Part shown: positions 1-64,000 of the stretch, one piece after another
Layout: every line of letters starts with the position of its first letter
Position numbering within the stretch: position 1 is the stretch's first letter
NCBI RefSeq assembly: GCF_000426625.1
Contig: NZ_KE384547.1
Span: 1,975,159-2,039,158, forward strand
Length of the DNA stretch: 64,000 nucleotides
From: Psychrilyobacter atlanticus DSM 19335
Lineage (GTDB): Bacteria; Fusobacteriota; Fusobacteriia; Fusobacteriales; Fusobacteriaceae
Direction: 5' to 3'
Notes under the pieces: generated by a model
The model's input: the letters and a program-made list of their open reading frames with translations, nothing else
Databases searched by the model: none
Told to the model about the DNA's origin: nothing
Program-made: the position numbers and the translations under genes

Positions 1-332
1 GCCCCTTCTTTCTGTGCAACTTCTACTAATTTCTTAGCTATAAGTGGTCTTGCAAATGCTGTTCCAAGTAGATAACTATCTTCGTATATAGCTCCTGCTT
101 TCAGACCTTTAAAAGCATATTCACCGACAAATTCTTCAGCTACATTTTCAACATAAATTTTAGAAGCTCCAGATTCAATAGCTTTTACCTTTACATCTTC
201 CATATTATCTTCCTGCCCTAAATTAACACAAACTGCTATCACTTCTAAATCATAATTTTCCTTTAACCAGGGTACTATTATAGATGTATCTAATCCCCCT
301 GAATACGCTAATACTACTTTTTCTTTTTTCAT
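1..332 (-). CDS. argG: Argininosuccinate synthase, N-terminal part (cut by window edge)
   Basis: Joins citrulline and aspartate, using ATP, to make argininosuccinate in the cytoplasm. The visible 110 or so residues begin [20 protein letters not shown], the SGGLDTS ATP-pyrophosphatase P-loop that marks ArgG, followed by a VNLGQ-type segment and [10 protein letters not shown]. The start at 332 is preceded by a GGGGGA ribosome site. The rest lies beyond base 1. It is the last visible gene of the minus-strand arginine cluster, 26 bases after argF. Family assignment is firm; only the length is unknown. Confidence 0.95.
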
Positions 333-358
333 TTATATTCCCCCTAAATTAATTTTTT

Positions 359-1339
359 TTAAACTAATGTACTAACCAAAACTGATTTTATTGTATGTAA
401 TCTATTTGCAGCCTGATCAAAAACAACTGATTGCTCACTTTCAAAAACTTCATCACTAACTTCTAATTCTTCCAGACCAAATTCTTGATATATTTTTTTT
501 CCTATCTCGGTTTCCAAGTTGTGAAATGCCGGTAAACAATGCATAAAAATAGCATCTTCATTAGCATATCCCATGAGTTTTTTATTAACTTGGTAGTCCT
601 TGAGCAATTCTATTCTCTCCTTCCATATATCGAACTTTTCTCCCATAGATAACCAAACATCTGTATATACAACATCTGCATCCTCAAGAGCTTTCTCAGG
701 CAACATTTCAAAATTAATAACTGCACCTGTTTCCATAGCTATTTCCTTAGCTTTGGTGATCAATTTCTTTTCAGGAAATAATTCCAATGGTGATAATATC
801 GTAAATTTCATCCCCATTTTGGCTGCACCAATTAATAAAGAATTTCCCATATTACTTCTTCCATCTCCTACATAAACTAATTTTTGATCTGAAAGTTTTC
901 CTTTTTTCTCTTCGATAGTCATAAAATCAGCCAAAATTTGAGTTGGATGAAATTCGTCTGTAAGTCCATTCCATACAGGAACACCTGAGTATTTAGCCAA
1001 TTCTTCTACTTTTTCCTGGGAACTTCCTCTGTATTCTATACCGTCAAACATCCCTCCTAAAACTCTTGCTGTATCTGCAATACTTTCTTTTTTTCCTATC
1101 TGAGAACCTACAGCACCTAAATATGTAGTATTTGCCCCTTGATCCATAGCGCCTACTTCAAAAGCACATCTTGTTCTCGTAGAATCTTTTTCAAAAATAA
1201 GAGCTAAATTTTTCCCTTTTAAATTTTGTTTTTCTCTATTATTCTTTTTATCTGATTTAAGATCTTTAGCCGATTTAATTAAACTTTTTATTTCCTGTGT
1301 AGAAAAATCTAAAAGTTTTAAAAAACTTTTTCCCTTCAT
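359..1339 (-). CDS. argF: Ornithine carbamoyltransferase
   Basis: Transfers carbamoyl phosphate to ornithine to give citrulline, or runs in reverse in arginine catabolism. The 326 residues match the usual length. Visible motifs are the carbamoyl-phosphate loop STRTR (53-57), HPTQ (131-134), the ornithine-specific SMG loop (231-233) and HCLP (267-270). A strong AGGAGG site precedes the ATG. It lies between a binding-protein gene and argG in one run of minus-strand genes. No arcA or arcC is visible beside it, so the direction of the reaction cannot be decided from this window. Confidence 0.96.
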   Translation of the reverse strand: MKGKSFLKLLDFSTQEIKSLIKSAKDLKSDKKNNREKQNLKGKNLALIFEKDSTRTRCAFEVGAMDQGANTTYLGAVGSQIGKKESIADTARVLGGMFDGIEYRGSSQEKVEELAKYSGVPVWNGLTDEFHPTQILADFMTIEEKKGKLSDQKLVYVGDGRSNMGNSLLIGAAKMGMKFTILSPLELFPEKKLITKAKEIAMETGAVINFEMLPEKALEDADVVYTDVWLSMGEKFDIWKERIELLKDYQVNKKLMGYANEDAIFMHCLPAFHNLETEIGKKIYQEFGLEELEVSDEVFESEQSVVFDQAANRLHTIKSVLVSTLV

Positions 1340-1435
1340 CTCTTCCTCCTAAAATTTATTCTCAATTTTTTTATAATCAAATCTGCCTATAAATTTTTTC
1401 ACAGCATTAGCAGATTCTTTCGCAGGTATAATAGA

Positions 1436-2182
1436 TTAATTTTTTATATGTTTTTCTATTAATTCATTGTATTTTTTACTTTTTATAATTTTTTCTAAAG
1501 CCTTATTTATTTGAGTTAATAATTCAGTTTCATCCTTTCCCATAGCCATAGCATATTCCTCTGATTGTAAAGTATAGTCAGATAACTTTAAACCATTATT
1601 ATTCTCAGTTGTTTTTTTAGCCTGCTGATAATCCAAGATTATCATATCTATTTTTTCAGCCTGCAGTGATAAAACAGCTTCGTGCAATTTATTATATTTT
1701 ACAGTCTCTACACCATCTAATTCTTTAGATAGATTCTCGGCTATGGTATCGCTGGTTGTTCCCATTACAACTCCTATCTTTTTCCCTGCTATATCAGACT
1801 CTTTCTCTATCTCTTTTGACCCCTCTCCTACCATAATTACCTGGCTCACATTAAAATATGGGTGGCTGAAATTCACATTTTTCTTTCTATCTTCTGTTAT
1901 GGACATTCCCGCTACAATTAAATCTATTTTCTTAGTCTGAAGGGCTGGTAGAAGTCCGCTGAAATCCATTCCTACTACTTTAAATTTAAGGCCCGTTTCC
2001 TTACTAACTTCATCTAATAAATCCATATCAAACCCTACTATTTTATCCCCATCCATATATTCAAATGGAACAAAATTCGGAGCCGTTCCTACAACGACAA
2101 CCTTTTCCTCCTTACTTCCTCCACATGCTGTCATTATTACCCCAACTGCTAATATCATCACTAATTGCATTATTTTTTTCAT
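1436..2182 (-). CDS. Amino-acid ABC transporter substrate-binding lipoprotein (1 of 3 in cluster)
   Basis: Captures a polar amino acid outside the inner membrane for an ABC importer. A short signal peptide ends in a lipobox with cysteine near residue 20 (MTACGG). The rest is a 248-residue family 3 binding protein with FVPFEYMDGDKIVGFDMDL, LLPALQTKKIDLIVAGM and TEDRKK, whose arginine normally holds the ligand carboxylate. It sits between argH and argF, away from the permease and ATPase at 7789-9206 that it probably serves. The ligand cannot be read from sequence; arginine, citrulline or an opine fits the context. Confidence 0.9.
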   Translation of the reverse strand: MKKIMQLVMILAVGVIMTACGGSKEEKVVVVGTAPNFVPFEYMDGDKIVGFDMDLLDEVSKETGLKFKVVGMDFSGLLPALQTKKIDLIVAGMSITEDRKKNVNFSHPYFNVSQVIMVGEGSKEIEKESDIAGKKIGVVMGTTSDTIAENLSKELDGVETVKYNKLHEAVLSLQAEKIDMIILDYQQAKKTTENNNGLKLSDYTLQSEEYAMAMGKDETELLTQINKALEKIIKSKKYNELIEKHIKN

Positions 2183-2196
2183 CTTCTTCCTCCTTT

Positions 2197-3570
2197 TTAT
2201 TTTTTTAAAAATTCCTTGGCATCCTTTATCTGTCTTTCCACTGATTCTATCCCGGTTCCACCATAACTTTTTCTCTCATTGATACACTCCTCTATACTTA
2301 TCTTTTTATTTATATCACCTTCAAACAGGTCGCTGTACCCTTTAAATTCCTCTAATTTCAACTCTGATAAACTTTTTTTGTTCATCTCACAATAAACAAC
2401 CAGTTCCCCGACTATTCTATGGGCATCTCTAAATGGCAGGCCTTTTTTCGCCAGGTAATCAGCTACATCAGTAGCATTTATAAATCCATCTTCAATTCCC
2501 TTCATCATATTTCCTTCATTTATCTTCATGGTAACCAGCATCTCTTTAAAGATAACCAGTGAGATCTTTATGGTATCAATGGAATCAAAAATTCCCTCCT
2601 TATCCTCCTGGGTATCCTTATTGTAGGCCAGTGGCAGTCCCTTCATAACAGTCAGTATTCCCATTAAATTTCCAAAAATTCTTCCTGTTTTCCCCCGGAT
2701 AAGTTCCGCTATATCTGGATTTTTTTTCTGTGGCATGATAGAAGAGCCTGTAGAATAGGAATCATCCAAAGCCACAAAGGAAAATTCACTTGTAGACCAT
2801 AAAATAATCTCTTCAGCCAATCTGGACATATGCATAGATATCATAGAAATAATAAAATTCAATTCAATTATAAAGTCTCTGTCGCTGACAGTATCCAAAC
2901 TGTTTTTAGTTACACCAGAAAATCCAAGTTCCCCGGCTACAAAATGTCTGTCGATATTATAGGTTGTCCCGGCCAGTGCTCCGGCTCCTAATGGCATTAC
3001 ATCTAATCTTTTGTAGGAGTCTTTTAGTCTGTCTAAATCTCTTTTAAACATCTCATAATAAGCCATCATATGATGGGAAAATAAAATAGGCTGTGCTCTC
3101 TGAAGATGAGTATATCCAGGCATAATAACATCTTTATTTTTATCAGCTGTTTCTACCAACCCCTCCAATAACTCTCCTAATAATTCCTCAATTACCATAC
3201 TTTCTTTTTTTAGATACATTCTGATATCCAAAGCTACCTGGTCATTTCTGCTTCTAGCAGTATGGAGCTTTCCCCCTACTTCTCCTACAATCTCTATCAA
3301 CCTTTTTTCGATAGCCATATGGATATCTTCATCTTTTAGATCAAATATAAACTTTTCTTCCTTTATCTCATTTAATATCTGTTTCAGCCCATTTTCTATT
3401 TGTTGTTGTTCATCTATTCCTATGATCTCTTGTTTAGCCAGCATCTTAGAGTGAGCTATACTCCCCATTATGTCCTCTTCATACATTCTTTTATCAAAAT
3501 TTATAGACCCGTTGAATTTCTCTAATATTTTTGCTGTTTCCTTATTAAATCTTCCACCCCAAAGTTTCAT
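2197..3570 (-). CDS. argH: Argininosuccinate lyase
   Basis: Splits argininosuccinate into arginine and fumarate. The 457-residue protein begins MKLWGGRFNK, typical of ArgH, and has TARSRNDQVALD, HLQRAQP and the fumarase-superfamily signature GSSIMPQKKNPD with the catalytic serine loop. It is full length. It lies 15 bases upstream of a binding-protein gene and 18 bases downstream of the opine dehydrogenase, so co-transcription is likely. With argF and argG nearby, the cluster can carry ornithine to arginine or the reverse. Confidence 0.96.
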   Translation of the reverse strand: MKLWGGRFNKETAKILEKFNGSINFDKRMYEEDIMGSIAHSKMLAKQEIIGIDEQQQIENGLKQILNEIKEEKFIFDLKDEDIHMAIEKRLIEIVGEVGGKLHTARSRNDQVALDIRMYLKKESMVIEELLGELLEGLVETADKNKDVIMPGYTHLQRAQPILFSHHMMAYYEMFKRDLDRLKDSYKRLDVMPLGAGALAGTTYNIDRHFVAGELGFSGVTKNSLDTVSDRDFIIELNFIISMISMHMSRLAEEIILWSTSEFSFVALDDSYSTGSSIMPQKKNPDIAELIRGKTGRIFGNLMGILTVMKGLPLAYNKDTQEDKEGIFDSIDTIKISLVIFKEMLVTMKINEGNMMKGIEDGFINATDVADYLAKKGLPFRDAHRIVGELVVYCEMNKKSLSELKLEEFKGYSDLFEGDINKKISIEECINERKSYGGTGIESVERQIKDAKEFLKK

Positions 3571-3588
3571 ACCTATCTCCTTTTTTCA

Positions 3589-4695
3589 CTATTTTCCATA
3601 ATAAAGATAATTTTTTAGATCTTTTTTGTCCATTCCGTCGATCCCCATCTTTTCTAAATTTCTTCCATCTTTAAAATAATTTTTACTGTTATAAGCTCCT
3701 GCAATTGTTATACAAGAATACATCATAGGAGTCTCTACCCCTAATAATTCCCCAAGTGAATAACACGGTACCACTAAATAGGGAACGTCCTCTGTTATAT
3801 ATCTATGTTTTGATGTACTAGGAGCTCCGATCTTACTATGTGCTACCGAACTTCTATTTAATTCATATACACTTTCATATTCTAAGCTATACAATGAATT
3901 CATAGCCTCCAACTCCGGAGTTAAGTAAAATCCTATAGTATCTCCTATCGCTAACCTTTCCTTTTCCATGACAGATACAGCCTTTGAAGTAGCCAAAGAA
4001 CAAGTATCTCTATAATAATTAAATTCTCCTCCAAAGTTTTCCATTATTCCCATATTTAATACCGATAATAGAGGATGTCCTCCAAAATTTATATTTTCCA
4101 TCCCTGCTGCAACTACATTTTCTAATTTTGTTAACTTTATTGGAAATACTTCATTTAATATCCCCAGTGTTTCATCAGTTTTAACCCCTGGAAAAACTCC
4201 TACTGGCAGATGAGATTTAGTCCCATAAATTGCTACTCCCCCTTGACACTCAATTCTACAAGCCCAAGGAATAGAGATACCATCTACGAAGGTTACATCT
4301 TTTTTTCCTTTCTCCAACATAATTTTATTAAAAACTAAACTAGAAAAATTTCCAGGCATAGATACTAATATATGACCACCTAAATATGGATAAATTTTAT
4401 TAAAGATAATCTCCTGAGCATAGGATGGTACTACTATGACTATTATTTTAGAATATTCTAAAACTTCTATAATATCAGTTGTTATCTTATCTATCTTTTG
4501 GGTCCCAGGAATCTCTAATTTTAGCCCATCTACCTCTTTTAATGCCTCTATATGTCCGTTATTTTCTTCAATTCCCTCTAAATTCACAGAAAATTCTTTG
4601 GCATCATAGAGACAAACTTTATTTCCTATCTTAGAAAAATGATATGCCGCTGTAAGCCCTCCATTTCCTCCACCTATTATCCCAACTGATTTCAT
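3589..4695 (-). CDS. NAD(P)-dependent opine (octopine/nopaline family) dehydrogenase
   Basis: This family reversibly couples an amino acid such as arginine to a 2-oxo acid such as pyruvate, forming an opine. The 368-residue protein has an N-terminal Rossmann fold (GIIGGGNGGLTAAYHF, the GxGNGG form seen in octopine dehydrogenases) and a C-terminal Octopine_DH-type domain with NINFGGHPLLSVLNMG and EDVPYLVVPCYSLGELLGVE. The NxxxHP histidine is the expected catalytic position. It sits directly upstream of argH and 3 bases downstream of a binding-protein gene, so an arginine-derived opine is the natural substrate. Substrate and direction are inference. Confidence 0.85.
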   Translation of the reverse strand: MKSVGIIGGGNGGLTAAYHFSKIGNKVCLYDAKEFSVNLEGIEENNGHIEALKEVDGLKLEIPGTQKIDKITTDIIEVLEYSKIIVIVVPSYAQEIIFNKIYPYLGGHILVSMPGNFSSLVFNKIMLEKGKKDVTFVDGISIPWACRIECQGGVAIYGTKSHLPVGVFPGVKTDETLGILNEVFPIKLTKLENVVAAGMENINFGGHPLLSVLNMGIMENFGGEFNYYRDTCSLATSKAVSVMEKERLAIGDTIGFYLTPELEAMNSLYSLEYESVYELNRSSVAHSKIGAPSTSKHRYITEDVPYLVVPCYSLGELLGVETPMMYSCITIAGAYNSKNYFKDGRNLEKMGIDGMDKKDLKNYLYYGK

Positions 4696-4698
4696 AAA

Positions 4699-5436
4699 TT
4701 ATCCTCCAAAATACTTGTTTACTAACTTTTGATATTTTCCACTTTTTTTCATTTTTTTAATCTCTTCATTTAAGTCTAATATTAATTGTTCCTGTCCCTT
4801 ACCTAAGGCTATTGCCGATCCATCTTGTCTATCGTCTAGTAACCCTGCTAATTTTAATTTTTTATTGTTTTCTAAATAATTATTAGCCACTACTTCACCA
4901 ACTATTACTGCATCTATCTTTTTATTATTTAGTTCCAATATAGCTCCTGTAAATGAGTTGTATCTTTTAATCTCGGCTCCCTCTATCTCATTTGCCATAG
5001 TTTCTTGGATAGTTCCTAACTGTACTCCAACTGCTTTCCCCTTTAGATTATCTAAAGTTTTAATTCCAGTAGTATCTTTATTTACCAAGATAGCTTGAGC
5101 AGAACTATAATAAATATCTGTAAAATCTATCGCTTTTTTTCTCTCCTCTGTAGGAGTCATCCCAGCTATTACCATATCTATTTTTTTAGTCTGAAGTGCC
5201 GGTAATAATCCGTCAAAACTTAAGTTTTTCCACTCTATTTCATATCCTAAATTCTTTGCTAATTCTTCCATAAATTCAATGTCAAACCCTGTTATCTCTC
5301 CATTTTCAATATATTCATAGGGTTTATATTCCGCATTTGTTCCTATATATAGTTTTTTAGTCTGCACCTCTTCTTTCCCGCATCCAACCAATATAACCAT
5401 CATTAAAATCCCGACTAAATTTATTATTTTTTTCAT
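4699..5436 (-). CDS. Amino-acid ABC transporter substrate-binding lipoprotein (2 of 3)
   Basis: Family 3 periplasmic binding protein of about 245 residues, anchored by a lipobox (MVILVGCGKEE). It has YKPYEYIENGEITGFDIEF, LLPALQTKKIDMVIAGM and TEERKK, close to its two cluster paralogues but clearly diverged. The start chosen is the ATG at 5436: the AAAGGGAG ribosome site is 9 bases upstream of it, whereas an in-frame ATG at 5445 directly touches that site. A terminator separates it from the preceding binding-protein gene, so it may be expressed at a lower level. Confidence 0.88.
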   Translation of the reverse strand: MKKIINLVGILMMVILVGCGKEEVQTKKLYIGTNAEYKPYEYIENGEITGFDIEFMEELAKNLGYEIEWKNLSFDGLLPALQTKKIDMVIAGMTPTEERKKAIDFTDIYYSSAQAILVNKDTTGIKTLDNLKGKAVGVQLGTIQETMANEIEGAEIKRYNSFTGAILELNNKKIDAVIVGEVVANNYLENNKKLKLAGLLDDRQDGSAIALGKGQEQLILDLNEEIKKMKKSGKYQKLVNKYFGG

Positions 5437-5540
5437 AATATTCATCTCCCTTTAATTTTTTATAATTCCTGATTCATTTTTTTATCCACTATGTTTTTTT
5501 CCATAAATAATAGAATTTTCCATCTATTTCCTTATTTTTA

Positions 5541-5580
5541 GGTATAAAAAAGGGACCCTGCTGTTTTCAACAGAATCCCT
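5541..5580 (-). terminator. Rho-independent terminator after binding-protein gene 5664-6398
   Basis: On the minus strand a 13-base stem (5580 down to 5551, with two G-U pairs) and a short loop is followed by a run of six T. It lies 84 bases past the stop of the upstream binding protein and 115 bases before the next start. Partial termination here would give more binding protein than downstream enzymes. Confidence 0.75.
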
Positions 5581-5663
5581 GTTAGATTAGCATGACTTAT
5601 TTCCTATTTAATTTTTAATAATCCTATTTACTTCCATTACAATCCCTCATTTTAAAAATTTAA

Positions 5664-6398
5664 TTAAAACCATTTTTTTAACAGTTTATCGTATGTACCA
5701 TTTCCTTTTAATGTTGTTAAAGCTGTATTTATTTTTCCTAGTAACTCTGCATTATCTTTAGATACTGCCATTGCATATTCTTCCTTTTCTCCCTCTGCCG
5801 ATGTAACTTTTATCCCTTCATTATTTTTTACAAAATTCTTAGCTGGTTCTCCGTCTAATACTACTGCGTCTATCTTTCCTTCCTTTAAGTCCATGATAGC
5901 TGCATAGCCTGCATTATATTTTTTTACTTCTACGCCATCTATCTCACTGACAACTACATCTCCTGTAAATCCTAAGATTACTCCTACTTTCTTCCCTTTC
6001 AACCCTTCAAAATCTGAGATATCTTCTGCATCTTCCGCTGTTATGATTACTTGATTTGCCTTATAATATGTTTCACTGAAGTTTACAGCTTTCTTTCTCT
6101 CCTCTGTAGCTGTCATCCCTGCTATTATCATATCCACTTTTTTAGCCTGTAATGCTGGTAACAGACCATCAAAAGCCATATCCTTAATCTCTATCTCTAC
6201 CCCTATTTCCTTTGATATCGCAGCCATTAGATCCATATCAAATCCCACTGTTTTTCCATCTTCTAAATATTCAAATGGTGCAAATTCTGCATTAGTTCCT
6301 ACATATATTTTTTCTACTTTTTCTTCACTCTTATTTCCACAAGCTACCATAAATATTCCTACTATTACTGCCATTATTAATTTCATCGTCTTTTTCAT
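5664..6398 (-). CDS. Amino-acid ABC transporter substrate-binding lipoprotein (3 of 3)
   Basis: A 244-residue family 3 binding protein with signal peptide and lipobox (FMVACGNKS). Motifs FAPFEYLEDGKTVGFDMDL, LLPALQAKKVDMIIAGM and TEERKK match the other two. It directly follows the YjiH gene and is followed by a terminator, so it is probably the main binding partner of the permease and ATPase upstream. Ligand unknown; a polar or basic amino acid is likely. Confidence 0.9.
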   Translation of the reverse strand: MKKTMKLIMAVIVGIFMVACGNKSEEKVEKIYVGTNAEFAPFEYLEDGKTVGFDMDLMAAISKEIGVEIEIKDMAFDGLLPALQAKKVDMIIAGMTATEERKKAVNFSETYYKANQVIITAEDAEDISDFEGLKGKKVGVILGFTGDVVVSEIDGVEVKKYNAGYAAIMDLKEGKIDAVVLDGEPAKNFVKNNEGIKVTSAEGEKEEYAMAVSKDNAELLGKINTALTTLKGNGTYDKLLKKWF

Positions 6399-6416
6399 TT
6401 TATTCCTCCTTTTAAT

Positions 6417-7733
6417 CTAAACAAATAATTTTGCCACTATTATTATGATCGGTAAACTAAGAGCTGTTCTAAGTAAGAAAAAACCAGCTACTTCCAATAT
6501 ATTAAATTTCATCTTTGTCTTCAATAAGATCGATCCAGTTTCTGCCATAAATATCAACTGTGTAAATGATAGAGTTCCAACTATAAATCTAGATATCTCA
6601 TGTTCTGAACCTTTTATAAAAATTGTCGGTAGATACATATCTGTAAACCCTACTAGAGATGCCTTAGCTACTAGAGCTGCATCTGGAATATTTAAAGCTT
6701 TAAATAAAGGTATTATAGGCATTGCTATATAATTAAATATCTGTGTATGTTCTGCTGTGATCAATCCCAATGTTCCTACGAAAACTATTGTTGGGATAAA
6801 TGTCATATGGATATTTACTATTGCGGGCAGCATCTTACTAAATGAAGCTATGTTTCCACCCTCAGCTTTTTTTACTGCTGTGGCATATGCTACCTTTAGA
6901 TCTACCTGAGCTCCTTCTTCTGATATTTGTTTCCCTACCCCTTTCATATATTCATCTGGGTACCTTTTCATTATTGGTAATCTTGCTATTATCATTGCTA
7001 CCAGGATACAGGTCATAATTATCGTCCCATAAAATAATGGAAATCTTTCTGAAAATCCCAGCTCCTCTGCTACAAAAGAAGTAAATGATATCCCTACCAC
7101 TGAAAAACAAGTCGAGATTATAATAGCTTCCCTCTTGGTATAATATCCCTTGGCATGCTGTTCATCGGTAACTAATATTCCCAAGGTTCCATCTCCTACA
7201 AATGAAGTGATAGCATCTACAGCACTTCTTCCCGGTACCTTAAATAAAGTTCTCATAATTGGTTTGGATAAGTTCCCCAAGAATTCCAATAATCCAAAAT
7301 CTAAAAGAAATGGCAGTATTAAATTTCCAACTGTAAATGTTACTAACAATGACCCGATAAAATCATTTACTACCAGCCCACCTGTATATTCTCCAATAAC
7401 CATCTCAGGTCCAACCTTAAAGTAAACCATGATATAAAATAAAGCACCTACGACTCTTACTACTAATCCTCCTAAACTCATATTAAACATAGAATCTAAC
7501 ATCTCATTGTCTTCAATAAATTTAGGTTTTACTAAACTTCCCAGTATACTAAGGATAATCGTTATGACTGATATCAACATCCCGTAAAATAATACCTGAT
7601 CCTTAATATTATTCTTTACAAAACCATTGGCATGCCCTAAAAACACAGTTGTAGTTCCATTGAATGTTATCGGCAGGATAAATAGTGCTATCCCTAATAG
7701 CGATGGTAATATAAATTTTAAACTCTTTTTCAT
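6417..7733 (-). CDS. YjiH-family (nucleoside-recognition 'Gate' domain) membrane protein
   Basis: A 438-residue polytopic inner-membrane protein with about ten hydrophobic segments. GDGTLGILVTDEQHAKGYYTKREAI and the SFVGDGTLG region resemble the YjiH group of Gate-domain proteins; substrates of this group are not established. It sits inside an amino-acid uptake operon, between the ABC ATPase and a binding protein. A role in moving the product or counter-substrate (ornithine, citrulline or an opine) is therefore possible, but this is inference from position. Confidence 0.75.
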   Translation of the reverse strand: MKKSLKFILPSLLGIALFILPITFNGTTTVFLGHANGFVKNNIKDQVLFYGMLISVITIILSILGSLVKPKFIEDNEMLDSMFNMSLGGLVVRVVGALFYIMVYFKVGPEMVIGEYTGGLVVNDFIGSLLVTFTVGNLILPFLLDFGLLEFLGNLSKPIMRTLFKVPGRSAVDAITSFVGDGTLGILVTDEQHAKGYYTKREAIIISTCFSVVGISFTSFVAEELGFSERFPLFYGTIIMTCILVAMIIARLPIMKRYPDEYMKGVGKQISEEGAQVDLKVAYATAVKKAEGGNIASFSKMLPAIVNIHMTFIPTIVFVGTLGLITAEHTQIFNYIAMPIIPLFKALNIPDAALVAKASLVGFTDMYLPTIFIKGSEHEISRFIVGTLSFTQLIFMAETGSILLKTKMKFNILEVAGFFLLRTALSLPIIIIVAKLFV

Positions 7734-7788
7734 TTTTTCTCCTCTTTCTTCTTTTTTTTTATGTATTTTTACTGTTTAAAAGTAAATT

Positions 7789-8517
7789 TTAATGATTTAA
7801 TACCTTGTCTAAAAATTCTTTGGTTCTTTCATGGGTAGGAGCTTCAAATAACTCCTTGGGACTAGCATCCTCCAAAACAACTCCATAATCCATAAAGAAT
7901 ACTCTATTGGCTACACTCTTGGCAAAGCCCATCTCATGAGTTACAACTATCATAGTCATACCAGATTTTACTAAATCTCTAATTACATCCAGTACTTCTC
8001 TTACCATCTCAGGATCCAGTGCCGATGTTGGTTCATCAAATAAAAGTACATCTGGCTCCATAGCTAACGCTCTAGCTATTGCAATCCTTTGTTTCTGCCC
8101 TCCTGAAAGAGAATCGGGATATACATCTGCCTTATCTTCCAGTCCTACTTTTTTTAATAAGGTTTTTGATTTTTCCATAATCTCTGTTTTTTTCATCTTT
8201 TTCACCTTCATAGGTGCCAGCATAAGGTTTTCTAATACTGTCTTATGAGGAAATAAGTTAAAGTGCTGAAATACCATCCCTACATTTTGTCTGACTTTAT
8301 TTATATTCACCTTGGGATCTGTAAGATCTTTCCCCTGTACAACTACCTTTCCTGAAGTTATCTCCTCCATCATGTTGATACATCTTAAAAATGTAGATTT
8401 CCCAGATCCAGAAGGTCCTATCACTGCTACAACTTCTCCCTTATCTATATTTTTACTTATCCCCTTTATTACCTCCAGGTCACCATAACTTTTATATAAA
8501 TTTTCTATTTTAATCAT
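7789..8517 (-). CDS. Polar amino-acid ABC transporter ATP-binding protein
   Basis: Energises amino-acid import from the cytoplasmic face. The 242 residues contain Walker [10 protein letters not shown] (34-42), a Q-loop ([16 protein letters not shown]), the LSGGQKQR signature and Walker [14 protein letters not shown], then the switch histidine in VVTHEMGFA. This is the GlnQ/ArtM/HisP type. Its ATG shares a base with the end of the permease gene, so the two are translationally coupled. Confidence 0.95.
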
Positions 8518-9206
8518 TAGTTTTTCACCTTCTCCTCGATTTTTCTCATAAATTTAGTAAATAAACTTGTCAGTATCAGGTAGATAACTCCAACCGCTAT
8601 AAGTGGTTCTACCCCTCTATATGTCTGACTGGTTATTATATTTGCCGAACGCAGTAAATCTACCCCACCGATAAATCCAACTATAGATGTTTCCTTCAAT
8701 AGTGATATAAATTCACTTACCAATGTCGGGAGTATCTTTCTCACTGCCTGAGGTACTATAACTTCCTTCATAGTAGTTAGATAATTCATCCCCAATGCTC
8801 TGGCTGCTTCACTCTGTCCCTTATCTAACCCTTCTATTCCTGCTCTTATAATCTCTGCTACATATGCTGCACTGTTTAATCCAAAGGCTAACCCTGCTAC
8901 CACTAAGATTGGTACATCTCTCAGAGATCCCACAAATATTACATTGGCTAAAACCATCAGTTGTACCACAGCTGGTGTTCCACGAATTAGATCTACATAG
9001 ATGAGCGCTCCCTGAGATAATGGATTAAATTTATTTTTAAATGGGTAGAAGTGACTCAGTCTGCAGAGTGCGAGTACTACTCCTAATACTATTCCAATTA
9101 TTGCTGCTAAAATTGTTACATTGATGGAAAACAATAACCCTTTCAGGATATACATATATCTGTCCCCGTCTATAAATATTCCCTTAAGTGTTTCTAAATA
9201 TGCCAT
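8517..9206 (-). CDS. Polar amino-acid ABC transporter permease
   Basis: A 229-residue inner-membrane subunit with about five hydrophobic segments and the cytoplasmic EAA loop ([23 protein letters not shown]) that contacts the ATPase. It belongs to the HisM/GlnP family and probably works as a homodimer, since only one permease gene is present. It is the first full gene after the leader peptide and two terminators at 9240-9442. A GGAGG site precedes the ATG. Confidence 0.95.
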
Positions 9207-9239
9207 TTTTCCTTTCCTCCTTATTTATTCATAAAAAAA

Positions 9240-9276
9240 ATCCCAAAACACGTAGTTATACTACATCTCCTGGGAT
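9240..9276 (-). terminator. Second of two tandem terminators in the arginine-operon leader
   Basis: On the minus strand ATCCCA pairs with TGGGAT around an inner GTAG/CTAC hairpin, followed by eight T. It is 34 bases upstream of the permease start and directly follows another terminator, so full read-through needs an antitermination event. Confidence 0.8.
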
Positions 9277-9302
9277 AAAAAAAGCCGTCATAGTTGACGG
9301 CT
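9275..9302 (-). terminator. First leader terminator (attenuator candidate)
   Basis: AGCCGTCA-ACTA-TGACGGCT followed by seven T on the minus strand: a perfect 8-bp stem. The bases just before and inside the 5' arm (UUAGCC, 9299-9304) can instead pair with GGCUGA (9379-9384) near the end of the leader peptide, the arrangement expected of attenuation. Confidence 0.88.
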
Positions 9303-9367
9303 AAAATTTCAATACTTAATATACTCATAGAGACATAATGTTACTATCTCTAATCTTTGCAAAAAGT

Positions 9368-9442
9368 CTATCCGAAGATCAGCCTGTTTATAAATTTAGT
9401 TGGGTGTAATTTTCTTTCCCTTATCCTGCTGTTCATTAACAT
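9368..9442 (-). CDS. Arginine-rich leader peptide, 24 residues
   Basis: A small reading frame with an excellent ribosome site (AAGGAGG, 7 bases before ATG) that encodes MLMNSRIRERKLHPTKFINR followed by LIFG and a TAG stop. Four of 24 codons are arginine (AGG, AGG, AGA, AGG), three of them within residues 6-10. It lies between a good promoter and two terminators, upstream of an amino-acid uptake and arginine operon. Nothing else in the leader explains the strong ribosome site. I read it as a sensor of charged arginine tRNA; that function is inference. Confidence 0.65.
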   Translation of the reverse strand: MLMNSRIRERKLHPTKFINRLIFG

Positions 9443-9488
9443 GGCGAAACCTCCTTTTTGAATTTTTTGCTCTAATTTATTTAAAGAA

Positions 9489-9518
9489 ATACTATCATGA
9501 TTTATTTAATTTGGTCAA
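9489..9518 (-). promoter_or_regulatory. Promoter of the arginine/opine operon
   Basis: Minus-strand TTGACC (9518-9513), an 18-base spacer and TAGTAT (9494-9489). The predicted start lies about 40 bases before the leader peptide, so the transcript would contain the peptide and both terminators. Confidence 0.6.
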
Positions 9519-9548
9519 CTTTTATTTTAAAATATTTTTCTATTTTAT

Positions 9549-9920
9549 TTATACGATCCTCTCAAACCTTGATATTTCATGGGTTCTGACACCATCATCT
9601 ATTATAAATTTCCCTTTTTTTTTCTTGTCTCCAGAATCAAATACGGCTTCTCCATAGAAATCTACGAATTTAAATCTATAGTCAGGAGAATATATCTCAA
9701 AGGAATAATTACCCTTTAAAAGGTCTATTATATCTAACAATCTATCCAACAATTTTTTAGGCCTTCTAAAAAAAACATTTAAAATAAGTTCTTTTTCATC
9801 CTTTGAACTAATATTTAGATCTTCCAGCATGGAGTTTAAAATAAAAAAATTATCTATCTTTCCAACAAATTTTATTTTAAACTCATCTCGTTTAAAATCA
9901 TCTTCGTCCAAAACTTTCAT
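9549..9920 (-). CDS. Unknown 123-residue protein, last gene of the thiamine operon
   Basis: I do not recognise this protein. It is soluble, lysine-rich and has no signal peptide. The middle (LILNVFFRRPKKLLDRLLDIIDLLK) looks helical and the rest alternates charged and hydrophobic residues as in beta strands. Its ATG overlaps the thiC stop by one base, so it is translationally coupled and likely part of the thi operon. An accessory role in thiamine synthesis or Fe-S enzyme upkeep is only a guess from position. Confidence 0.7.
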   Translation of the reverse strand: MKVLDEDDFKRDEFKIKFVGKIDNFFILNSMLEDLNISSKDEKELILNVFFRRPKKLLDRLLDIIDLLKGNYSFEIYSPDYRFKFVDFYGEAVFDSGDKKKKGKFIIDDGVRTHEISRFERIV

Positions 9921-11200
9921 TATGCAAGGTCTTTAGTTCTTTTTATAGGGCACAGGTCCCCACACATAGTACAAGTTTCCCCATCTATTGGTTGAGATGA
10001 TTTTCTATATGCCTTTGCTTTTACAGGGTCGATGCATAGTTCTAACATATTATCCCAGTTTAATTCTCCACGGGCTTTACTCATAGCATTATCCCACTCT
10101 ATTGCCCCGGGAATTTGTTTAGCTATATCCCCTGCATGAGCCGCGATCCTAGAAGCGATTATTCCCTCTTTCATATCATCTAAATCCGGTAATCTAAGGT
10201 GTTCTGCTGGTGTTACATAACAAAGAAAATCCGCTCCACTGGCAGCTGCCAATGCTCCTCCAATCGCTGAAGTTATATGATCGTATCCTGGCGCAATATC
10301 AGTAACAAGAGGCCCCAATACATAAAATGGCGCTCCATGACATAATTTTTTTTCCAATTGCATATTAGCAGCTATCTCATGTAATGGAACATGTCCAGGT
10401 CCCTCTATCATTACCTGTACATCTCTTGCCCATGCTTTTTTTGTCAACTCTCCTAAAAATAATAACTCTTGAATTTGAGGAGCATCTGTTGCATCTTTTA
10501 TACTTCCAGGTCTAAGTCCATCTCCTAAACTAAGAGTTACATCGTGCTCTACACATATATCAAGCAGTCTGTCATAGTGTTCATAGAATGGGTTTTCTTT
10601 TTTATTTAATTTCATCCATTCATATAAGATAGCTCCTCCACGACTTACAACTTTAGTTAATCTAGGGTTGTTATCTACTCTTTCTGCACATACTTGGTTT
10701 AAGCCTGCATGGATAGTCAAGAAATCTATCCCATTTTTTGCATGCTCTTCCACTACTTCGAAGAGGTCATCTACTGTCATATCTTTTATATTTTTCCCAT
10801 ATTTTGCTACTGCATCATACATAGGCACAGTTCCTAACATAACGTCAGAATATTCTACTAATTTAGTTCTAAATTCGTTGGTAGCTCCAAAGATACTAAG
10901 ATCCATAATTGCATCTGCCTTATATTCCAATGCTTTTTTTACCTTTTCAAATTCTAAGTCTAAATCATATGAATCTTCCGATACTCCTAAGTTTACATTT
11001 ACCTTAGTTTTTAGACCTTCTCCAACAGCTATTCCTCTAAGAGATTTATGATTTTTATTTGCAGGTATTACGATCTTTCCCTCACTCATCTTTTTAAGTA
11101 ATGTCTTTTCATCTATAGTTTCAGATGCCAATACATCCCTCATTTCCTTTGTTATTATTCCTTTTTTAGCTGCATTCATCTGTGTTGTATAATTATTCAT
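9920..11200 (-). CDS. thiC: Phosphomethylpyrimidine synthase ThiC
   Basis: Radical SAM enzyme that rearranges aminoimidazole ribotide into hydroxymethylpyrimidine phosphate. The 426 residues include [29 protein letters not shown] and the C-terminal 4Fe-4S motif CTMCGDLC. The spacing is CX2CX3C, as in the short clostridial ThiC type rather than the longer E. coli form. It is second to last in the riboswitch-controlled operon. Confidence 0.97.
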
Positions 11201-11213
11201 CTTGCCCCCCTAT

Positions 11214-11843
11214 TTAATCTATTATTTCATTTAATTTTTTAATCTTTTCTACAATATTTTCTGCTCCTACTATCTCACTGACCATACATATACTGGCAGC
11301 TCCCAACCTTTTTACTTCCTCTACATTACTCTCTTTTATCCCACCAATTGCTACAAAAGGCAGATCTATATTTTTTATAACTTCTTCTAAATATTCCAGT
11401 CCTACAGGATCTTTTTCCTTCGTAGTTGTCTTAAATATAGGTCCTACCCCAATATAATCAGCTCCATCTGCCACAGCTTTCTTGGCGTGCTCCAGACAAT
11501 GGGTAGATCTTCCTATTATCTTATCTTTTCCAATTAACTTTCTTACATGAGATATCTCCATATCATCCTGCCCTACGTGAACCCCGTCTGCATCTACTAA
11601 AATTGCTATATCTACATGGTCGTTGACTATAAAAATAACATTATTTTCAAGGCATAATCTTCTTATTTCTATAATCTCTTCTACCTTTTCCTTTATAGAT
11701 TTTTCCTTCTCCCTGTATTGGATTATCTTTATTCCACCATCAATCATAGATCTCACACACTCTATATTAGACCTTCCATTGGCAAACTTCTCCCCTGTGA
11801 TCCCGTATATTCCATGAGGTATAGTCCCTTTAGTTTTTTTCAT
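11214..11843 (-). CDS. thiE: Thiamine-phosphate synthase
   Basis: Couples the pyrimidine and thiazole halves to thiamine phosphate. The 209-residue TIM barrel has IKIIQYREKE, VNDHVDIAILVDADGVHVGQDD and IGRSTHCLEHA, then GPIFKTTTKEKDPVG and FVAIGGI, all ThiE hallmarks. It overlaps thiF by 14 bases and is followed 13 bases later by thiC. Confidence 0.95.
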   Translation of the reverse strand: MKKTKGTIPHGIYGITGEKFANGRSNIECVRSMIDGGIKIIQYREKEKSIKEKVEEIIEIRRLCLENNVIFIVNDHVDIAILVDADGVHVGQDDMEISHVRKLIGKDKIIGRSTHCLEHAKKAVADGADYIGVGPIFKTTTKEKDPVGLEYLEEVIKNIDLPFVAIGGIKESNVEEVKRLGAASICMVSEIVGAENIVEKIKKLNEIID

Positions 11844-12375
11844 AATATCCTCCCTTATTCATCACAAGATTAGCCATTATAGAAGCTACTATCAAAACCT
11901 TAGGAGAGTAGGTTTTATATTTATCGATCCCCTTTTTAAAATCTCCAACCACATATAGATTTTCACCAAATTTTTTAGTATGTATATTGTCGGTATCATG
12001 ATGTGCTATCCCAGAGGCTGAAACAATAAGTTTATTAGAATCATAAAACTCCTCTACTAATAGAGTCTTATACTCCTTCTTATCAAAGGCTTCTACCAGG
12101 ATATCGCAGTCAAAAAATAGATCTTTTATATTATTTTTTTCAATTTTTTTATCTATGATTTCAATCTCTAAGTTTGGTGCTATCCTCGTTAAATTTTCCC
12201 TCAATGCTTCTACTTTAGATTTTCCAATCTGATCATGAAAATAAAACTGTCTGTTGAGATTAGAATTCTCTATCCTGTCAAAGTCAGCTATCTTAAGGTT
12301 CGATACCCCGCTTCTTACTAAATTAACTGCTACATTTGATCCTATCCCTCCAGCTCCTAAAATACCTATCTTCAT
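11830..12375 (-). CDS. thiF: Sulfur-carrier adenylyltransferase ThiF (short form)
   Basis: Adenylates the C-terminal glycine of ThiS so that it can receive sulfur. The 181-residue protein has the E1-like nucleotide site GAGGIGSNVAVNLVRSG and the NLNRQFYF arginine segment. It is shorter than E. coli ThiF (about 250 residues) and shows no CxxC zinc pairs, as in other short ThiF proteins next to thiH and thiE. It overlaps thiH by 4 bases and thiE by 14. Confidence 0.9.
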   Translation of the reverse strand: MKIGILGAGGIGSNVAVNLVRSGVSNLKIADFDRIENSNLNRQFYFHDQIGKSKVEALRENLTRIAPNLEIEIIDKKIEKNNIKDLFFDCDILVEAFDKKEYKTLLVEEFYDSNKLIVSASGIAHHDTDNIHTKKFGENLYVVGDFKKGIDKYKTYSPKVLIVASIMANLVMNKGGYYEKN

Positions 12376-13478
12376 ACAATCAGCTCCCAGTCTTTATGAA
12401 CTACCTGATAACCCCTTTCTCTTATGGCACTTTCTGTCTCCTCCACACTTCTGTTGTCTGAAATTTCAAATTGTGGTGTTGATTTTTCCATATCACTATA
12501 TGCTCCTACATTGGTTTTGGATCCTGCTGAAAATTTAGTCACTCCCAATCCAATCAGGTTATCCCTGAACTCCGCAACCTCTCTGGTAGATATATTTATC
12601 CCTGCTTTAGGAAGAAATAGTCTATAAGCCAAAACAAACTGAACAAAACTTGCGTCATCTAAGATATATTTACTCTTATAACCACCCTCTGCTTCATTTA
12701 TACGAGGCAGTGAGATAGAAAACTCACTGTTTAAATATTTATCTGTAAGATATTCAGCATGAAGTCCCGATAGATAAGCTTCCTCTACCAAATCTCCCAA
12801 TCCAAATAAGGTCCCGATATTTATACTTCTAAGTCCTGCTTTAGCTCCCCTTTCAGGTGTTTCCAGCCTCCACATATAATCTGATTTTTTTCCTCCCAGA
12901 TGTACACTTTTATAGATTTTTTCATCATAAACTTCCTGGTATATAGTCAGTCCGTCAACTCCAATATTACCTAACCTCCTGTATTCTTCTGTCTCCAATG
13001 GGTATATCTCTACCACTACAGAATCAAAATGCTTTTTCAATATTTTAACTGCATCCTCTATATAATCTACTCCCACTAACCCTTCGGCTTCCCCTGTTAA
13101 AAGGAGGATATGTCTTATCCCTGTTTTGGCGATCTCTATAGCTTCAGCTTGTATCTCATTTAATTTAAGGTGTTTTCTATCAATCTTATTGTTTTTATTG
13201 AATCCGCAATAGGTGCATTCATTGGTACAGTAGTTTGAAATATACATGGGGATATACAGACTTATTATCTTTCCAAACTGCTGGACACTCCTCCTCTGGG
13301 CTTCCTTTGCCATCTCCTCCAGATGATCCTTGGCCTTAGGAGATAACAAATTTAAAAAATCAAACTTAGTTAATTTATCTTTTTTTATAGATCTTTTTAT
13401 CTCTTCATGGGTAAGTTCATCCATATATTTTTCCATATCAAAATCTTTGAATTTTTCTACTTCTTTATAAAATGACAT
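12372..13478 (-). CDS. thiH: 2-iminoacetate synthase ThiH (radical SAM)
   Basis: Splits tyrosine to make dehydroglycine for the thiazole ring, the anaerobic route in place of ThiO. The 368 residues contain the radical-SAM triad CTNECTYCGF and the ThiH features NIGTLFGLGD and ISLPRINEAEGG. Its use fits an anaerobe. Genes thiG and thiF flank it closely. Confidence 0.96.
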   Translation of the reverse strand: MSFYKEVEKFKDFDMEKYMDELTHEEIKRSIKKDKLTKFDFLNLLSPKAKDHLEEMAKEAQRRSVQQFGKIISLYIPMYISNYCTNECTYCGFNKNNKIDRKHLKLNEIQAEAIEIAKTGIRHILLLTGEAEGLVGVDYIEDAVKILKKHFDSVVVEIYPLETEEYRRLGNIGVDGLTIYQEVYDEKIYKSVHLGGKKSDYMWRLETPERGAKAGLRSINIGTLFGLGDLVEEAYLSGLHAEYLTDKYLNSEFSISLPRINEAEGGYKSKYILDDASFVQFVLAYRLFLPKAGINISTREVAEFRDNLIGLGVTKFSAGSKTNVGAYSDMEKSTPQFEISDNRSVEETESAIRERGYQVVHKDWELIV

Positions 13479-13486
13479 CTTTCCTC

Positions 13487-14257
13487 CTAATTATTATGTA
13501 AAAAACCTGTCAGTGGTGACGATGCATTGGCATATCTGCTTTCCTCTGCCATCCTAGCTTTGTATGCCATCCTTCCTGCTTTTACTGCCAATGCAAAAGC
13601 TTCTCCCATCTCAGCTGGGTTAGGAGAGCACGCTATTGCAGTGTTTACAAGTACTGCTGCTGCTCCCATCTCCATAGCTTCTGCTGCCTGGGATGGTTTC
13701 CCGATCCCTGCATCCACGATGATTGGAAGATCTATATTTTCTATCATTATCTCAATCATTGCCTTAGTTTCTATCCCACGATTTGATCCTATAGGTGACC
13801 CCAAAGGCATTACTGCTGCTGCTCCAGCTTCCTTTAATCTCTGTCCAGCTATTAGATCTGGAGTCATATACGGTAATACTATAAACCCTTCACCTGCCAG
13901 AACCTTCGTTGCCTTAATAGTCTCCGCATTATCCGGCATTAAATATTTCATATCATTTATTACCTCTATCTTAATAAAATCACCACATCCTGCAGCTCTT
14001 GCTATCCTTGCAATCTTTATGGCTTCCTCTGCATTTCTAGCCCCTGATGTATTGGGCAGTAGAGTAATGTCTTTAGGAATATAATTCAATATATTTTCAT
14101 CACTATTATTTAAATTTACCCTTCTAAGAGCCATGGTTATTATCTGTGACTGGCTGGCCTCTAGCATCTTTGGTATCTCATCTTTAGAAGAAAACTTGCC
14201 TGTTCCTGTCAACAATCTGCTTTTAAATTCCACTCCGCCTAATATTAATTTATCCAT
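13487..14257 (-). CDS. thiG: Thiazole synthase ThiG
   Basis: Builds the thiazole phosphate from deoxyxylulose phosphate, dehydroglycine and ThiS thiocarboxylate. The 256-residue TIM barrel starts [19 protein letters not shown], has [27 protein letters not shown] and [29 protein letters not shown]. It is full length and starts 3 bases after thiS. Confidence 0.97.
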
Positions 14258-14259
14258 CT

Positions 14260-14457
14260 CTATCCCCCTGATACAAAATATAATACTTCTACGCTATCTC
14301 TTAAATTCAAATTACTTCTCGACCAAAGGTTCTTTTTTACGACCTCATCGTTGTGTAAAATCACCACACCATCACTATCCAGCCCTAAACTTTTTACCAG
14401 ATCATGGATATTTTCTGCTTCTACTTTTTTTACCTCACCGTTTAAAGTTATCTCCAT
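14260..14457 (-). CDS. thiS: Sulfur carrier protein ThiS
   Basis: A 65-residue ubiquitin-like carrier. It ends in the required Gly-Gly (YFVSGG), where ThiF adenylates and sulfur is attached. It is the first gene of the thi operon, behind the TPP riboswitch and its terminator, and has a GGGGGA ribosome site. Confidence 0.95.
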
Positions 14458-14483
14458 CTATCCCCCTTTAGTCTTTATGTAAT

Positions 14484-14514
14484 AAAAAAACCGTATACCC
14501 ACAGGTATACGGTT
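14484..14514 (-). terminator. Terminator of the TPP riboswitch
   Basis: Minus-strand AACCGTATACC paired with GGTATACGGTT, then seven T. It lies between the riboswitch aptamer and thiS, so it is the likely off-switch when thiamine pyrophosphate is bound. Confidence 0.88.
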
Positions 14515-14559
14515 ATGATTGTTCTCTAAAAAAATATAACTTACTATAAATTTTATAAA

Positions 14560-14656
14560 AAAACTCCGCTTTCCTACGCTAGTGTTAACTAGATTCAGGT
14601 TCAAAGGGTCAGTAATTTTATACTTCTCAGCCACATGGCTCCCCTAGCTGTCTATT
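14560..14656 (-). promoter_or_regulatory. TPP riboswitch (THI element)
   Basis: On the minus strand the sequence carries the conserved TPP aptamer blocks in order: GGGGAGCC, GGCTGAGA, GACCCTTTGAACCTGA, then a TCTAGTTAACACTAGCGTAGG-type segment and GGAAAGC. It precedes a terminator and thiS. Binding of thiamine pyrophosphate should stop expression of the whole thi operon. Confidence 0.97.
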
Positions 14657-14683
14657 CGATTGTCTCTTTCTTGATTCAATTTT

Positions 14684-14712
14684 AGTTTATATATTTTTTC
14701 TGTTTTTGTCAA
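14684..14712 (-). promoter_or_regulatory. Promoter of the thi operon
   Basis: Minus-strand TTGACA (14712-14707), a 17-base spacer and TAAACT (14689-14684), just upstream of the riboswitch. The -35 box lies inside the last codons of the PHP gene. Confidence 0.75.
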
Positions 14713-15538
14713 TCTTTTCTTTTTTTTCTACCATTTTTTGAAACACTTCTGTAGAAATATTTCCTAGCCCTATGTCTATCCCTGCCCTGTGAAGTCCATG
14801 AAAATCAGAACCTCCAGTTAAGATAAGATCTCTTTTTTTAGCTATCTTCATAAGTTTATTTTTTTTTCTCAGAGCTATATTAGGATAATACAGTTCCAGC
14901 CCGTCCAATCCATTTTTTATCAAATTATCTATTATATTTATCACTGTATCATCTGGATGGGATATCAGATGTGGGTGAGCCAAGATAACTACAGCTCCAT
15001 TGGCTTTTAATTTTTTTACTACTTCCACCATATCAACCCCTACCTTGGGAACGTATGCAGGTTTTCCGTCTCCCAAATACCTGTCAAATACTTGATCCAT
15101 GGTAACTGCAAAACCTTTTTTTATTATTATCTTAGCTATATGAGGCCGTCCGATTACATTCCCAAGAACTTCCCCTTCTACTTCGGATAAACTTATATCT
15201 ATTCCTAAATCAGCTAATTTTTTCAGTATCTCCAAGGTTCTATTCTGTCTTTTCTCTTGAAGATTTTTTAGCCATTCCAAAAATTCTTCATCCTCTAAAT
15301 TTAAAAAATACCCCAGTATATGGATGTCTTTATTCAAAAAATTAGCTGAAACCTCTATTCCATTTATAAATGTTATACCTTTTTTTTCTGCCTCTATTCT
15401 TCCCTCTTTCAGTCCATCTACATTATCATGATCGGTAATAGCCATGACCTCTATATTATTTTGTTTAGCTCGTTCTATCAGCTGTGTAGGAGTCAGTGTC
15501 CCATCTGAAAATGTAGAATGCATATGTAAATCTATCAT
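14687..15538 (-). CDS. PHP-domain phosphoesterase (YciV/RNase AM type)
   Basis: The 283-residue protein starts MIDLHMHSTFSDGTL, the metal-binding HxH of PHP domains, followed by AITDHDNVDG, GIEVSAN, VILAHPHL and GGSDFHG. This set is typical of the YciV family, which dephosphorylates 3',5'-nucleoside bisphosphates and trims RNA 5' ends. It follows the PhnA-like gene by 12 bases, so the two are probably co-transcribed. Exact substrate is not shown by the sequence. Confidence 0.88.
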   Translation of the reverse strand: MIDLHMHSTFSDGTLTPTQLIERAKQNNIEVMAITDHDNVDGLKEGRIEAEKKGITFINGIEVSANFLNKDIHILGYFLNLEDEEFLEWLKNLQEKRQNRTLEILKKLADLGIDISLSEVEGEVLGNVIGRPHIAKIIIKKGFAVTMDQVFDRYLGDGKPAYVPKVGVDMVEVVKKLKANGAVVILAHPHLISHPDDTVINIIDNLIKNGLDGLELYYPNIALRKKNKLMKIAKKRDLILTGGSDFHGLHRAGIDIGLGNISTEVFQKMVEKKEKIDKNRKNI

Positions 15539-15550
15539 GAGTCCTCCTTT

Positions 15551-15958
15551 TTAATGTTTCATCCTTTCGCATATTTCTTTTAATTCATTATCTATATAAA
15601 CCATATCCACCAGATCATCGATCCATGAATACCTATTTCTATTCTCTATCTCAGAAATAATATGAAGTGCTGTAGCTTTTACTGTAGTTTCTTCACTCCA
15701 AATTGCATGATTTAAAAATCTCAGATCATTCTCACCAGCTTTATTTAATCTTTTCATTGTATTTTTACATTCATCACATACATGGACACACCTCTCTAAG
15801 TCAGCATCTTCCTCAGTTTTTCCAACTTCGTATACACTGAGACTCCTTCCAGATTCTCCACATAGTTCACAGGTTGATTTTGATCTTCTTACCAATTCTT
15901 TTCCAAATTCTGCTACATTGTTTTTTCTTCCTTTACTTCTTCCTGTCCATTTAGCCAT
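15551..15958 (-). CDS. PhnA-like zinc-ribbon protein (paralogue 1)
   Basis: A 135-residue soluble protein with two cysteine pairs, CELCG and CDEC, expected to bind zinc, then LRFLNHAIWSEETTVKATAL and WIDDLVDMVYID. This layout matches the PhnA/YjdM-type family (SxNKCELCG, CLNDSMWSE, DLLDMxYLDE), whose role is not settled despite its phosphonate name. A second copy is at 18981-19385. It lies directly upstream of the PHP phosphoesterase gene. Confidence 0.75.
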   Translation of the reverse strand: MAKWTGRSKGRKNNVAEFGKELVRRSKSTCELCGESGRSLSVYEVGKTEEDADLERCVHVCDECKNTMKRLNKAGENDLRFLNHAIWSEETTVKATALHIISEIENRNRYSWIDDLVDMVYIDNELKEICERMKH

Positions 15959-16030
15959 GATCCTATCTCCTTTTTATTTTCTTATTTCCACCTGTTATTA
16001 TATCATAAACAACATAAAAACTTTAGTGTT

Positions 16031-16066
16031 AATAAAAAAATAGCGAAGATAGATCCCCGCTATTTT
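16031..16066 (-). terminator. Terminator after methionine gamma-lyase
   Basis: Minus-strand AATAGCG paired with CGCTATT, followed by seven T, 8 bases past the stop codon. Confidence 0.85.
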
Positions 16067-16073
16067 ATATGTT

Positions 16074-17264
16074 CTATAACTTTTCCAATCCCTGCTTTAA
16101 ATCATCTATAATATCATTTACACCTTCTAAACCTACAGATATTCTAACTAATCCATCTGTAATTCCTGATGCTAATCTCTCTTCTCTAGTATATGGAGAA
16201 TGTGTCATCGATGCCGGATGCTGGATCAATGTTTCTGTATCTCCTAAACTTACTGCCAAAGTACATAACTCCAAGCTATTTAATAATTTCTTCCCAGCTT
16301 CTATTCCACCCTTTACGTCAAATGCTATTATTCCACCAAATCCATTCATTTGCTCCTTTGCAATCTCGTGTCCTTCATGAGATTCAAGCCCTGGATAATA
16401 TACCTTTTCTATCATAGGATGATCATCTAAGAATCTAGCTATGTCATATGCATTACTGCAATGTCTTTCCATTCTAAGCTCTAAAGTCTTCATTCCTCTT
16501 ATCATAAGAAAAGCGTCTTGCGGACTAAGAACTGAACCAGTCATATCCTTTACACCTATTAATCTTATTTGAGTTACTGTTTCTAAATCTCCTGCTACAA
16601 ATCCTGCTACTACGTCTCCATGACCATTTAAGTATTTAGTTGCTGAATGAACTACTAAGTCAGCACCTAATTTTATAGGATTTTGAAGGTATGGTGTTGC
16701 AAATGTATTGTCTACTACTACCTTAGTTCCTTCATTTTTATGAGCTATCTCACAAACAGCTGTTACATCCACAACTTTTAAGTTAGGATTTGCCGGTGTT
16801 TCTAAATAAACTATTCTAGTATTAGGTTTCATAGCTTTTTTCACAGCTTCTAAATCAGAAGTATCAACAAATTCTACATCGATTCCAAATTTAGTTAATC
16901 CATGACACAAGAAAGCATATGTACACCCATATAAAGTTTTGTCAGCTAATAAATGATCCCCAGCTTTAAGCAATGTCCACATAGTAGATGAGATAGCTCC
17001 CATTCCTGAACTAGTTGCTAACGCCGCTTCTGCTCCCTCTAATAATGCTAATTTTCCTTCTACAACACTTGATGTAGGGTTTCCTAATCTTGAATAAATA
17101 TATCCTGCTTCTTCTAAAGCAAACCTTTTACCACCTTGTTCTGCACTATCAAATACAAATGTAGAACTTTGGTATATCGGTGTAGTTAATGTTCCAAATG
17201 GATTTTTTTCTGCTCCTCCATGTATTGCCTTTGTTCCAAATCCTTTTTCTTGAATCCCTTTCAT
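16074..17264 (-). CDS. megL: Methionine gamma-lyase
   Basis: PLP enzyme that breaks methionine into methanethiol, ammonia and 2-oxobutyrate. The 396 residues open with GFGTKAIHGG and contain YSRLGNPT, the SATKYLNGHGDVVAG lysine that holds PLP, and TLYGCTYAFL. The cysteine in TLYGC is the residue that separates methionine gamma-lyases from cystathionine enzymes. It is followed by its own terminator. The NhaC antiporter gene lies 100 bases upstream on the same strand. Confidence 0.93.
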   Translation of the reverse strand: MKGIQEKGFGTKAIHGGAEKNPFGTLTTPIYQSSTFVFDSAEQGGKRFALEEAGYIYSRLGNPTSSVVEGKLALLEGAEAALATSSGMGAISSTMWTLLKAGDHLLADKTLYGCTYAFLCHGLTKFGIDVEFVDTSDLEAVKKAMKPNTRIVYLETPANPNLKVVDVTAVCEIAHKNEGTKVVVDNTFATPYLQNPIKLGADLVVHSATKYLNGHGDVVAGFVAGDLETVTQIRLIGVKDMTGSVLSPQDAFLMIRGMKTLELRMERHCSNAYDIARFLDDHPMIEKVYYPGLESHEGHEIAKEQMNGFGGIIAFDVKGGIEAGKKLLNSLELCTLAVSLGDTETLIQHPASMTHSPYTREERLASGITDGLVRISVGLEGVNDIIDDLKQGLEKL

Positions 17265-17367
17265 TTTAAGCCCCCTTAAATTTTAAAATGTTTCTACTCC
17301 ATGTATATAACATTTTTTTCTAAAACACAATATTTTTTTAGAAAAAATATTATTTTAAAGAACACTT

Positions 17368-18723
17368 TTAGAGATTTTCTGTATCAACTTCCCATACCCA
17401 TGGTTTTTTTCTCATAAGACCATCAGCAAACGGTATATGAACTGAAACTATAACAGCTAATAACAATAATTGCTGATACCACAATAGAGGCATAACTTCC
17501 AACGGTGTTACTTTCCCCCCTGCAAAACCTACTAAAATCAGCATTTGAGCTCCATAAGGGATAAAACCCTGAGCTATACAAGAAAAAATATCCAATATAG
17601 CGGCACTTTTTCTCGGGTCAACTTCATACTTTCTACAGAGTTTTTTAGCTATGGAACCATTTATAATTATTGCAACTGTATTATTAGCTACAGCCATATC
17701 TGTAAGTCCCACCAATGCCCCGATTCCTAATTGAGCTGTTTTTGGTCCCCTGATACTCTTTTGTATTTTTTCAAGGAGCCACTGAATTCCACCAGCTTTA
17801 GTAACCATAGCAGCTAAACCACCTGTAAGAAATGAAAGGAGAAAGATCTCATTCATTCCTACAAATCCATTATAAATTTCTTTTGAAAAAGTGAGGACAG
17901 TAAAATCTCCATAAATAAGACCGATTACTCCAGAAAGAGCAATTCCCCCGGTTAAAACTAGGAAAACATTCATTCCAATCAAAGAAAATCCAAGTACAAA
18001 GAGATATGGCAAAATTTTAATCAGACTAAAGTCATAGTTTTGAACCTCAGGTAAAATTTCAGGTCTTCCAAAAATAATTAGAAGTATAATTGTAATAATA
18101 GCTGCAGGAGCAGTAATTAAAATATTAACTCTAAACTTATCCTTCATCTCTACACCTTGAGTCCTGGTAGCTGCAATTGTAGTATCTGAAATTATTGAAA
18201 GGTTATCTCCAAACATAGCTCCTCCCATAACAGCAGAGAGCACTAGTGGAAGGGAAAGTCCCCCTTTTTCAGCTAATCCCACAGCAATTGGAGCAATGGC
18301 AACAATAGCACCTACAGAAGTTCCTGTAGCTGTAGAAATAAATCCGGCGATGATAAATAACCCGGCTGCAATATATTGTGCCGGTATATAAGTAAGTCCT
18401 AAATTAACAGTAGAATCTACTCCTCCCATGGCCTTAGATACTCCAGCAAATGCTCCGGCAAGAAGATATATTATACACATTATTATTATATCCTGATGAC
18501 CGCATCCCTTGACAAAAGTACTAAATTTTTCGTTGATCGTGCCTTTAAAAAGAATAAAAGCAGTTACGATTCCAGCAAAAGCTGCTATAGGAGCAGGCAG
18601 TTGATAAAATGCTAATTCTACCCCCTGAGACTGCAACATCAATCCGCTTCCTAAATAAATTCCAATAAAAACAAAAAATGGTACCAACCCTTTAAAACTT
18701 GCTTTAACGTTTTCTTGTTTCAT
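17368..18723 (-). CDS. nhaC: Na+/H+ antiporter, NhaC family
   Basis: A 451-residue inner-membrane protein with about eleven hydrophobic segments, including AKGGLSLPLVLSAVMGGAMFGDNLS and AIVAIAPIAVGLAEKGG. It exchanges sodium for protons or an amino-acid-derived ion pair. Start chosen at 18723, where GGAGGG stands 5 bases upstream; an in-frame ATG at 18744 has no ribosome site. NhaC proteins next to methionine gamma-lyase may move methionine or a product, but nothing in the sequence proves that. Confidence 0.88.
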   Translation of the reverse strand: MKQENVKASFKGLVPFFVFIGIYLGSGLMLQSQGVELAFYQLPAPIAAFAGIVTAFILFKGTINEKFSTFVKGCGHQDIIIMCIIYLLAGAFAGVSKAMGGVDSTVNLGLTYIPAQYIAAGLFIIAGFISTATGTSVGAIVAIAPIAVGLAEKGGLSLPLVLSAVMGGAMFGDNLSIISDTTIAATRTQGVEMKDKFRVNILITAPAAIITIILLIIFGRPEILPEVQNYDFSLIKILPYLFVLGFSLIGMNVFLVLTGGIALSGVIGLIYGDFTVLTFSKEIYNGFVGMNEIFLLSFLTGGLAAMVTKAGGIQWLLEKIQKSIRGPKTAQLGIGALVGLTDMAVANNTVAIIINGSIAKKLCRKYEVDPRKSAAILDIFSCIAQGFIPYGAQMLILVGFAGGKVTPLEVMPLLWYQQLLLLAVIVSVHIPFADGLMRKKPWVWEVDTENL

Positions 18724-18920
18724 TTTCTCCCTCCAATTTTTCATTTTTTAATATACAATAAACCCAGTATAACTTATATAGTTTTTATACTATTTCTGCA
18801 CCTTATGTTTATACAACACTTTTTCTATATAACAAAATATTTATTCTTGTTTCTGAACCAAAAGAACCATTTTAGAACTGAAGCAATGTTTTGTATGATT
18901 TTTTTAATACTTTATAAGAA

Positions 18921-18953
18921 AAAAAGGTGCTATCCAAAAATGGATAAACACCT
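18921..18953 (-). terminator. Terminator after PhnA-like gene 2
   Basis: Minus-strand AGGTG and TTATCCA pair with TGGATA and CACCT around a four-T loop, followed by seven T. It isolates the PhnA-like gene from nhaC. Confidence 0.88.
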
Positions 18954-18980
18954 CATTTTTATAAAGAAACTTTTTTATTT

Positions 18981-19385
18981 TTACTTCTTGCTTATCTTTT
19001 CAACTATCTCTTCTAACTCCTCATCCATATAGACCATATCCAATAGGTCATCTATCCAAGAGTATTTTCCTTCGATTTGTTTTATAAGATCTATTGCTGT
19101 AGCCTTTACTATGTTTACCTCACTCCAAATAGCGTGATTTAAAAACCTCAGATCATTTTCATCGGCTTTTTTTAACCGATCTATCGTGTCCATACATGTA
19201 TCACAGATATGGATACACCTATCATAATCCGGTTCTACCTCTATCTTTCCAACCTCAAATATATTTAATTTCTGACCTGTTTCACCACATAACTCACATG
19301 TTGATTTAGATCTTCTTACCAATGTTTTTCCAAATAATGATACCTTATTTTTTCTGTCCTTTGCCTCATCGTATCCTCTTGCCAT
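18981..19385 (-). CDS. PhnA-like zinc-ribbon protein (paralogue 2)
   Basis: A 134-residue paralogue of 15551-15958, with the same LVRRSKSTCELCGE, CDTC, LRFLNHAIWSE and WIDDLLDMVYMDEEL blocks, and diverging mainly in the first 15 residues and the middle. Both cysteine pairs are kept, so both copies are probably functional. It follows the MFS transporter by 29 bases and ends at a clear terminator. Function of the family is uncertain. Confidence 0.75.
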   Translation of the reverse strand: MARGYDEAKDRKNKVSLFGKTLVRRSKSTCELCGETGQKLNIFEVGKIEVEPDYDRCIHICDTCMDTIDRLKKADENDLRFLNHAIWSEVNIVKATAIDLIKQIEGKYSWIDDLLDMVYMDEELEEIVEKISKK

Positions 19386-19414
19386 AACTACAATCTCCTT
19401 TTTATTCTATTTTT

Positions 19415-20527
19415 TTAGTTCTTTAATTTTTTTCCTAAAAACATCAATATCAAGGCTGCAAATGCCAGCACTGTAAAAAATCCATAGATATAAACTGCTC
19501 CATATTGCTCTATGATCACACCTGAAATATATTGAACAAACATTCCTCCTAAGGAACCAGCTGCCATAAATACCGTTATTGCCGTCCCCAGAGTATTTTT
19601 TTCTACAATATTTCGAATAAATAGATTTGCTCCTGCAAAGAACAACCCTACAGATGCTCCCTGGGATAAAAAAGTTCCTGCTATCACAGATGGTTTTGAG
19701 AATAAGAAATATACTCCCCATCTGACAGTCATACACAACACTGCTAAAGTAACTACAAATTCTACCCCTTTTTTACTTATTAATTTTGTAGAAACACCAA
19801 TAAAAGGTACTTCACTGAGGGTCATCAAGAAAATCGTTGTTCCCAATAATGCCATGGACCCGCCAATCTCTTTAAAATAAACTGCAAAATAACTGTTGTG
19901 ACCATTGTTAGTTCCTAAAAATAACATGGAAACCATTACAAAAACAATGTATCTTTTATTAGTTAAAAGCTTCTTTAAGTCTACCTTTTCATCGTCACCG
20001 TGTAAATTATTTATTTTCACAGGGATTTTTAAAATAATTATCCCAGTTATAATTGAAGCTGCTGCTCCTAAATATAAAAATGAAGAAGACCCGAACATCT
20101 CTATAACTTTTCCCGAAACTAAAGCTCCTACAGCAAACCCTATCGAACCCCATAACCTTATCTTTCCAAAGGCATAATGGGTAGTGAGAGATACTGTATC
20201 CATAAGGGGCATCTCACAAAAGACCGCTATTGCATAGAAGGAATATAAAATTAATATCCCCATAAATGAATTTATATAGTTCATCAGAAATAAAGTAATA
20301 AAAATAATTCCGGTTATTAAAATCAATATTTCTTTAGATTTTTTTGTCTTGTCGTTTATATATCCTAAAACTGGTTGAAAAGCCATAGCTAAAAATGACC
20401 CTATAGCAAAAATCATCCCTGATTGTCCTCCTGATATATGGACAGTTTCAAAAAATTGGGAGAAATAGAGCATACTAGCCCCTAAAGTAAAGTAGAATGT
20501 AAAATAAAATAATATGTAGATCGACAC
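19415..20527 (-). CDS. Major facilitator superfamily transporter (LacY/NupG-like subgroup)
   Basis: A 370-residue membrane protein with about twelve hydrophobic segments and the loop motif GYINDKTKKSKE between segments 2 and 3. The FTLGASMLYFSQFFE opening resembles the MFS_1_like group, which includes sugar and nucleoside symporters. The start is GTG at 20527, with AGGAGG 9 bases upstream. Substrate unknown. Confidence 0.8.
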   Translation of the reverse strand: MSIYILFYFTFYFTLGASMLYFSQFFETVHISGGQSGMIFAIGSFLAMAFQPVLGYINDKTKKSKEILILITGIIFITLFLMNYINSFMGILILYSFYAIAVFCEMPLMDTVSLTTHYAFGKIRLWGSIGFAVGALVSGKVIEMFGSSSFLYLGAAASIITGIIILKIPVKINNLHGDDEKVDLKKLLTNKRYIVFVMVSMLFLGTNNGHNSYFAVYFKEIGGSMALLGTTIFLMTLSEVPFIGVSTKLISKKGVEFVVTLAVLCMTVRWGVYFLFSKPSVIAGTFLSQGASVGLFFAGANLFIRNIVEKNTLGTAITVFMAAGSLGGMFVQYISGVIIEQYGAVYIYGFFTVLAFAALILMFLGKKLKN

Positions 20528-20735
20528 TGATTTTTCCTCCTTGATTTCTTTTCTTGTTCGTTCTGTTTTATTTTACCATTAAATGGTTGTTATTTTACCT
20601 AGTTTATTGTATAGTTTTTTATCATTATTAGAGACTTTTTTTCACCTCTGGTGGATTTTTCTGTTTTTTTGTTAACTTTTACTACAATTATATCATAAAA
20701 CACATTATTCTGTAGAAGTAATTCGTGAATCCCCC

Positions 20736-21974
20736 CTACATAGATCTTCTAAATTTATCTTTTACTAAATCAAAAAAAACAATATTTAAATTAAGTTGCT
20801 TCTCTTTTAAATAATTATATTTTTCACCATTAATTTTATTATTTTTAGGATAAATCAAATACATGTTTCTGCAATTTTCATATTTTGTTCCATAGGCATA
20901 CAACTGATACATATCTCCTTGGTTTACCCCATTATGAGTTTTACTTTCATTTAATATTTTCCACTTTGTATCCGCTATTATTATTTTTTCTTTCTTTTTA
21001 ATATTTATTACAATATCTGGTTTTAATCTAAATTTCCCTTGCCCTTTCAGATACGCTAAGTGATGTTTACTATCTTGTAACTTGACGTCTAATCCTTTTT
21101 TCTTAAGGTACTGTCCCACATAACTTTCAAATAATAAGTTCATATCAAATAATAATGCAAAAGCTACCTCCCTGCCTTTATACGGAGAAAAACTATTTTC
21201 TAATAAAAACGTCTTGCTCCAAAGCAGAGTCTGTTCATAATCTTTTATCTGTCTATTAATTTTTACTTTATCAAAATCAATCTTAATATTATGAGATATT
21301 TTTATTTCATCAAAGATAAATAAAAATTCTCGTATTCTCTTCTTATTACCATTTGACTTCGATTTGCTATATAAAAACTTTAACGTTGTCTTAATCAGTC
21401 TGTTTTCTATCCTGTCATTTGAAAACTCACAATATTCTATAAAGAACCTTTCCCTATGTATATAATTTTGTTTTATTTGCTCCGACATCTTAAACTTCCC
21501 CTTCATAAATTTTAAATTTTCTGACTTTGATATGTAATCTGACTTAATACCTTTTTTTATTAATTTTGACAGTTCTTCTAAAAACATAGATATAAATATT
21601 TCTAAAAGAGGCATATTTGTAGACTTTAGATTTGCCGTATTAAAATTTTTAAAGGGTGATTTTTTTAGAGTTTTTAACATCTTAATTAAGATTTCTTTTT
21701 CTTTTTTCTCATCTTCTACATCAGCTATCTTGGGTAGAATTTCTATTGTAATTCCACTTTTAGTCTGAATCACTCCTACATAATTTTGAGCCTGTAGAAC
21801 CTTACAAAAAGGTCTTTTCATAGTAATTTTTAGATATTGTGCTACACTTTCATTTTCCAAAATAAAATTTTCTAACTCTGTAAAAGTTTTTTCATCTATA
21901 TAATTTTTTTCATTTTTATCTTTAGTTTGAAGAAATTGATATTCTGTTAAAACTACAGTTATATGCTTACTCAT
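20736..21974 (-). CDS. mcrC: McrC-like nuclease subunit of a type IV restriction system
   Basis: A 412-residue protein whose C-terminal half carries the PD-(D/E)xK site LKPDIV (D320) and IIADTKWK (D335, K337), which cuts DNA. The N-terminal part (about 40-170) is the McrB-binding region of McrC proteins. It overlaps mcrB by 8 bases. No methyltransferase gene is nearby, as expected for a system that attacks modified foreign DNA. Confidence 0.9.
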   Translation of the reverse strand: MSKHITVVLTEYQFLQTKDKNEKNYIDEKTFTELENFILENESVAQYLKITMKRPFCKVLQAQNYVGVIQTKSGITIEILPKIADVEDEKKEKEILIKMLKTLKKSPFKNFNTANLKSTNMPLLEIFISMFLEELSKLIKKGIKSDYISKSENLKFMKGKFKMSEQIKQNYIHRERFFIEYCEFSNDRIENRLIKTTLKFLYSKSKSNGNKKRIREFLFIFDEIKISHNIKIDFDKVKINRQIKDYEQTLLWSKTFLLENSFSPYKGREVAFALLFDMNLLFESYVGQYLKKKGLDVKLQDSKHHLAYLKGQGKFRLKPDIVINIKKKEKIIIADTKWKILNESKTHNGVNQGDMYQLYAYGTKYENCRNMYLIYPKNNKINGEKYNYLKEKQLNLNIVFFDLVKDKFRRSM

Positions 21975-24318
21975 CTTTTTTTCCCTTAATCGTTTTTTCT
22001 AATTTTTTGTAAATTTTAATATATGTATTTTCTATAAATTCACTATTTATTATATAAGAAATACTTTCATCTTCTATATCATCGTGATCAAATCCTAGTA
22101 TATCTACTTCATTCATTTTATTGGCAATAATAAATCTTTCATTTTCTCCTATATTCTTATTTTGTTCTTTATGATCTCCTAATACTATTTGTATCTTCTC
22201 CCAATCATCATAGAAATACTCTTGTAAAAGAGGGATTATTTTATTTTTCATAACATCATCTAATTCTTCTTTAGTTTTTACCCCTATAAAATAAGCGTGT
22301 CCAATCATATGATCTCTGTCATATAGATATTCAATTCTTTGATTAATTTTATAAAGTAATCGTCTTAAATTTATCTGCCCTATAAATAAATCGTGATCAT
22401 AGTCTTCATCAAAATATAATTCATGTTCTTTATCTTCAAAATTCCAATTATTGAGTTCAAGAATATTTACTTCTTCATTTTCATCTTCTATACCATACAC
22501 TTCATTCTTATCGTATAATAAACAAGGGTTAGGCATCATTTCCTCAAAATTAAATCTCCTCCTAAGAGCTGTATCCATAAGAGCTATACTCCTATCAGCA
22601 GTATTCATAGTTCCTAGGATATATAGGTTATTAGGTACGCCAAATTTATCCCCGCTATATGGTAAAGTTATTTCTAATTCTTCTTTTCCTCCTAATCTTT
22701 TACTCCCCTCTATAAGAGTAATCAATTCACCAAATATCTTCGATATATTTCCACGGTTAACCTCATCTATAATTAAAACATAATTTTTATCTCTATTATC
22801 TACCATATCCTTATTTGATAAATAGTTAATCAAGTTATCTTTATTAATACCTTGTGGTTTATTCAATGTAACTTGTGTAAAGTAGCGATCACTAACTTTT
22901 AAAGCATCTTTTGAATTCGAAAACCGTTGTAACCATTTAATTTTTCTTTTTTGATTAAAATTAGATTTTCCATCAAAATAATAATCACTTATAACTTGTA
23001 CTATAGCTTTAAATTTTCTATTCCCATCACTAATGATGACAATATCATCAATTTTTATTTGATGTTTGAATCTATCTATCATATCAATGGTAGTTTGGTC
23101 ATCTGAAAGTTTTTCTATATCTTTTTTTGAATTACAATTTGAAAAATTTACATTATTACCATAGCCCATAATAATAGTATCTGTATTTAACGCTTCTTCA
23201 TAATAATATTTATCCTCACCATTTTGGGAATTACCTAATGACATTTTCCATATTGTTGTATTTTCATTGATTAATATATCATTTGTCTCCACTTCATTTT
23301 TTGATATACATTCTTTAATAATTAATTTAAATACACCGTCAACAACATCATAAATCATTTCATTTGTTTCGTTGCCTTCTTTCCCAGAGGGAATTGCCTT
23401 TATCCCTTCTATAAATTCCTCATATCCATAACTTTGATGAAAGGTTATAAATTCAATTTGCCCATTTTCCTTATATTCTTCAAATTTTTCTTTCAAAATT
23501 TCTCTATTGTTTTGATTTTCTAAATAAAATTGATTATCTATTATTTCCAAGGCTTTATTGACAGTATTATATGTTTTACCTGTTCCTGGAGGTCCATATA
23601 ATATTTGGTTTAAAGGTACTTTATTTTTATTTACAGACCCCTTCTTTCCTTCCTCTAATATAATAGAAGAATATTCTTTTAGGTTTTTAATTATTTTTTC
23701 TAACAACTCTTCATTAATTTCTTCTTTATTAAAAGTTTCTTCAAAAAAATTTTCTTTTGTTTTATGATGATATACACCATAGTGTAAATCCTTTATATTC
23801 AAATCTAATGCATATTGATAACCTTCACTTTGACTTTTATATTTTGCATTATAAAATGCTATCCAACATGAACACCTCCCCTGGTTTTGTGAACCATCAA
23901 AATCTATATTCTTTATTTTAAATTTCAACTCTAAGTTTGGCGATATAAAACTTGAAATTTCTTTAAGATGATTTTTTACTTTTTCTTTAATTGGATTGAA
24001 AAATAAAACATATAATAATCCAAAATTTTTCCAAGCATGAAGTATATTTTTTTTATACTCCGAATTAACTTCTATTTTTATTGTTTCTAATTTTTCTTGC
24101 GTTAATTCATTTTCTAATATTGATTTTGCTGCTAAATATCTAATTTTTTTTACCTTTTCTCCACCTTTGTAATATTTCATTACTTCGACCAAATCACTTT
24201 TTTTTATTTTTTTTAACTCTTCAAATAAAAAGGATTCTTCATCTTTTAACCTCGTAAAATATTCTGATTTTTCTATTAAATATTTAATATTTCCTATGAT
24301 TTTTTCTTTTTCTTCCAT
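21967..24318 (-). CDS. mcrB: McrB-like AAA+ GTPase with DUF3578-like N-terminus and inserted EVE-like domain
   Basis: Motor and modified-DNA reader of the McrBC system, 783 residues. Residues 100-225 (NQGRCSCWIAFYNAKY, SEGYQYALDL) resemble the MrcB_N/DUF3578 domain. The AAA+ core has Walker A GPPGTGKT (242-249), FHQSYGYEEFIEG (293-305), Walker B VLIIDEVNRGN (514-524) and the McrB signature TMNTADRSIALMDTALRRRF (570-589). About 135 residues (352-487) are inserted between Walker A and B: TTIWKMSLG, TIIMGYGN, IKIDDIVIISDGNRKFKAI, then a YYF and KIKWL stretch. These look like an EVE/PUA-like domain. A GGAG site precedes the start. Confidence 0.9.
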   Translation of the reverse strand: MEEKEKIIGNIKYLIEKSEYFTRLKDEESFLFEELKKIKKSDLVEVMKYYKGGEKVKKIRYLAAKSILENELTQEKLETIKIEVNSEYKKNILHAWKNFGLLYVLFFNPIKEKVKNHLKEISSFISPNLELKFKIKNIDFDGSQNQGRCSCWIAFYNAKYKSQSEGYQYALDLNIKDLHYGVYHHKTKENFFEETFNKEEINEELLEKIIKNLKEYSSIILEEGKKGSVNKNKVPLNQILYGPPGTGKTYNTVNKALEIIDNQFYLENQNNREILKEKFEEYKENGQIEFITFHQSYGYEEFIEGIKAIPSGKEGNETNEMIYDVVDGVFKLIIKECISKNEVETNDILINENTTIWKMSLGNSQNGEDKYYYEEALNTDTIIMGYGNNVNFSNCNSKKDIEKLSDDQTTIDMIDRFKHQIKIDDIVIISDGNRKFKAIVQVISDYYFDGKSNFNQKRKIKWLQRFSNSKDALKVSDRYFTQVTLNKPQGINKDNLINYLSNKDMVDNRDKNYVLIIDEVNRGNISKIFGELITLIEGSKRLGGKEELEITLPYSGDKFGVPNNLYILGTMNTADRSIALMDTALRRRFNFEEMMPNPCLLYDKNEVYGIEDENEEVNILELNNWNFEDKEHELYFDEDYDHDLFIGQINLRRLLYKINQRIEYLYDRDHMIGHAYFIGVKTKEELDDVMKNKIIPLLQEYFYDDWEKIQIVLGDHKEQNKNIGENERFIIANKMNEVDILGFDHDDIEDESISYIINSEFIENTYIKIYKKLEKTIKGKKDE

Positions 24319-24447
24319 CTTTTTCTCCTCCTACTAAAATTCATGTCTATTCATAGCTACTCTTTTCTTTCTCAATTATACAGTATTCATCACTTTTTTC
24401 CTCGTTATCCTAATTGTTTTGATTTCTGTAACCTTACTTCAAACATA

Positions 24448-24496
24448 TAAAAAACCTGTAAATTTAGACACTTTTTTAATGTCTAGTTTACAGGTT
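24448..24496 (-). terminator. Terminator between the crp fragment and mcrB
   Basis: Minus-strand AACCTGTAAA pairs with TTTACAGGTT around an inner GACA/TGTC stem, followed by six T. It closes the ROK-kinase transcription unit upstream of mcrB. Confidence 0.85.
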
Positions 24497-24575
24497 ACGG
24501 TTTACTCTATAACCTAGCTTTTAATTATCTCCGTTGATATCTTTTGTTTACTTCTTCCCTAAAGAAATATATTAC

Positions 24576-24745
24576 CTAATACTGATATTCCTCATAATAC
24601 TTCTTCAACTTCTCCTCATCCAATATAGTTATACAATTTTTTTCTTTTTCTATACATCCTTCATCTATTAACTCTCCGGTCAATTTATAGAGCATACTCT
24701 TACTTACATTCAAGACATTGGCAACATCGGTATATTTCAATATAC
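24576..24745 (-). pseudogene. Remnant of a Crp/Fnr-family regulator (3' end only)
   Basis: About 53 codons ending DEEKLKKYYEEYQY and TAG, nearly the same as the C-terminus of the complete regulator at 31132-31770 (DEEKLMKYYEEYQY). The helix-turn-helix (VANVLNVSKSMLYKLTGEL) is kept, but the whole cyclic-nucleotide-type sensor half is missing. By eye the DNA is about 80-85% identical to 31132-31301, in the same orientation. An ATG inside the ROK gene could extend the frame, but the residues before ILKYTD are only the ROK 3' end read out of frame. Confidence 0.8.
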
Positions 24746-24760
24746 ATATTATTACGCCCT

Positions 24761-25636
24761 TTATTTTTCTAAAGATTTTAGTGCTAGTGCTAGTGCTCCA
24801 CAAATTCCGGCATTATCTTCTAATCCAGGAGATACAATATAATCATCTATACCTTCTAAAACCTCTTTTTTACTAATATAACCATTTAATATTTTTTTTA
24901 CATTCTTTCTTATCTTAGGAAATAACTGATTTTGCTTCATCACTCCACCACCTAATATTATCTTTTCAGGAGATATTATTAGGATATAGTTAGCTAAAGC
25001 TTGAGCTAAATAATAAGCTTCTAAGTCCCAAGCTTCATGATCTTTTGGTAATTCATATGCTTTTTTTCCCCATCGTTCTTCAATAGCAGGCCCCGATGCT
25101 AACCCTTCTAAACAATCTGAATGAAACGGACATTTACCTTTATATTCATCACTAGGATCTCTCCTTATTAATATATGGCCCATCTCTGGGTGCAGCAATC
25201 CATGGATCATATTTCCTTCTACTACAGCTCCTGCTCCTACCCCAGTCCCGACTGTAATATACATAGCTGATTTTAAATTCTTAGCAGCTCCCCATTTTAA
25301 CTCTCCAAGAGCAGCTCCGTTTACATCGGTGTCAAATCCCATAGGTAGTTTAAAATGTTTTTTTAACTCCCCTAATATATCGTAGTTTCCCCAGTGAGGT
25401 TTAGGAGTTGTTGTTATATAACCATAATTTTTAGAATTAATATTAGGATCTATAGGCCCAAATGAACCGACTCCTAAAGCTTCTATGTCTTTCCCTTTAA
25501 AAAAATTCACCACTTTTCCTAAAGTTTCTTTTGGAGTTGTTGTTGGAAAACTTACTCTTTCCCTTACCCCTCCATTTTCATCACCTATAGCACACACAAA
25601 CTTTGTTCCTCCAGCTTCTATTGCTCCTAATAACAT
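24761..25636 (-). CDS. ROK-family sugar kinase, fructokinase-like
   Basis: Phosphorylates a hexose, probably fructose, in the cytoplasm. The 291 residues have the ATP site GAIEAGGTKF, the catalytic segment FDTDVNGAALGE, GTGVGAGAVVEG, HPEMGHILIRR and the zinc-binding CPFHSDCLEGLASGPAI, the fructokinase (ScrK/YdhR) pattern. It stands alone, with its own ribosome site AAGGAGG and a weak promoter at 25669-25697. A decayed crp 3' end follows it. Confidence 0.9.
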   Translation of the reverse strand: MLLGAIEAGGTKFVCAIGDENGGVRERVSFPTTTPKETLGKVVNFFKGKDIEALGVGSFGPIDPNINSKNYGYITTTPKPHWGNYDILGELKKHFKLPMGFDTDVNGAALGELKWGAAKNLKSAMYITVGTGVGAGAVVEGNMIHGLLHPEMGHILIRRDPSDEYKGKCPFHSDCLEGLASGPAIEERWGKKAYELPKDHEAWDLEAYYLAQALANYILIISPEKIILGGGVMKQNQLFPKIRKNVKKILNGYISKKEVLEGIDDYIVSPGLEDNAGICGALALALKSLEK

Positions 25637-25981
25637 ATAATTTCCTCCTTAAAATATGAACTAATAAAAGATTACTAATATTTTTATTCAAAATCAAGCT
25701 TTAAATAATTGAATAAAAAATCGACAGGTCATCCTATGTACAGAAGTTGGAAAATAGAAATTTTTTTGAAATTTTTATTTTCTCTAAAAAAAAACATTAT
25801 AATTCTTCGGAAGCTTGTAAAAATAAGGCCACTAAACCTTTACAAAATAAGTTGAAAATAAATAGGTTGAACCAATTTAGTAATGCCGAATTAGCATATT
25901 GAAAAAATATAGACAATAAAAGTATAATCAAGATGTAAGCTAACGGATAGGTGATAGGGTTTGAAAATAAAGGGGGTAATT
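25637..25981. promoter_or_regulatory. Divergent control region between the ROK kinase and the GntR regulator
   Basis: No gene. On the plus strand TTGAAA (25899-25904), an 18-base spacer and TATAAT (25923-25928) form a good promoter for the GntR operon. On the minus strand TTGATT (25697-25692), 17 bases and TAATCT (25674-25669) could serve the kinase. A long inverted repeat at 25750-25782 (GAAAATA/TATTTTC arms enclosing AAATTT pairs) is a possible operator. Confidence 0.6.
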
Positions 25982-26680
25982 ATGTTAAAAGGAGTTTCAT
26001 TACAACTTAAAATAATTGAGTTTATAAAAAGATATATTACAGAAAATGATTTAAAAGATGGGGACAAACTTCCATCACAAAAAGAACTCACAGACTTATT
26101 AGGAGTGAGTAGAAGCTCATTGAGAGAATCGGTTAAAACTCTCGAAGCTAATAATATTTTAGAAGTGATAAATGGTAAAGGAGTATATGTTAAAAATTCA
26201 TCTATGAACATGATTACTTCACAGATAAGTTTTAAAAAAGAAAAAGAATCGATCTTAGAGTTATTACATGTCAGGAAAATTCTTGAAAAAGAAGTCATAA
26301 AGTTATTTATAAAAAATGCTCAGGAGAGTGAAATACAAGAGATAGAAGATATATTGAAAGTCATAATGACTAAATATAAAAATGGTGAAAAGCAAAATAA
26401 AGAAGATAAGGAGTTTCACACAAAGATATACTCTTGCTGTCATAACAAAGCCTTATGTGCAGTAATTTTTTCTATAAAAGAACTCCTAGTAGAACTTTGG
26501 AATTTTCCACTTGGCCTAGCTGACCCATTTACAGATACAATACCTTTACACGAAGATTTATTTTATGCACTAAAGAATAAAGACGTTAGGAAAGCCCAAC
26601 AAATAAATACAAAAATATTAAATAATATAATATCACAAGTAAAGAAAGCTGAATTAAATAAGGGGGTGAAAAGCTCTTAG
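25982..26680 (+). CDS. GntR/FadR-family transcriptional regulator
   Basis: A 232-residue regulator with an N-terminal winged helix (LKDGDKLPSQKELTDLLGVSRSSLRESVKTLEANNIL) and a C-terminal all-helical FCD ligand domain (LLHVRKILEKEVIKLF, DKEFHTKIYSCC, HEDLFYALKNKD). Start chosen at 25982, which has AAAGGGGG 6 bases upstream; an ATG at 25961 precedes the ribosome site. It heads a plus-strand operon with the peptide-binding protein, M42 peptidase and C-S lyase, and presumably controls it. Confidence 0.9.
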   Translation: MLKGVSLQLKIIEFIKRYITENDLKDGDKLPSQKELTDLLGVSRSSLRESVKTLEANNILEVINGKGVYVKNSSMNMITSQISFKKEKESILELLHVRKILEKEVIKLFIKNAQESEIQEIEDILKVIMTKYKNGEKQNKEDKEFHTKIYSCCHNKALCAVIFSIKELLVELWNFPLGLADPFTDTIPLHEDLFYALKNKDVRKAQQINTKILNNIISQVKKAELNKGVKSS

Positions 26681-26747
26681 AAGGTTTAACTCAGTTTTAA
26701 TTCTGGAAAATAATTAGGTAAAATATAATTAAAGGAGGAAGGATTTG

Positions 26748-28538
26748 ATGAAAAAAACTATTTTTGGAATATTAATACTCTTACTAATGATAGGGTGTGG
26801 AAAAGAAAAGAAAAATGGAACGTCTGAAAATGGAAAGAAGACCAAAGAGAATACTTTCATAATGGGTAGTGCCAACTTTAACGGTGATTTTTATTATGGT
26901 TGGACAAACTCAGCATATGATGGTTATATTAGAAAATTAATTTGGGGTGGAGGGCTTTTATCCCCTACAGATAAAGGAGAACTAGTAATTGCTTCTTTTG
27001 TGGAAAAAAAAGAGACCTATAAATCTGATCCAAAGAAAAAAAGCGACGACGTTTGGAAGTTTGAAATTAAAAATGGGATGACATTTTCAAATGGAGATCC
27101 ACTAACTGCTAAAGATGTCAAGTTTACTTATGATTTCTATATGGATAAAGAAGCATTAAATGCCACTGGTGGAACAAGTGGATTATCAGAGTATATAGAT
27201 AGAGTAGAACTAGACGAAGCTAAGAATTCTGTAACCTTTTACTTGAAAAATCCAATGTATACAGTAGGCTCATCTATATTCTTTGAAAATCAGTCTATAT
27301 TAGATTCGACGATGATACTTGCCGGAGTAGAAAAAACAGGACTTTCTCCTCAACAATGGGTAAAAGCTAATATATCTACTCCAATAGGTTATGGTCCATA
27401 TAAGATAGAAAAATATGTAGAGTCACAATACGTTAAATTAGGTATTAATGAAAATTACCAAGGAAATTTTGAAGGAGATAAGGCTAGTATAGACTACTTA
27501 ATTATTCAAAACATTCCTAGTGAAACACAGATAACACAACTAATCACTGGAGAAGTAGATGGTCTTGTAAACCTTGGCAATGAAGAAGATATAGAGGCTA
27601 TATTAGCAACACCAACTTTATCTACTAATAACTATTTACGTAATGGTGGAGGGCAATTTACTTTCCATACTGATTTCGGCCCTATGCAATTACCAGAAGT
27701 TAGAAAAGCTTTTGCTTATGAATTTAATAGAGTTAAATTTAGAGACATTTTCTTAGGAAAATACGCAATATCTTCCAATGCACCCTACTCTAGAAATCTA
27801 TGGATGATGTATGATAAAGGAGAAAATTTAGGAACAGAGGGTAAATTTGAAAAATCATTGACAAATTACGATATTATAAATGCAGACGGTAATTGGGATA
27901 AAGAAGCTAACCTTAGGATTGCCCATAAGTTACTGGATCAAGCTGCAACTAGAACAGATGAAGCATATGCTAAATTGACTAAAGATGGAAATGGAGCTTA
28001 TTTATGGGATGGAAAACAAATTACTTTAAATATAGCTACTACCCCTGTATGGGTAGATTCACTTAACCTTACTTTAACTAAAAACATTCAAGATGAATTC
28101 GGTATCTTTGTTAATATAGATTCTATGGACTGGTCTGTACTCTCTAAAAATCTAGATGGAGTAATACCTTTAAGCGAAAGAAAATATCACGCATTTACAC
28201 TTGGTGATTCTTATGGTATTCAATATGACCCATATCCTAGCTGGTCTGGAACAAGGGTTTTACCATATGGGAAGGGAGCATCAACAAATGGTTCAAGATA
28301 TAGATCTAATGAAGAATTACTTAATAGTATCCGATTCTCAAACCCTTCAACTACAGAAGGAAAAACTATGTATAAAGCTAACTGGAGAAAATGGATTGTA
28401 GAAGTCAACCATAGCTTACCTATATTACCGTTGTATTCAAATAATTTCTATGATGCTTATACAAATAAAGTTGTAGATTTTAAAACTAATGCATTATGGG
28501 AATGGCCATATGCAATTGTAAAAGCTAAGTTTAAGTAA
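26748..28538 (+). CDS. Family 5 (oligopeptide-type) substrate-binding lipoprotein
   Basis: A 596-residue extracytoplasmic binding protein with a signal peptide and lipobox (LMIGCGKEK). The family 5 pattern is clear: WKFEIKNGMTFSNGDPLTAKDVKFTYDF, TPIGYGPYKIEKYV, VRKAFAYEFNR. It binds peptides or similar ligands. The ATG at 26748 lies 9 bases after AGGAGG; a TTG one codon earlier is also open. No permease or ATPase gene is adjacent, so it must use a transporter encoded elsewhere. Confidence 0.9.
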   Translation: MKKTIFGILILLLMIGCGKEKKNGTSENGKKTKENTFIMGSANFNGDFYYGWTNSAYDGYIRKLIWGGGLLSPTDKGELVIASFVEKKETYKSDPKKKSDDVWKFEIKNGMTFSNGDPLTAKDVKFTYDFYMDKEALNATGGTSGLSEYIDRVELDEAKNSVTFYLKNPMYTVGSSIFFENQSILDSTMILAGVEKTGLSPQQWVKANISTPIGYGPYKIEKYVESQYVKLGINENYQGNFEGDKASIDYLIIQNIPSETQITQLITGEVDGLVNLGNEEDIEAILATPTLSTNNYLRNGGGQFTFHTDFGPMQLPEVRKAFAYEFNRVKFRDIFLGKYAISSNAPYSRNLWMMYDKGENLGTEGKFEKSLTNYDIINADGNWDKEANLRIAHKLLDQAATRTDEAYAKLTKDGNGAYLWDGKQITLNIATTPVWVDSLNLTLTKNIQDEFGIFVNIDSMDWSVLSKNLDGVIPLSERKYHAFTLGDSYGIQYDPYPSWSGTRVLPYGKGASTNGSRYRSNEELLNSIRFSNPSTTEGKTMYKANWRKWIVEVNHSLPILPLYSNNFYDAYTNKVVDFKTNALWEWPYAIVKAKFK

Positions 28539-28746
28539 TTTAATATAAATAAAAAGACTCAACAATAGGATAGGGTATTCTATAACTAACAGTTATATAC
28601 TGAAAATCTAGAAAAAAAGAGGAAGAAGTTCACAGTATTAGTATATTTTACACTTAGAAACCATAAAAAATATTTTATAGGGTATTTAAAATGAATAAGA
28701 GAGGAGGGTGTGGTAGGAATCCTATACGCTTATCATACAGGAAAAA
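28539..28746 (+). other. Intercistronic region with inverted repeat and short frame
   Basis: Between the binding protein and the peptidase. A perfect inverted repeat TATAACT-AAC-AGTTATA lies at 28581-28597 without a following T run, so it looks like an mRNA-processing or stability element rather than a terminator. The 19-codon frame described separately fills the end. Confidence 0.5.
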
Positions 28747-28750
28747 ATGA
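28691..28750 (+). CDS. Possible 19-residue upstream frame coupled to the M42 peptidase
   Basis: Reads MNKRGGCGRNPIRLSYRKK and stops at TGA inside ATGA, the start of the peptidase. The four-base stop-start overlap is the usual form of translational coupling. Its own ribosome site (TAGGG) is modest. It may be a regulatory frame, a remnant, or chance; the basic composition with one cysteine gives no function. Confidence 0.3.
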   Translation: MNKRGGCGRNPIRLSYRKK

Positions 28751-29829
28751 AATTTAATTATGAATTTATTGAAAAACTTACTCAAATCAATGGAATAAGC
28801 GGTCATGAGGAGAAAATTAGAAAAGAATTATATAACTACTTAAAAGATGATGTGGATAATATTCATTTTGATAATCTTGGCAGCATTATTTTCGAGAAAG
28901 AAAAAAAAGATACGGCTATAGAAGATGTAAATGTTATGATTGCTGCACACATAGACCAAATAGGCTTTATTGTTAACTATATTGATGAAAAAGGATTTTG
29001 TTTTGTAAAACCAATTGGTGGGTGGTATCCTACTCAGCTATTAACTCAAGAAGTTGAAGTTGAAACTGAAAATGGTGATAAATATATAGGAATATTTGGT
29101 CATAAAGCTGTTGGAGAGTTGAGAAAGAAAAAAGAAATTGAATGGCAGGATATTTATATTGATTTTGGAGTTAATTCTAAGGAGGAATTAGAAGGTTCTG
29201 GGGTTCAAATAGGTGATCCTATTACCCCACTGTCCTCCTACAAAAAGCTTATAAATCCAAAATTTGTTGCCACCAAAGCTTGGGATAATAGAGTTGGTTG
29301 TGCTATTATCTCTGAGCTCATCAAAAATTTAAAAGGAAAGGATATTCCGTGTAATTTATTCCTTGCAGGAACAGTTCAAGAAGAAGTTGGTATTAGAGGT
29401 GCAAAAACAGCATCAAAGGTTGTTAATCCTGATATTTGTTTTTCTATTGATATAGGAGCTTATGGAGATACACCTTCTTTTAATAAATATGACTCCACTT
29501 TAGAGTGTGGAAAAGGACCTGCTATTTGTATATTTGACGCCACTTCCCTTGGGAATAAAAAACTTATTAAATTAATAAAAAAAGTTGCCAAAGAAAACAA
29601 TATCCCATACCAATTAGATATTATGATGAATGGTGGTACAGATAATGGTGCTATGCACTTAAATGAAAGAGGAGCATTTGGAGTTACAATTTCAATACCA
29701 ACAAGATATGGACACTCACATAACAGCATAATTAATACAGATGATTTAGAAAATGCTACAAAGCTATTTATGAAGGTTATAAAAGAATTAGATTCTAATT
29801 TTTTAAAAGATTTAAAAACATTTGTATAA
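28747..29829 (+). CDS. M42-family metallo-aminopeptidase
   Basis: Cytoplasmic two-metal aminopeptidase (glutamyl or broad specificity), 360 residues, the usual length for the self-assembling M42 enzymes. Visible ligands and catalytic residues are HID in IAAHIDQIGF, AWDNRVG, the glutamate pair in QEEVGIRG, SIDIGAYGD and the histidine in RYGHSHNS. Together with the peptide-binding lipoprotein upstream and the C-S lyase downstream it suggests uptake and breakdown of peptides. Confidence 0.93.
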   Translation: MKFNYEFIEKLTQINGISGHEEKIRKELYNYLKDDVDNIHFDNLGSIIFEKEKKDTAIEDVNVMIAAHIDQIGFIVNYIDEKGFCFVKPIGGWYPTQLLTQEVEVETENGDKYIGIFGHKAVGELRKKKEIEWQDIYIDFGVNSKEELEGSGVQIGDPITPLSSYKKLINPKFVATKAWDNRVGCAIISELIKNLKGKDIPCNLFLAGTVQEEVGIRGAKTASKVVNPDICFSIDIGAYGDTPSFNKYDSTLECGKGPAICIFDATSLGNKKLIKLIKKVAKENNIPYQLDIMMNGGTDNGAMHLNERGAFGVTISIPTRYGHSHNSIINTDDLENATKLFMKVIKELDSNFLKDLKTFV

Positions 29830-29854
29830 AAAGTAAGGTACATAGGAGATTGCT

Positions 29855-31024
29855 ATGAAAGACTTAGAAACTATTATTGCACACGCAGGAGAAAAAAGAA
29901 ACAAAATGGGAGTGGCACCTCCTATTTGCCAAAGTAGCTTATTCACTTTTGACTCATATGAGGAGATTTCAAAAGCATTTGATGATCCATATAACACCCC
30001 GATTTATTCTAGGGGAAATAACCCTACAGTAAGGATATTAGAAGAAAAAGTGGCTGCTGCTGCTGGCGGAGAAGCATGTAAGTTTTTTTCATCGGGAATG
30101 GCTGCAATTTCAAGCGCTATCCTTCACTATATAAAAAGTGGCGATCATATTATTGCTATAAAAAATATATATGGTCCAGCTAATAATTTTTTAAATAAAT
30201 ATTTAAAAGAAAAATTTAATGTAGAAATTACATTTATCAGTGGAAATGATATTGAAGAATTTAAAAGTGAAATTAAAGAAAATACCAAACTTTTTTACCT
30301 TGAAAGTCCTTCAAGTGCAATTTTTTCCATTCAAAATTTAAAAGAAGTTGTAAAGTTAGCAAAATCCAAAAATATAAAAACCATCCTTGATAATACATGG
30401 GCTACTTTTGTTTATCAAAGGCCTATGGAGATTGGAATAGATCTCGAAGTACACAGTGCTAGTAAATATATAAGTGGACATAGTGATGTAGTGGCAGGAT
30501 GTGTCATTGGAAAGGAAAAAGATATCAAAGAGATGTTTTATGAGGAGTTTTCTTACCTCGGTGGTGTCTTAGGACCCTTTGATGCATGGTTAATACTCAG
30601 AGGACTAAGAACTTTACCACTAAGGTTAAAACAACACAGTGAAAATGCTCTAAAAATAGCTCTATTTTTAGAAAAACACCCTAAAATAAAAAAAGTTAAC
30701 TATGTTGGGTTAGAGTCATTTCCTCAACACAATATAGCTAAACAAACAATGACAGGGTTTTCAGGGCTTATGAGTTTTGAAATTAATACTAATGTCAAAG
30801 GCATCAAAAATTTCATAAATACTCTTGAAATTTTTAGTATTGGAGTCAGCTGGGGAGGATATGAAAGTTTAGCTTATGCTCCTATAATATCTATATTAAA
30901 AGAGATGCCAGAAGATCAAATAAAATCTATGGGTGTTTCCCCTGGAGTAATCAGAATCTCCGTTGGCCTTGAAAGCTCTAGAGAGTTAATCTTAGATTTA
31001 GAAAGAGCTTTAAATGAAGTTTAA
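29855..31024 (+). CDS. Cys/Met-metabolism PLP enzyme (cystathionine beta/gamma-lyase-like)
   Basis: A 389-residue PLP-dependent C-S or C-C lyase with YSRGNNPTVRILEEKVA, the PLP lysine in HSASKYISGHSDVVAG and GVSWGGYESL near the end. The position that is cysteine in methionine gamma-lyase (TLYGC) here reads NIYGPAN, so it is not a typical MegL. Cystathionine or another peptide-derived sulfur amino acid is plausible. It starts 25 bases after the peptidase. Confidence 0.88.
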   Translation: MKDLETIIAHAGEKRNKMGVAPPICQSSLFTFDSYEEISKAFDDPYNTPIYSRGNNPTVRILEEKVAAAAGGEACKFFSSGMAAISSAILHYIKSGDHIIAIKNIYGPANNFLNKYLKEKFNVEITFISGNDIEEFKSEIKENTKLFYLESPSSAIFSIQNLKEVVKLAKSKNIKTILDNTWATFVYQRPMEIGIDLEVHSASKYISGHSDVVAGCVIGKEKDIKEMFYEEFSYLGGVLGPFDAWLILRGLRTLPLRLKQHSENALKIALFLEKHPKIKKVNYVGLESFPQHNIAKQTMTGFSGLMSFEINTNVKGIKNFINTLEIFSIGVSWGGYESLAYAPIISILKEMPEDQIKSMGVSPGVIRISVGLESSRELILDLERALNEV

Positions 31025-31068
31025 AATAGACTTTTTATAAGTTTATAAAATTAATACAAAACTTTTAT

Positions 31069-31112
31069 AAAGTGAGAAGCAATGGTTCTTGGATCTTTAC
31101 TCCTCACTTTTA
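31069..31112. terminator. Convergent terminator between the lyase and the Crp-like regulator
   Basis: AAAGTGAG (31069-31076) pairs with CTCACTTT (31103-31110) around a 26-base loop. It lies between the lyase (plus) and the Crp-like gene (minus). T runs on both sides are short, so efficiency is uncertain. Confidence 0.5.
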
Positions 31113-31131
31113 ATCTATATAATTTTTTACC

Positions 31132-31770
31132 CTAATACTGATACTCCTCATAATATTTCATAAGTTTTTCCTCATCCAATATCGTTATATAATTTTTTTC
31201 TTTTTTTATACACCCTTCCTCTGTTAATTCACCGGTTAATTTATAGAGCATACTCTTCCCTACATTAAGAACATCAGCAATATCACCATACTTCAAAAAA
31301 TACATCTTTCCGTTCACGGAATTACTTATAAGTAAAAATGCAAAGAATACCTTGGCTCCTCCATGAGAACGAATAAAGAACCCTCTCATCCCTCTTCTTA
31401 TGGCCCCCGCACCTCTTTCTAAAATAAACCTAAGGATCTTAGCATCATTTAACAGATGTCCTTCCAGGAGTTTCTCATCTAGTACCACTGCTCTTACGGT
31501 TTTAGATGCTGCCACCATCTCCCAATCTCTTATATCTTTTTGCAGATACATATTTACACCTATAAATTGATTCTTATTAAAAAAATATGGATTAATTATT
31601 TTTTTCTCCCCATGATATCTTACAGCATATACTGTCCCCTCAAGAATATATACAATTTTATGTTCATCTATGGTCAGTAGAAATTCTCCCCTATGGTATT
31701 CTTTGATCCTTAGATTCTTAACTAAATCTTTAGACATTATTTTTTCTAAAACCCCAAATTTACCTTCCAT
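31132..31770 (-). CDS. Crp/Fnr-family transcriptional regulator
   Basis: A 212-residue regulator. Residues 15-120 form a cupin-like sensor (IKEYHRGEFLLTIDEHKIVYILEGTVYAVRY). The C-terminal winged helix carries YGDIADVLNVGKSMLYKLTGEL as recognition helix region. No cysteine cluster is seen, so it is not an Fnr iron-sulfur sensor, and the PRD phosphate cassette of cAMP receptors is absent. The inverted repeat TGTCCA-N5-TGGACA at 31832-31848, in front of this gene, is a candidate autoregulatory site. Its 3' end has a broken copy at 24576-24745. Confidence 0.85.
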   Translation of the reverse strand: MEGKFGVLEKIMSKDLVKNLRIKEYHRGEFLLTIDEHKIVYILEGTVYAVRYHGEKKIINPYFFNKNQFIGVNMYLQKDIRDWEMVAASKTVRAVVLDEKLLEGHLLNDAKILRFILERGAGAIRRGMRGFFIRSHGGAKVFFAFLLISNSVNGKMYFLKYGDIADVLNVGKSMLYKLTGELTEEGCIKKEKNYITILDEEKLMKYYEEYQY

Positions 31771-31977
31771 TTATTGACCCCCAACTTGTTGTTTAATTTT
31801 TTAATTAAATAAACTAAAAAAATCTAAAAAATGTCCACCAATTGGACACTTTTGTTTCTATTAAATGTTATTATTTATCTCATGAAAAAGCAAGAAAGAT
31901 TTAAAAAATTTAGACAACTAAGTAAGTAAAGTTATTGGACGATATTATAAATATAGACATTTAAGGAGAAAAAAAAC
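31771..31977. promoter_or_regulatory. Divergent control region with perfect inverted repeat TGTCCA-N5-TGGACA
   Basis: Separates the Crp-like gene from the outer-membrane protein gene. The repeat at 31832-31848 has 6-base perfect arms, sits between the two starts and could bind the dimeric Crp-like protein. An AT-rich segment TATTATAAATATAG near 31944-31957 may be the -10 region for the outer-membrane protein. Confidence 0.5.
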
Positions 31978-32628
31978 ATGAAAAAAGTATTATTAGGATT
32001 AGCAGCATTATCAGCAGTATCATTTGCTGCACAGGGAGACACATATTTAAACGCAAGATTTGGTGGAGATTTAGGAGCTTCATATACTGGGTATAAGGAA
32101 GAAGGAATGGATTTCTTAAATGATGAAACAGATGGATTCGGTGGAGAGCTAGCATTGGAAGGTTATAAAAGTATAACTGATAATTTTGATCTGGGTTTAG
32201 GTCTGGCATATCAATTCCATGCAGACAGAAAAAAACAAGGAATTTCTGAAGTTGGAAATGAAGGAGAAGTTTCTGGGGCAGAATATAAATCTTTACCCAT
32301 CTATCTAACTGCAAAATATAATTTTAATTTAGATTCAGATATCAAGCCATATTTAAAAGCTAACTTAGGGTATTCGTTTAACTTTGATGGATCTGATTTA
32401 GAAGCAAAAGGAACAGGAACAAACACTGGTCAGAATTATAAAATGAATGCAGATGTAGAAAATGGTCTTTACTGGGCTTTAGGTGGAGGAGTAGAGTATA
32501 AGAATTTTACTGTAGATCTAATGTATGCTGTAACTAAAGCAGAAACTGAAGTTAAAGAACTTGACGGAAAAGAAGATAACGACTATGGAAGAGTTGTGCT
32601 TTCAGCTGGTTATAGATTCGATCTATAA
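31978..32628 (+). CDS. Outer-membrane beta-barrel protein
   Basis: A 216-residue protein with a classical signal peptide (MKKVLLGLAALSAVSFAAQG) cleaved after SFA or AA. Alternating strands such as FDLGLGLAYQFHAD, LPIYLTAKYNF, YLKANLGYSF and YWALGGGVEYKNFTVDLMYAV follow, ending GRVVLSAGYRFDL with the C-terminal aromatic typical of barrels assembled by BamA. About eight strands fit an OmpA/OmpW-sized barrel. It shows that the host has an outer membrane. It is followed by a strong terminator. Confidence 0.88.
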   Translation: MKKVLLGLAALSAVSFAAQGDTYLNARFGGDLGASYTGYKEEGMDFLNDETDGFGGELALEGYKSITDNFDLGLGLAYQFHADRKKQGISEVGNEGEVSGAEYKSLPIYLTAKYNFNLDSDIKPYLKANLGYSFNFDGSDLEAKGTGTNTGQNYKMNADVENGLYWALGGGVEYKNFTVDLMYAVTKAETEVKELDGKEDNDYGRVVLSAGYRFDL

Positions 32629-32640
32629 AATTTATTTAAA

Positions 32641-32666
32641 AAACTCCTTCAATGAAGGAGTTTTTT
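32641..32666 (+). terminator. Terminator after the outer-membrane protein
   Basis: AACTCCTTCA-TGAAGGAGTT hairpin followed by seven T, 12 bases past the stop. Confidence 0.9.
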
Positions 32667-32675
32667 TATTCTTTA

Positions 32676-32706
32676 GAAAAAAATACCTCCCATTATCGGG
32701 AGGTAT
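32676..32706 (-). terminator. Terminator after the alanine/glycine symporter
   Basis: Minus-strand ATACCTCCC paired with GGGAGGTAT and followed by seven T. It lies back to back with the terminator of the outer-membrane gene. Confidence 0.9.
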
Positions 32707-32715
32707 TTCATATTA

Positions 32716-34149
32716 TTATATAGTCTTTAATTTTTGTCCTGCTTTTTGTGTAGCTGTTTCAGAACCAGTCCAGCACTCTACACCATCTAAGTCTGCCACT
32801 GTTTCAGCTTTTAAAACTGGATCCAATCCTTGTTTTCTTTGATCTGAGTAATCAGCTAATAATCTGAATGCAATAGGACCTAACTTTAAGATCGCATACA
32901 GGTTTAATAAAGCCATGAATCCCATGAATAGATCCGCTAATCCCCATACTACTTTTAATCCTGCAATTCCTCCTAATAACACCATCATAACAACTGCTGC
33001 TCTATACCCTTGTAACCATAATTTATTTTCAGTCATAAATTCAATATTTGCTTCCCCATAATAATAGTTTCCGATTACTGAAGAGAATGCGAATAAGAAG
33101 ATACATACAGCTATAAATATTCCACCGAAGTTTCCTAAGTGCATACTAAGTGCTGACTGAGTCATTTGGATCCCGTCTCCACTAAGTGATTGGTATCCTG
33201 ATAATAAGATTATAAATGCTGTTGCACTACAGATTAATATTGTATCTGTAAATACTCCCAATGCTTGGATAAGCCCTTGCTTTACCGGATGACTTACTGT
33301 AGCCGTAGCTGCTGCATTAGGAGCACTACCCATTCCTGCTTCATTGGAAAATAATCCTCTTTTAATACCCTGCATAAGAGCCGCACCCAGTGCTCCTCCT
33401 GCTGCCGATTTAAAGTTAAATGCACCATCAATAATCATTCCAAATACTGCTGGTATATGTGTAATATTCATTACTATAACCACCGTTGCAACAACAACAT
33501 AACATACTGCCATTACAGGAACTACTTTTTCTACGAAACTTGCTATTCTTTTTACTCCACCAAATATTATAACAGCTGTTAATACTGCTAATACAACTGC
33601 AACTACAGTTTTACTTATTCCAAATGACCCATTAAATGCCATAGCTATTGTGTTTGATTGAACCGAGTTGAATATCAGTCCAAAACATACTGTGATTAAG
33701 ATCGAAAATGCTATTCCTAATGTTCTATTTTTTAAAGCCTTCTCCATATAATATGCAGGTCCGCCTCTAAATGCGTCTCCATCCTTTACCTTATATAGTT
33801 GTGCCAAAGTAGATTCTACAAAAGCTGATGCAGAACCAATAAGTGCTAACATCCACATCCAGAATACTGCTCCTGGTCCACCTGCTGCGATAGCCAGCGC
33901 AACCCCTGCCATATTTCCAGTTCCTACTCTAGAAGCTGTACTTATACAAAAAGCCTGAAATGACGATATCCCTTTTTCCTCTTTATTTCCCTTTACTCCA
34001 TCTGCTGCTCCTTCAGTTAAAAGTCTTACCATCTCCTTTAACATTCTAAACTGAGCAAACTTTGTTTTTACAGAGAAATATATCCCTACACCTATTAAAC
34101 CTACTATCAATACATATGACCATAAAATGTTATTTAAAAAATCTACCAT
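32716..34149 (-). CDS. Alanine/glycine:cation symporter, AGCS family
   Basis: A 477-residue sodium-coupled amino-acid importer with about eleven membrane segments. Family motifs are visible: AFCISTASRVGTGNMAGVALAIAAGGPGAVFWMW, the FRGGPAYYMEKAL loop and GLFSNEAGMGSAPNAAATA. It is transcribed alone from a strong promoter at 34192-34220. Confidence 0.95.
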   Translation of the reverse strand: MVDFLNNILWSYVLIVGLIGVGIYFSVKTKFAQFRMLKEMVRLLTEGAADGVKGNKEEKGISSFQAFCISTASRVGTGNMAGVALAIAAGGPGAVFWMWMLALIGSASAFVESTLAQLYKVKDGDAFRGGPAYYMEKALKNRTLGIAFSILITVCFGLIFNSVQSNTIAMAFNGSFGISKTVVAVVLAVLTAVIIFGGVKRIASFVEKVVPVMAVCYVVVATVVIVMNITHIPAVFGMIIDGAFNFKSAAGGALGAALMQGIKRGLFSNEAGMGSAPNAAATATVSHPVKQGLIQALGVFTDTILICSATAFIILLSGYQSLSGDGIQMTQSALSMHLGNFGGIFIAVCIFLFAFSSVIGNYYYGEANIEFMTENKLWLQGYRAAVVMMVLLGGIAGLKVVWGLADLFMGFMALLNLYAILKLGPIAFRLLADYSDQRKQGLDPVLKAETVADLDGVECWTGSETATQKAGQKLKTI

Positions 34150-34191
34150 ACTTTATTCCTCCCTGATGCTTTATTATTTATTTATTCCATC

Positions 34192-34220
34192 AGTATAGTA
34201 TATATATTATTCTTTGTCAA
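34192..34220 (-). promoter_or_regulatory. Promoter of the AGCS symporter
   Basis: Minus-strand TTGACA (34220-34215), 17-base spacer, TATACT (34197-34192): a near-consensus vegetative promoter about 43 bases before the start codon. Confidence 0.85.
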
Positions 34221-34311
34221 TATATACCATATATGAATTTCATTGGTTATTCATAGGAAAAAACTATTAATCGCTTTTTTTTATAACTTTATAAGCTATA
34301 ATGTACACAAT

Positions 34312-34339
34312 AAAAAAGAGTAATCCGAAAAAATTACTC
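34312..34339 (-). terminator. Terminator after the cystine-type ABC ATPase
   Basis: Minus-strand GAGTAAT paired with ATTACTC, followed by six T, 18 bases past the stop of the ATPase gene. Confidence 0.85.
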
Positions 34340-34356
34340 TCATTTAGATAACAATA

Positions 34357-35100
34357 TTATACTTTCCCCAAAAATGACTCTATCCTTTTATTTTTAGGAG
34401 ATACTAAAATTTCATCAGAGGTTCCCTCATCTACAATTATTCCGTCTTCCATAAAGATAACCCTGTCAGATACCTCTCTGGCAAACTTCATTTCATGGGT
34501 TACTATTATCATACTTATATGCTCAGAAACTAATAGTCTTATGAGATCTAAAACCTCTCCTACTAATTCTGGATCTAAAGCTGATGTAGGTTCATCCAGC
34601 AATATCAATTTATTTTCAAGAGCCATAGCCCTTCCTATTCCTATCCTTTGCTGCTGTCCTCCACTGAGTTCACTGGGGTAAAACCCTTCTTTCCCCTCTA
34701 ATCCTATTTTTTTTATTATCTCTCTGCCTTTTTTATCAGCTGATCTTTTATCTATTTTTTTTACTATTATAAGAGCTTCTGTTATGTTTTCTAGTGCTGT
34801 TTTATTCTTAAATAGATTATAGTTTTGAAATACCATAGATGTCTTCTGTCTAAAAGATACTATATCTTTCTTCTTATGATTGCTCGCTTCCTGCTTTAAA
34901 CTATCTATTGTTATAGACCCCTTTGTAGGCTCTTCCAAATAATTTAAACACCTTAAAAAAGTTGATTTTCCACTTCCAGAGGGCCCAATAATAGATACAA
35001 TCTCTCCTTTTTTCAGAGAAAAATCTATTCCTTTCAAAACTTCTAATTCTCCAAAATTTTTATGTAATCCTTTTACCTCTAATATATTATTTCTATTCAC
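34357..35100 (-). CDS. Amino-acid (probably cystine) ABC transporter ATP-binding protein
   Basis: A 247-residue ATPase with Walker [10 protein letters not shown], the Q-loop VFQNYNLFKNKTALEN, signature LSGGQQQR, Walker [15 protein letters not shown] and switch region VVTHEMKFA. It closes the operon Rrf2 regulator, binding protein, permease, ATPase. The Rrf2 (CymR-like) neighbour favours cystine as the substrate; the sequence itself does not fix it. Confidence 0.92.
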   Translation of the reverse strand: MNRNNILEVKGLHKNFGELEVLKGIDFSLKKGEIVSIIGPSGSGKSTFLRCLNYLEEPTKGSITIDSLKQEASNHKKKDIVSFRQKTSMVFQNYNLFKNKTALENITEALIIVKKIDKRSADKKGREIIKKIGLEGKEGFYPSELSGGQQQRIGIGRAMALENKLILLDEPTSALDPELVGEVLDLIRLLVSEHISMIIVTHEMKFAREVSDRVIFMEDGIIVDEGTSDEILVSPKNKRIESFLGKV

Positions 35101-35110
35101 AGTTCCCCTC

Positions 35111-35776
35111 CTAATAACCTCTATTTAATCTGATTTCTAGTATTTTTTGAACCCTTTCAAGTAAAATTACCAATGCCCAATAAACCAAAGCCACAGCTAG
35201 ATAACTCTCTAAGAACCTATATGAACTGGCTGCTTCCAGTTGTGTCTTTGCCATGATATCGGCTAACCCCAGGGTAAATGCTAAAGATGAAGATTTCAAT
35301 AGATCTATAGAGATATTTACAATTGAAGGAATTGCAACTCTTATTCCCTGAGGTATAACTATCCTTACCATCACTTGAATAGTATTCATCCCAACGGAGT
35401 AACCAGCCTCTAACTGTCCTTTATCTACCGATGACAGGGCTCCCCTTATAGTTTCAGCCATATAAGCAGAAAAATGCAGACTAAGTCCCAGTACAGTAGC
35501 TGTAAATGCACTCATATTTATAAATATAGGAAATACCTGAGGCAATCCATAGTAGATTAAAAATAATTGTACCAATAATGGAGTTCCCCTGAAGAAAGAT
35601 ACAAATAATCCCGTTATCTCATATAAAACTTTCACTTTAAAAAATCTGATAACTGCTACTAGTATCCCCAGTAAAACCGATATAATTGTTGATATAAATG
35701 TTATTTTTAATGTCAGTCCCAAAGCTTTAAATAAAATTGGGAACAACCCTATCATTGCTTCTATTTTAAAATCCAT
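35111..35776 (-). CDS. Amino-acid (probably cystine) ABC transporter permease
   Basis: A 221-residue HisM/TcyB-type permease with about five membrane segments and the EAA loop YMAETIRGALSSVDKGQLEAGYSVGM. Start chosen at 35776, which has GAGAGGG 5 bases upstream. An in-frame ATG at 35818 would place the N-terminus across the terminator hairpin at 35802-35864 and has no ribosome site. Confidence 0.9.
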   Translation of the reverse strand: MDFKIEAMIGLFPILFKALGLTLKITFISTIISVLLGILVAVIRFFKVKVLYEITGLFVSFFRGTPLLVQLFLIYYGLPQVFPIFINMSAFTATVLGLSLHFSAYMAETIRGALSSVDKGQLEAGYSVGMNTIQVMVRIVIPQGIRVAIPSIVNISIDLLKSSSLAFTLGLADIMAKTQLEAASSYRFLESYLAVALVYWALVILLERVQKILEIRLNRGY

Positions 35777-35801
35777 TTTTTCCCTCTCTTTAATTTTATT
35801 T

Positions 35802-35864
35802 TTTAAAAAAATAGGCATTTTAACTTTGAAAAAGTTTTCTCTCTTCAGAATTAAAATGCCTATT
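35802..35864 (-). terminator. Intra-operon terminator between binding protein and permease
   Basis: Minus-strand AATAGGCATTTTAA pairs perfectly with TTAAAATGCCTATT around a 27-base loop, followed by seven T. Partial termination would give excess binding protein over membrane subunits. Confidence 0.8.
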
Positions 35865-35896
35865 AATTATGTAATTAGATATAAATTAACTCAAAA

Positions 35897-36667
35897 TTAA
35901 TTTGAAGTTATATCCATCCCAAAATACTTATTAGAGATCTCTACAAGAGTTCCGTCTGCTCTCATCTCATCTAAAGTTTCATTGATCTCTTTCATCATAA
36001 TTTCATTTTTTTCTTTCTTTACAAAAGGAAAAGCATTGGCTATATATTTAGCCGGTTTATCTAGTAGTTCAATTTGAAGATCATTTTTTTTGATCAACTC
36101 TATGATAGATACCTTATCCATCATAAACGTATCCACTCTTCCTAGCTCTACATCTTTAACTAAACTTCCTGAATTATAAACCACAGTTTCAAAATCTATT
36201 TTTTTAGATAGTTCTCTGACTATTTCTTCATAATTTGTTCCTACTTCAGTGGCAACTCTTCTACCTGCCAGATCCTCTATTCCCATTATTCCTTTTGGAT
36301 TTCCTTTAGCCACAAAGAACTGAGCTCCAGAATAAACATACGGAACTGAGAAATTATATTTTTCCAGTCTTTTATCTGTAATGGTAATTTGATTAGATAT
36401 TGTATCTATCTTTCCCGTATCTAACATCCCAAATAAGCCACTAAATTTAGCCTGTTTAAACTCGATATCTTTTCCTAATCTTTTTCCTATTTCATTCCAG
36501 ACATCTATATCAAAACCTTTAAGTTCATCATTTTCTGTATAAGTGAATGGATAGTATCCACCAGAAGTTCCTACTCTTATAACCTCTTTTTTAGACTCTT
36601 CCTTTCCACATGCTATAAATAAAGTTCCTAATAATATTCCCAATAATAAAATTTTAAATCTGTTCAT
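35897..36667 (-). CDS. Amino-acid (probably cystine) ABC binding lipoprotein
   Basis: A 256-residue family 3 binding protein with lipobox LFIACGKEE. GYYPFTYTENDELKGFDIDVWNEIGKRLG, LFGMLDTGKIDTISNQITIT and KYNFSVPYVYSG match the cystine-binding FliY/TcyA subgroup better than the arginine cluster proteins. It follows the Rrf2 gene by 17 bases. Confidence 0.88.
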   Translation of the reverse strand: MNRFKILLLGILLGTLFIACGKEESKKEVIRVGTSGGYYPFTYTENDELKGFDIDVWNEIGKRLGKDIEFKQAKFSGLFGMLDTGKIDTISNQITITDKRLEKYNFSVPYVYSGAQFFVAKGNPKGIMGIEDLAGRRVATEVGTNYEEIVRELSKKIDFETVVYNSGSLVKDVELGRVDTFMMDKVSIIELIKKNDLQIELLDKPAKYIANAFPFVKKEKNEIMMKEINETLDEMRADGTLVEISNKYFGMDITSN

Positions 36668-36684
36668 AATCTCCTCCTATTTAA

Positions 36685-37110
36685 TCATATATAATAAATA
36701 TCCGTACGGCCGTCATTGTATTTATCTTTTAAGCTTTCTAAACTTATATTTTCAGTTAATTCTTTTATTTTATCATCTATCTTTTCCCATACTTCTTTTT
36801 CCAAGACAGATTCTAAAGCTTCTAAATTATAGCTGCTGCAACAGGGTGAATCTTGAGTATCCTCCAATATATTTAAAATATCTCCAACACTTATTTCCTT
36901 TGGAGACCTGGCTAAAACATATCCTCCCTGAGCTCCCTTACTGCTTATTATTAATCCTGCTTTTTTTAAAGTTAAAAATATCTGCTCTAAATATCTCTTA
37001 GAAATATCTTCTTTTTCAGATATCTCCTTAACACTAAATTTTCTTTCTGGATTACATGCCATATATACCAAAGCTCTCAATCCATATTTACTTTTTTTAG
37101 TTGTTGTCAT
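36685..37110 (-). CDS. Rrf2-family transcriptional regulator (CymR-like)
   Basis: A 141-residue regulator with an N-terminal winged helix (YGLRALVYMACNPERKFSVKEISEKEDISKRYLEQIF, LKKAGLIISSKGAQGGYVLARSP). Two adjacent cysteines (DSPCCSS) stand where IscR has its cluster ligands; the third IscR cysteine is not seen, so a cluster is doubtful. Start chosen at 37110, just after AGGAGGAGG; an ATG at 37131 precedes the site. It leads the cystine-type ABC operon, which it probably represses, as CymR does. Confidence 0.87.
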   Translation of the reverse strand: MTTTKKSKYGLRALVYMACNPERKFSVKEISEKEDISKRYLEQIFLTLKKAGLIISSKGAQGGYVLARSPKEISVGDILNILEDTQDSPCCSSYNLEALESVLEKEVWEKIDDKIKELTENISLESLKDKYNDGRTDIYYI

Positions 37111-37130
37111 CTTCCTCCTCCTAAAATACA

Positions 37131-37196
37131 CTTAATACATAGGAATTAAGTAGTTATCTGTGAAATGATAATACCATAGGTTACTAACCCTGTCAA
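37131..37196 (-). promoter_or_regulatory. Promoter and two candidate operators of the Rrf2-ABC operon
   Basis: Minus-strand TTGACA (37196-37191), 17-base spacer and TATTAT (37173-37168). The spacer contains the 11-base palindrome GGTTAGTAACC (37189-37179). Downstream, close to the expected transcript start, is CTTAAT-N8-ATTAAG (37150-37131), perfect 6-base arms. Both fit a dimeric repressor. Confidence 0.75.
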
Positions 37197-37270
37197 CAAT
37201 TATTTCTTACTCATCGGGTAAAGTTTTATAAACAACCTTTATCCTTCTTCTGAAATTAATATTTTTTCAA

Positions 37271-37302
37271 ATAAAAAGGACATAGATCTCTCTATGCCCT
37301 TT
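37271..37302 (-). terminator. Terminator after lysS
   Basis: Minus-strand AAAGG-CATAGA pairs with TCTATG-CCTTT around GAGA with one G-U pair, followed by five T. It is 60 bases past the lysS stop. Confidence 0.8.
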
Positions 37303-37362
37303 CATATTATAATTTATAATTTTGATTCCTGCCCAGGTTATAAAAACCATCGAAGTAGGAGT

Positions 37363-38856
37363 CTATTTTTTTCTCATGTGTGGGAATAATAATACGTCTC
37401 TAATAGATTCAGATCCTGTTAATAACATTACTAATCTATCGATACCAATTCCTAATCCTCCTGTTGGTGGAAGACCATATTCTAATGCGTTGATGTAGTC
37501 TTCATCTACTACTGCATTGGCTTCGTCATTACCTTTTGTAGCTTCCGCTACTTGGTCCATAAATCTTGATTTTTGATCAGCTGGATCATTTAACTCAGAG
37601 AATGCGTTTCCATATTCTCTTGCATCGATAAATAACTCAAATCTATCTGTAAATCTACCATCATCTTTTGTTCTCTTAGCTAATGGAGAGATCTCTACTG
37701 GATGACCCATTACAAATGTAGGTTGTACTATTGTCTCTTCACATTTTTGCTCGAAGAATTCATTGATGATATGTCCTACTGTATCCATATGAGGAGCTAA
37801 GTGTACTTCATTTGCTTCAGCTAATTCTTTAGCAGCTTCTACACTCATCTCAGGCCAGAAGTCTACACCTGTAACATCTTTGATTATGTCAACCATGTGT
37901 ATTCTTGCAAACCCTTCTAATTTTATTTCCTTACCATTGTATACAACGTCAGTCGTTCCAAGTACTTCTTTTGCAGTGTTTGTGATGATCTCTTCTGTAA
38001 GATCCATTATATCTTCAAAGTCAGCATATGCCTGGTATAATTCCATCATTGTAAATTCAGGGTTATGTCTAGTAGATATTCCTTCATTTCTAAAACTTCT
38101 ATTGATTTCAAATACCTTGTCAAATCCACCAACAATTAACCTTTTAAGGTATAATTCTGGAGCTATTCTTAAGTATAATTCCATATCTAAAGCGTTATGG
38201 TGTGTTACGAATGGTTTTGCCGAAGCTCCACCAACGATTGGATGCATAATAGGAGTTTCCACTTCTAAGAAATCTTTCTTAGTTAAGAATGCTCTTATAA
38301 AACTAACTATTTTTGCTCTAGTTATAAATGTTTCTTTTACATCTCTATTCATGATAAGGTCTACATATCTTTGTCTATATCTAGTTTCTACATCTGTTAA
38401 ACCATGGAATTTATCTGGTAATGGTTTGATATTTTTAGATAAAAATTCAAATTCAACTGCTCTTAGAGTGAATTCTCCCTTTCCTGTTTTAAATACTCCA
38501 CCTTTGATTCCGATGAAATCTCCAGTTCCAATTTTACTGATTACTTCAAATGCTTCATCTCCAACTACATCTTTTCTGATATAAAATTGGATTCTTCCAG
38601 TTTGGTCTTCAATATGACCAAATACTGCTTTTTTTCCTGCTGGTCTGAATGCCATGATTCTTCCTGCAGTTTGGAATGTTTCATTATAATTTTCAGGATC
38701 TTTATCAAATTCAACCTCTGAATTTATAATATCTTCTACCATATTTAACTTGCTGTACTTTCTACCAAATGGTTCGATTCCCATTGCTTTGATCTCTTCT
38801 ACCTTGTTCCACTTGTCTAAGACAATGTGGTCATTGTTTTCAACTGTTTGATTCAT
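37363..38856 (-). CDS. lysS: Lysyl-tRNA synthetase, class II
   Basis: Charges tRNA-Lys. The 497 residues show the OB-fold anticodon domain (about 55-150: AGRIMAFRPAGKKAVFGHIEDQTGRIQFYI), motif 2 (RSFRNEGISTRHNPEFTMMELYQAYAD) and motif 3 (GLPPTGGLGIGIDRLVMLLTG). Full length. It overlaps the upstream TPR gene by 17 bases, an odd partner for a housekeeping enzyme, but has its own GAGGTAGAG ribosome site. Confidence 0.97.
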   Translation of the reverse strand: MNQTVENNDHIVLDKWNKVEEIKAMGIEPFGRKYSKLNMVEDIINSEVEFDKDPENYNETFQTAGRIMAFRPAGKKAVFGHIEDQTGRIQFYIRKDVVGDEAFEVISKIGTGDFIGIKGGVFKTGKGEFTLRAVEFEFLSKNIKPLPDKFHGLTDVETRYRQRYVDLIMNRDVKETFITRAKIVSFIRAFLTKKDFLEVETPIMHPIVGGASAKPFVTHHNALDMELYLRIAPELYLKRLIVGGFDKVFEINRSFRNEGISTRHNPEFTMMELYQAYADFEDIMDLTEEIITNTAKEVLGTTDVVYNGKEIKLEGFARIHMVDIIKDVTGVDFWPEMSVEAAKELAEANEVHLAPHMDTVGHIINEFFEQKCEETIVQPTFVMGHPVEISPLAKRTKDDGRFTDRFELFIDAREYGNAFSELNDPADQKSRFMDQVAEATKGNDEANAVVDEDYINALEYGLPPTGGLGIGIDRLVMLLTGSESIRDVLLFPHMRKK

Positions 38857-40384
38857 TCTCTACCTCTTTCTCTAATTTATTTTTATTTAATTTTTCTATT
38901 TTTAATATATATATCCTTCCCCTATTGCTAAGGGTAGTGTTTGGAAATTTTTTGATCAATGTTCTGAAATATTTAGAACTTTCATCATAGTTTTCTAAGT
39001 TATAGTAGATCATCCCACCTAAATAGTAGTAATCTCCAAAAAACTCTTCATCTAAAATTTTAACATCTATAAATTTTAAGTTTTTTTCTGCCAATTCTAA
39101 CTCATTTAAATTATAATACAAATCTGCCAATTTATAATAGATATTATTTTTTAATTCAGATGATATATCTTTTTTTAGAGACCTCTTATAATAAAGTTCG
39201 GCTTCTTGAAGCCTTCCCTCTTGAACATACTTTTCAGCAGTTCCAATATATTTTTCAAGTTTTTTTCTGTCTAAATATTTTATTTCTATTTGCTTAATTT
39301 TATCCAATTGTTCAGGATTCACCCCTGATTTTAGGGTCTCGTAGCTATTCTTATCATCTGTTTCCAAATATATAAGAGCTAATTTTTCTAAGTTTCCACT
39401 TGTTTTATAATAGGTAATTGCTTTATTATAATCTTTTAATTGATAATGGTAATCTCCTAAATAATCTAATATCTTTGGAACAGGTTCAATTAAAATTTGA
39501 GTTTCAGCTAATTTAACAGCTCCTGAACTATAATTTTTATAATTTATAGAAGCATCTAAGTATTCTAGTTCATATTTTTTATCATAGGTGGATAATTTTT
39601 CTAAAAACTTAAGATATTCCTCTGTTTCTCCTAATTCTTTTAAAGCATTTAGATAAATTTTTATTATCTCTGCCTTTTTTTCATCATCTAATTTATATTT
39701 ACTTACCAATACTTTTGAGATATTTCTCACCATATGGTAGTTTTTATTTTTTTCATTTAATTCCAAAGCATAAAAAAGGCCCTTTTCTATCTCCTCTGAA
39801 TCAGGGAAAAAAGTTTCTAAAAGCAATAAATTCTTATTTAAGAATTTAAAATCTCCATCATTGTAGGAGTCTTCTATATTATTTTCTATATCTTCAGGAA
39901 ACGGCTGATACTTTGAAATTTTCTTAAAAATTATCTCTTTAGTTACCTGATTTTTTTCTGTAAAAGATATCTTGTATTCCCCTATACTAGAAAAAGTAAT
40001 ACTCAGATTTTCTCCCTCTTTCTTCAGATCTACAAGGGAATTTTTATAAGTTTTTCCTATTACTTTTAGTTTTTTTATCTCAGATATGTTTTTAAGCTCA
40101 ATTTTCTCATCCAAAGCCAGGTCTATTTTCTTCCCATTTGGAATGGTCTGAAAGTCGTATTCAACCTTCTTAGCTCCCTTAGGTTCTACTTCTCCCAAAA
40201 GAAAATTAATATTTTGTTTATCTATCCCACTAGAATATATTTTTTCATATCCTCCATAGAATAAAGATAGTTCTTTAATTATTTTTTTATTGACCTCATC
40301 TACCTCTTTAGAACTGTTCACAGCACCATAAGATCCTATATTAACCCCCAATAAGATGGTCATAAATAATATTAATTTTTTCAT
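38840..40384 (-). CDS. Exported tetratricopeptide-repeat protein
   Basis: A 514-residue protein with a signal peptide (MKKLILFMTILLGVNIGSYG) and a TPR region from about residue 180 on, with units such as YHYQLKDYNKAITYYKTSG, GRLQEAELYYKRSLKK and YYNLENYDESSKYFRTLIKKFPNT. The final unit resembles YbgF/BamD-like envelope proteins. Start at 40384 follows GGAGG by 5 bases; an upstream in-frame TTG at 40396 is not needed. Likely an envelope-assembly or complex-forming protein; partner unknown. Confidence 0.82.
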   Translation of the reverse strand: MKKLILFMTILLGVNIGSYGAVNSSKEVDEVNKKIIKELSLFYGGYEKIYSSGIDKQNINFLLGEVEPKGAKKVEYDFQTIPNGKKIDLALDEKIELKNISEIKKLKVIGKTYKNSLVDLKKEGENLSITFSSIGEYKISFTEKNQVTKEIIFKKISKYQPFPEDIENNIEDSYNDGDFKFLNKNLLLLETFFPDSEEIEKGLFYALELNEKNKNYHMVRNISKVLVSKYKLDDEKKAEIIKIYLNALKELGETEEYLKFLEKLSTYDKKYELEYLDASINYKNYSSGAVKLAETQILIEPVPKILDYLGDYHYQLKDYNKAITYYKTSGNLEKLALIYLETDDKNSYETLKSGVNPEQLDKIKQIEIKYLDRKKLEKYIGTAEKYVQEGRLQEAELYYKRSLKKDISSELKNNIYYKLADLYYNLNELELAEKNLKFIDVKILDEEFFGDYYYLGGMIYYNLENYDESSKYFRTLIKKFPNTTLSNRGRIYILKIEKLNKNKLEKEVENESNS

Positions 40385-40468
40385 CTCATCCTCCAAAGGT
40401 TAATTTTAAATAAAAATAGAGCAATCTCTTGCTCTATTATATCAAATTTTTTATATTTTTACCATAAA

Positions 40469-40831
40469 TTATAGTTCATCTATCTTTAGTGTCAATTCAT
40501 TCACAACTGCATTTTCTTCAATTATAGAATATTCAGCACTGATCTTTTTCTCTTCTATGATTAAAGATTTTGTAAAAATTTCAAAATTTCTATTCATATA
40601 TGATGCCCTATAAGAAAAACTTGTCTTTTGATTTTCTTTCAATAGCTTATTACTCTTTATATCTCCATCTCTTACTATCTGCATCTTGTCCTTTAAGATA
40701 AATATTCTTACCTTTGCATATTCATCAGCATAAGTGTATTTAACACCTTTTTCATTTTCTTCTCTAGTCGCATCAAAGGTAGCGTCATACTTTTCTCCAA
40801 AACTATCTGTTGTTCTTATCCTTAATTTCAT
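40469..40831 (-). CDS. Unknown 120-residue protein
   Basis: Not recognised. Soluble, no signal peptide. Predicted mostly beta (KLRIRTTDSFGEKYDATFDATREE, VRIFILKDKMQIVRDGDIKS), reminiscent of the DUF1934 group of small beta-barrel proteins, though this comparison is weak. It lies 3 bases after the acidic 132-residue gene and is probably co-transcribed with it and rlmH. Confidence 0.75.
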   Translation of the reverse strand: MKLRIRTTDSFGEKYDATFDATREENEKGVKYTYADEYAKVRIFILKDKMQIVRDGDIKSNKLLKENQKTSFSYRASYMNRNFEIFTKSLIIEEKKISAEYSIIEENAVVNELTLKIDEL

Positions 40832-40834
40832 CTT

Positions 40835-41233
40835 CTAGTCTCCCATTAAGCCGGATATAAATGAATCTACATCTTCTTCAATTTCAGAATAATCTTCCTC
40901 TTCAAAATACTCTTCTGTCTCCTCAGAACCAGTAGTTATTTTATCTTCTCTTTCATAATAAGAATCATCATCCCAGTCACCAATATTTGTTCCACCGGCA
41001 TAATATTCATCTTCCCAGTTATCTAATATATCTGATGCTTCATCCTCTTCATCTACTAATTCCACTATTTCTTCATCTTCTCTATATATAAAAACATACC
41101 TTTTTCCATCTAGGTCTTCTCCGATTAAATATTCATCTCCGAACATCATTATATCTCCTACTACGGACATGTCACGTTCTTCATCTTCTATCATATATTC
41201 AAAATTTTCTCCAACAGCATACATTTTTCCCAC
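40835..41233 (-). CDS. Acidic small protein, DUF1292-like
   Basis: A 132-residue very acidic protein. The first half (VGDIMMFGDEYLIGEDLDGKRYVFIYREDEEIVELVDEE) resembles DUF1292 proteins of Gram-positive bacteria, whose function is unknown. The second half is a low-complexity Asp/Glu/Tyr tail ending DSFISGLMGD. It starts 2 bases after rlmH ends. Confidence 0.7.
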   Translation of the reverse strand: MGKMYAVGENFEYMIEDEERDMSVVGDIMMFGDEYLIGEDLDGKRYVFIYREDEEIVELVDEEDEASDILDNWEDEYYAGGTNIGDWDDDSYYEREDKITTGSEETEEYFEEEDYSEIEEDVDSFISGLMGD

Positions 41234-41234
41234 C

Positions 41235-41705
41235 TCACTTATGATATTTACTATTTCCTAATATACTAAACCAACGATAAACTTGCTCAAACAATATAAG
41301 TCTCATCAATTGATGAGGAAATGTTAGGTCTGAAAAACTCATTCTTAGATCTACGGCACTTCTCACTTCCTTGGTAACCCCGTAAGATCCCCCAATAATA
41401 AAGTTAATTGTGCTGTTCCCGTTGACTGTTATTTGTTCTATTTTTTTAGCCATCTCTTCCGATGAAAACTTTTTCCCACCAATATCCATTAGAATAGAAT
41501 ACCCTTTATTTTTAGATATTGTCTCTATTATTTGCTTGGCTTCCTTCTCCATAGATTGATTTCTATTTTTATCGTTCCCATCTTCCTTTAATTCAATAAC
41601 TTTTAACCTTGTATAGGCAGACAACCTTTTAGTAAATTCATCTATTCCCATATTGATATATTTTTCTTTTACTTTTCCTACGCAAACAATGTTTACATTT
41701 ACCAT
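41235..41705 (-). CDS. rlmH: 23S rRNA pseudouridine(1915)-N3-methyltransferase RlmH
   Basis: SPOUT-class methyltransferase acting on helix 69 of 23S rRNA. The 156 residues match E. coli RlmH in length and have VGKVKEKYINMGIDEFTKR, the SAM-binding knot FIIGGSYGV and the end LRLILFEQVYRWFSILGNSKYHK. Start at 41705 is preceded by AGGAG; an in-frame TTG at 41723 is not needed. Confidence 0.95.
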   Translation of the reverse strand: MVNVNIVCVGKVKEKYINMGIDEFTKRLSAYTRLKVIELKEDGNDKNRNQSMEKEAKQIIETISKNKGYSILMDIGGKKFSSEEMAKKIEQITVNGNSTINFIIGGSYGVTKEVRSAVDLRMSFSDLTFPHQLMRLILFEQVYRWFSILGNSKYHK

Positions 41706-41840
41706 CTTTATCTCCTTACTCAAGATCCTTGTCCCTAATTAATTCTACACAAAAAATGTGAATTTTCCTATCTTAATTTTTGTTTTTTGTCTTTCTACTA
41801 TTCTTTAGACGTCAAACAGCTCTTTTTTTTCCAAAAAATA

Positions 41841-43766
41841 TTATTTTCTATTAAACTTTTTATTCATCTCATCAAAAGTCATCTTTAATATTATGGGTCT
41901 TCCATGGGGACAAGTATATTTCCCGACCTTATGAAGATCCGATATCAAAGTTTCCATCTCCTCTAAAGTCAGTTTTTCACCTGCCTTTATAGCATTTCGA
42001 CAAGACATGGATATGATAACTTTTTCCCTTGGGTCACTGCCACCTAAATTTTCTAAAAGGTGTCTAAATGTATCTTCTACACTGACTCTAAAGTTAAATA
42101 TAGGGACTCCTCTGATTAAAATTTCATTGTCACAAAATTCCTCTACTTCGAATCCAAATTCACTAAATAACTCTAAATTTCCTTTTACAATCTCAGTTTC
42201 ATAACCATTTAGCTCTAATTTTATAGGAACTAATAAGTTTTGAATAGATATTTTTTTGTTATAATGCTTCTCTTTCAACCTTTCATATAAGATCCTTTCA
42301 TGGACAATATGTTGATCATAGATCTCTAATTCTTCCTCTGTTTCAACCAGGATATACATATTGTGAAGTTGGGCTAAAACCCTGTAATCAGTTTTGATCT
42401 TTTTTTCTATCTCTAGATCTTTATGGTCTTCACTATCCTGTGTTTCAGCTGCAAGGATCTTTTCGATCTCAACGGATTTATTCCCTCTCTGTGGAATAAC
42501 CTCATCTTCTCTACTCTCAATTTTCTTATCTTCACCTTCAATTTTATCCTCCTTTATTTCTAAAGAAGAAATATCTGAAGGAAGAGTTGCCTCATATTCC
42601 TGACTGTACCTATTAGCTTTAGCAATTCTCTCAGTTACCTTATTCTCTAATTTTTCCTCTTTTATTAGGACAGGCTGCTCTGTTTTTATGACTTCATTGA
42701 CTGTAGGAGTTATTAAGTTTTCCAACTCCTCAAAATCCAAAAGGTTATTTTCTTCTAGACTTTTATCCTCTTCCTCCTCAATTTTTAAAGAGATCGAATT
42801 CTTCCTGTCATCCCTATAGATAGCATCGGTTAATTGATCTAATATTTCCTTGTATACGCCATCTTCATCCACAAATTTAACGATCTTTTTAGAGGGATGA
42901 ACATTGACATCAACTAAGTCAGGTGAAACATTAAAAAATATTATTGTAAAGGGATATCTCCCCTTAACTAATTTAGTATAATAAGCATCTAAAACTGCTT
43001 TTTCAATAGTCTTAGATTTGACATATCTGCCATTTACATAGGTATATATAGAATCTTTATTAGATTTTAGGAGGTTCATATTTCCCCAATATCCCAAAGA
43101 AAATTTTGTTGAATTTTTTAATGTATTCCTGCCGAATAATTCTAAAATTGTATTTTCTATCCCACGACCACTGGTCTTCACAACTTCCCTTCCATCTAAA
43201 AGTAAAGAAAATGAAACCTCGGTGTTGTATAGAGCTTCCTTTAAAACAATTTCCCTTATTCGTGCATATTCAGTAGATTTTTTTCTCAAAAATTTAAGTC
43301 TTGCTGGAGTATTAAAAAACAGATCTTTAATAACTATCTCTGTTCCTCCTGCTCTAGATATTTCTTCATATTTAGTAATCTTACCGGCATTTAAATTTAT
43401 CTTATGCCCGACTTTAGAATCATTGGTTTTACTAGAAATAATCATCTTGGATATAGATCCGATAGAAGCTAATGCTTCACCTCTGAATCCATAGCTAGTA
43501 AGATTAAAGATATCCCTTTTATCTTTAATCTTACTAGTAGCATGTCTCTCCACACATAAAAATAGGTCTTCCTTTCCCATTCCCATACCTGTGTCAACTA
43601 GCCTTACATCTCGACCATTATTTTTTACCTCTATTCTAATAGATCCTGCTTCTGCATCTAGGGAGTTTTCTATCAGCTCCTTTATCATGCTGGCTGGATT
43701 CTCAACTACTTCTCCTGCTGCGATTATATTAGATACACTTTCATCTAGTATTCTTATCCTACTCAT
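41841..43766 (-). CDS. mutL: DNA mismatch repair protein MutL
   Basis: A 641-residue mismatch-repair ATPase. The N-terminal GHKL ATPase has ELIENSLDAEAGSI, VDTGMGM and TSYGFRGEALASIG. A linker rich in Glu and Lys (about 330-455) follows. The C-terminal domain keeps the endonuclease metal motif DQHIVHERILYE and the CPHGRP segment, so it should nick DNA itself, as in bacteria without MutH. No mutS is in the window. Confidence 0.96.
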   Translation of the reverse strand: MSRIRILDESVSNIIAAGEVVENPASMIKELIENSLDAEAGSIRIEVKNNGRDVRLVDTGMGMGKEDLFLCVERHATSKIKDKRDIFNLTSYGFRGEALASIGSISKMIISSKTNDSKVGHKINLNAGKITKYEEISRAGGTEIVIKDLFFNTPARLKFLRKKSTEYARIREIVLKEALYNTEVSFSLLLDGREVVKTSGRGIENTILELFGRNTLKNSTKFSLGYWGNMNLLKSNKDSIYTYVNGRYVKSKTIEKAVLDAYYTKLVKGRYPFTIIFFNVSPDLVDVNVHPSKKIVKFVDEDGVYKEILDQLTDAIYRDDRKNSISLKIEEEEDKSLEENNLLDFEELENLITPTVNEVIKTEQPVLIKEEKLENKVTERIAKANRYSQEYEATLPSDISSLEIKEDKIEGEDKKIESREDEVIPQRGNKSVEIEKILAAETQDSEDHKDLEIEKKIKTDYRVLAQLHNMYILVETEEELEIYDQHIVHERILYERLKEKHYNKKISIQNLLVPIKLELNGYETEIVKGNLELFSEFGFEVEEFCDNEILIRGVPIFNFRVSVEDTFRHLLENLGGSDPREKVIISMSCRNAIKAGEKLTLEEMETLISDLHKVGKYTCPHGRPIILKMTFDEMNKKFNRK

Positions 43767-44070
43767 ATAATATTACCCCTTCTAAAAAATAGCCTTAATA
43801 TTATAGCAAAATTATAAAATTCTGACCATTTCTTTTTTAGTTTAATGATTTCATTTTTTTATTTAACTTATTATACCCTATTTTTGACCCTTAAAACTAA
43901 AAAATTGAACTACTTTTTATTGCCTACTCTGAATCGAATACTTTTATGGTATACTCTAATTGATATTCAATATATTTAGCGATATTATTCAGCAATTAAA
44001 GGTTAGAAAATATCAAATAAAAAGTTATAATAACTTAAAAATTCAAATATTAATTAAAAAGGAGATTTTC
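43767..44070 (+). promoter_or_regulatory. Intergenic region with extended -10 promoter for the SLT-like gene
   Basis: No gene beyond an upstream extension of the following frame that has no ribosome site. TGG directly before TATACT (43950-43955) forms an extended -10 element. The long leader of about 110 bases (44071 minus the likely start) is AT-rich without clear structure. Confidence 0.45.
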
Positions 44071-45936
44071 ATGAAAAAAATTATCTTACTATATATATTT
44101 ATTTTTACCACTCTATTCCCCTCAGATAATATAGGTGGGTATAGAGCCTTTATCCAGGCAAAGAATCATTATCTTAATGGAAATTTTGATCAGGCAAAAA
44201 TAGAATTTGAAAATTTTGTAGAGGTCTATAAAGACTCTAAATTGGTTAATTCTCACTACCCTGATTACTATATTGCCATGAACTACTACGAGATTGGGGA
44301 AATGAAAAATGCCCTTAAATATTTAGAGTCATCTATCTATACTCCTAAATATTTAAAATTTTTAGAATTTAAAAAATCTAATTATTTTGAATTCAAACGT
44401 GGATTTTATCTGGGTGAGATCTATTCTCGTTTAGGATATTTTACCAATGCCCACTACCAGTATCTGACCCTTATAAAGGATTATTATGACCCTGATTTAG
44501 AACCACTTGAAAAAAAAGCACTTAATATCCTGGCCTCTAAAGACCCTTATTATAACTATATATTAGAGATTAAATACAAAAACAACTATAAAAACATCGA
44601 CAAATTAAAAAACGATGATCTAAAGATGATAGGACACTACCTGTATTCAAAGGGACTCTTTTTAGAATTTTATAAATCTTATAAAAACTCAATTAATTCT
44701 TCCTCTAACAATAAGGAGATCGTTGTGGGTACCCTTAATATCTTAGAAGAAGCAAACCAGTACGACCTGATGATAGAACTCATAAAAAATCAATTCAGTT
44801 CGGGGAATACAGATTCAGATTACTATTATTTCTGGGGAAACGCCTTAAAAAAGTCCAATAAACCCTTGGAGGCTATAGAAAAATATAAACTAGTAGATAA
44901 ATCTCCATATCTAGAAAGATCTATCTATTCCATTGGAAGAATTTATTTTATTTTAGAAAATTATGAAGAAGCTATCCTATGGAGTAAAAAATTAAATAAC
45001 GACAAGGCTCATGAACTCTTGACCAGATCTTATTTCAACTCATCCCAGATGGATCTATTTAAGGAATCTGCAATTAAGTATATACAGTCCTATCCAAATT
45101 CTAACTTGGCCGGTTATTATAGGAATATGCTCTACAATGAAAGTAAAAATCCAAATTATTTAAACTGGATAATCAAACACAACCTAAACTCCTACTACTA
45201 TCAAGTGGCTTTCAACATTACTAAAACCACCAGAGTATTGGAGGAATATCCTCTAGATTATAAGAAGCGCTTCTACACAGATTCCTTAAGCATCTTAGAC
45301 CAGTTAGCTGAATTAGGTGATCCACAACTGTTAATTATTGAATCCGATACCCTTAATTTTTCCAAAGATAAGGTTTTTGAAACTTTTATTAAAACATCTT
45401 ATTTAGAAAAAATTAAACTGTATGATCTGGCTATGAAATCTTCCCTCTCTGCTGAGGAAGAGTTTTCTAAATATTCAAACCTTTATCCCTACCTATATCC
45501 CAGATATTATGGTGATTTGGTAAAAAAATACAGTAAGAAATATGATGTAGAGGAATCACTTATCTTCAGTCTTATTAAGGAGGGAAGTAAGTTTGATTCA
45601 AATCTAATTTTTAAAAGTACTTATTTCGGGCTTATGCAGTTAGATCTCAAAACAGCTAAACTATATGACCCTGATATAACCACTAAAAAACTTTTAGACC
45701 CCGAAGTAAACATCAGTATTGGAGTCAGGCATTTAGAATACCTTTTATCTAATTCCGATGACAATATCAGCCTGACCATCGCTGGTTTTCATGATGGAGA
45801 GAAACTGATCTCCAATTGGAAATTAGATAAAAACGGAGATATAGATGTGGAGCAGATACCATATTCAGATTCACAAAGATTCATAAAGAGAGTTATTACC
45901 AACTATTATAAATATAAAAGTCTCTATAAAGACTAA
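44071..45936 (+). CDS. Slt70-like lytic transglycosylase homologue with TPR body and altered catalytic motif
   Basis: A 621-residue exported protein with a signal peptide (MKKIILLYIFIFTTLFPSDN). The body holds many TPR-like helices (AKNHYLNGNFDQAKIEFENFV, YYEIGEMKNALKYLESSIY) as in Slt70. The C-terminal domain from about 485 has the lysozyme-like pattern GLMQLDLKTA and SLTIAGFHDGEKLISNW, then IPYSDSQRFIKRVITNYYKY. The usual catalytic block xIxxQESxF here reads SLIKEGSKF, shifting the glutamate (residue 504) by one. Start at 44071 has AAGGAG 6 bases upstream. Confidence 0.82.
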   Translation: MKKIILLYIFIFTTLFPSDNIGGYRAFIQAKNHYLNGNFDQAKIEFENFVEVYKDSKLVNSHYPDYYIAMNYYEIGEMKNALKYLESSIYTPKYLKFLEFKKSNYFEFKRGFYLGEIYSRLGYFTNAHYQYLTLIKDYYDPDLEPLEKKALNILASKDPYYNYILEIKYKNNYKNIDKLKNDDLKMIGHYLYSKGLFLEFYKSYKNSINSSSNNKEIVVGTLNILEEANQYDLMIELIKNQFSSGNTDSDYYYFWGNALKKSNKPLEAIEKYKLVDKSPYLERSIYSIGRIYFILENYEEAILWSKKLNNDKAHELLTRSYFNSSQMDLFKESAIKYIQSYPNSNLAGYYRNMLYNESKNPNYLNWIIKHNLNSYYYQVAFNITKTTRVLEEYPLDYKKRFYTDSLSILDQLAELGDPQLLIIESDTLNFSKDKVFETFIKTSYLEKIKLYDLAMKSSLSAEEEFSKYSNLYPYLYPRYYGDLVKKYSKKYDVEESLIFSLIKEGSKFDSNLIFKSTYFGLMQLDLKTAKLYDPDITTKKLLDPEVNISIGVRHLEYLLSNSDDNISLTIAGFHDGEKLISNWKLDKNGDIDVEQIPYSDSQRFIKRVITNYYKYKSLYKD

Positions 45937-45938
45937 AA

Positions 45939-45968
45939 AAAATCTTTCCTTTTCAGGAAAGATTTTTT
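45939..45968 (+). terminator. Terminator after the SLT-like gene
   Basis: AAATCTTTCC-TTTTCA-GGAAAGATTT followed by seven T. Confidence 0.9.
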
Positions 45969-45981
45969 TCTTTCATTTCCC

Positions 45982-46033
45982 TTGACAAATTAAAATTTCT
46001 AAGCTAAACTTTTGATATCGATATTCGATATCG
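45982..46033 (+). promoter_or_regulatory. Promoter and operator of the PadR-fetAB operon
   Basis: TTGACA (45982-45987), 17-base spacer, TAAACT (46005-46010). The transcript start region is covered by the perfect inverted repeat GATATCG-ATATT-CGATATC (46014-46032), and a further half site CGATATT follows at 46039-46045 next to the ribosome site. This is a convincing site for autoregulation by the PadR protein. Confidence 0.8.
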
Positions 46034-46055
46034 TTAAACGATATTAGGAGGAATT

Positions 46056-46358
46056 ATGGAAGAAAAGACATTAAGAAAGTTATTTTTAGGATTTATCCAA
46101 CTACACATTCTCAGACATGGCAGCAAAAAACCCATCTATGGGGTATGGCTTATGGATCATTTAAAAGATCACGGTTACAATATGAGCTCTGGAACTATCT
46201 ATCCCCTTTTGAAAAATATGTGCAGAGATGGTCTGCTATCCTTAGAGGAAAAGAAAGTAGAAGGAAAGATTAGGAAATATTATACTACTACAGATCTGGG
46301 TAAGATAATTTTAAAGAAAGGGGAAGAAAAAGTCCGTGAATTGAGCAAAAATATGTAG
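46056..46358 (+). CDS. PadR-family transcriptional regulator
   Basis: A 100-residue winged-helix regulator (LHILRHGSKKPIYGVWLMDHLKDHGYNMSSGTIYPLLKNMCRDGLLSLEEKKVEGKIRKYYTTTDLG), the short PadR form. It begins 10 bases after AGGAGG and is followed 12 bases later by fetA, so it likely controls iron export in response to metal or another signal. Histidine and cysteine residues (H18, H20, C near 55) could bind metal, but this is speculative. Confidence 0.9.
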   Translation: MEEKTLRKLFLGFIQLHILRHGSKKPIYGVWLMDHLKDHGYNMSSGTIYPLLKNMCRDGLLSLEEKKVEGKIRKYYTTTDLGKIILKKGEEKVRELSKNM

Positions 46359-46370
46359 GGAGGTAATTTC

Positions 46371-46985
46371 ATGATAAAGTTAGAGCAGATAAATTTGATG
46401 TTAAGACAACAACCAATTTTTACAAACTTAAATTTACACATTAAGAAAAATAAAAAAATTCTCCTAAAAATGCCTTCTGGCGCTGGGAAAAGTACCCTCC
46501 TAAAGGTAATTATGGGGTATATCCCTGTAAACAGCGGAAACATTCTTATAGATGGAGAAATTTTAGGACAGAATAATGTAGATATACTACGTCAAAAAAT
46601 TGCTTACATCGGTCAAAATATCTTCTTCACAGAAGAAAGTGTAGAAAAATACATAGAGCTTATATTTTCATTTCAGAAAAACAAGGATATTGAGTTGTCT
46701 AATTCTGCCCTCTATGATCTCCTGGAAAATTTTGATTTGGATAAAAGTATATTAAAAAAATCTCCTTCACTTTTATCCGGAGGAGAAAAACAGAGAATTG
46801 CACTTATATTAGTTTTACTTTTAGATAGGGAGATCCTCCTCTTAGATGAGGTCACTTCTGGACTGGATCACGATTTAAAAATAAAAGTTATCAAGATCAT
46901 AAAAAATTTGGATAAAACAGTTATAGTCTCCTCCCACGACAATCAGTGGCTGGATTATGATGAATTTGAAGTAGTGGGGTGGTGA
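46371..46985 (+). CDS. fetA: Iron-export ABC transporter ATP-binding protein FetA-like
   Basis: A 204-residue ATPase with Walker A MPSGAGKST, Q-loop YIGQNIFFTEESV, signature LLSGGEKQR and Walker B ILLLDEVTSGLD. The short length and the UPF0014-type permease that follows mark the FetAB (YbbL/YbbM) pair, which exports iron and protects against peroxide stress. The binding-cassette H-loop is in VVSSHDNQW. Confidence 0.85.
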   Translation: MIKLEQINLMLRQQPIFTNLNLHIKKNKKILLKMPSGAGKSTLLKVIMGYIPVNSGNILIDGEILGQNNVDILRQKIAYIGQNIFFTEESVEKYIELIFSFQKNKDIELSNSALYDLLENFDLDKSILKKSPSLLSGGEKQRIALILVLLLDREILLLDEVTSGLDHDLKIKVIKIIKNLDKTVIVSSHDNQWLDYDEFEVVGW

Positions 46986-46989
46986 TCTT

Positions 46990-47766
46990 ATGAATATATC
47001 TTTTTTTAATATTTCACTCCTTTTGATCCCGCTTTTTATATTAGTTTTAGGATTGAGATTTTTTAGAATAAACCTTTTAAAGAAAGCTGCCACCTCTATC
47101 GGCCGAATGATTCTCCAGCTATTTTTAGTAGGTGTCTACCTGGAATACATCTTCAAATTTAATAACTGGGCTGTAAACTTCATCTATATCCTTATTATGG
47201 TTTTAGTTGCATCTCTCTCTACAATAGATGTAGTTAAATTAAACTATAAGAAGTTCATCTTACCCCTATTTGGGTCTATATTCTTGTCATGGGTTACAGT
47301 CTATACCCTGTACCAGTTTATAATTTTACATGACATTAATTTTTTCGAATCCAGATATATTATCCCTGTCAGCGGTATGCTCTTGGGGAATCTATTACAG
47401 GGACAGATTATATTTTTAAATAACTTTTTCACCCAGATAAAAGACGGAGAAGATTCATATTTTTACCTTCTTTCTATGGGAGCCACAAAGTTTGAGGCAC
47501 TTCGAGAGTTTTATAGGAGATCCATCATATCATCTCTTCAGCCTAGTCTTGCAAATATGGCTACCATCGGGTTGGTAGCTCTGCCAGGGATGATGACTGG
47601 ACAAATCTTAGCCGGAGCCTCTCCCTTTACAGCTATTAAATACCAGATAAGTATCATGCTTGCAATCTTTTGTATCAGAGGTTTATCTCTGTTATTTACA
47701 ACCTTTGCTATAAATAAAATTGCATTTGATCGATTCAGCAGATTAAAGAGAGATGTATTTAGATAA
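46990..47766 (+). CDS. fetB: Iron-export ABC transporter permease FetB-like (UPF0014)
   Basis: A 258-residue membrane protein with about seven hydrophobic segments. Signature stretches are GRMILQLFLVGVYLEYIF, PVSGMLLGN and MGATKFEALREFYRRSIISSLQPSLANMATIGLVALPGMMTGQILAGASP, diagnostic of the FetB/YbbM family. It starts 4 bases after fetA and ends at a strong terminator. Confidence 0.9.
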   Translation: MNISFFNISLLLIPLFILVLGLRFFRINLLKKAATSIGRMILQLFLVGVYLEYIFKFNNWAVNFIYILIMVLVASLSTIDVVKLNYKKFILPLFGSIFLSWVTVYTLYQFIILHDINFFESRYIIPVSGMLLGNLLQGQIIFLNNFFTQIKDGEDSYFYLLSMGATKFEALREFYRRSIISSLQPSLANMATIGLVALPGMMTGQILAGASPFTAIKYQISIMLAIFCIRGLSLLFTTFAINKIAFDRFSRLKRDVFR

Positions 47767-47793
47767 ACACCAAACTTAAGATTATCTATTCAG

Positions 47794-47840
47794 ACACAAA
47801 ATATATACTTGAAATCAAGCATATATTTTGTGTTTTTTTA
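47794..47840 (+). terminator. Terminator after fetB
   Basis: ACACAAAATATAT and CTTGA pair with TCAAG and ATATATTTTGTGT with single bulges, followed by seven T. Confidence 0.92.
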
Positions 47841-47848
47841 ATAACTAC

Positions 47849-47893
47849 TTGACATATAGCTATTTAAATCGTATTATTTGAATATACAAATAA
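47849..47893 (+). promoter_or_regulatory. Promoter and operator of the ArsR-rhodanese operon
   Basis: TTGACA (47849-47854), 17-base spacer, TATTAT (47872-47877). A perfect inverted repeat TTATTTG-AATATA-CAAATAA (47874-47893) overlaps the -10 box, the usual place and base content of ArsR/SmtB operators. Confidence 0.85.
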
Positions 47894-47918
47894 ACGAATT
47901 TTATATAGGAGGTACAAT

Positions 47919-48209
47919 TTGTTATATTACAAAGATGATCCAGAATTATTTGAAAATAAAGCTAGTGTCTTAAAAGCTCTATCTCATCCTATAAGATTAT
48001 GCATAGTAAAAAATTTAATTGCAGCAAAAAAAGCCAATGTAACTCAAATGCAACATTGTTTAGAAGCACCACAATCTACAATATCGCAGCACTTATCTAA
48101 ACTAAAGGCTGAAAAAATTATCAAAGGTGAGAGAAAAGGCTTAGAAGTTTATTATTCCATCTCCAATGAAAAGATAATAAAAATTATCGAAGTTCTTTTT
48201 TGTAAATAA
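47919..48209 (+). CDS. ArsR/SmtB-family transcriptional repressor
   Basis: A 96-residue winged-helix repressor (VLKALSHPIRLCIVKNLIAA, CLEAPQSTISQHLSKLKAEKIIKGERKGLEVYYSI). It lacks the ELCVCDL metal box; cysteines are at about 27, 47 and 95, so it may sense thiols, sulfur species or redox rather than arsenite. The start is TTG at 47919, with AGGAGG 6 bases upstream. The rhodanese gene follows 27 bases later. Confidence 0.88.
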   Translation: MLYYKDDPELFENKASVLKALSHPIRLCIVKNLIAAKKANVTQMQHCLEAPQSTISQHLSKLKAEKIIKGERKGLEVYYSISNEKIIKIIEVLFCK

Positions 48210-48236
48210 AAACTATAGATAAAGGGAGTGTAAGTC

Positions 48237-48626
48237 ATGAATATTATAGAAAAAATTAAAACTGGTAATTGACCTATGTTAAAAATCTTAGGTTTAAGAT
48301 TCGGAAAAAAAGGTAAAGCATTCGATATCTCAAAAGACGAAGCTTTGAAATTATTAGAAAGTGACAACACAATAGTCTTAGATGTCCGAACTCCAAAGGA
48401 GATAATCACAGTTCCTTCTTTAGTTGAAGATGCTGTCATGATAGATTATGAAGATAAAAACTTTGAAAGTGAAATAAAAAAATTGGATAAAAATAAAACT
48501 TATTTAGTTGTATGTACCCGTGGAAATTATGCTAGGGGTGCTTGCATTACTATGGAAAAAAACGGATTTAAATCTATGAAAAGTCTTAAGGGTGGCCTTA
48601 ATTATTTTCATAGTTGCTCTACATGA
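48237..48626 (+). CDS. Rhodanese-domain protein with in-frame UGA at codon 12: candidate selenoprotein
   Basis: The start at 48237 has the only good ribosome site (GGGAG, 8 bases upstream). It reads MNIIEKIKTGN, then TGA (48270-48272), then PMLKILGLRFGKKG and a rhodanese domain with active-site loop VVCTRGNYARGA. A second ATG at 48276 has no ribosome site. The hairpin AATCTTA-GGTT-TAAGATT (48284-48301) puts its GG loop 18 bases after the UGA, as in the E. coli fdhF SECIS. If UGA is selenocysteine the product has 129 residues. Otherwise an 11-residue leader frame is coupled to a 116-residue rhodanese, or this is a nonsense mutation. The domain carries sulfur-transfer chemistry; the substrate is unknown. 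Confidence 0.6.
48284..48301 (+). promoter_or_regulatory. SECIS-like hairpin behind the rhodanese UGA
   Basis: A perfect 7-bp stem AATCTTA/TAAGATT with apical loop GGTT, 18 bases from UGA to the first loop G. Known bacterial SECIS hairpins have a G in the first loop positions at 16-37 bases from the UGA. The bulged U of the E. coli element is absent. Confidence 0.5.
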
Positions 48627-48668
48627 GGATAGAAATTATCTTCTGGTAGGAGACCTATGCGTTTAGTA

Positions 48669-48714
48669 AAAAAGATTACTTCTATGTATTAATACATAGA
48701 AGTAATCTTTTTTT
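48669..48714. terminator. Bidirectional terminator between the rhodanese and nitroreductase genes
   Basis: A perfect 20-bp inverted repeat centred at 48690/48691 with A and T runs on both sides; it can end transcripts from either convergent gene. Confidence 0.92.
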
Positions 48715-49462
48715 ATTTCCAATTTTTAAACCACTCGTCTATTGAAGTTTCAAAGTTTTCCATAAAATCTGAATTTGTTTTTCTATTATAAAAAGCCTCT
48801 ACAAATCTCTTACCTTTATTCGATTCTTTTGAATTAAATTCATCTTCTTTTAATTTAAACATAGTTTTTATTTCTTCTTTATCAAGTTCTTTATACTTCT
48901 CTTTGAACACCACAAACTCTTTGTCAAACCTTTTTCTTTTTATTCTTTTATAATCTTCCGGGTAATATCCAAAGGTTAACATTCCAATTGGGATAGTATA
49001 TTCAGGTAGATTTAATAATTCCTTGTGATACTCACAATTTTCTAATATATCACCTATATAGCAACTTCCTATATTTAAGCTTTCTCCTGCAATTACTGCA
49101 TTCTCAGAGGCAATCATTGCATCCTCAAATGCTAATATCATCTCTGCTTTACCAATCTTTCTATTCCCCTCTTTATACATTCCTTCATCTTTGAAATAAT
49201 CATTCCATTTTTTAAAGTCAGCTACAAAAATCAGTATATCGGAAGCTGCTTTTATAAAAGGTTGATCATCACAGGATATCGCTAATTTTTCCATAGTTTC
49301 CTTATTTTGAATATGAATAATTGAATACATAACCATATTCCCCGCTGTAGGAGCACTGATTGCCGATTCTATTATTTTATCCATATGCTCAGATGATATT
49401 TTTTTCTTATCATACCATCTCAGGGATACCCTGTTATTTATAGTTTTTAAAGTTTCATTCAT
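48713..49462 (-). CDS. Nitroreductase-family flavoprotein (NfsA/FRP-like)
   Basis: FMN-dependent NAD(P)H oxidoreductase of 249 residues. The N-terminal RVSLRWYDKKKISSEHMDKIIESAISAPTAGNM binds FMN phosphate, and LNIGSCYIGDI and TIPIGMLTFGYYPED are typical of the NfsA group. The C-terminal 40 residues add a helical tail. Natural substrate unknown. It has a GGAGG ribosome site and stands alone. Confidence 0.88.
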   Translation of the reverse strand: MNETLKTINNRVSLRWYDKKKISSEHMDKIIESAISAPTAGNMVMYSIIHIQNKETMEKLAISCDDQPFIKAASDILIFVADFKKWNDYFKDEGMYKEGNRKIGKAEMILAFEDAMIASENAVIAGESLNIGSCYIGDILENCEYHKELLNLPEYTIPIGMLTFGYYPEDYKRIKRKRFDKEFVVFKEKYKELDKEEIKTMFKLKEDEFNSKESNKGKRFVEAFYNRKTNSDFMENFETSIDEWFKNWK

Positions 49463-49668
49463 ACCTTACCTCCATTTTTTTATTCTATTACAAGTCTACA
49501 ACTTTTTATTCTGATAACAAAAAAAATTAATTATGGTAATATATAGTTATAAAATAATATTTCAAATAATTCATGATTACAGATATTTTTTGTTCTAAAA
49601 AAAATGAGTTTAAACTCATTAATCTGTGGAAAATATTTTGAATTTAGAGAGAGTTTGGAGGAATAAAT

Positions 49669-52239
49669 ATGGAAACAAGATGGATACATAAAGACGTACA
49701 CAATACAAAACAATTTGAGTCCCTGGGACTCAGTAAAGATTTTCTTAATATAATGGTTAACCGTGGGATAGATACCCATGAAAAGATAGAAAAATTTATC
49801 CACCCGAAGATAGAAAATATAGTTTCACCCTTTGAATTTTCCGATGTGAAAAAATCTGTAGATAAGATAATAGAGATGGGAAAGGCTGACAAAACAATAT
49901 TTATCTATGGTGACTACGATGTAGACGGAATAACTTCTACATCCCTTTGCTATTTAGCTTTAAAAGAATTAGGTTATAAAGTGGATTACTACATCCCACT
50001 GAGAGATGAAGGATATGGTTTAAATAATGTATCTCTATCTCACATCAAGGAACAGGGAGGAGACCTGGTTATTACTGTAGACTGTGGTGTCTCGTCTGTA
50101 GAAGAGGTGGAATATGCCAACTCCATAGGTTTAGAAGTAATCATCACCGACCATCATGACATAAATAATATTTTACCCCCTGCATATGCTGTGGTCAACC
50201 CCAAAAGGGAGGACAACTCCTACAAATTTGAATATCTTGCTGGTGTTGGAACTGCATTTATGCTGATGATGGGACTCTATGAAACTTTAGGCAGAAAGGA
50301 AGAGATCTACCAATATTTGGATATAGTTGCCATCGGTACCATTGCCGATATAGTTCCTCTAAAGGCAGAAAACAGGATTTTTACTAAGTTGGGATTAGAG
50401 CAGTTAAAACGTACAAATCACTCAGGTTTACAGATCTTACTCCAAACTATCTTTGATGATTTAGAGGAGAAAAAATTTAATACCTATGATGTAGGATTTA
50501 TAATCGCACCGATCTTTAATGCTGCCGGCAGATTAGAAGATGCCAAGATGGCTGTTAAACTCCTAATCAGTGATTCCATGGTAGAAGCTCGTGAGATCTC
50601 AAAGAAGTTAATTGGTCAGAACTCTGAAAGAAAGGAAGTACAGGCTGATATCCTGGAAAAAGTAGAAGCTGAGATTGAAAAAAATAGATACTACGAAGAT
50701 AATGTTATCGTTGTCTCTGGAGTAGGGTTTCATCACGGTGTAGTGGGAATTGTAGCCTCTAAAATCGTGGATAAATACTATAAACCTACTATAATCATGG
50801 AGGAAAAAGACGGTATTTCAAAGGCTTCTTGTAGAAGTATCGAGGGATATTCAATTATCGAGGGATTAAATTCTATGAGGGAGATATTCATCAAATATGG
50901 TGGCCATGCAGGAGCAGCAGGTTTTTCCATAGATGCTGACAAAGTCAATGAATTCAGAAATAAAATAAATAAAGAGGCAGGTTCTAAACTGTCCAATGAA
51001 GATTATAAAAAACCTGTAAAGATCGACAAAGAGATTAGTTTTACAAAACTTACATATGATTTTAACAATGAATTAGAAAAAGCTGAGCCCTATGGTTTTG
51101 GAAATGCAACACCTCTCTTTGAGGTAAAAAATGTTATTTTAGATAGGGTAAGATTGATAGGAAAAGATAAAACTCATATCATGTTTGATGCAGTCTCTGC
51201 TAACGGTACAGCTCTAAAAAACTGTGTATGGTTCGGTAGTTCTCATCACTTTGAGAGGTTAATGGAGATGAAATCTGTTGATGTGGCCTTTAAATTAAAG
51301 GTGGATACATATATGGATAGATTTAATGTAAAGATGTTTGTAGAAGATATCAGAGAAGGGAACTCAGAAAAAAATCTATTGAAGGAGAGCATCGACCTCT
51401 ATGATATGATATTTCCTATGAAAGAAGTAATATATACCAAAAGAGACATAGATATCAATTCTTCTACATACCTTGAGTACTCCAATGGAATCACTGTAAA
51501 CTCTGGAAGATCTATTGTAGGCTACCTTCCCCAGCAGACTGAAAGTATATTAAAAAGTTTAACTTACGACTACGACTTAAAATTCAATGTAAAAATTACA
51601 GAAATTATAAAAAAAGATGAAAATTATAATATCCATATTACTATAGATTATGACCATAATTTTAAAACTAATCATTTTAAACCTGGGGGAATATTAAAGG
51701 ATATTAAAACTTTTATTTTAGGAGATTTGGATTACAATACTCTTCAAAAAGAAGTTCTATCGACAGTTTTTAGAAAAAAAGAAAACCCTACAATTATCTA
51801 TTCCGGAAATCGTGGAATGAAAACTATAATTTATACCATGGGACTTTGGAATAAATTACACAACAAAAAAACTTTAGTTATAACTAAAGATATCCTTCCC
51901 CATTATTTTTCTGAATTTTTAAATATTTCAGATAGATATTCTGATGGTTACGATTACTATATTTTCTACAACGAACTTCCTGTTACCCAAGTTCAAGGAG
52001 ATTTTATGGTCATCACAAAAGAAGATGTCCATGTAGACGGGACTCTTAAAATTGTTGATAACTTAACCCTCCCTACAAATATAAGTATTTTGGAGGAGTT
52101 TGAGATAGTTAAAGATTATGATAAAACTAAGACTTACTTCACTAAAAAACTGCCTACTAAGAAAAAATCACATATTATCGACAATTTGGATAAATTTGAG
52201 ATGATTTATTCTACCGATGATATCTTAAGAGTTCTTTAA
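49669..52239 (+). CDS. recJ: Single-strand DNA exonuclease RecJ with long C-terminal extension
   Basis: Degrades single-stranded DNA 5' to 3' in recombination and mismatch repair. The DHH phosphoesterase core has YGDYDVDGITSTS, TVDCGVSS, ITDHHD and AIGTIADIVPL, and DHHA1 has GGHAGAAGFS. The usual core ends near residue 570. Another 285 residues follow, with a nucleotide-fold-like segment TIIYSGNRGMKTIIYTMGLW (from about 708) and LVITKDILP. GNRGMKT resembles a damaged Walker A. AGGAGG-like TTGGAGG precedes the ATG. Confidence 0.95.
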   Translation: METRWIHKDVHNTKQFESLGLSKDFLNIMVNRGIDTHEKIEKFIHPKIENIVSPFEFSDVKKSVDKIIEMGKADKTIFIYGDYDVDGITSTSLCYLALKELGYKVDYYIPLRDEGYGLNNVSLSHIKEQGGDLVITVDCGVSSVEEVEYANSIGLEVIITDHHDINNILPPAYAVVNPKREDNSYKFEYLAGVGTAFMLMMGLYETLGRKEEIYQYLDIVAIGTIADIVPLKAENRIFTKLGLEQLKRTNHSGLQILLQTIFDDLEEKKFNTYDVGFIIAPIFNAAGRLEDAKMAVKLLISDSMVEAREISKKLIGQNSERKEVQADILEKVEAEIEKNRYYEDNVIVVSGVGFHHGVVGIVASKIVDKYYKPTIIMEEKDGISKASCRSIEGYSIIEGLNSMREIFIKYGGHAGAAGFSIDADKVNEFRNKINKEAGSKLSNEDYKKPVKIDKEISFTKLTYDFNNELEKAEPYGFGNATPLFEVKNVILDRVRLIGKDKTHIMFDAVSANGTALKNCVWFGSSHHFERLMEMKSVDVAFKLKVDTYMDRFNVKMFVEDIREGNSEKNLLKESIDLYDMIFPMKEVIYTKRDIDINSSTYLEYSNGITVNSGRSIVGYLPQQTESILKSLTYDYDLKFNVKITEIIKKDENYNIHITIDYDHNFKTNHFKPGGILKDIKTFILGDLDYNTLQKEVLSTVFRKKENPTIIYSGNRGMKTIIYTMGLWNKLHNKKTLVITKDILPHYFSEFLNISDRYSDGYDYYIFYNELPVTQVQGDFMVITKEDVHVDGTLKIVDNLTLPTNISILEEFEIVKDYDKTKTYFTKKLPTKKKSHIIDNLDKFEMIYSTDDILRVL

Positions 52240-52541
52240 AAAAATTTGTCATTGATATCCACCATTTAAAATTTAAGTAATCCTTTTGTTGTTTTTGGCC
52301 TTTTAAAAATATCGTTAATGAAATAGGAATAAAAGATTCAAAAAATATTCGACTGTTTGAGCATAGCGAGTTTCGATTTTTTTAATCTTTTAGATTATGT
52401 AATAGATGTTTTTATAGCCACTGACCTTCTTTCGTCTGTTTTGCGTCAATCACATTTAAAATTAGATTTTGTTATATCTAATTTTAATAATCGTGAATCG
52501 AAATAGACCCGTATTAAAGATGGAATCTTTAGAGTTTTTCC
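52240..52541 (+). other. Intergenic region between recJ and tRNA-Ser with two hairpins
   Basis: No gene seen. A long stem AAAAGATT.AAAAAA.CGA against TCG.TTTTTT.AATCTTTT (52331-52391) is a likely recJ terminator and encloses the segment CTGTTTGAGCATAGCGAG. A second perfect 10-bp hairpin AAAATTAGAT/ATCTAATTTT is at 52458-52485. Confidence 0.55.
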
Positions 52542-52570
52542 TTGCTTTATCCTATAGAATATAGTATCAT
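52542..52570 (+). promoter_or_regulatory. Promoter of tRNA-Ser
   Basis: TTGCTT (52542-52547), 17-base spacer, TATCAT (52565-52570), just upstream of the tRNA. Confidence 0.65.
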
Positions 52571-52581
52571 AGTTGAGCAGT

Positions 52582-52669
52582 GGTGAGATGGTCGAGTGGT
52601 CGAAGGCGCATGCCTGGAACGTATGTGTAGAGCAATCTACCGAGGGTTCGAATCCCTCTCTCATCGCCA
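52582..52669 (+). tRNA. tRNA-Ser (anticodon GGA)
   Basis: An 88-base class II tRNA with encoded CCA. The acceptor GGTGAGA pairs with TCTCATC with one G-U pair; the anticodon stem CATGC/GTATG encloses CTGGAAC, giving anticodon GGA. A long variable arm (TGTAGAGCAATCTACC) and the GAGGG-TTCGAAT-CCCTC arm follow. Confidence 0.97.
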
Positions 52670-52684
52670 TTTATATAAAATTAA

Positions 52685-52711
52685 GGCTTCCCATTGGGAA
52701 GCCATTTTTTT
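52685..52711 (+). terminator. Terminator after tRNA-Ser
   Basis: GGCTTCCC-ATT-GGGAAGCC followed by A and seven T. It is part of the repeat that recurs at 54066-54120. Confidence 0.85.
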
Positions 52712-52740
52712 ATTTCTATATAAACTAACTTTATAAGAAA
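52685..52740 (+). repeat. Direct repeat R1 flanking the secreted hydrolase gene
   Basis: Fifty-six bases, about 89% identical to R2 (54066-54120). The last 26 bases (52715-52740) are identical to 54095-54120. R2 contains the manA terminator and the manA stop codon; R1 has the same bases without the gene. Confidence 0.85.
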
Positions 52741-52947
52741 TTTTAAAGATTTTTTTATAGGAAATATATATAGATGATTTTGTATTTGCAGAGATCATCT
52801 TTTTTTATTTCTTAGGATATAGGTTGTTAAAGAGTTGGACTGGAATATTTATAATCATTTTTGATTTAATTAGTTTTCTATCACAAAATAAACACAAAAA
52901 TTCGCTAAAATAAATTTAAAGAAATAAAAATATAGAGGAGGACGAAG

Positions 52948-53991
52948 ATGAAAAAATTATTGTTAATATTATTCACACTAATTTTAGGAATAAGCGCTAG
53001 TGCTAAGAATAAAAGTGAAAGGTATATGCAGGCTTATAAAAAATATGAGGATGCTAAAGTTCCTATAAAGGACAAGAGTATAAAAAACTTTGTTTATTTT
53101 TCTCATGATAGAGAAGATATACACAATCATCCCTTTTTGAAAAATTCAAATTTTCAAGGGGCACAAATAATGTATTCATGGAAACAATTAGAAACATCAA
53201 AAGATATATATGATTTTTCTATAATAGAAGAAGATTTACAATACTTAAAATCTCATGGGAAAAAATTATTTATACAATTACAAGATAAAACTTTTAGCAC
53301 AAAAAGAAAGGCATACCCAAGTTATTTAGAAAAACCTTTTTATGATAATGGAGGGATGTATCAAAGAGGAGATGATGGACAACCAGAAGGATGGGTAGCC
53401 AAAAGTTGGAATCCAGAAGTGAAAAAAAGATTTAGTAAACTTTTGATAGCTCTTGGAAAAGAATTTGATGGAAGAATAGAAGGGGTAAACTTACAAGAAA
53501 CAGCAATAGGAGTTTCTTGTAAATACGATAAAACTTTTACTTCCAAGGAATATGTTCAGTCAATAAAAGATAACATGTTGGCTCTAAAAAAAGCATTCCC
53601 TAAATCTGTAACGATGCAATATGCTAATTTTATACCAGGAGAGTGGTTACCATGGGACGATTATGGTTATCTAAGATCGATATATAGTTATGGAGAGAAA
53701 ATAGGTGTAGGTATAGGAGGGCCAGATTTAATGGTAACAAAAAAAGGTCAACTTAATCATACTATTGCAATGATGCATGAGCATAGTTATACAGTGCCTT
53801 TAGGAATTGCTATCCAAGATGGAAATTATATAGGACAAACAAACTCTATTAAAATCCAAAAGAAAAGAAAAAATATTGTACCAATGTTACATGCCTTTGC
53901 AAAAGATTTTATGAAGGTAAATTATATCTTTTGGGTGGATCAAAAGCCATATTTTAAAGAAGATGTATTACCTTCTTTTAGTGAAAAATAA
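52948..53991 (+). CDS. Secreted glycoside-hydrolase-like TIM-barrel protein
   Basis: A 347-residue exported protein with a signal peptide (MKKLLLILFTLILGISASA). GAQIMYSWKQLE, YDFSIIEEDLQYLKSHGKKLFIQLQDKTF and GRIEGVNLQETAIGV have the strand order of GH42/GH5-like barrels; the glutamate in LQETA is a candidate acid/base. I cannot name the family or substrate. AGGAGG lies 7 bases before the ATG. The gene sits between two 56-base direct repeats, which points to insertion between tRNA-Ser and manA. Confidence 0.7.
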   Translation: MKKLLLILFTLILGISASAKNKSERYMQAYKKYEDAKVPIKDKSIKNFVYFSHDREDIHNHPFLKNSNFQGAQIMYSWKQLETSKDIYDFSIIEEDLQYLKSHGKKLFIQLQDKTFSTKRKAYPSYLEKPFYDNGGMYQRGDDGQPEGWVAKSWNPEVKKRFSKLLIALGKEFDGRIEGVNLQETAIGVSCKYDKTFTSKEYVQSIKDNMLALKKAFPKSVTMQYANFIPGEWLPWDDYGYLRSIYSYGEKIGVGIGGPDLMVTKKGQLNHTIAMMHEHSYTVPLGIAIQDGNYIGQTNSIKIQKKRKNIVPMLHAFAKDFMKVNYIFWVDQKPYFKEDVLPSFSEK

Positions 53992-54057
53992 AAAAAGTGT
54001 ACTCTTAAGTTTGGTGGGGGTTTAAAAAATAATGTAAAATCTCTAAATACATATTAT

Positions 54058-54086
54058 AAAAAAATGGCTTCCCTATGGGAAGCTAT
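54058..54086 (-). terminator. Terminator after manA
   Basis: Minus-strand AGCTTCCC-ATA-GGGAAGCC followed by A and seven T; it also has T bases on the plus side and may end the hydrolase transcript. Confidence 0.8.
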
Positions 54087-54120
54087 TTTTTCTCTCTATA
54101 TAAACTAACTTTATAAGAAA
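54066..54120 (-). repeat. Direct repeat R2, overlapping the manA 3' end
   Basis: Second copy of the 52685-52740 repeat. On the minus strand it contains the end of manA (from 54111) and a terminator hairpin. Confidence 0.85.
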
Positions 54121-55088
54121 GTTTTTAAAATTTCTAATTTTCCCTCTATCCTTACTTCTAATTTAGGAGAGATATACCATGTATCACCTTTTTTTATAGG
54201 ATAAGTTTCACCACCACAATTCAGGTTTCCCTCTCCTTCTAAAATGGAATATATCATAAAAGAATCATTATCTACATCTTTATAGTTGCCATCCAATAAC
54301 AACTTATCTATGTTAAAATACTTGTCTCTAGCAATTTCCTGCTTTGACCCGCCGTCAAACTCCACACTATTTCTCGTTCTATTTGTAGAAATCTGAGGAG
54401 TGTTTTCATAATCGATTACTTCCATCGCTTTATCTAAATGAAGGTCACGAAGTTTTCCATCAACTAATCTATCAAAATCATATATTCTATAAGTCATATC
54501 TGAGTTTTGTTGTACTTCACATATTACTACACTTCCTTCTAAACTTGCATGGATAAGTCCAGGAGTTACATTTATGAAATCACCTTTTTTTACTGAAATA
54601 ATATTAAATAAATTTTCAAAATCTTTGTTTTTTGTTTTCTGTGCAAATTTTTCTGGAGTTATTCCATTTTTTAATCCCATGATCAACTTGGCATCAGGGC
54701 TGGCTTCCAATATATACCACGATTCAGATTTCCCAAATTCCCCTTCTACCCTTAGGGCATAATCGTCACTAGGATGTACTTGAACAGATAATTTATCATT
54801 GATATCCAAATATTTTATTAAAAGAGGAAATTTTTCTCCATATTTAGAATAAATATTCTCTCCTACCAAATCACCTTTATAATCTAAAAATAATTCTTCC
54901 AAAGTCTTTCCTTCTAATCCGCCATTTTCAACGACACTCATTCCATTTTTATGGGAGCTAACTTCCCAAGATTCACCATATAACTTCTCTGTTGGCAGTT
55001 CCATATTTAGTTTTTCACTAAAACTTCTTCCACCCCATATTTTTTCTTTAAACACCTTTTTAAATTTTAATGGATATAAGTTTTCCAT
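54111..55088 (-). CDS. manA: Mannose-6-phosphate isomerase, class I
   Basis: Converts mannose 6-phosphate to fructose 6-phosphate with bound zinc. The 325 residues show KIWGGRSFSEKL, PLLIKYLDINDKLSVQVHPSDDYA (QVHP supplies zinc ligands), GLIHASLEGSVVICEVQQNSDMTYRIYDF and the short C-terminal cupin, as in the Bacillus ManA/YvyI type. It follows the PTS regulator by 13 bases and probably handles sugar brought in by the divergent PTS permease. Confidence 0.95.
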   Translation of the reverse strand: MENLYPLKFKKVFKEKIWGGRSFSEKLNMELPTEKLYGESWEVSSHKNGMSVVENGGLEGKTLEELFLDYKGDLVGENIYSKYGEKFPLLIKYLDINDKLSVQVHPSDDYALRVEGEFGKSESWYILEASPDAKLIMGLKNGITPEKFAQKTKNKDFENLFNIISVKKGDFINVTPGLIHASLEGSVVICEVQQNSDMTYRIYDFDRLVDGKLRDLHLDKAMEVIDYENTPQISTNRTRNSVEFDGGSKQEIARDKYFNIDKLLLDGNYKDVDNDSFMIYSILEGEGNLNCGGETYPIKKGDTWYISPKLEVRIEGKLEILKTFL

Positions 55089-55101
55089 AAGGTCTCCTTC
55101 C

Positions 55102-57192
55102 TTAATTTTTTTTATTTTTACCTAAATTTATAAAAAAATCATATTTTTCAAAGATTTTTATAATTTTTTCCGGTGTAGAAGCTCTATGAGCCCTTTTTAT
55201 AAAATCATAGTTTTTCACTATTTCTAAAAAATTAGAAAGAGCAGAAAAATGATTTTTGTTATCTACTGAAGAAAACGCTAAAATTGTATTAACTGGAACT
55301 TCCCCAGGAAAATAAACCGATTCACTAAGAGTTATCAGACTCATTCCTGTTTTTTTTACAAATTTTTTGTTTGTATGAGGGATAGCCAAATTAGGAACTA
55401 CAACAATATATGAACCATGTTTTTTTATCAACCTTACCATCTCTTCTCCATGGCCGCAAAATGTATACCCTCCTTCGAAAAGGATATCTCCAACTTTTTT
55501 TATAGCCTCTTCCCACGACTCCACTTTAACATTTAATTTAATATTACTAGGTGGAAGAATATCTAATATCGATAATTCTTTTACTTTTATATCATCCACA
55601 AGTTTATTTCCCAGATGTGCCTTGAGTTCCTCTATTATAATTTTTTCATTCTCAATAATAGCACCCTTTTTTAAACTATTTAATATATTAGATAAAAGGA
55701 TTTTTTTATTATATTTTGGAAGATTATACATGTCTATTTTTTTCAGTTCCTCTGAATTTAATATAGTTTTTACATGAACTACCGGTATCCCAGTCTCAAA
55801 CCCATTAATCTTTACTGTTGTAATTATAAGATCTATTTTTTCCTTGTCGTTAGATATAAAGTTTTTTAGCTGATTTAACGGAATACTTTCAACTACATCT
55901 ATATTATAACTTTCTTTTAGCTGCTGCTCTACTAGTCTAGAAGTTCCTAAGCCTTCACCACAAACCAATAAAATGCTTTTAGTTTCTTTTTTTTGATATA
56001 AATTTCTATCTACAGCCCCTTTAAAGTGTAAAACTATATAAGCTATTTCATCTTCTGAAAATGGCAACCCAATAAATTTTTCTAAAAGCAGCATAGATTT
56101 TTTTACTTTTGTAAAAAGTTCTGGATATTCATGGATAACTTCAGCATAAATTGAACTTTTTAATTCTATTTTATTTTTAACCCTATGTATAGCAGGTTTG
56201 ATATGATTCAAAAGTCCATCCATTAAAAACTTATCTTTTGATAGATCTAAATGTATTTCATCACTAACTTCTCCTATTATCTTCTTTACATTGGTCTCAA
56301 CTTCGATCCAATTCTCATAAAAAGACATCTTGGGATTGTAACTATGACTCCCTAAAAAATAATCTGTGATTTTATAGATTTCAAACTCATTTAGTTTTAT
56401 TTGGTACCCAGCTTCTAATATCGGTATTGCTTTTGAAATAGTTGAAAATTCATCTGTTTTAGATAAAAAAATTTGATTTAAAGAACTATTTAAAAAGAAA
56501 CCGTTTTTTACTCGAACTACCATAATGATAATATAATTTCTTATGATACTATATGCTTCATCAGAGATAACTTTATCTATAGATTTAGTGATATAGTCAA
56601 TAAAGCTTCCAATCATATTTAACTGAATGTCCTCTAAATTTTCCTTTATTAAACTAGTTGTATAAGTTATTTCCAATGAATTAGAATTATTTAGATTAAA
56701 ATATTTATTTAATATTTTTAATTGTATCCTCCTAATATCCTCTTCCTTCCCTACCAGAAGAAATCCTTCTTTATTGTTCAAAATAAGTTGTAAATTATAT
56801 TTAGACAACATTTTTTTTATTTCCTTCATATCATTATTTATCGTAGGTCTGCTGAGATCAAATTTTTCACAGATATGAGATATATTTACCTTTCCACAAA
56901 AAATTATTGATATCAATATGGAGATATCTCTATACTCTATAAAGAATATTCTATGAAAGTTTGCTATTAAATATTGCTTTACCCCATTAAAATTTAAAAG
57001 TTCTACCCTTCCCTTAGATCTTTTAATAATCTCTCCAACTTTATTTTCTAAAAGAAATTCATTTATTTTGTCTATATCGTACCTCAGAGTTCTTTCAGTT
57101 ACTTTAATTAAGCCAAGCATCTCTTTTAGAACTCCCTGTCCATTATTATTGATTAAATACTCAACAATATTAAGCATTCTTTTATTAAGCAT
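55102..57192 (-). CDS. BglG/ManR-type PTS-controlled transcriptional activator
   Basis: A 696-residue multidomain regulator: two N-terminal helix-turn-helix domains (GLIKVTERTLRYDIDKIN; FDLSRPTINNDMKEI), two PRDs (about 175-395) with their histidines, a GatB-like EIIB (ILLVCGEGLGTSRLVEQQL, from about 405) and a fructose-type EIIA (from about 545, NLAIPHTNKK). This order matches ManR and LicR of Bacillus. With manA downstream and a fructose/mannose EIIABC divergent, a mannose regulator is most likely. PTS phosphorylation of PRD, EIIB and EIIA would set its activity. Confidence 0.9.
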   Translation of the reverse strand: MLNKRMLNIVEYLINNNGQGVLKEMLGLIKVTERTLRYDIDKINEFLLENKVGEIIKRSKGRVELLNFNGVKQYLIANFHRIFFIEYRDISILISIIFCGKVNISHICEKFDLSRPTINNDMKEIKKMLSKYNLQLILNNKEGFLLVGKEEDIRRIQLKILNKYFNLNNSNSLEITYTTSLIKENLEDIQLNMIGSFIDYITKSIDKVISDEAYSIIRNYIIIMVVRVKNGFFLNSSLNQIFLSKTDEFSTISKAIPILEAGYQIKLNEFEIYKITDYFLGSHSYNPKMSFYENWIEVETNVKKIIGEVSDEIHLDLSKDKFLMDGLLNHIKPAIHRVKNKIELKSSIYAEVIHEYPELFTKVKKSMLLLEKFIGLPFSEDEIAYIVLHFKGAVDRNLYQKKETKSILLVCGEGLGTSRLVEQQLKESYNIDVVESIPLNQLKNFISNDKEKIDLIITTVKINGFETGIPVVHVKTILNSEELKKIDMYNLPKYNKKILLSNILNSLKKGAIIENEKIIIEELKAHLGNKLVDDIKVKELSILDILPPSNIKLNVKVESWEEAIKKVGDILFEGGYTFCGHGEEMVRLIKKHGSYIVVVPNLAIPHTNKKFVKKTGMSLITLSESVYFPGEVPVNTILAFSSVDNKNHFSALSNFLEIVKNYDFIKRAHRASTPEKIIKIFEKYDFFINLGKNKKN

Positions 57193-57524
57193 CGTCCTCC
57201 CCCTTAGTTTTTATTACTATAATTATACAAAAATTATTAAAAAAATACATTTCAAAATTTTCTTCAAAAAAAAAGGAAAAAAATTTAATACTATAATAAT
57301 GTCTTGTACAGGCTTTCAACTTCAACATTAATTTTAAAAAAATCAAGCAATTGTAAGGCATTGCCATATTTTCAATAGTATTTTAATCTATATTTTCAAA
57401 ATAAAAATAACTATCCCTTTAATTTTTTTTCGTCTAATATTCATAAAAGATTGAAAAAAATATATAATTTAAAAACAAAATTTTAAGTGGTACTATTTTA
57501 ACATAAAGAAAAGGGAGGAATAAT
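57193..57524. promoter_or_regulatory. Divergent control region of the mannose-type PTS
   Basis: No gene. On the minus strand TATAAT (57228-57223) is a likely -10 for the regulator. Two copies of ATATTTTCAA (57366-57375 and 57390-57399) are spaced 24 bases apart and could be activator half sites for the plus-strand PTS gene. GGCATTGCC at 57357-57365 is a short palindrome. The PTS gene has an AAGGGAGG ribosome site. Confidence 0.45.
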
Positions 57525-59366
57525 ATGAAGTTAAGCAATTTAACAAATAAGAATTTAATTACTTTAGATTTAGAAGCAAAAACTAAAGTAGAAGTCATTA
57601 AAAAATTAGTAGAAAAATTAGATGGTGAAGGTGTATTAGCATCCAAAGATGAATTCCTTAAAGCAGTATTAGACAGAGAAGAACTTTCTCCTACAGGTTT
57701 AGAAGAGGGGCTCGCTATTCCACATGGAAAATCTACAGCTGTAAAAAAAGCTACTTTTGCAATCGCAAGACTTAAAACTCCTATCGAAGATTGGGAATCT
57801 ATAGATGAAGATAATGAAGTAACTCTGGTATTTTTACTCGCTATCCCAAAATCAGAGCAAGGAGATACTCACATAGAGGTATTGACTAAACTTACTTCTT
57901 TATTCATTCAAGATAGATTTATTGAAAAATTACAAAAAGCTAACACAGAAAATGAAATAATTAATATTTTAGGAACAGAGATTATCGAAGAAGATAGTGA
58001 TAATTCTACCAAATCTTCTGATTTAATACTTGCAGTAACAGCTTGTCCAGTTGGAGTAGCTCATACCTATTTAGCCGCTGATTCTCTTAGAAAAAAAGCA
58101 AAAGAAATGGGAGTTGCTATCAAAGTTGAAACAAATGGATCAATCGGTATTAAAAACCAACTTACAGATGATGATATAAAACGTGCCAAAGGTATTATCG
58201 TTGCTGCCGATAAAAATATAGATATGGATAGATTCCATGGTAAACCTCTAGTTCAAGTAGGAGTTCAAGATGCTTTAAGAAAACCTGATGAACTAATAAC
58301 ACAGGCCCTTACAACAGCCCCTATATATAAAGGAAATACTTCTAAAAGTAAAAGTTCTAAAAATAATGAAAAAAATGGGATATATAAACACCTTATGAAT
58401 GGGGTTTCTCATATGCTCCCTTTAGTTGTTTGTGGTGGAGTTTTAATCGCTCTTTCTATTGCTCTTTCTGGAGTTAAAGCTGGAGAAGGTGCTGCTGTTA
58501 CCAATCCATTTTTTAAGCAAATGTTGGATTTAGGTGTAGTTGCATTCGGTCTTATGGTTCCTATCTTAGCAGGATTTATCGCTTCTAGTATCGCTGATAG
58601 ACCTGGTTTAGCTCCTGGACTTGTTGGAGGAGTTATTGCTAACAATATAGGCGCAGGATTTTTAGGAGGAATCATCGCAGGTTTCGTAGCAGGATATATT
58701 GCTAAATGGGTAAAAGGTTGGAAAGTTCCACAAAGTATGCAGCCTATTATGCCTATCTTCGTTATTCCTTTGGTTGCTACATGTTTAGTTGGATTAATTA
58801 TGCATATTGTCGGTGCCCCTATTAGTGGATTTATGGATTTTATGACTAATGGACTTAAAAGCATGGAACAAGGTTCTGTTCTCTTAGCTCTTATTTTGGG
58901 ACTTATGATCTCTTTCGATATGGGTGGCCCAGTTAATAAAGTAGCATTTTTATTTGGTGCTAGTATGATTAGTCAAGGTGTTTCTACTGTTATGGGACCT
59001 ATCGCAGTTGCTATTTGTGTACCACCTATCGGTATGGGATTAGCTACCCTTATGGCTCCTAAGAAATTTGAAAGTGAAGAAAGAGAAGCTGGTAAAGCTG
59101 CCTTAGCTATGGGATGTATTGGTATCACTGAAGGAGCTATTCCTTTTGCCGCTGCTGATCCACTCAGAGTAATCCCAGCTAATATGATTGGTGCTGGTAT
59201 AGGAGCTATTATAGCTGCTATAGGTAGTGTAGCTGACCATGCCCCCCACGGAGGACTAATAGTTCTTCCAGTAGTAGATAATAAGATCATGTTCTTAATA
59301 GCTATAATCGTTGGTTCTATCATAACTGCTACTATTACTTCTGTATTAAAGCCTAAAAAACAATAA
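57525..59366 (+). CDS. PTS fructose/mannose-family EIIABC permease
   Basis: Takes up and phosphorylates a hexose. EIIA (1-150) has the phospho-histidine in LAIPHGK (H67), EIIB (about 165-265) the phospho-cysteine in VTACPVGVAHTY (C174), and EIIC (about 285-613) eight or more membrane segments with GGVIANNIGAGFLGGI and ADHAPHGGLIV. All three domains are in one chain. FruA-type proteins carry fructose, but the manA and ManR-like neighbours suggest mannose, as in Bacillus ManP. Confidence 0.93.
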   Translation: MKLSNLTNKNLITLDLEAKTKVEVIKKLVEKLDGEGVLASKDEFLKAVLDREELSPTGLEEGLAIPHGKSTAVKKATFAIARLKTPIEDWESIDEDNEVTLVFLLAIPKSEQGDTHIEVLTKLTSLFIQDRFIEKLQKANTENEIINILGTEIIEEDSDNSTKSSDLILAVTACPVGVAHTYLAADSLRKKAKEMGVAIKVETNGSIGIKNQLTDDDIKRAKGIIVAADKNIDMDRFHGKPLVQVGVQDALRKPDELITQALTTAPIYKGNTSKSKSSKNNEKNGIYKHLMNGVSHMLPLVVCGGVLIALSIALSGVKAGEGAAVTNPFFKQMLDLGVVAFGLMVPILAGFIASSIADRPGLAPGLVGGVIANNIGAGFLGGIIAGFVAGYIAKWVKGWKVPQSMQPIMPIFVIPLVATCLVGLIMHIVGAPISGFMDFMTNGLKSMEQGSVLLALILGLMISFDMGGPVNKVAFLFGASMISQGVSTVMGPIAVAICVPPIGMGLATLMAPKKFESEEREAGKAALAMGCIGITEGAIPFAAADPLRVIPANMIGAGIGAIIAAIGSVADHAPHGGLIVLPVVDNKIMFLIAIIVGSIITATITSVLKPKKQ

Positions 59367-59377
59367 TCTTAACATAT

Positions 59378-59424
59378 AAAAACAGGAATTTAATCGCCGT
59401 GAGTGATTAAATTCCTGTTTTTCT
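59378..59424. terminator. Bidirectional terminator between the PTS gene and regulator
   Basis: AAAAACAGGAATTTAATC pairs perfectly with GATTAAATTCCTGTTTTT around a nine-base loop, with T runs on both strands. Confidence 0.92.
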
Positions 59425-59433
59425 TTTTATTTA

Positions 59434-60795
59434 TCATAACTTTGAACCTTTATCTGCCTCTATCAATTTTTTTAAAGGTGAAGTAATTGATGAATTCCTC
59501 TTAATATCATCTAATATACTCTCTCCATAAACTTCTAATATCTCTTTTATAAATAACTTTTCATTAAAATCGGTGCTATTCTTTTTAGAAATTTCTATTA
59601 GCTTACTAAGTTTTATAACTTTTTTTTCTTGATTTTCAAGCTCTTTTTCTATCAGTTCTCCTATAAAATAGATCTCCTCATCCCTTAATTTTTCATTTAA
59701 ATATTTATCTCTATTGGATATCTTATTTAAAATCGTAATTATCTTATCTCCCTCTAACTGATTTTTATGGGTCGCTCCCAAGGTGAAATTATTTTTCATC
59801 CTGTAGAAGGCTGAAGTTAAATAACTGCATATTTTTTGAAATAACTCCTCTTTTAACAGATTATGATTTACTGTTTTCCCCACTTTTTTTAAAAGATAAA
59901 ATGTAAATAGTTGAATATTTAATAGTTCATCATTATACTTCCCATTTAAAGAACTGCTTAAGAAATATTCTGTCAGATGAATAAATTCAAAAGTTAATTT
60001 TGGAGAGATTATTGTCTCCAATGCTTTTTTAACTATTTTATGTTGAGATGTATTTCTTAAAAATTCTGCATTGTGTTTTTTTAATATATAATGTCCCCTG
60101 GATATTCTAAATAAAGTCACCCAGAGATAGTGTCTGATTATCAAATTAAACTCTGTAGAGAATCCATACATAAATTCTTCTTCAATCCTATGGATAACCT
60201 CTTCGATTTTCCTATTATCAATTTCATTTCGATGAGTTAAAATTAGTTTTTTTACCATCGTTTTTATTGGTTTCACATGTTTTTCTTCTGATTTTCCCAA
60301 ACTATCGATCACTTTTAACATCATCAAATGTCTGATCTTCTTTTCACTTCCACCTATATATATTCTGGTTACATCGTATTTAAAATATAAGCTGTATTCC
60401 TCCAACTCACTTTTTAAACCCTGTATATCTTTTTTTAATGTAGTTCTGCTCACATCTAAAATAGTTTCTAATTTTCTTAAAGTCGGCTTATTCTCAAATA
60501 AGAAAAAATTTAATATATAATCCTGCCTCTCTTTGCTGCTATATATATAGTGTCCATTATATATATAATTTAAAAAATTTCTTACTTCTTCCTCTGTGAT
60601 CTCTGTAGATATCTTCTTTTGAGCCCTTATCAACCCAGTCTCTCTAAAAAATTGTTTTAAATAATATTCTAAATTTTCCAAACTATATCGAAGATTTCTT
60701 TCACTGAGATTAATCTCTTGAGAAAGTTTCTTTATTGTAATGGGATTTTTATTTATCAACATCAAAATAGTTAATTCTTTTTGTTTCAAACTCAT
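59434..60795 (-). CDS. BglG/MtlR-like regulator without PTS enzyme domains
   Basis: A regulator of about 453 residues with two N-terminal HTH domains (KLSQEINLSERNLRYSLENLEYYL; LETILDVSRTTLKKDIQGLKSELEEY) and a helical C-terminal half that resembles divergent PRD domains. No EIIB cysteine or EIIA histidine motif is present. The ATG at 60795 fits the AGGTG site best; GTG at 60804 and ATG at 60801 are alternatives. It is the last gene of the malX-malY operon and probably controls it, in place of the LacI-type MalI of E. coli. Confidence 0.8.
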   Translation of the reverse strand: MSLKQKELTILMLINKNPITIKKLSQEINLSERNLRYSLENLEYYLKQFFRETGLIRAQKKISTEITEEEVRNFLNYIYNGHYIYSSKERQDYILNFFLFENKPTLRKLETILDVSRTTLKKDIQGLKSELEEYSLYFKYDVTRIYIGGSEKKIRHLMMLKVIDSLGKSEEKHVKPIKTMVKKLILTHRNEIDNRKIEEVIHRIEEEFMYGFSTEFNLIIRHYLWVTLFRISRGHYILKKHNAEFLRNTSQHKIVKKALETIISPKLTFEFIHLTEYFLSSSLNGKYNDELLNIQLFTFYLLKKVGKTVNHNLLKEELFQKICSYLTSAFYRMKNNFTLGATHKNQLEGDKIITILNKISNRDKYLNEKLRDEEIYFIGELIEKELENQEKKVIKLSKLIEISKKNSTDFNEKLFIKEILEVYGESILDDIKRNSSITSPLKKLIEADKGSKL

Positions 60796-60843
60796 CGTCA
60801 TCACCTGCCTATATAAATTATATAATACGATGATAGATTTTTC

Positions 60844-61992
60844 CTATTTATTTAATGCCAATTTTATTCCCACTATCCCTTTTCTTAATTTTTCTCTGGA
60901 ACATCCAACATTTAAACGTATCTTATAAGAATCTCCGTAAACGTCTCCCGACATAATAGCAACTTTACCCTTTTTTATTAAACGATCTTGAAATTCATCG
61001 GCTTTCAATCCTGTTCCTTTAAAATCTATCCACATAAGGTAGGTCGCCTCGGGTATATTTACTTTTAACCCCATGTACCCATCCAATTCTTTCTTTACTA
61101 GTTCAAAACTTTCACCTATATATCTATTCAATTCATCTACCCAGTAATCACAATCATTATAAGCAGAAATAGTGGATAAAACTCCAAATACTGCTGCTGT
61201 AGAGACCCCGTCTATATTCCTTATATGATCAATAAATGCCTCTCTGATATCTCTTTGAGGAATTACCACATATGATCCTCCAAGGGTAGGAGTATTAAAA
61301 GTTTTTGAAGGCGATGAAACAATGATGGATCTCAAAGTATCCAACTTTAAAACTGGGGTATGTTTTTTTCTTACAACATCCATATGGATCTCATCTGAAA
61401 TCAAATATACATCATACTTGATGCACAAACTTATTAAAGTTGTCAGTTCCTCTATACTCCATACCTTCCCTGTTGGATTTTGAGGACTGCAAAGTAAAAA
61501 AACCTTAACGCCCTCCTTGAACCCCTCCTCTATCTTGATGAAATCCGTATGATATTTCCCTTTTTCATCTTCTTTCAACTGAATTTCAAAGAGTTCATAA
61601 GGATGTAATAATTTGGTAAATCCATCATATTTAGGAGTATGAGTCATAACTTTTCCCTTCTTTTCTAATATTTTTTCTAAAAGTAATGTAATAGAATAAA
61701 GTACCGATGGTGAATAGGAGATCCACTCCTCTTTTATAACTGTGTCACACCTCTTAAAAAACCAGTTTTTTATCGCTCCCTTATAGTCAGTGTGATTCCA
61801 ACGAGAATATCCAAAAACACCATGTTCTGCTCTAGAAATTATTTTTTCAATTATCTCTTTTGGAGAACGAAAATCCATATCTGAAATCGTAAATGGCGTT
61901 AAATTTTTCGTTCCTTCTCCAAATCTATCCTCTATATAATCCCATTGGGTACAATAGGTTCCTCTTCTATCAATTACATTATCAAAATTCAT
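60844..61992 (-). CDS. malY: MalY/PatB-like PLP aminotransferase-fold C-S lyase
   Basis: A 382-residue fold-type I PLP enzyme. It has DMDFRSPKEIIEKI, GYSRW, SPSVLYSI, CSPQNPTGKVWSIEEL, SDEIHMDVV and the PLP lysine in SSPSKTFNTPTLGGSY, the MalY/PatB signature with cystathionine beta-lyase activity. Start at 61992 follows GGAGG; an upstream TTG at 62004 is not needed. In E. coli malY is likewise the partner of malX; its role in sugar metabolism there is regulatory. Confidence 0.92.
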   Translation of the reverse strand: MNFDNVIDRRGTYCTQWDYIEDRFGEGTKNLTPFTISDMDFRSPKEIIEKIISRAEHGVFGYSRWNHTDYKGAIKNWFFKRCDTVIKEEWISYSPSVLYSITLLLEKILEKKGKVMTHTPKYDGFTKLLHPYELFEIQLKEDEKGKYHTDFIKIEEGFKEGVKVFLLCSPQNPTGKVWSIEELTTLISLCIKYDVYLISDEIHMDVVRKKHTPVLKLDTLRSIIVSSPSKTFNTPTLGGSYVVIPQRDIREAFIDHIRNIDGVSTAAVFGVLSTISAYNDCDYWVDELNRYIGESFELVKKELDGYMGLKVNIPEATYLMWIDFKGTGLKADEFQDRLIKKGKVAIMSGDVYGDSYKIRLNVGCSREKLRKGIVGIKLALNK

Positions 61993-62008
61993 CTTTTCCT
62001 CCAAGAAT

Positions 62009-62031
62009 AGGAGGCAGTTTGACAGCCTCCT
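62009..62031 (-). other. Intercistronic hairpin between malX and malY
   Basis: AGGAGGC and GCCTCCT form a perfect 7-bp stem with a 9-base loop and no following T run. The GGAGG ribosome site of malY lies 9 bases further on, so it may stabilise mRNA or affect malY translation. Confidence 0.55.
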
Positions 62032-62045
62032 AAAATACTTTTTTA

Positions 62046-63614
62046 TTAAATAAGTTTTTGCATCTGTTTTTTTAATACCTGTACTTTTGTCCCAACTATT
62101 ATTTGAACGTTTGTGTCGTTTAGTTTTACCACATTTACAGCTCCAGCTTTTTTTATAGCTTCTACATCGATAATAGATGCATCTTTTAATACCAGTCTCA
62201 ACCTTGTTATGCAGTTGTCCAAACTGACTATATTTTCTTTCCCGCCTATTGCCTCTAACATTATTTTGGCATTATATCCTGCCATATCCCCGCTGTCCAT
62301 AGCGTTTACAGCTTCTTCAGAATCATCTCTTCCTGGAGTCAATATATTATATTTTTCTATGTACCATTTGAATGCTACATAATATAATCCAAACCATATA
62401 ACTCCTACTGGCAGTACTAAATACCATTTAGTCCATAATCCCTGTAATACTCCAAATACGAAAAAATCTATTATATTTCCATCTGTATTTCCAATAACCA
62501 CACCTAAGATCCCCATTACCATAAACCCAAGTCCTGTCATAACAGTATGAAAAAGGTAAAGAACTGGTGCTATAAATAAAAATATGAATTCAATAGGTTC
62601 GGTAATTCCTCCTACTGCTGCTGCTACAACTGCTGATATAAGTAGACCTTTTACTTTCGTTCTATTTTTTAAAAAAGATGATTTATACATAGCAAAAGCT
62701 GCTCCTGTCAATCCAAATATAAATGATGGCATCTTTCCTTGCGATAAAAATCTAGTATATTGAGGGGATACAAATTCTGGCCCCTGAGTAAATTGATGAT
62801 AAAATATATTTAGTGCACCTGATATAGTTTCCCCACTGGCAGTCACAATCTGTCCCCCAGCTTCTGTAAATCTTATTGTCGCTACTAATATATGATGTAA
62901 CCCAAATGGTAATAAGAGTCTTTCCCCTGCTCCAAATAAAAACGGTCCAAAGATTCCTGCTTTTTGAATTCCGCTCCCGACTGCTAATATTCCTGTCTCA
63001 AAGAATGGCCAGATAACAGGTACTATAATTCCCACAATTGACATAATAAGTACGGTAGCTATTGCTACAAATCTTGTCCCTCCAAAGAAAGAAAATGCAT
63101 CTGGAAGTTCAATATTTTGATACTTTGAATGAATCATATAAACCAAGATACCACATATGAGTCCACCTAGGGCTCCCGTATCTATACTCTCTATTCCCAT
63201 TATCATCCTTGTATCGGTAGACTCCAATATTCCTCTAGATGTCAGATAAAAATTTGTTCCCAGTTGCAGGGATATATATCCTACTAATCCTGCAAAGGCT
63301 GCTATCTCCTTATTTTCCCTGGCTAATCCTAAAGGTATGGACACTGCAAACATCAATGGTAAAAAAATAAACGCTACTAAACTGATTTTGATCATAAAAT
63401 TAAATATAAATTGTAATGCTGGTATTCCTAAAAATGGAAACATCTCAATAGTTGTAGCCCCTGTAAATGCGGCTCCTAATCCTAACAAGATTCCCATAGC
63501 TGCCAGTAATGCCACCGGTAACATAAAAGTTTTTCCTAAGTTCTGAAAAAATTCCCATCCACTAACACCGTTTGACTTTTTTGCACTCTTCATTTTAATT
63601 GCACCTGTACTCAT
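62046..63614 (-). CDS. malX: PTS glucose/maltose-family EIICB permease, MalX-like
   Basis: A 522-residue PTS permease. EIIC (about 15-420) has the glucose-family stretches FMLPVALLAAMGILLGLGAAF, FGAGERLLLPFGLHHILVATIRFTEAGGQIV and GGITEPIEF. EIIB at the C-terminus has the phospho-cysteine in LDNCITRLRL. No EIIA is fused, so it needs a separate one. Start at 63614 is supported by AAGGGGGAAGG upstream; a longer frame to 63776 crosses the promoter. First gene of malX-malY-regulator. Confidence 0.92.
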   Translation of the reverse strand: MSTGAIKMKSAKKSNGVSGWEFFQNLGKTFMLPVALLAAMGILLGLGAAFTGATTIEMFPFLGIPALQFIFNFMIKISLVAFIFLPLMFAVSIPLGLARENKEIAAFAGLVGYISLQLGTNFYLTSRGILESTDTRMIMGIESIDTGALGGLICGILVYMIHSKYQNIELPDAFSFFGGTRFVAIATVLIMSIVGIIVPVIWPFFETGILAVGSGIQKAGIFGPFLFGAGERLLLPFGLHHILVATIRFTEAGGQIVTASGETISGALNIFYHQFTQGPEFVSPQYTRFLSQGKMPSFIFGLTGAAFAMYKSSFLKNRTKVKGLLISAVVAAAVGGITEPIEFIFLFIAPVLYLFHTVMTGLGFMVMGILGVVIGNTDGNIIDFFVFGVLQGLWTKWYLVLPVGVIWFGLYYVAFKWYIEKYNILTPGRDDSEEAVNAMDSGDMAGYNAKIMLEAIGGKENIVSLDNCITRLRLVLKDASIIDVEAIKKAGAVNVVKLNDTNVQIIVGTKVQVLKKQMQKLI

Positions 63615-63648
63615 AAAACCTTCCCCCTTAAAACTTAAATATACTAAA

Positions 63649-63677
63649 ATTATACTTTCATGTCCTGCTATTTTCAA
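63649..63677 (-). promoter_or_regulatory. Promoter of the malX operon
   Basis: Minus-strand TTGAAA (63677-63672), 17-base spacer, TATAAT (63654-63649), 35 bases before the malX start. A palindrome TTTGA-CATA-TCAAA at 63713-63726, about 36 bases upstream of the -35, is a possible regulator site. Confidence 0.8.
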
Positions 63678-63836
63678 TTCTCTATTTTCTTCACTTTTTT
63701 CGGAATAAAAGTTTTGACATATCAAAGTAAGAGAAGTGAAATTACTCCCTGTTAAATTCTTTAAATATTTAAACATTAACCTTCTTATATCTCACTCTTT
63801 CAGCCAATAAAAATAACAGATAAGTCAAGTCAATAT

Positions 63837-63882
63837 GATTTTTTAATAAAATTAGAGAAAAATTTAAATTTCCCTCTCTAAT
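63837..63882 (-). terminator. Possible terminator of a minus-strand unit beyond the window
   Basis: ATTAGAG (63851-63857) pairs with CTCTAAT (63876-63882) with an inner AAATTT repeat, and on the minus strand a T-rich run follows. No minus-strand gene is visible between here and 64000, so its purpose is unclear. Confidence 0.4.
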
Positions 63883-63908
63883 AATATCATTCTGTCAACA
63901 AAAAATCA

Positions 63909-64000
63909 TTGACACAATGAGCTAACTGTTATATAATATCAAAGATAAAGCCCTTTCCCACGAGGAGCCGTTATAAATAGTATTTTATAACATTTATTTC
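63909..64000 (+). promoter_or_regulatory. Consensus promoter and leader at the right edge
   Basis: TTGACA (63909-63914), 17-base spacer, TATAAT (63932-63937): a perfect vegetative promoter on the plus strand. The transcript begins near 63944 and carries an inverted repeat GTTATAAA/TTTATAAC (63970-63991). The gene lies beyond the window. Confidence 0.8.

Follow-up and report, generated by a model that had tools for sequence, protein, structure and literature searches.

A candidate rhodanese selenoprotein with two selenocysteines in Psychrilyobacter atlanticus DSM 19335

The locus and its genes

The window, i.e. the whole stretch of 64,000 nucleotides which we have analysed, contains a rhodanese gene with two in-frame UGA codons, preceded by a gene for an ArsR-type regulator. 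The features of the locus are collected in Table 1, together with some short related genes found in other genomes. On the other side there is a gene of the nitroreductase family (48713–49462, minus strand); it is convergent with the selenogene and a bidirectional terminator is common to both.

Table 1. Features of the locus, with positions in the window, and related mini genes, with positions in their own loci
Feature	Position	Strand	Basis or remark
Putative promoter TTGACA-17-TATTAT ahead of the arsR-type gene	47849..47877	+	consensus match 11/12
ArsR/SmtB-type regulator gene (PagR-like), TTG start, next gene upstream of the selenogene	47919..48209	+	NCBIfam HTH_metalloreg
Shine-Dalgarno AAGGGAG	48222..48228	+	sequence; 8 nt before ATG
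Candidate two-Sec rhodanese gene, 131 residues MNIIEKIKTGNUPMLK...VVCTRGNYARGA...SCSTUG, ends at TAG	48237..48632	+	
UGA, predicted Sec 1 = residue 12, motif GNUP	48270..48272	+	UGA kept in G058, G054, G053 and two mini copies
SECIS-like hairpin 1 AATCTTA-GGTT-TAAGATT	48284..48301	+	pairs kept in 4/4 distinct sequences
Rhodanese domain, residues 33–125, loop C-T-R-G-N-Y with Cys93	48333..48611	+	Pfam PF00581, AlphaFold core
UGA, predicted Sec 2 = residue 130, C-terminal motif CSTUG	48624..48626	+	invariant column in 11/11 members
True stop codon TAG	48630..48632	+	TGA-GGA-TAG context
SECIS-like hairpin 2 TCTTCT-GGT-AGGAGA	48639..48653	+	same geometry in most relatives, stem sequences different
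Intrinsic terminator of the transcript	48669..48712	+	20-bp stem with T tail
Putative mini two-Sec gene (G054)	L044:4330-4482		beside CRP/FNR-type gene, regulator broken
Putative mini two-Sec gene (G060)	L045:1248-1394		beside CRP/FNR-type gene; start codon ATA
Mini gene, remnant only (G058)	L067 about 1490-1585		

The original prediction was a one-Sec rhodanese: an ATG with a good ribosome site, a TGA at codon 12, an open frame through a complete rhodanese domain, and a 7-bp hairpin whose GGUU loop starts 18 nt past the UGA. All these elements are present, and the domain is recognized by Pfam with 41.8 bits (cut-off 22.2). The end of the gene has to be corrected: position 48626 is only the last base of a second in-frame UGA. 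This apparent stop reads TGA-GGA-TAG, which would give the protein a C-terminus -Cys-Ser-Thr-Sec-Gly, and the loop of hairpin 2 starts 18 nt past this UGA as well. Hairpin 2 is part of the message, since the transcript extends to a strong terminator near 48712. An Rfam search of the locus gave nothing relevant; its best weak match, sau-5971, overlaps the terminator.

Residue 12 lies outside the rhodanese domain and the loop residue is a cysteine. As had been predicted, this Sec does not take the place of the usual rhodanese cysteine. The usual final Arg of the loop (CxxGxR) is Tyr in this protein, which makes its classical sulfurtransferase activity uncertain. An AlphaFold model, from an alignment of two rows, shows helices and strands in the core only; both tails have a pLDDT below 50.

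The upstream regulator matches HTH_metalloreg with 79.7 bits (cut-off 55). The models PagR (94 bits) and BigR (52 bits) stay below their cut-offs; in the case of BigR, which represents the BigR/SqrR persulfide sensors, the cut-off is 155. The protein lacks the arsenic box, as already read from its sequence in the original prediction. An ArsR-type gene also adjoins the selenogene in G054 and G058, where the C-terminal Cys of the regulator is not kept. In G053 and in the mini loci we find a CRP/FNR-type gene in front, with a palindrome TGTGAC-N3-GTCACA in between (imperfect in G053). The ArsR-type regulator probably controls the selenogene, and a link of this control to redox state or sulfur is likely.

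Selenocysteine machinery and the C-terminal UGA

The genes for selenocysteine insertion implied by the original prediction are all present in the genome: selD, selA and selB are found in a row on another contig than the selenogene (C3, about 149–153 kb), and there is a tRNA-Sec (65.7 bits) with anticodon TCA. SelB has its full length (369 bits) and SelA adjoins it. SelD (386 bits) is itself encoded by a gene with UGA (CSGGGUTSKIGPG), followed by a hairpin ATAGGAC-CGGGT-GTTCTAT which has a GG loop, the same size and a similar spacing as those of the selenogene. SelB scores over the cut-off in every genome with a tailed rhodanese gene; since it is also found in 46 of the 61 genomes of the family, its presence is consistent rather than discriminating.

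Rhodaneses with a similar tail form a clade of eleven genes in four genera: the window gene, those of G054 and G058, three paralogues in G053 and one gene each in G047, G048, G049, G001 and G002. In all of them a TGA is followed by TAA or TAG within one or two codons. This C-terminal UGA column is invariant, more conserved than any residue around it, and no member has a Cys version of it. The catalytic position of the rhodanese is variable: Cys in seven members, Ser in three and UGA in one (G053b). Only 19 of the 105 long frames in these loci (about 18%) have TGA as their stop, so that eleven TGA in a row are unexpected even allowing for relatedness.

We examined 21 UGA sites, 20 of them in the clade and the mini genes, plus the peptidase UGA of G053c described below. 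A hairpin of at least 5 bp with a GG loop is found at 18 of them, with the loop 16–20 nt past the UGA in nearly all cases; the background is 4% of 2,100 TGA trinucleotides of the window with a hairpin of the same kind of 5 bp or longer. The strict GG-loop rule failed at three sites: the C-terminal one of G053a, the loop of G053b and L022. The hairpins of the C-terminal UGA are situated past the true stop codon, either entirely or for the most part; their support is geometric, since the MAFFT alignments are gapped and unusable for pair counts.

A profile of the clade gives at least 118 bits for its members and at most 79 for other rhodaneses, a separation which is partly by construction since the members themselves went into the profile. 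In the tree the tailed genes stand together, except for a long-branch row without UGA (L032), which is found among them with weak support; row L021 represents the G049 gene a second time. In G001, G002, G048 and G049 the gene is found after the rpoA-rplQ end of the ribosomal operon, and this shared gene order supports orthology. A search of genome contigs with the single protein gave only one ordinary rhodanese; two ordinary rhodaneses were found in plasmids and there was no match in viral contigs.

Several related loci have features of their own. Tailed rhodaneses with one predicted Sec are found directly after rpoA-rplQ in L018, L026, L028 and L046, in two genera, and in three of these four the catalytic Cys is Ser. 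In G053 one gene (L043:4490-4852) has UGA at the catalytic position (VVUTGGVRS) and a second UGA in its tail, CSDUG. Another locus of the same genome (L047:4483-6690) has a subtilase (S8) frame ending at a UGA in CSSGG-U-GGG, followed by a 7-bp hairpin with a GGT loop. This frame continues into a tailed rhodanese, a possible two-Sec peptidase-rhodanese fusion of 736 residues; its UGA is overlapped by a Shine-Dalgarno-like GGAGG, so that two separate proteins are also possible. A different extension, EARKxIITRLNKIEGQIKG, is found at the C-terminus of the rhodaneses in L015, L014, L016, L020, L025, L027 and G000:C2:128333. It resembles a CsoR/CstR-type regulator, and these may be rhodanese-regulator fusions of about 205–217 residues.

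The N-terminal UGA and the mini genes

The N-terminal UGA has a narrower distribution. We searched the 61 genomes of the family with a query which had Cys at the UGA position. The full gene, with its UGA, has three counterparts: two in genomes of the window's genus, at 94 and 92% identity, and one at 52% in G053, a genome of another genus. The N-terminal segment alone was matched, across the TGA, at one place in G054 and at one in G060. A DNA pattern for this segment gave the same picture in 98 genomes of the phylum: six genes in two genera and no other match. The UGA is present in all five other copies. No homologue of the segment with Cys for Sec was found in the phylum, although the query itself had Cys; Sec/Cys pairs of this type commonly support a Sec assignment, but they are no strict requirement. 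Six copies in five genomes rule out a sequencing error, as the same TGA is independently present in other assemblies.

Between the window and G053 there are five silent and three replacing changes in codons 1–11, and six silent and five replacing changes in codons 12–25. The changes are mostly silent or conservative, which indicates a coding frame both before and after the unchanged UGA. In the four distinct sequences available all pairs of the hairpin 1 stem are formed, and two of them have compensatory changes; when the partners are slid by 1–3 bases only 18–54% of the positions are paired. A shuffle test gave 115 out of 500, with little power for four distinct sequences. Among all TGA on the two strands of the window, the one at codon 12 is alone in having a GG-loop hairpin of at least 6 bp at this spacing and at least 60 open codons downstream. 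By its folding energy the region does not stand out (z about −0.9), and this site has a competing fold: the evidence for hairpin 1 is its position, loop and conservation, not its folding energy. A hairpin after the TGA which ends a thiH-like ORF (12374–12372) was also considered and rejected as a chance match, situated where this ORF and the following gene overlap in ATGA.

The mini genes are frames of 49–51 codons in which the N-terminal UGA is present, the rhodanese domain is missing and the end is formed by a CxTUG tail with its own hairpin. They look like the result of an in-frame loss of the domain and suggest a possible cooperation between the two Sec segments. The GNUP and CxxUG segments could even be a self-standing diselenide/selenenylsulfide redox unit for which the rhodanese domain is not needed; the mini genes would then be two-Sec redox peptides themselves, in which Sec makes up about 4% of the residues. 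We consider such a unit rather unlikely, since the mini loci are decayed, with an ATA start, a broken CRP/FNR-type gene and a mere remnant in G058.

The tail UGA is more widely distributed than the N-terminal one, as would be expected if only the former coded for Sec, as it does in genera g2 and g12, and the latter were a leader-peptide or regulatory stop. This is very improbable: there is no conserved start after the N-terminal UGA, the codons upstream of it are conserved and are followed by a compensated hairpin at SECIS distance, and the mini genes keep segment, UGA and hairpin in spite of having no rhodanese domain. We give hardly any credence to a codon-12 TGA which is the true stop of an 11-codon leader, with the rhodanese translated by re-initiation at ATG 48276 (TGACCTATG) and TGA 48624 as an ordinary stop. 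An ATG 3 nt past the UGA does exist in the window gene and in the two genes closest to it, and its 116-residue ORF holds the whole rhodanese domain, but this codon is CTG, CTT and TTA in G053 and the two mini genes. The protein sequence of the 11 upstream codons is conserved together with the UGA, a hairpin whose pairing is kept by compensatory changes stands at SECIS distance, and the C-terminal UGA never varies. Homologues starting at the downstream Met, which would speak against the original prediction, are thus not what we find. Its Sec in N-U-P is upheld: the relatives keep both the upstream segment and the UGA, and the window's genome is equipped for Sec. What it overlooked is the C-terminal Cys-X-X-Sec-Gly, whose conservation reaches further than that of the N-terminal site.

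Proposed chemistry and comparison with known systems

We consider it highly probable that the gene codes for a selenoprotein of 131 residues, with U12 (GNUP) and U130 (CSTUG) flanking the rhodanese domain. Comparative sequence evidence covers both UGAs, their hairpins, the conserved tail and the Sec machinery. SelB and tRNA-Sec would recode each UGA under the direction of a hairpin which starts about 11–12 nt past it and has a GGU-type loop; the hairpin for the second UGA would sit beyond the true stop. Such a position of the tail hairpins bears on the way in which gene finders search for terminal Sec codons. Standard annotation would truncate the protein at both ends and leave a rhodanese of 116 residues without either Sec.

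From the sequences we infer, conditionally, a chemistry, an electron donor and the regulation mentioned above. Our tentative proposal for the chemistry is a redox reaction of persulfides or polysulfides. Their sulfane sulfur would be held as a persulfide on the loop residue of the rhodanese, Cys93 in this protein. The flexible CxxU tail would then reduce the bound sulfur, with formation of a Cys-Sec selenenylsulfide, to be re-reduced by a donor of the thioredoxin type. In the members with Ser in the loop the tail Sec itself would be the nucleophile in the rhodanese pocket. U12 could act as a second selenol, with either the tail or another protein as its partner. A mobile selenol/thiol pair acting on sulfur in the pocket would explain why the catalytic Cys is dispensable. 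With its invariant tail Sec and replaced catalytic cysteine, the clade is a naturally occurring case in which to ask whether rhodanese chemistry can pass to a mobile selenol.

A two-Sec protein could also detoxify metals or metalloids, such as arsenic or mercury, by ligation to its vicinal thiol and selenol. The ArsR-family neighbour fits with this idea, and SaoC and SaoL belong to a group which is linked to organometals. These two are bacterial proteins with a C-terminal Cys-Sec as well (PMC13188914). We find detoxification improbable: a Cys box for metal binding is absent from the regulator, which is closest to the PagR and BigR types and whose last Cys is lost in relatives, and G053 has a regulator of another type.

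Rhodaneses bind selenium in vitro and the genome uses Sec, so that the pocket might carry a perselenide for delivery to SelD. This role in selenium handling is improbable when the genomic context is considered: the gene is not near the sel genes, which are on another contig, many genomes of the family use Sec without having this gene, and its ArsR-type or CRP/FNR-type neighbours are more like those of a stress or sulfur response. Persulfide or polysulfide chemistry of the two-Sec rhodanese remains our proposal.

Other proteins share individual features with this one. The single-domain rhodaneses GlpE and PspE have the same domain, but they have neither tails nor Sec, and the loop CTRGNY differs from theirs by the absence of the usual final Arg. 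Mammalian thioredoxin reductase has a mobile C-terminal tail GCUG, with a Cys/Sec pair and the ending -Sec-Gly. It is only an analogy with an unrelated protein: the window protein has no FAD or NADPH domains and its motif is CxxUG instead of CUG. The X-star selenoproteins (UXX-star, KCU-star, SaoC) also carry Sec at the C-terminus or close to it, in some of them beside Cys; the body here is a rhodanese and it has no NCBIfam match to them.

A review of 2026 lists 119 families and subfamilies of prokaryotic selenoproteins, among them five forms of rhodanese (PMC13188914). Forms 1–4 have one Sec each, in the motifs UxxS, UxxG, CxU and UxxG, and form 5 is similar to a DsbD fusion, with UxxxxU (PMC13188914). 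These forms, which include NF041203 (LYCAU, CxU) and TsoB (NF045694), combine a rhodanese fold with Sec as the window protein does. They differ from it in the position of Sec, which is here outside the domain, in an N-terminal GNUP and a C-terminal CxxUG. In the NCBIfam search no model reached its cut-off with the two-Sec rhodanese: NF041203 gave a score of 41 (cut-off 115) and TsoB had no match at E ≤ 0.001. Among open-licence papers we found none which describes such selenoproteins from Fusobacteria. The rhodaneses whose C-terminal tail is CxxUG or CU, and of which some also have an N-terminal Sec, would be a new testable family in the bacterial selenoproteome. Bacterial selenoproteins and rhodaneses are each well established; Sec at both ends of the domain is found in none of the five forms of the review, and from its sequence the protein described here looks like an undescribed type.
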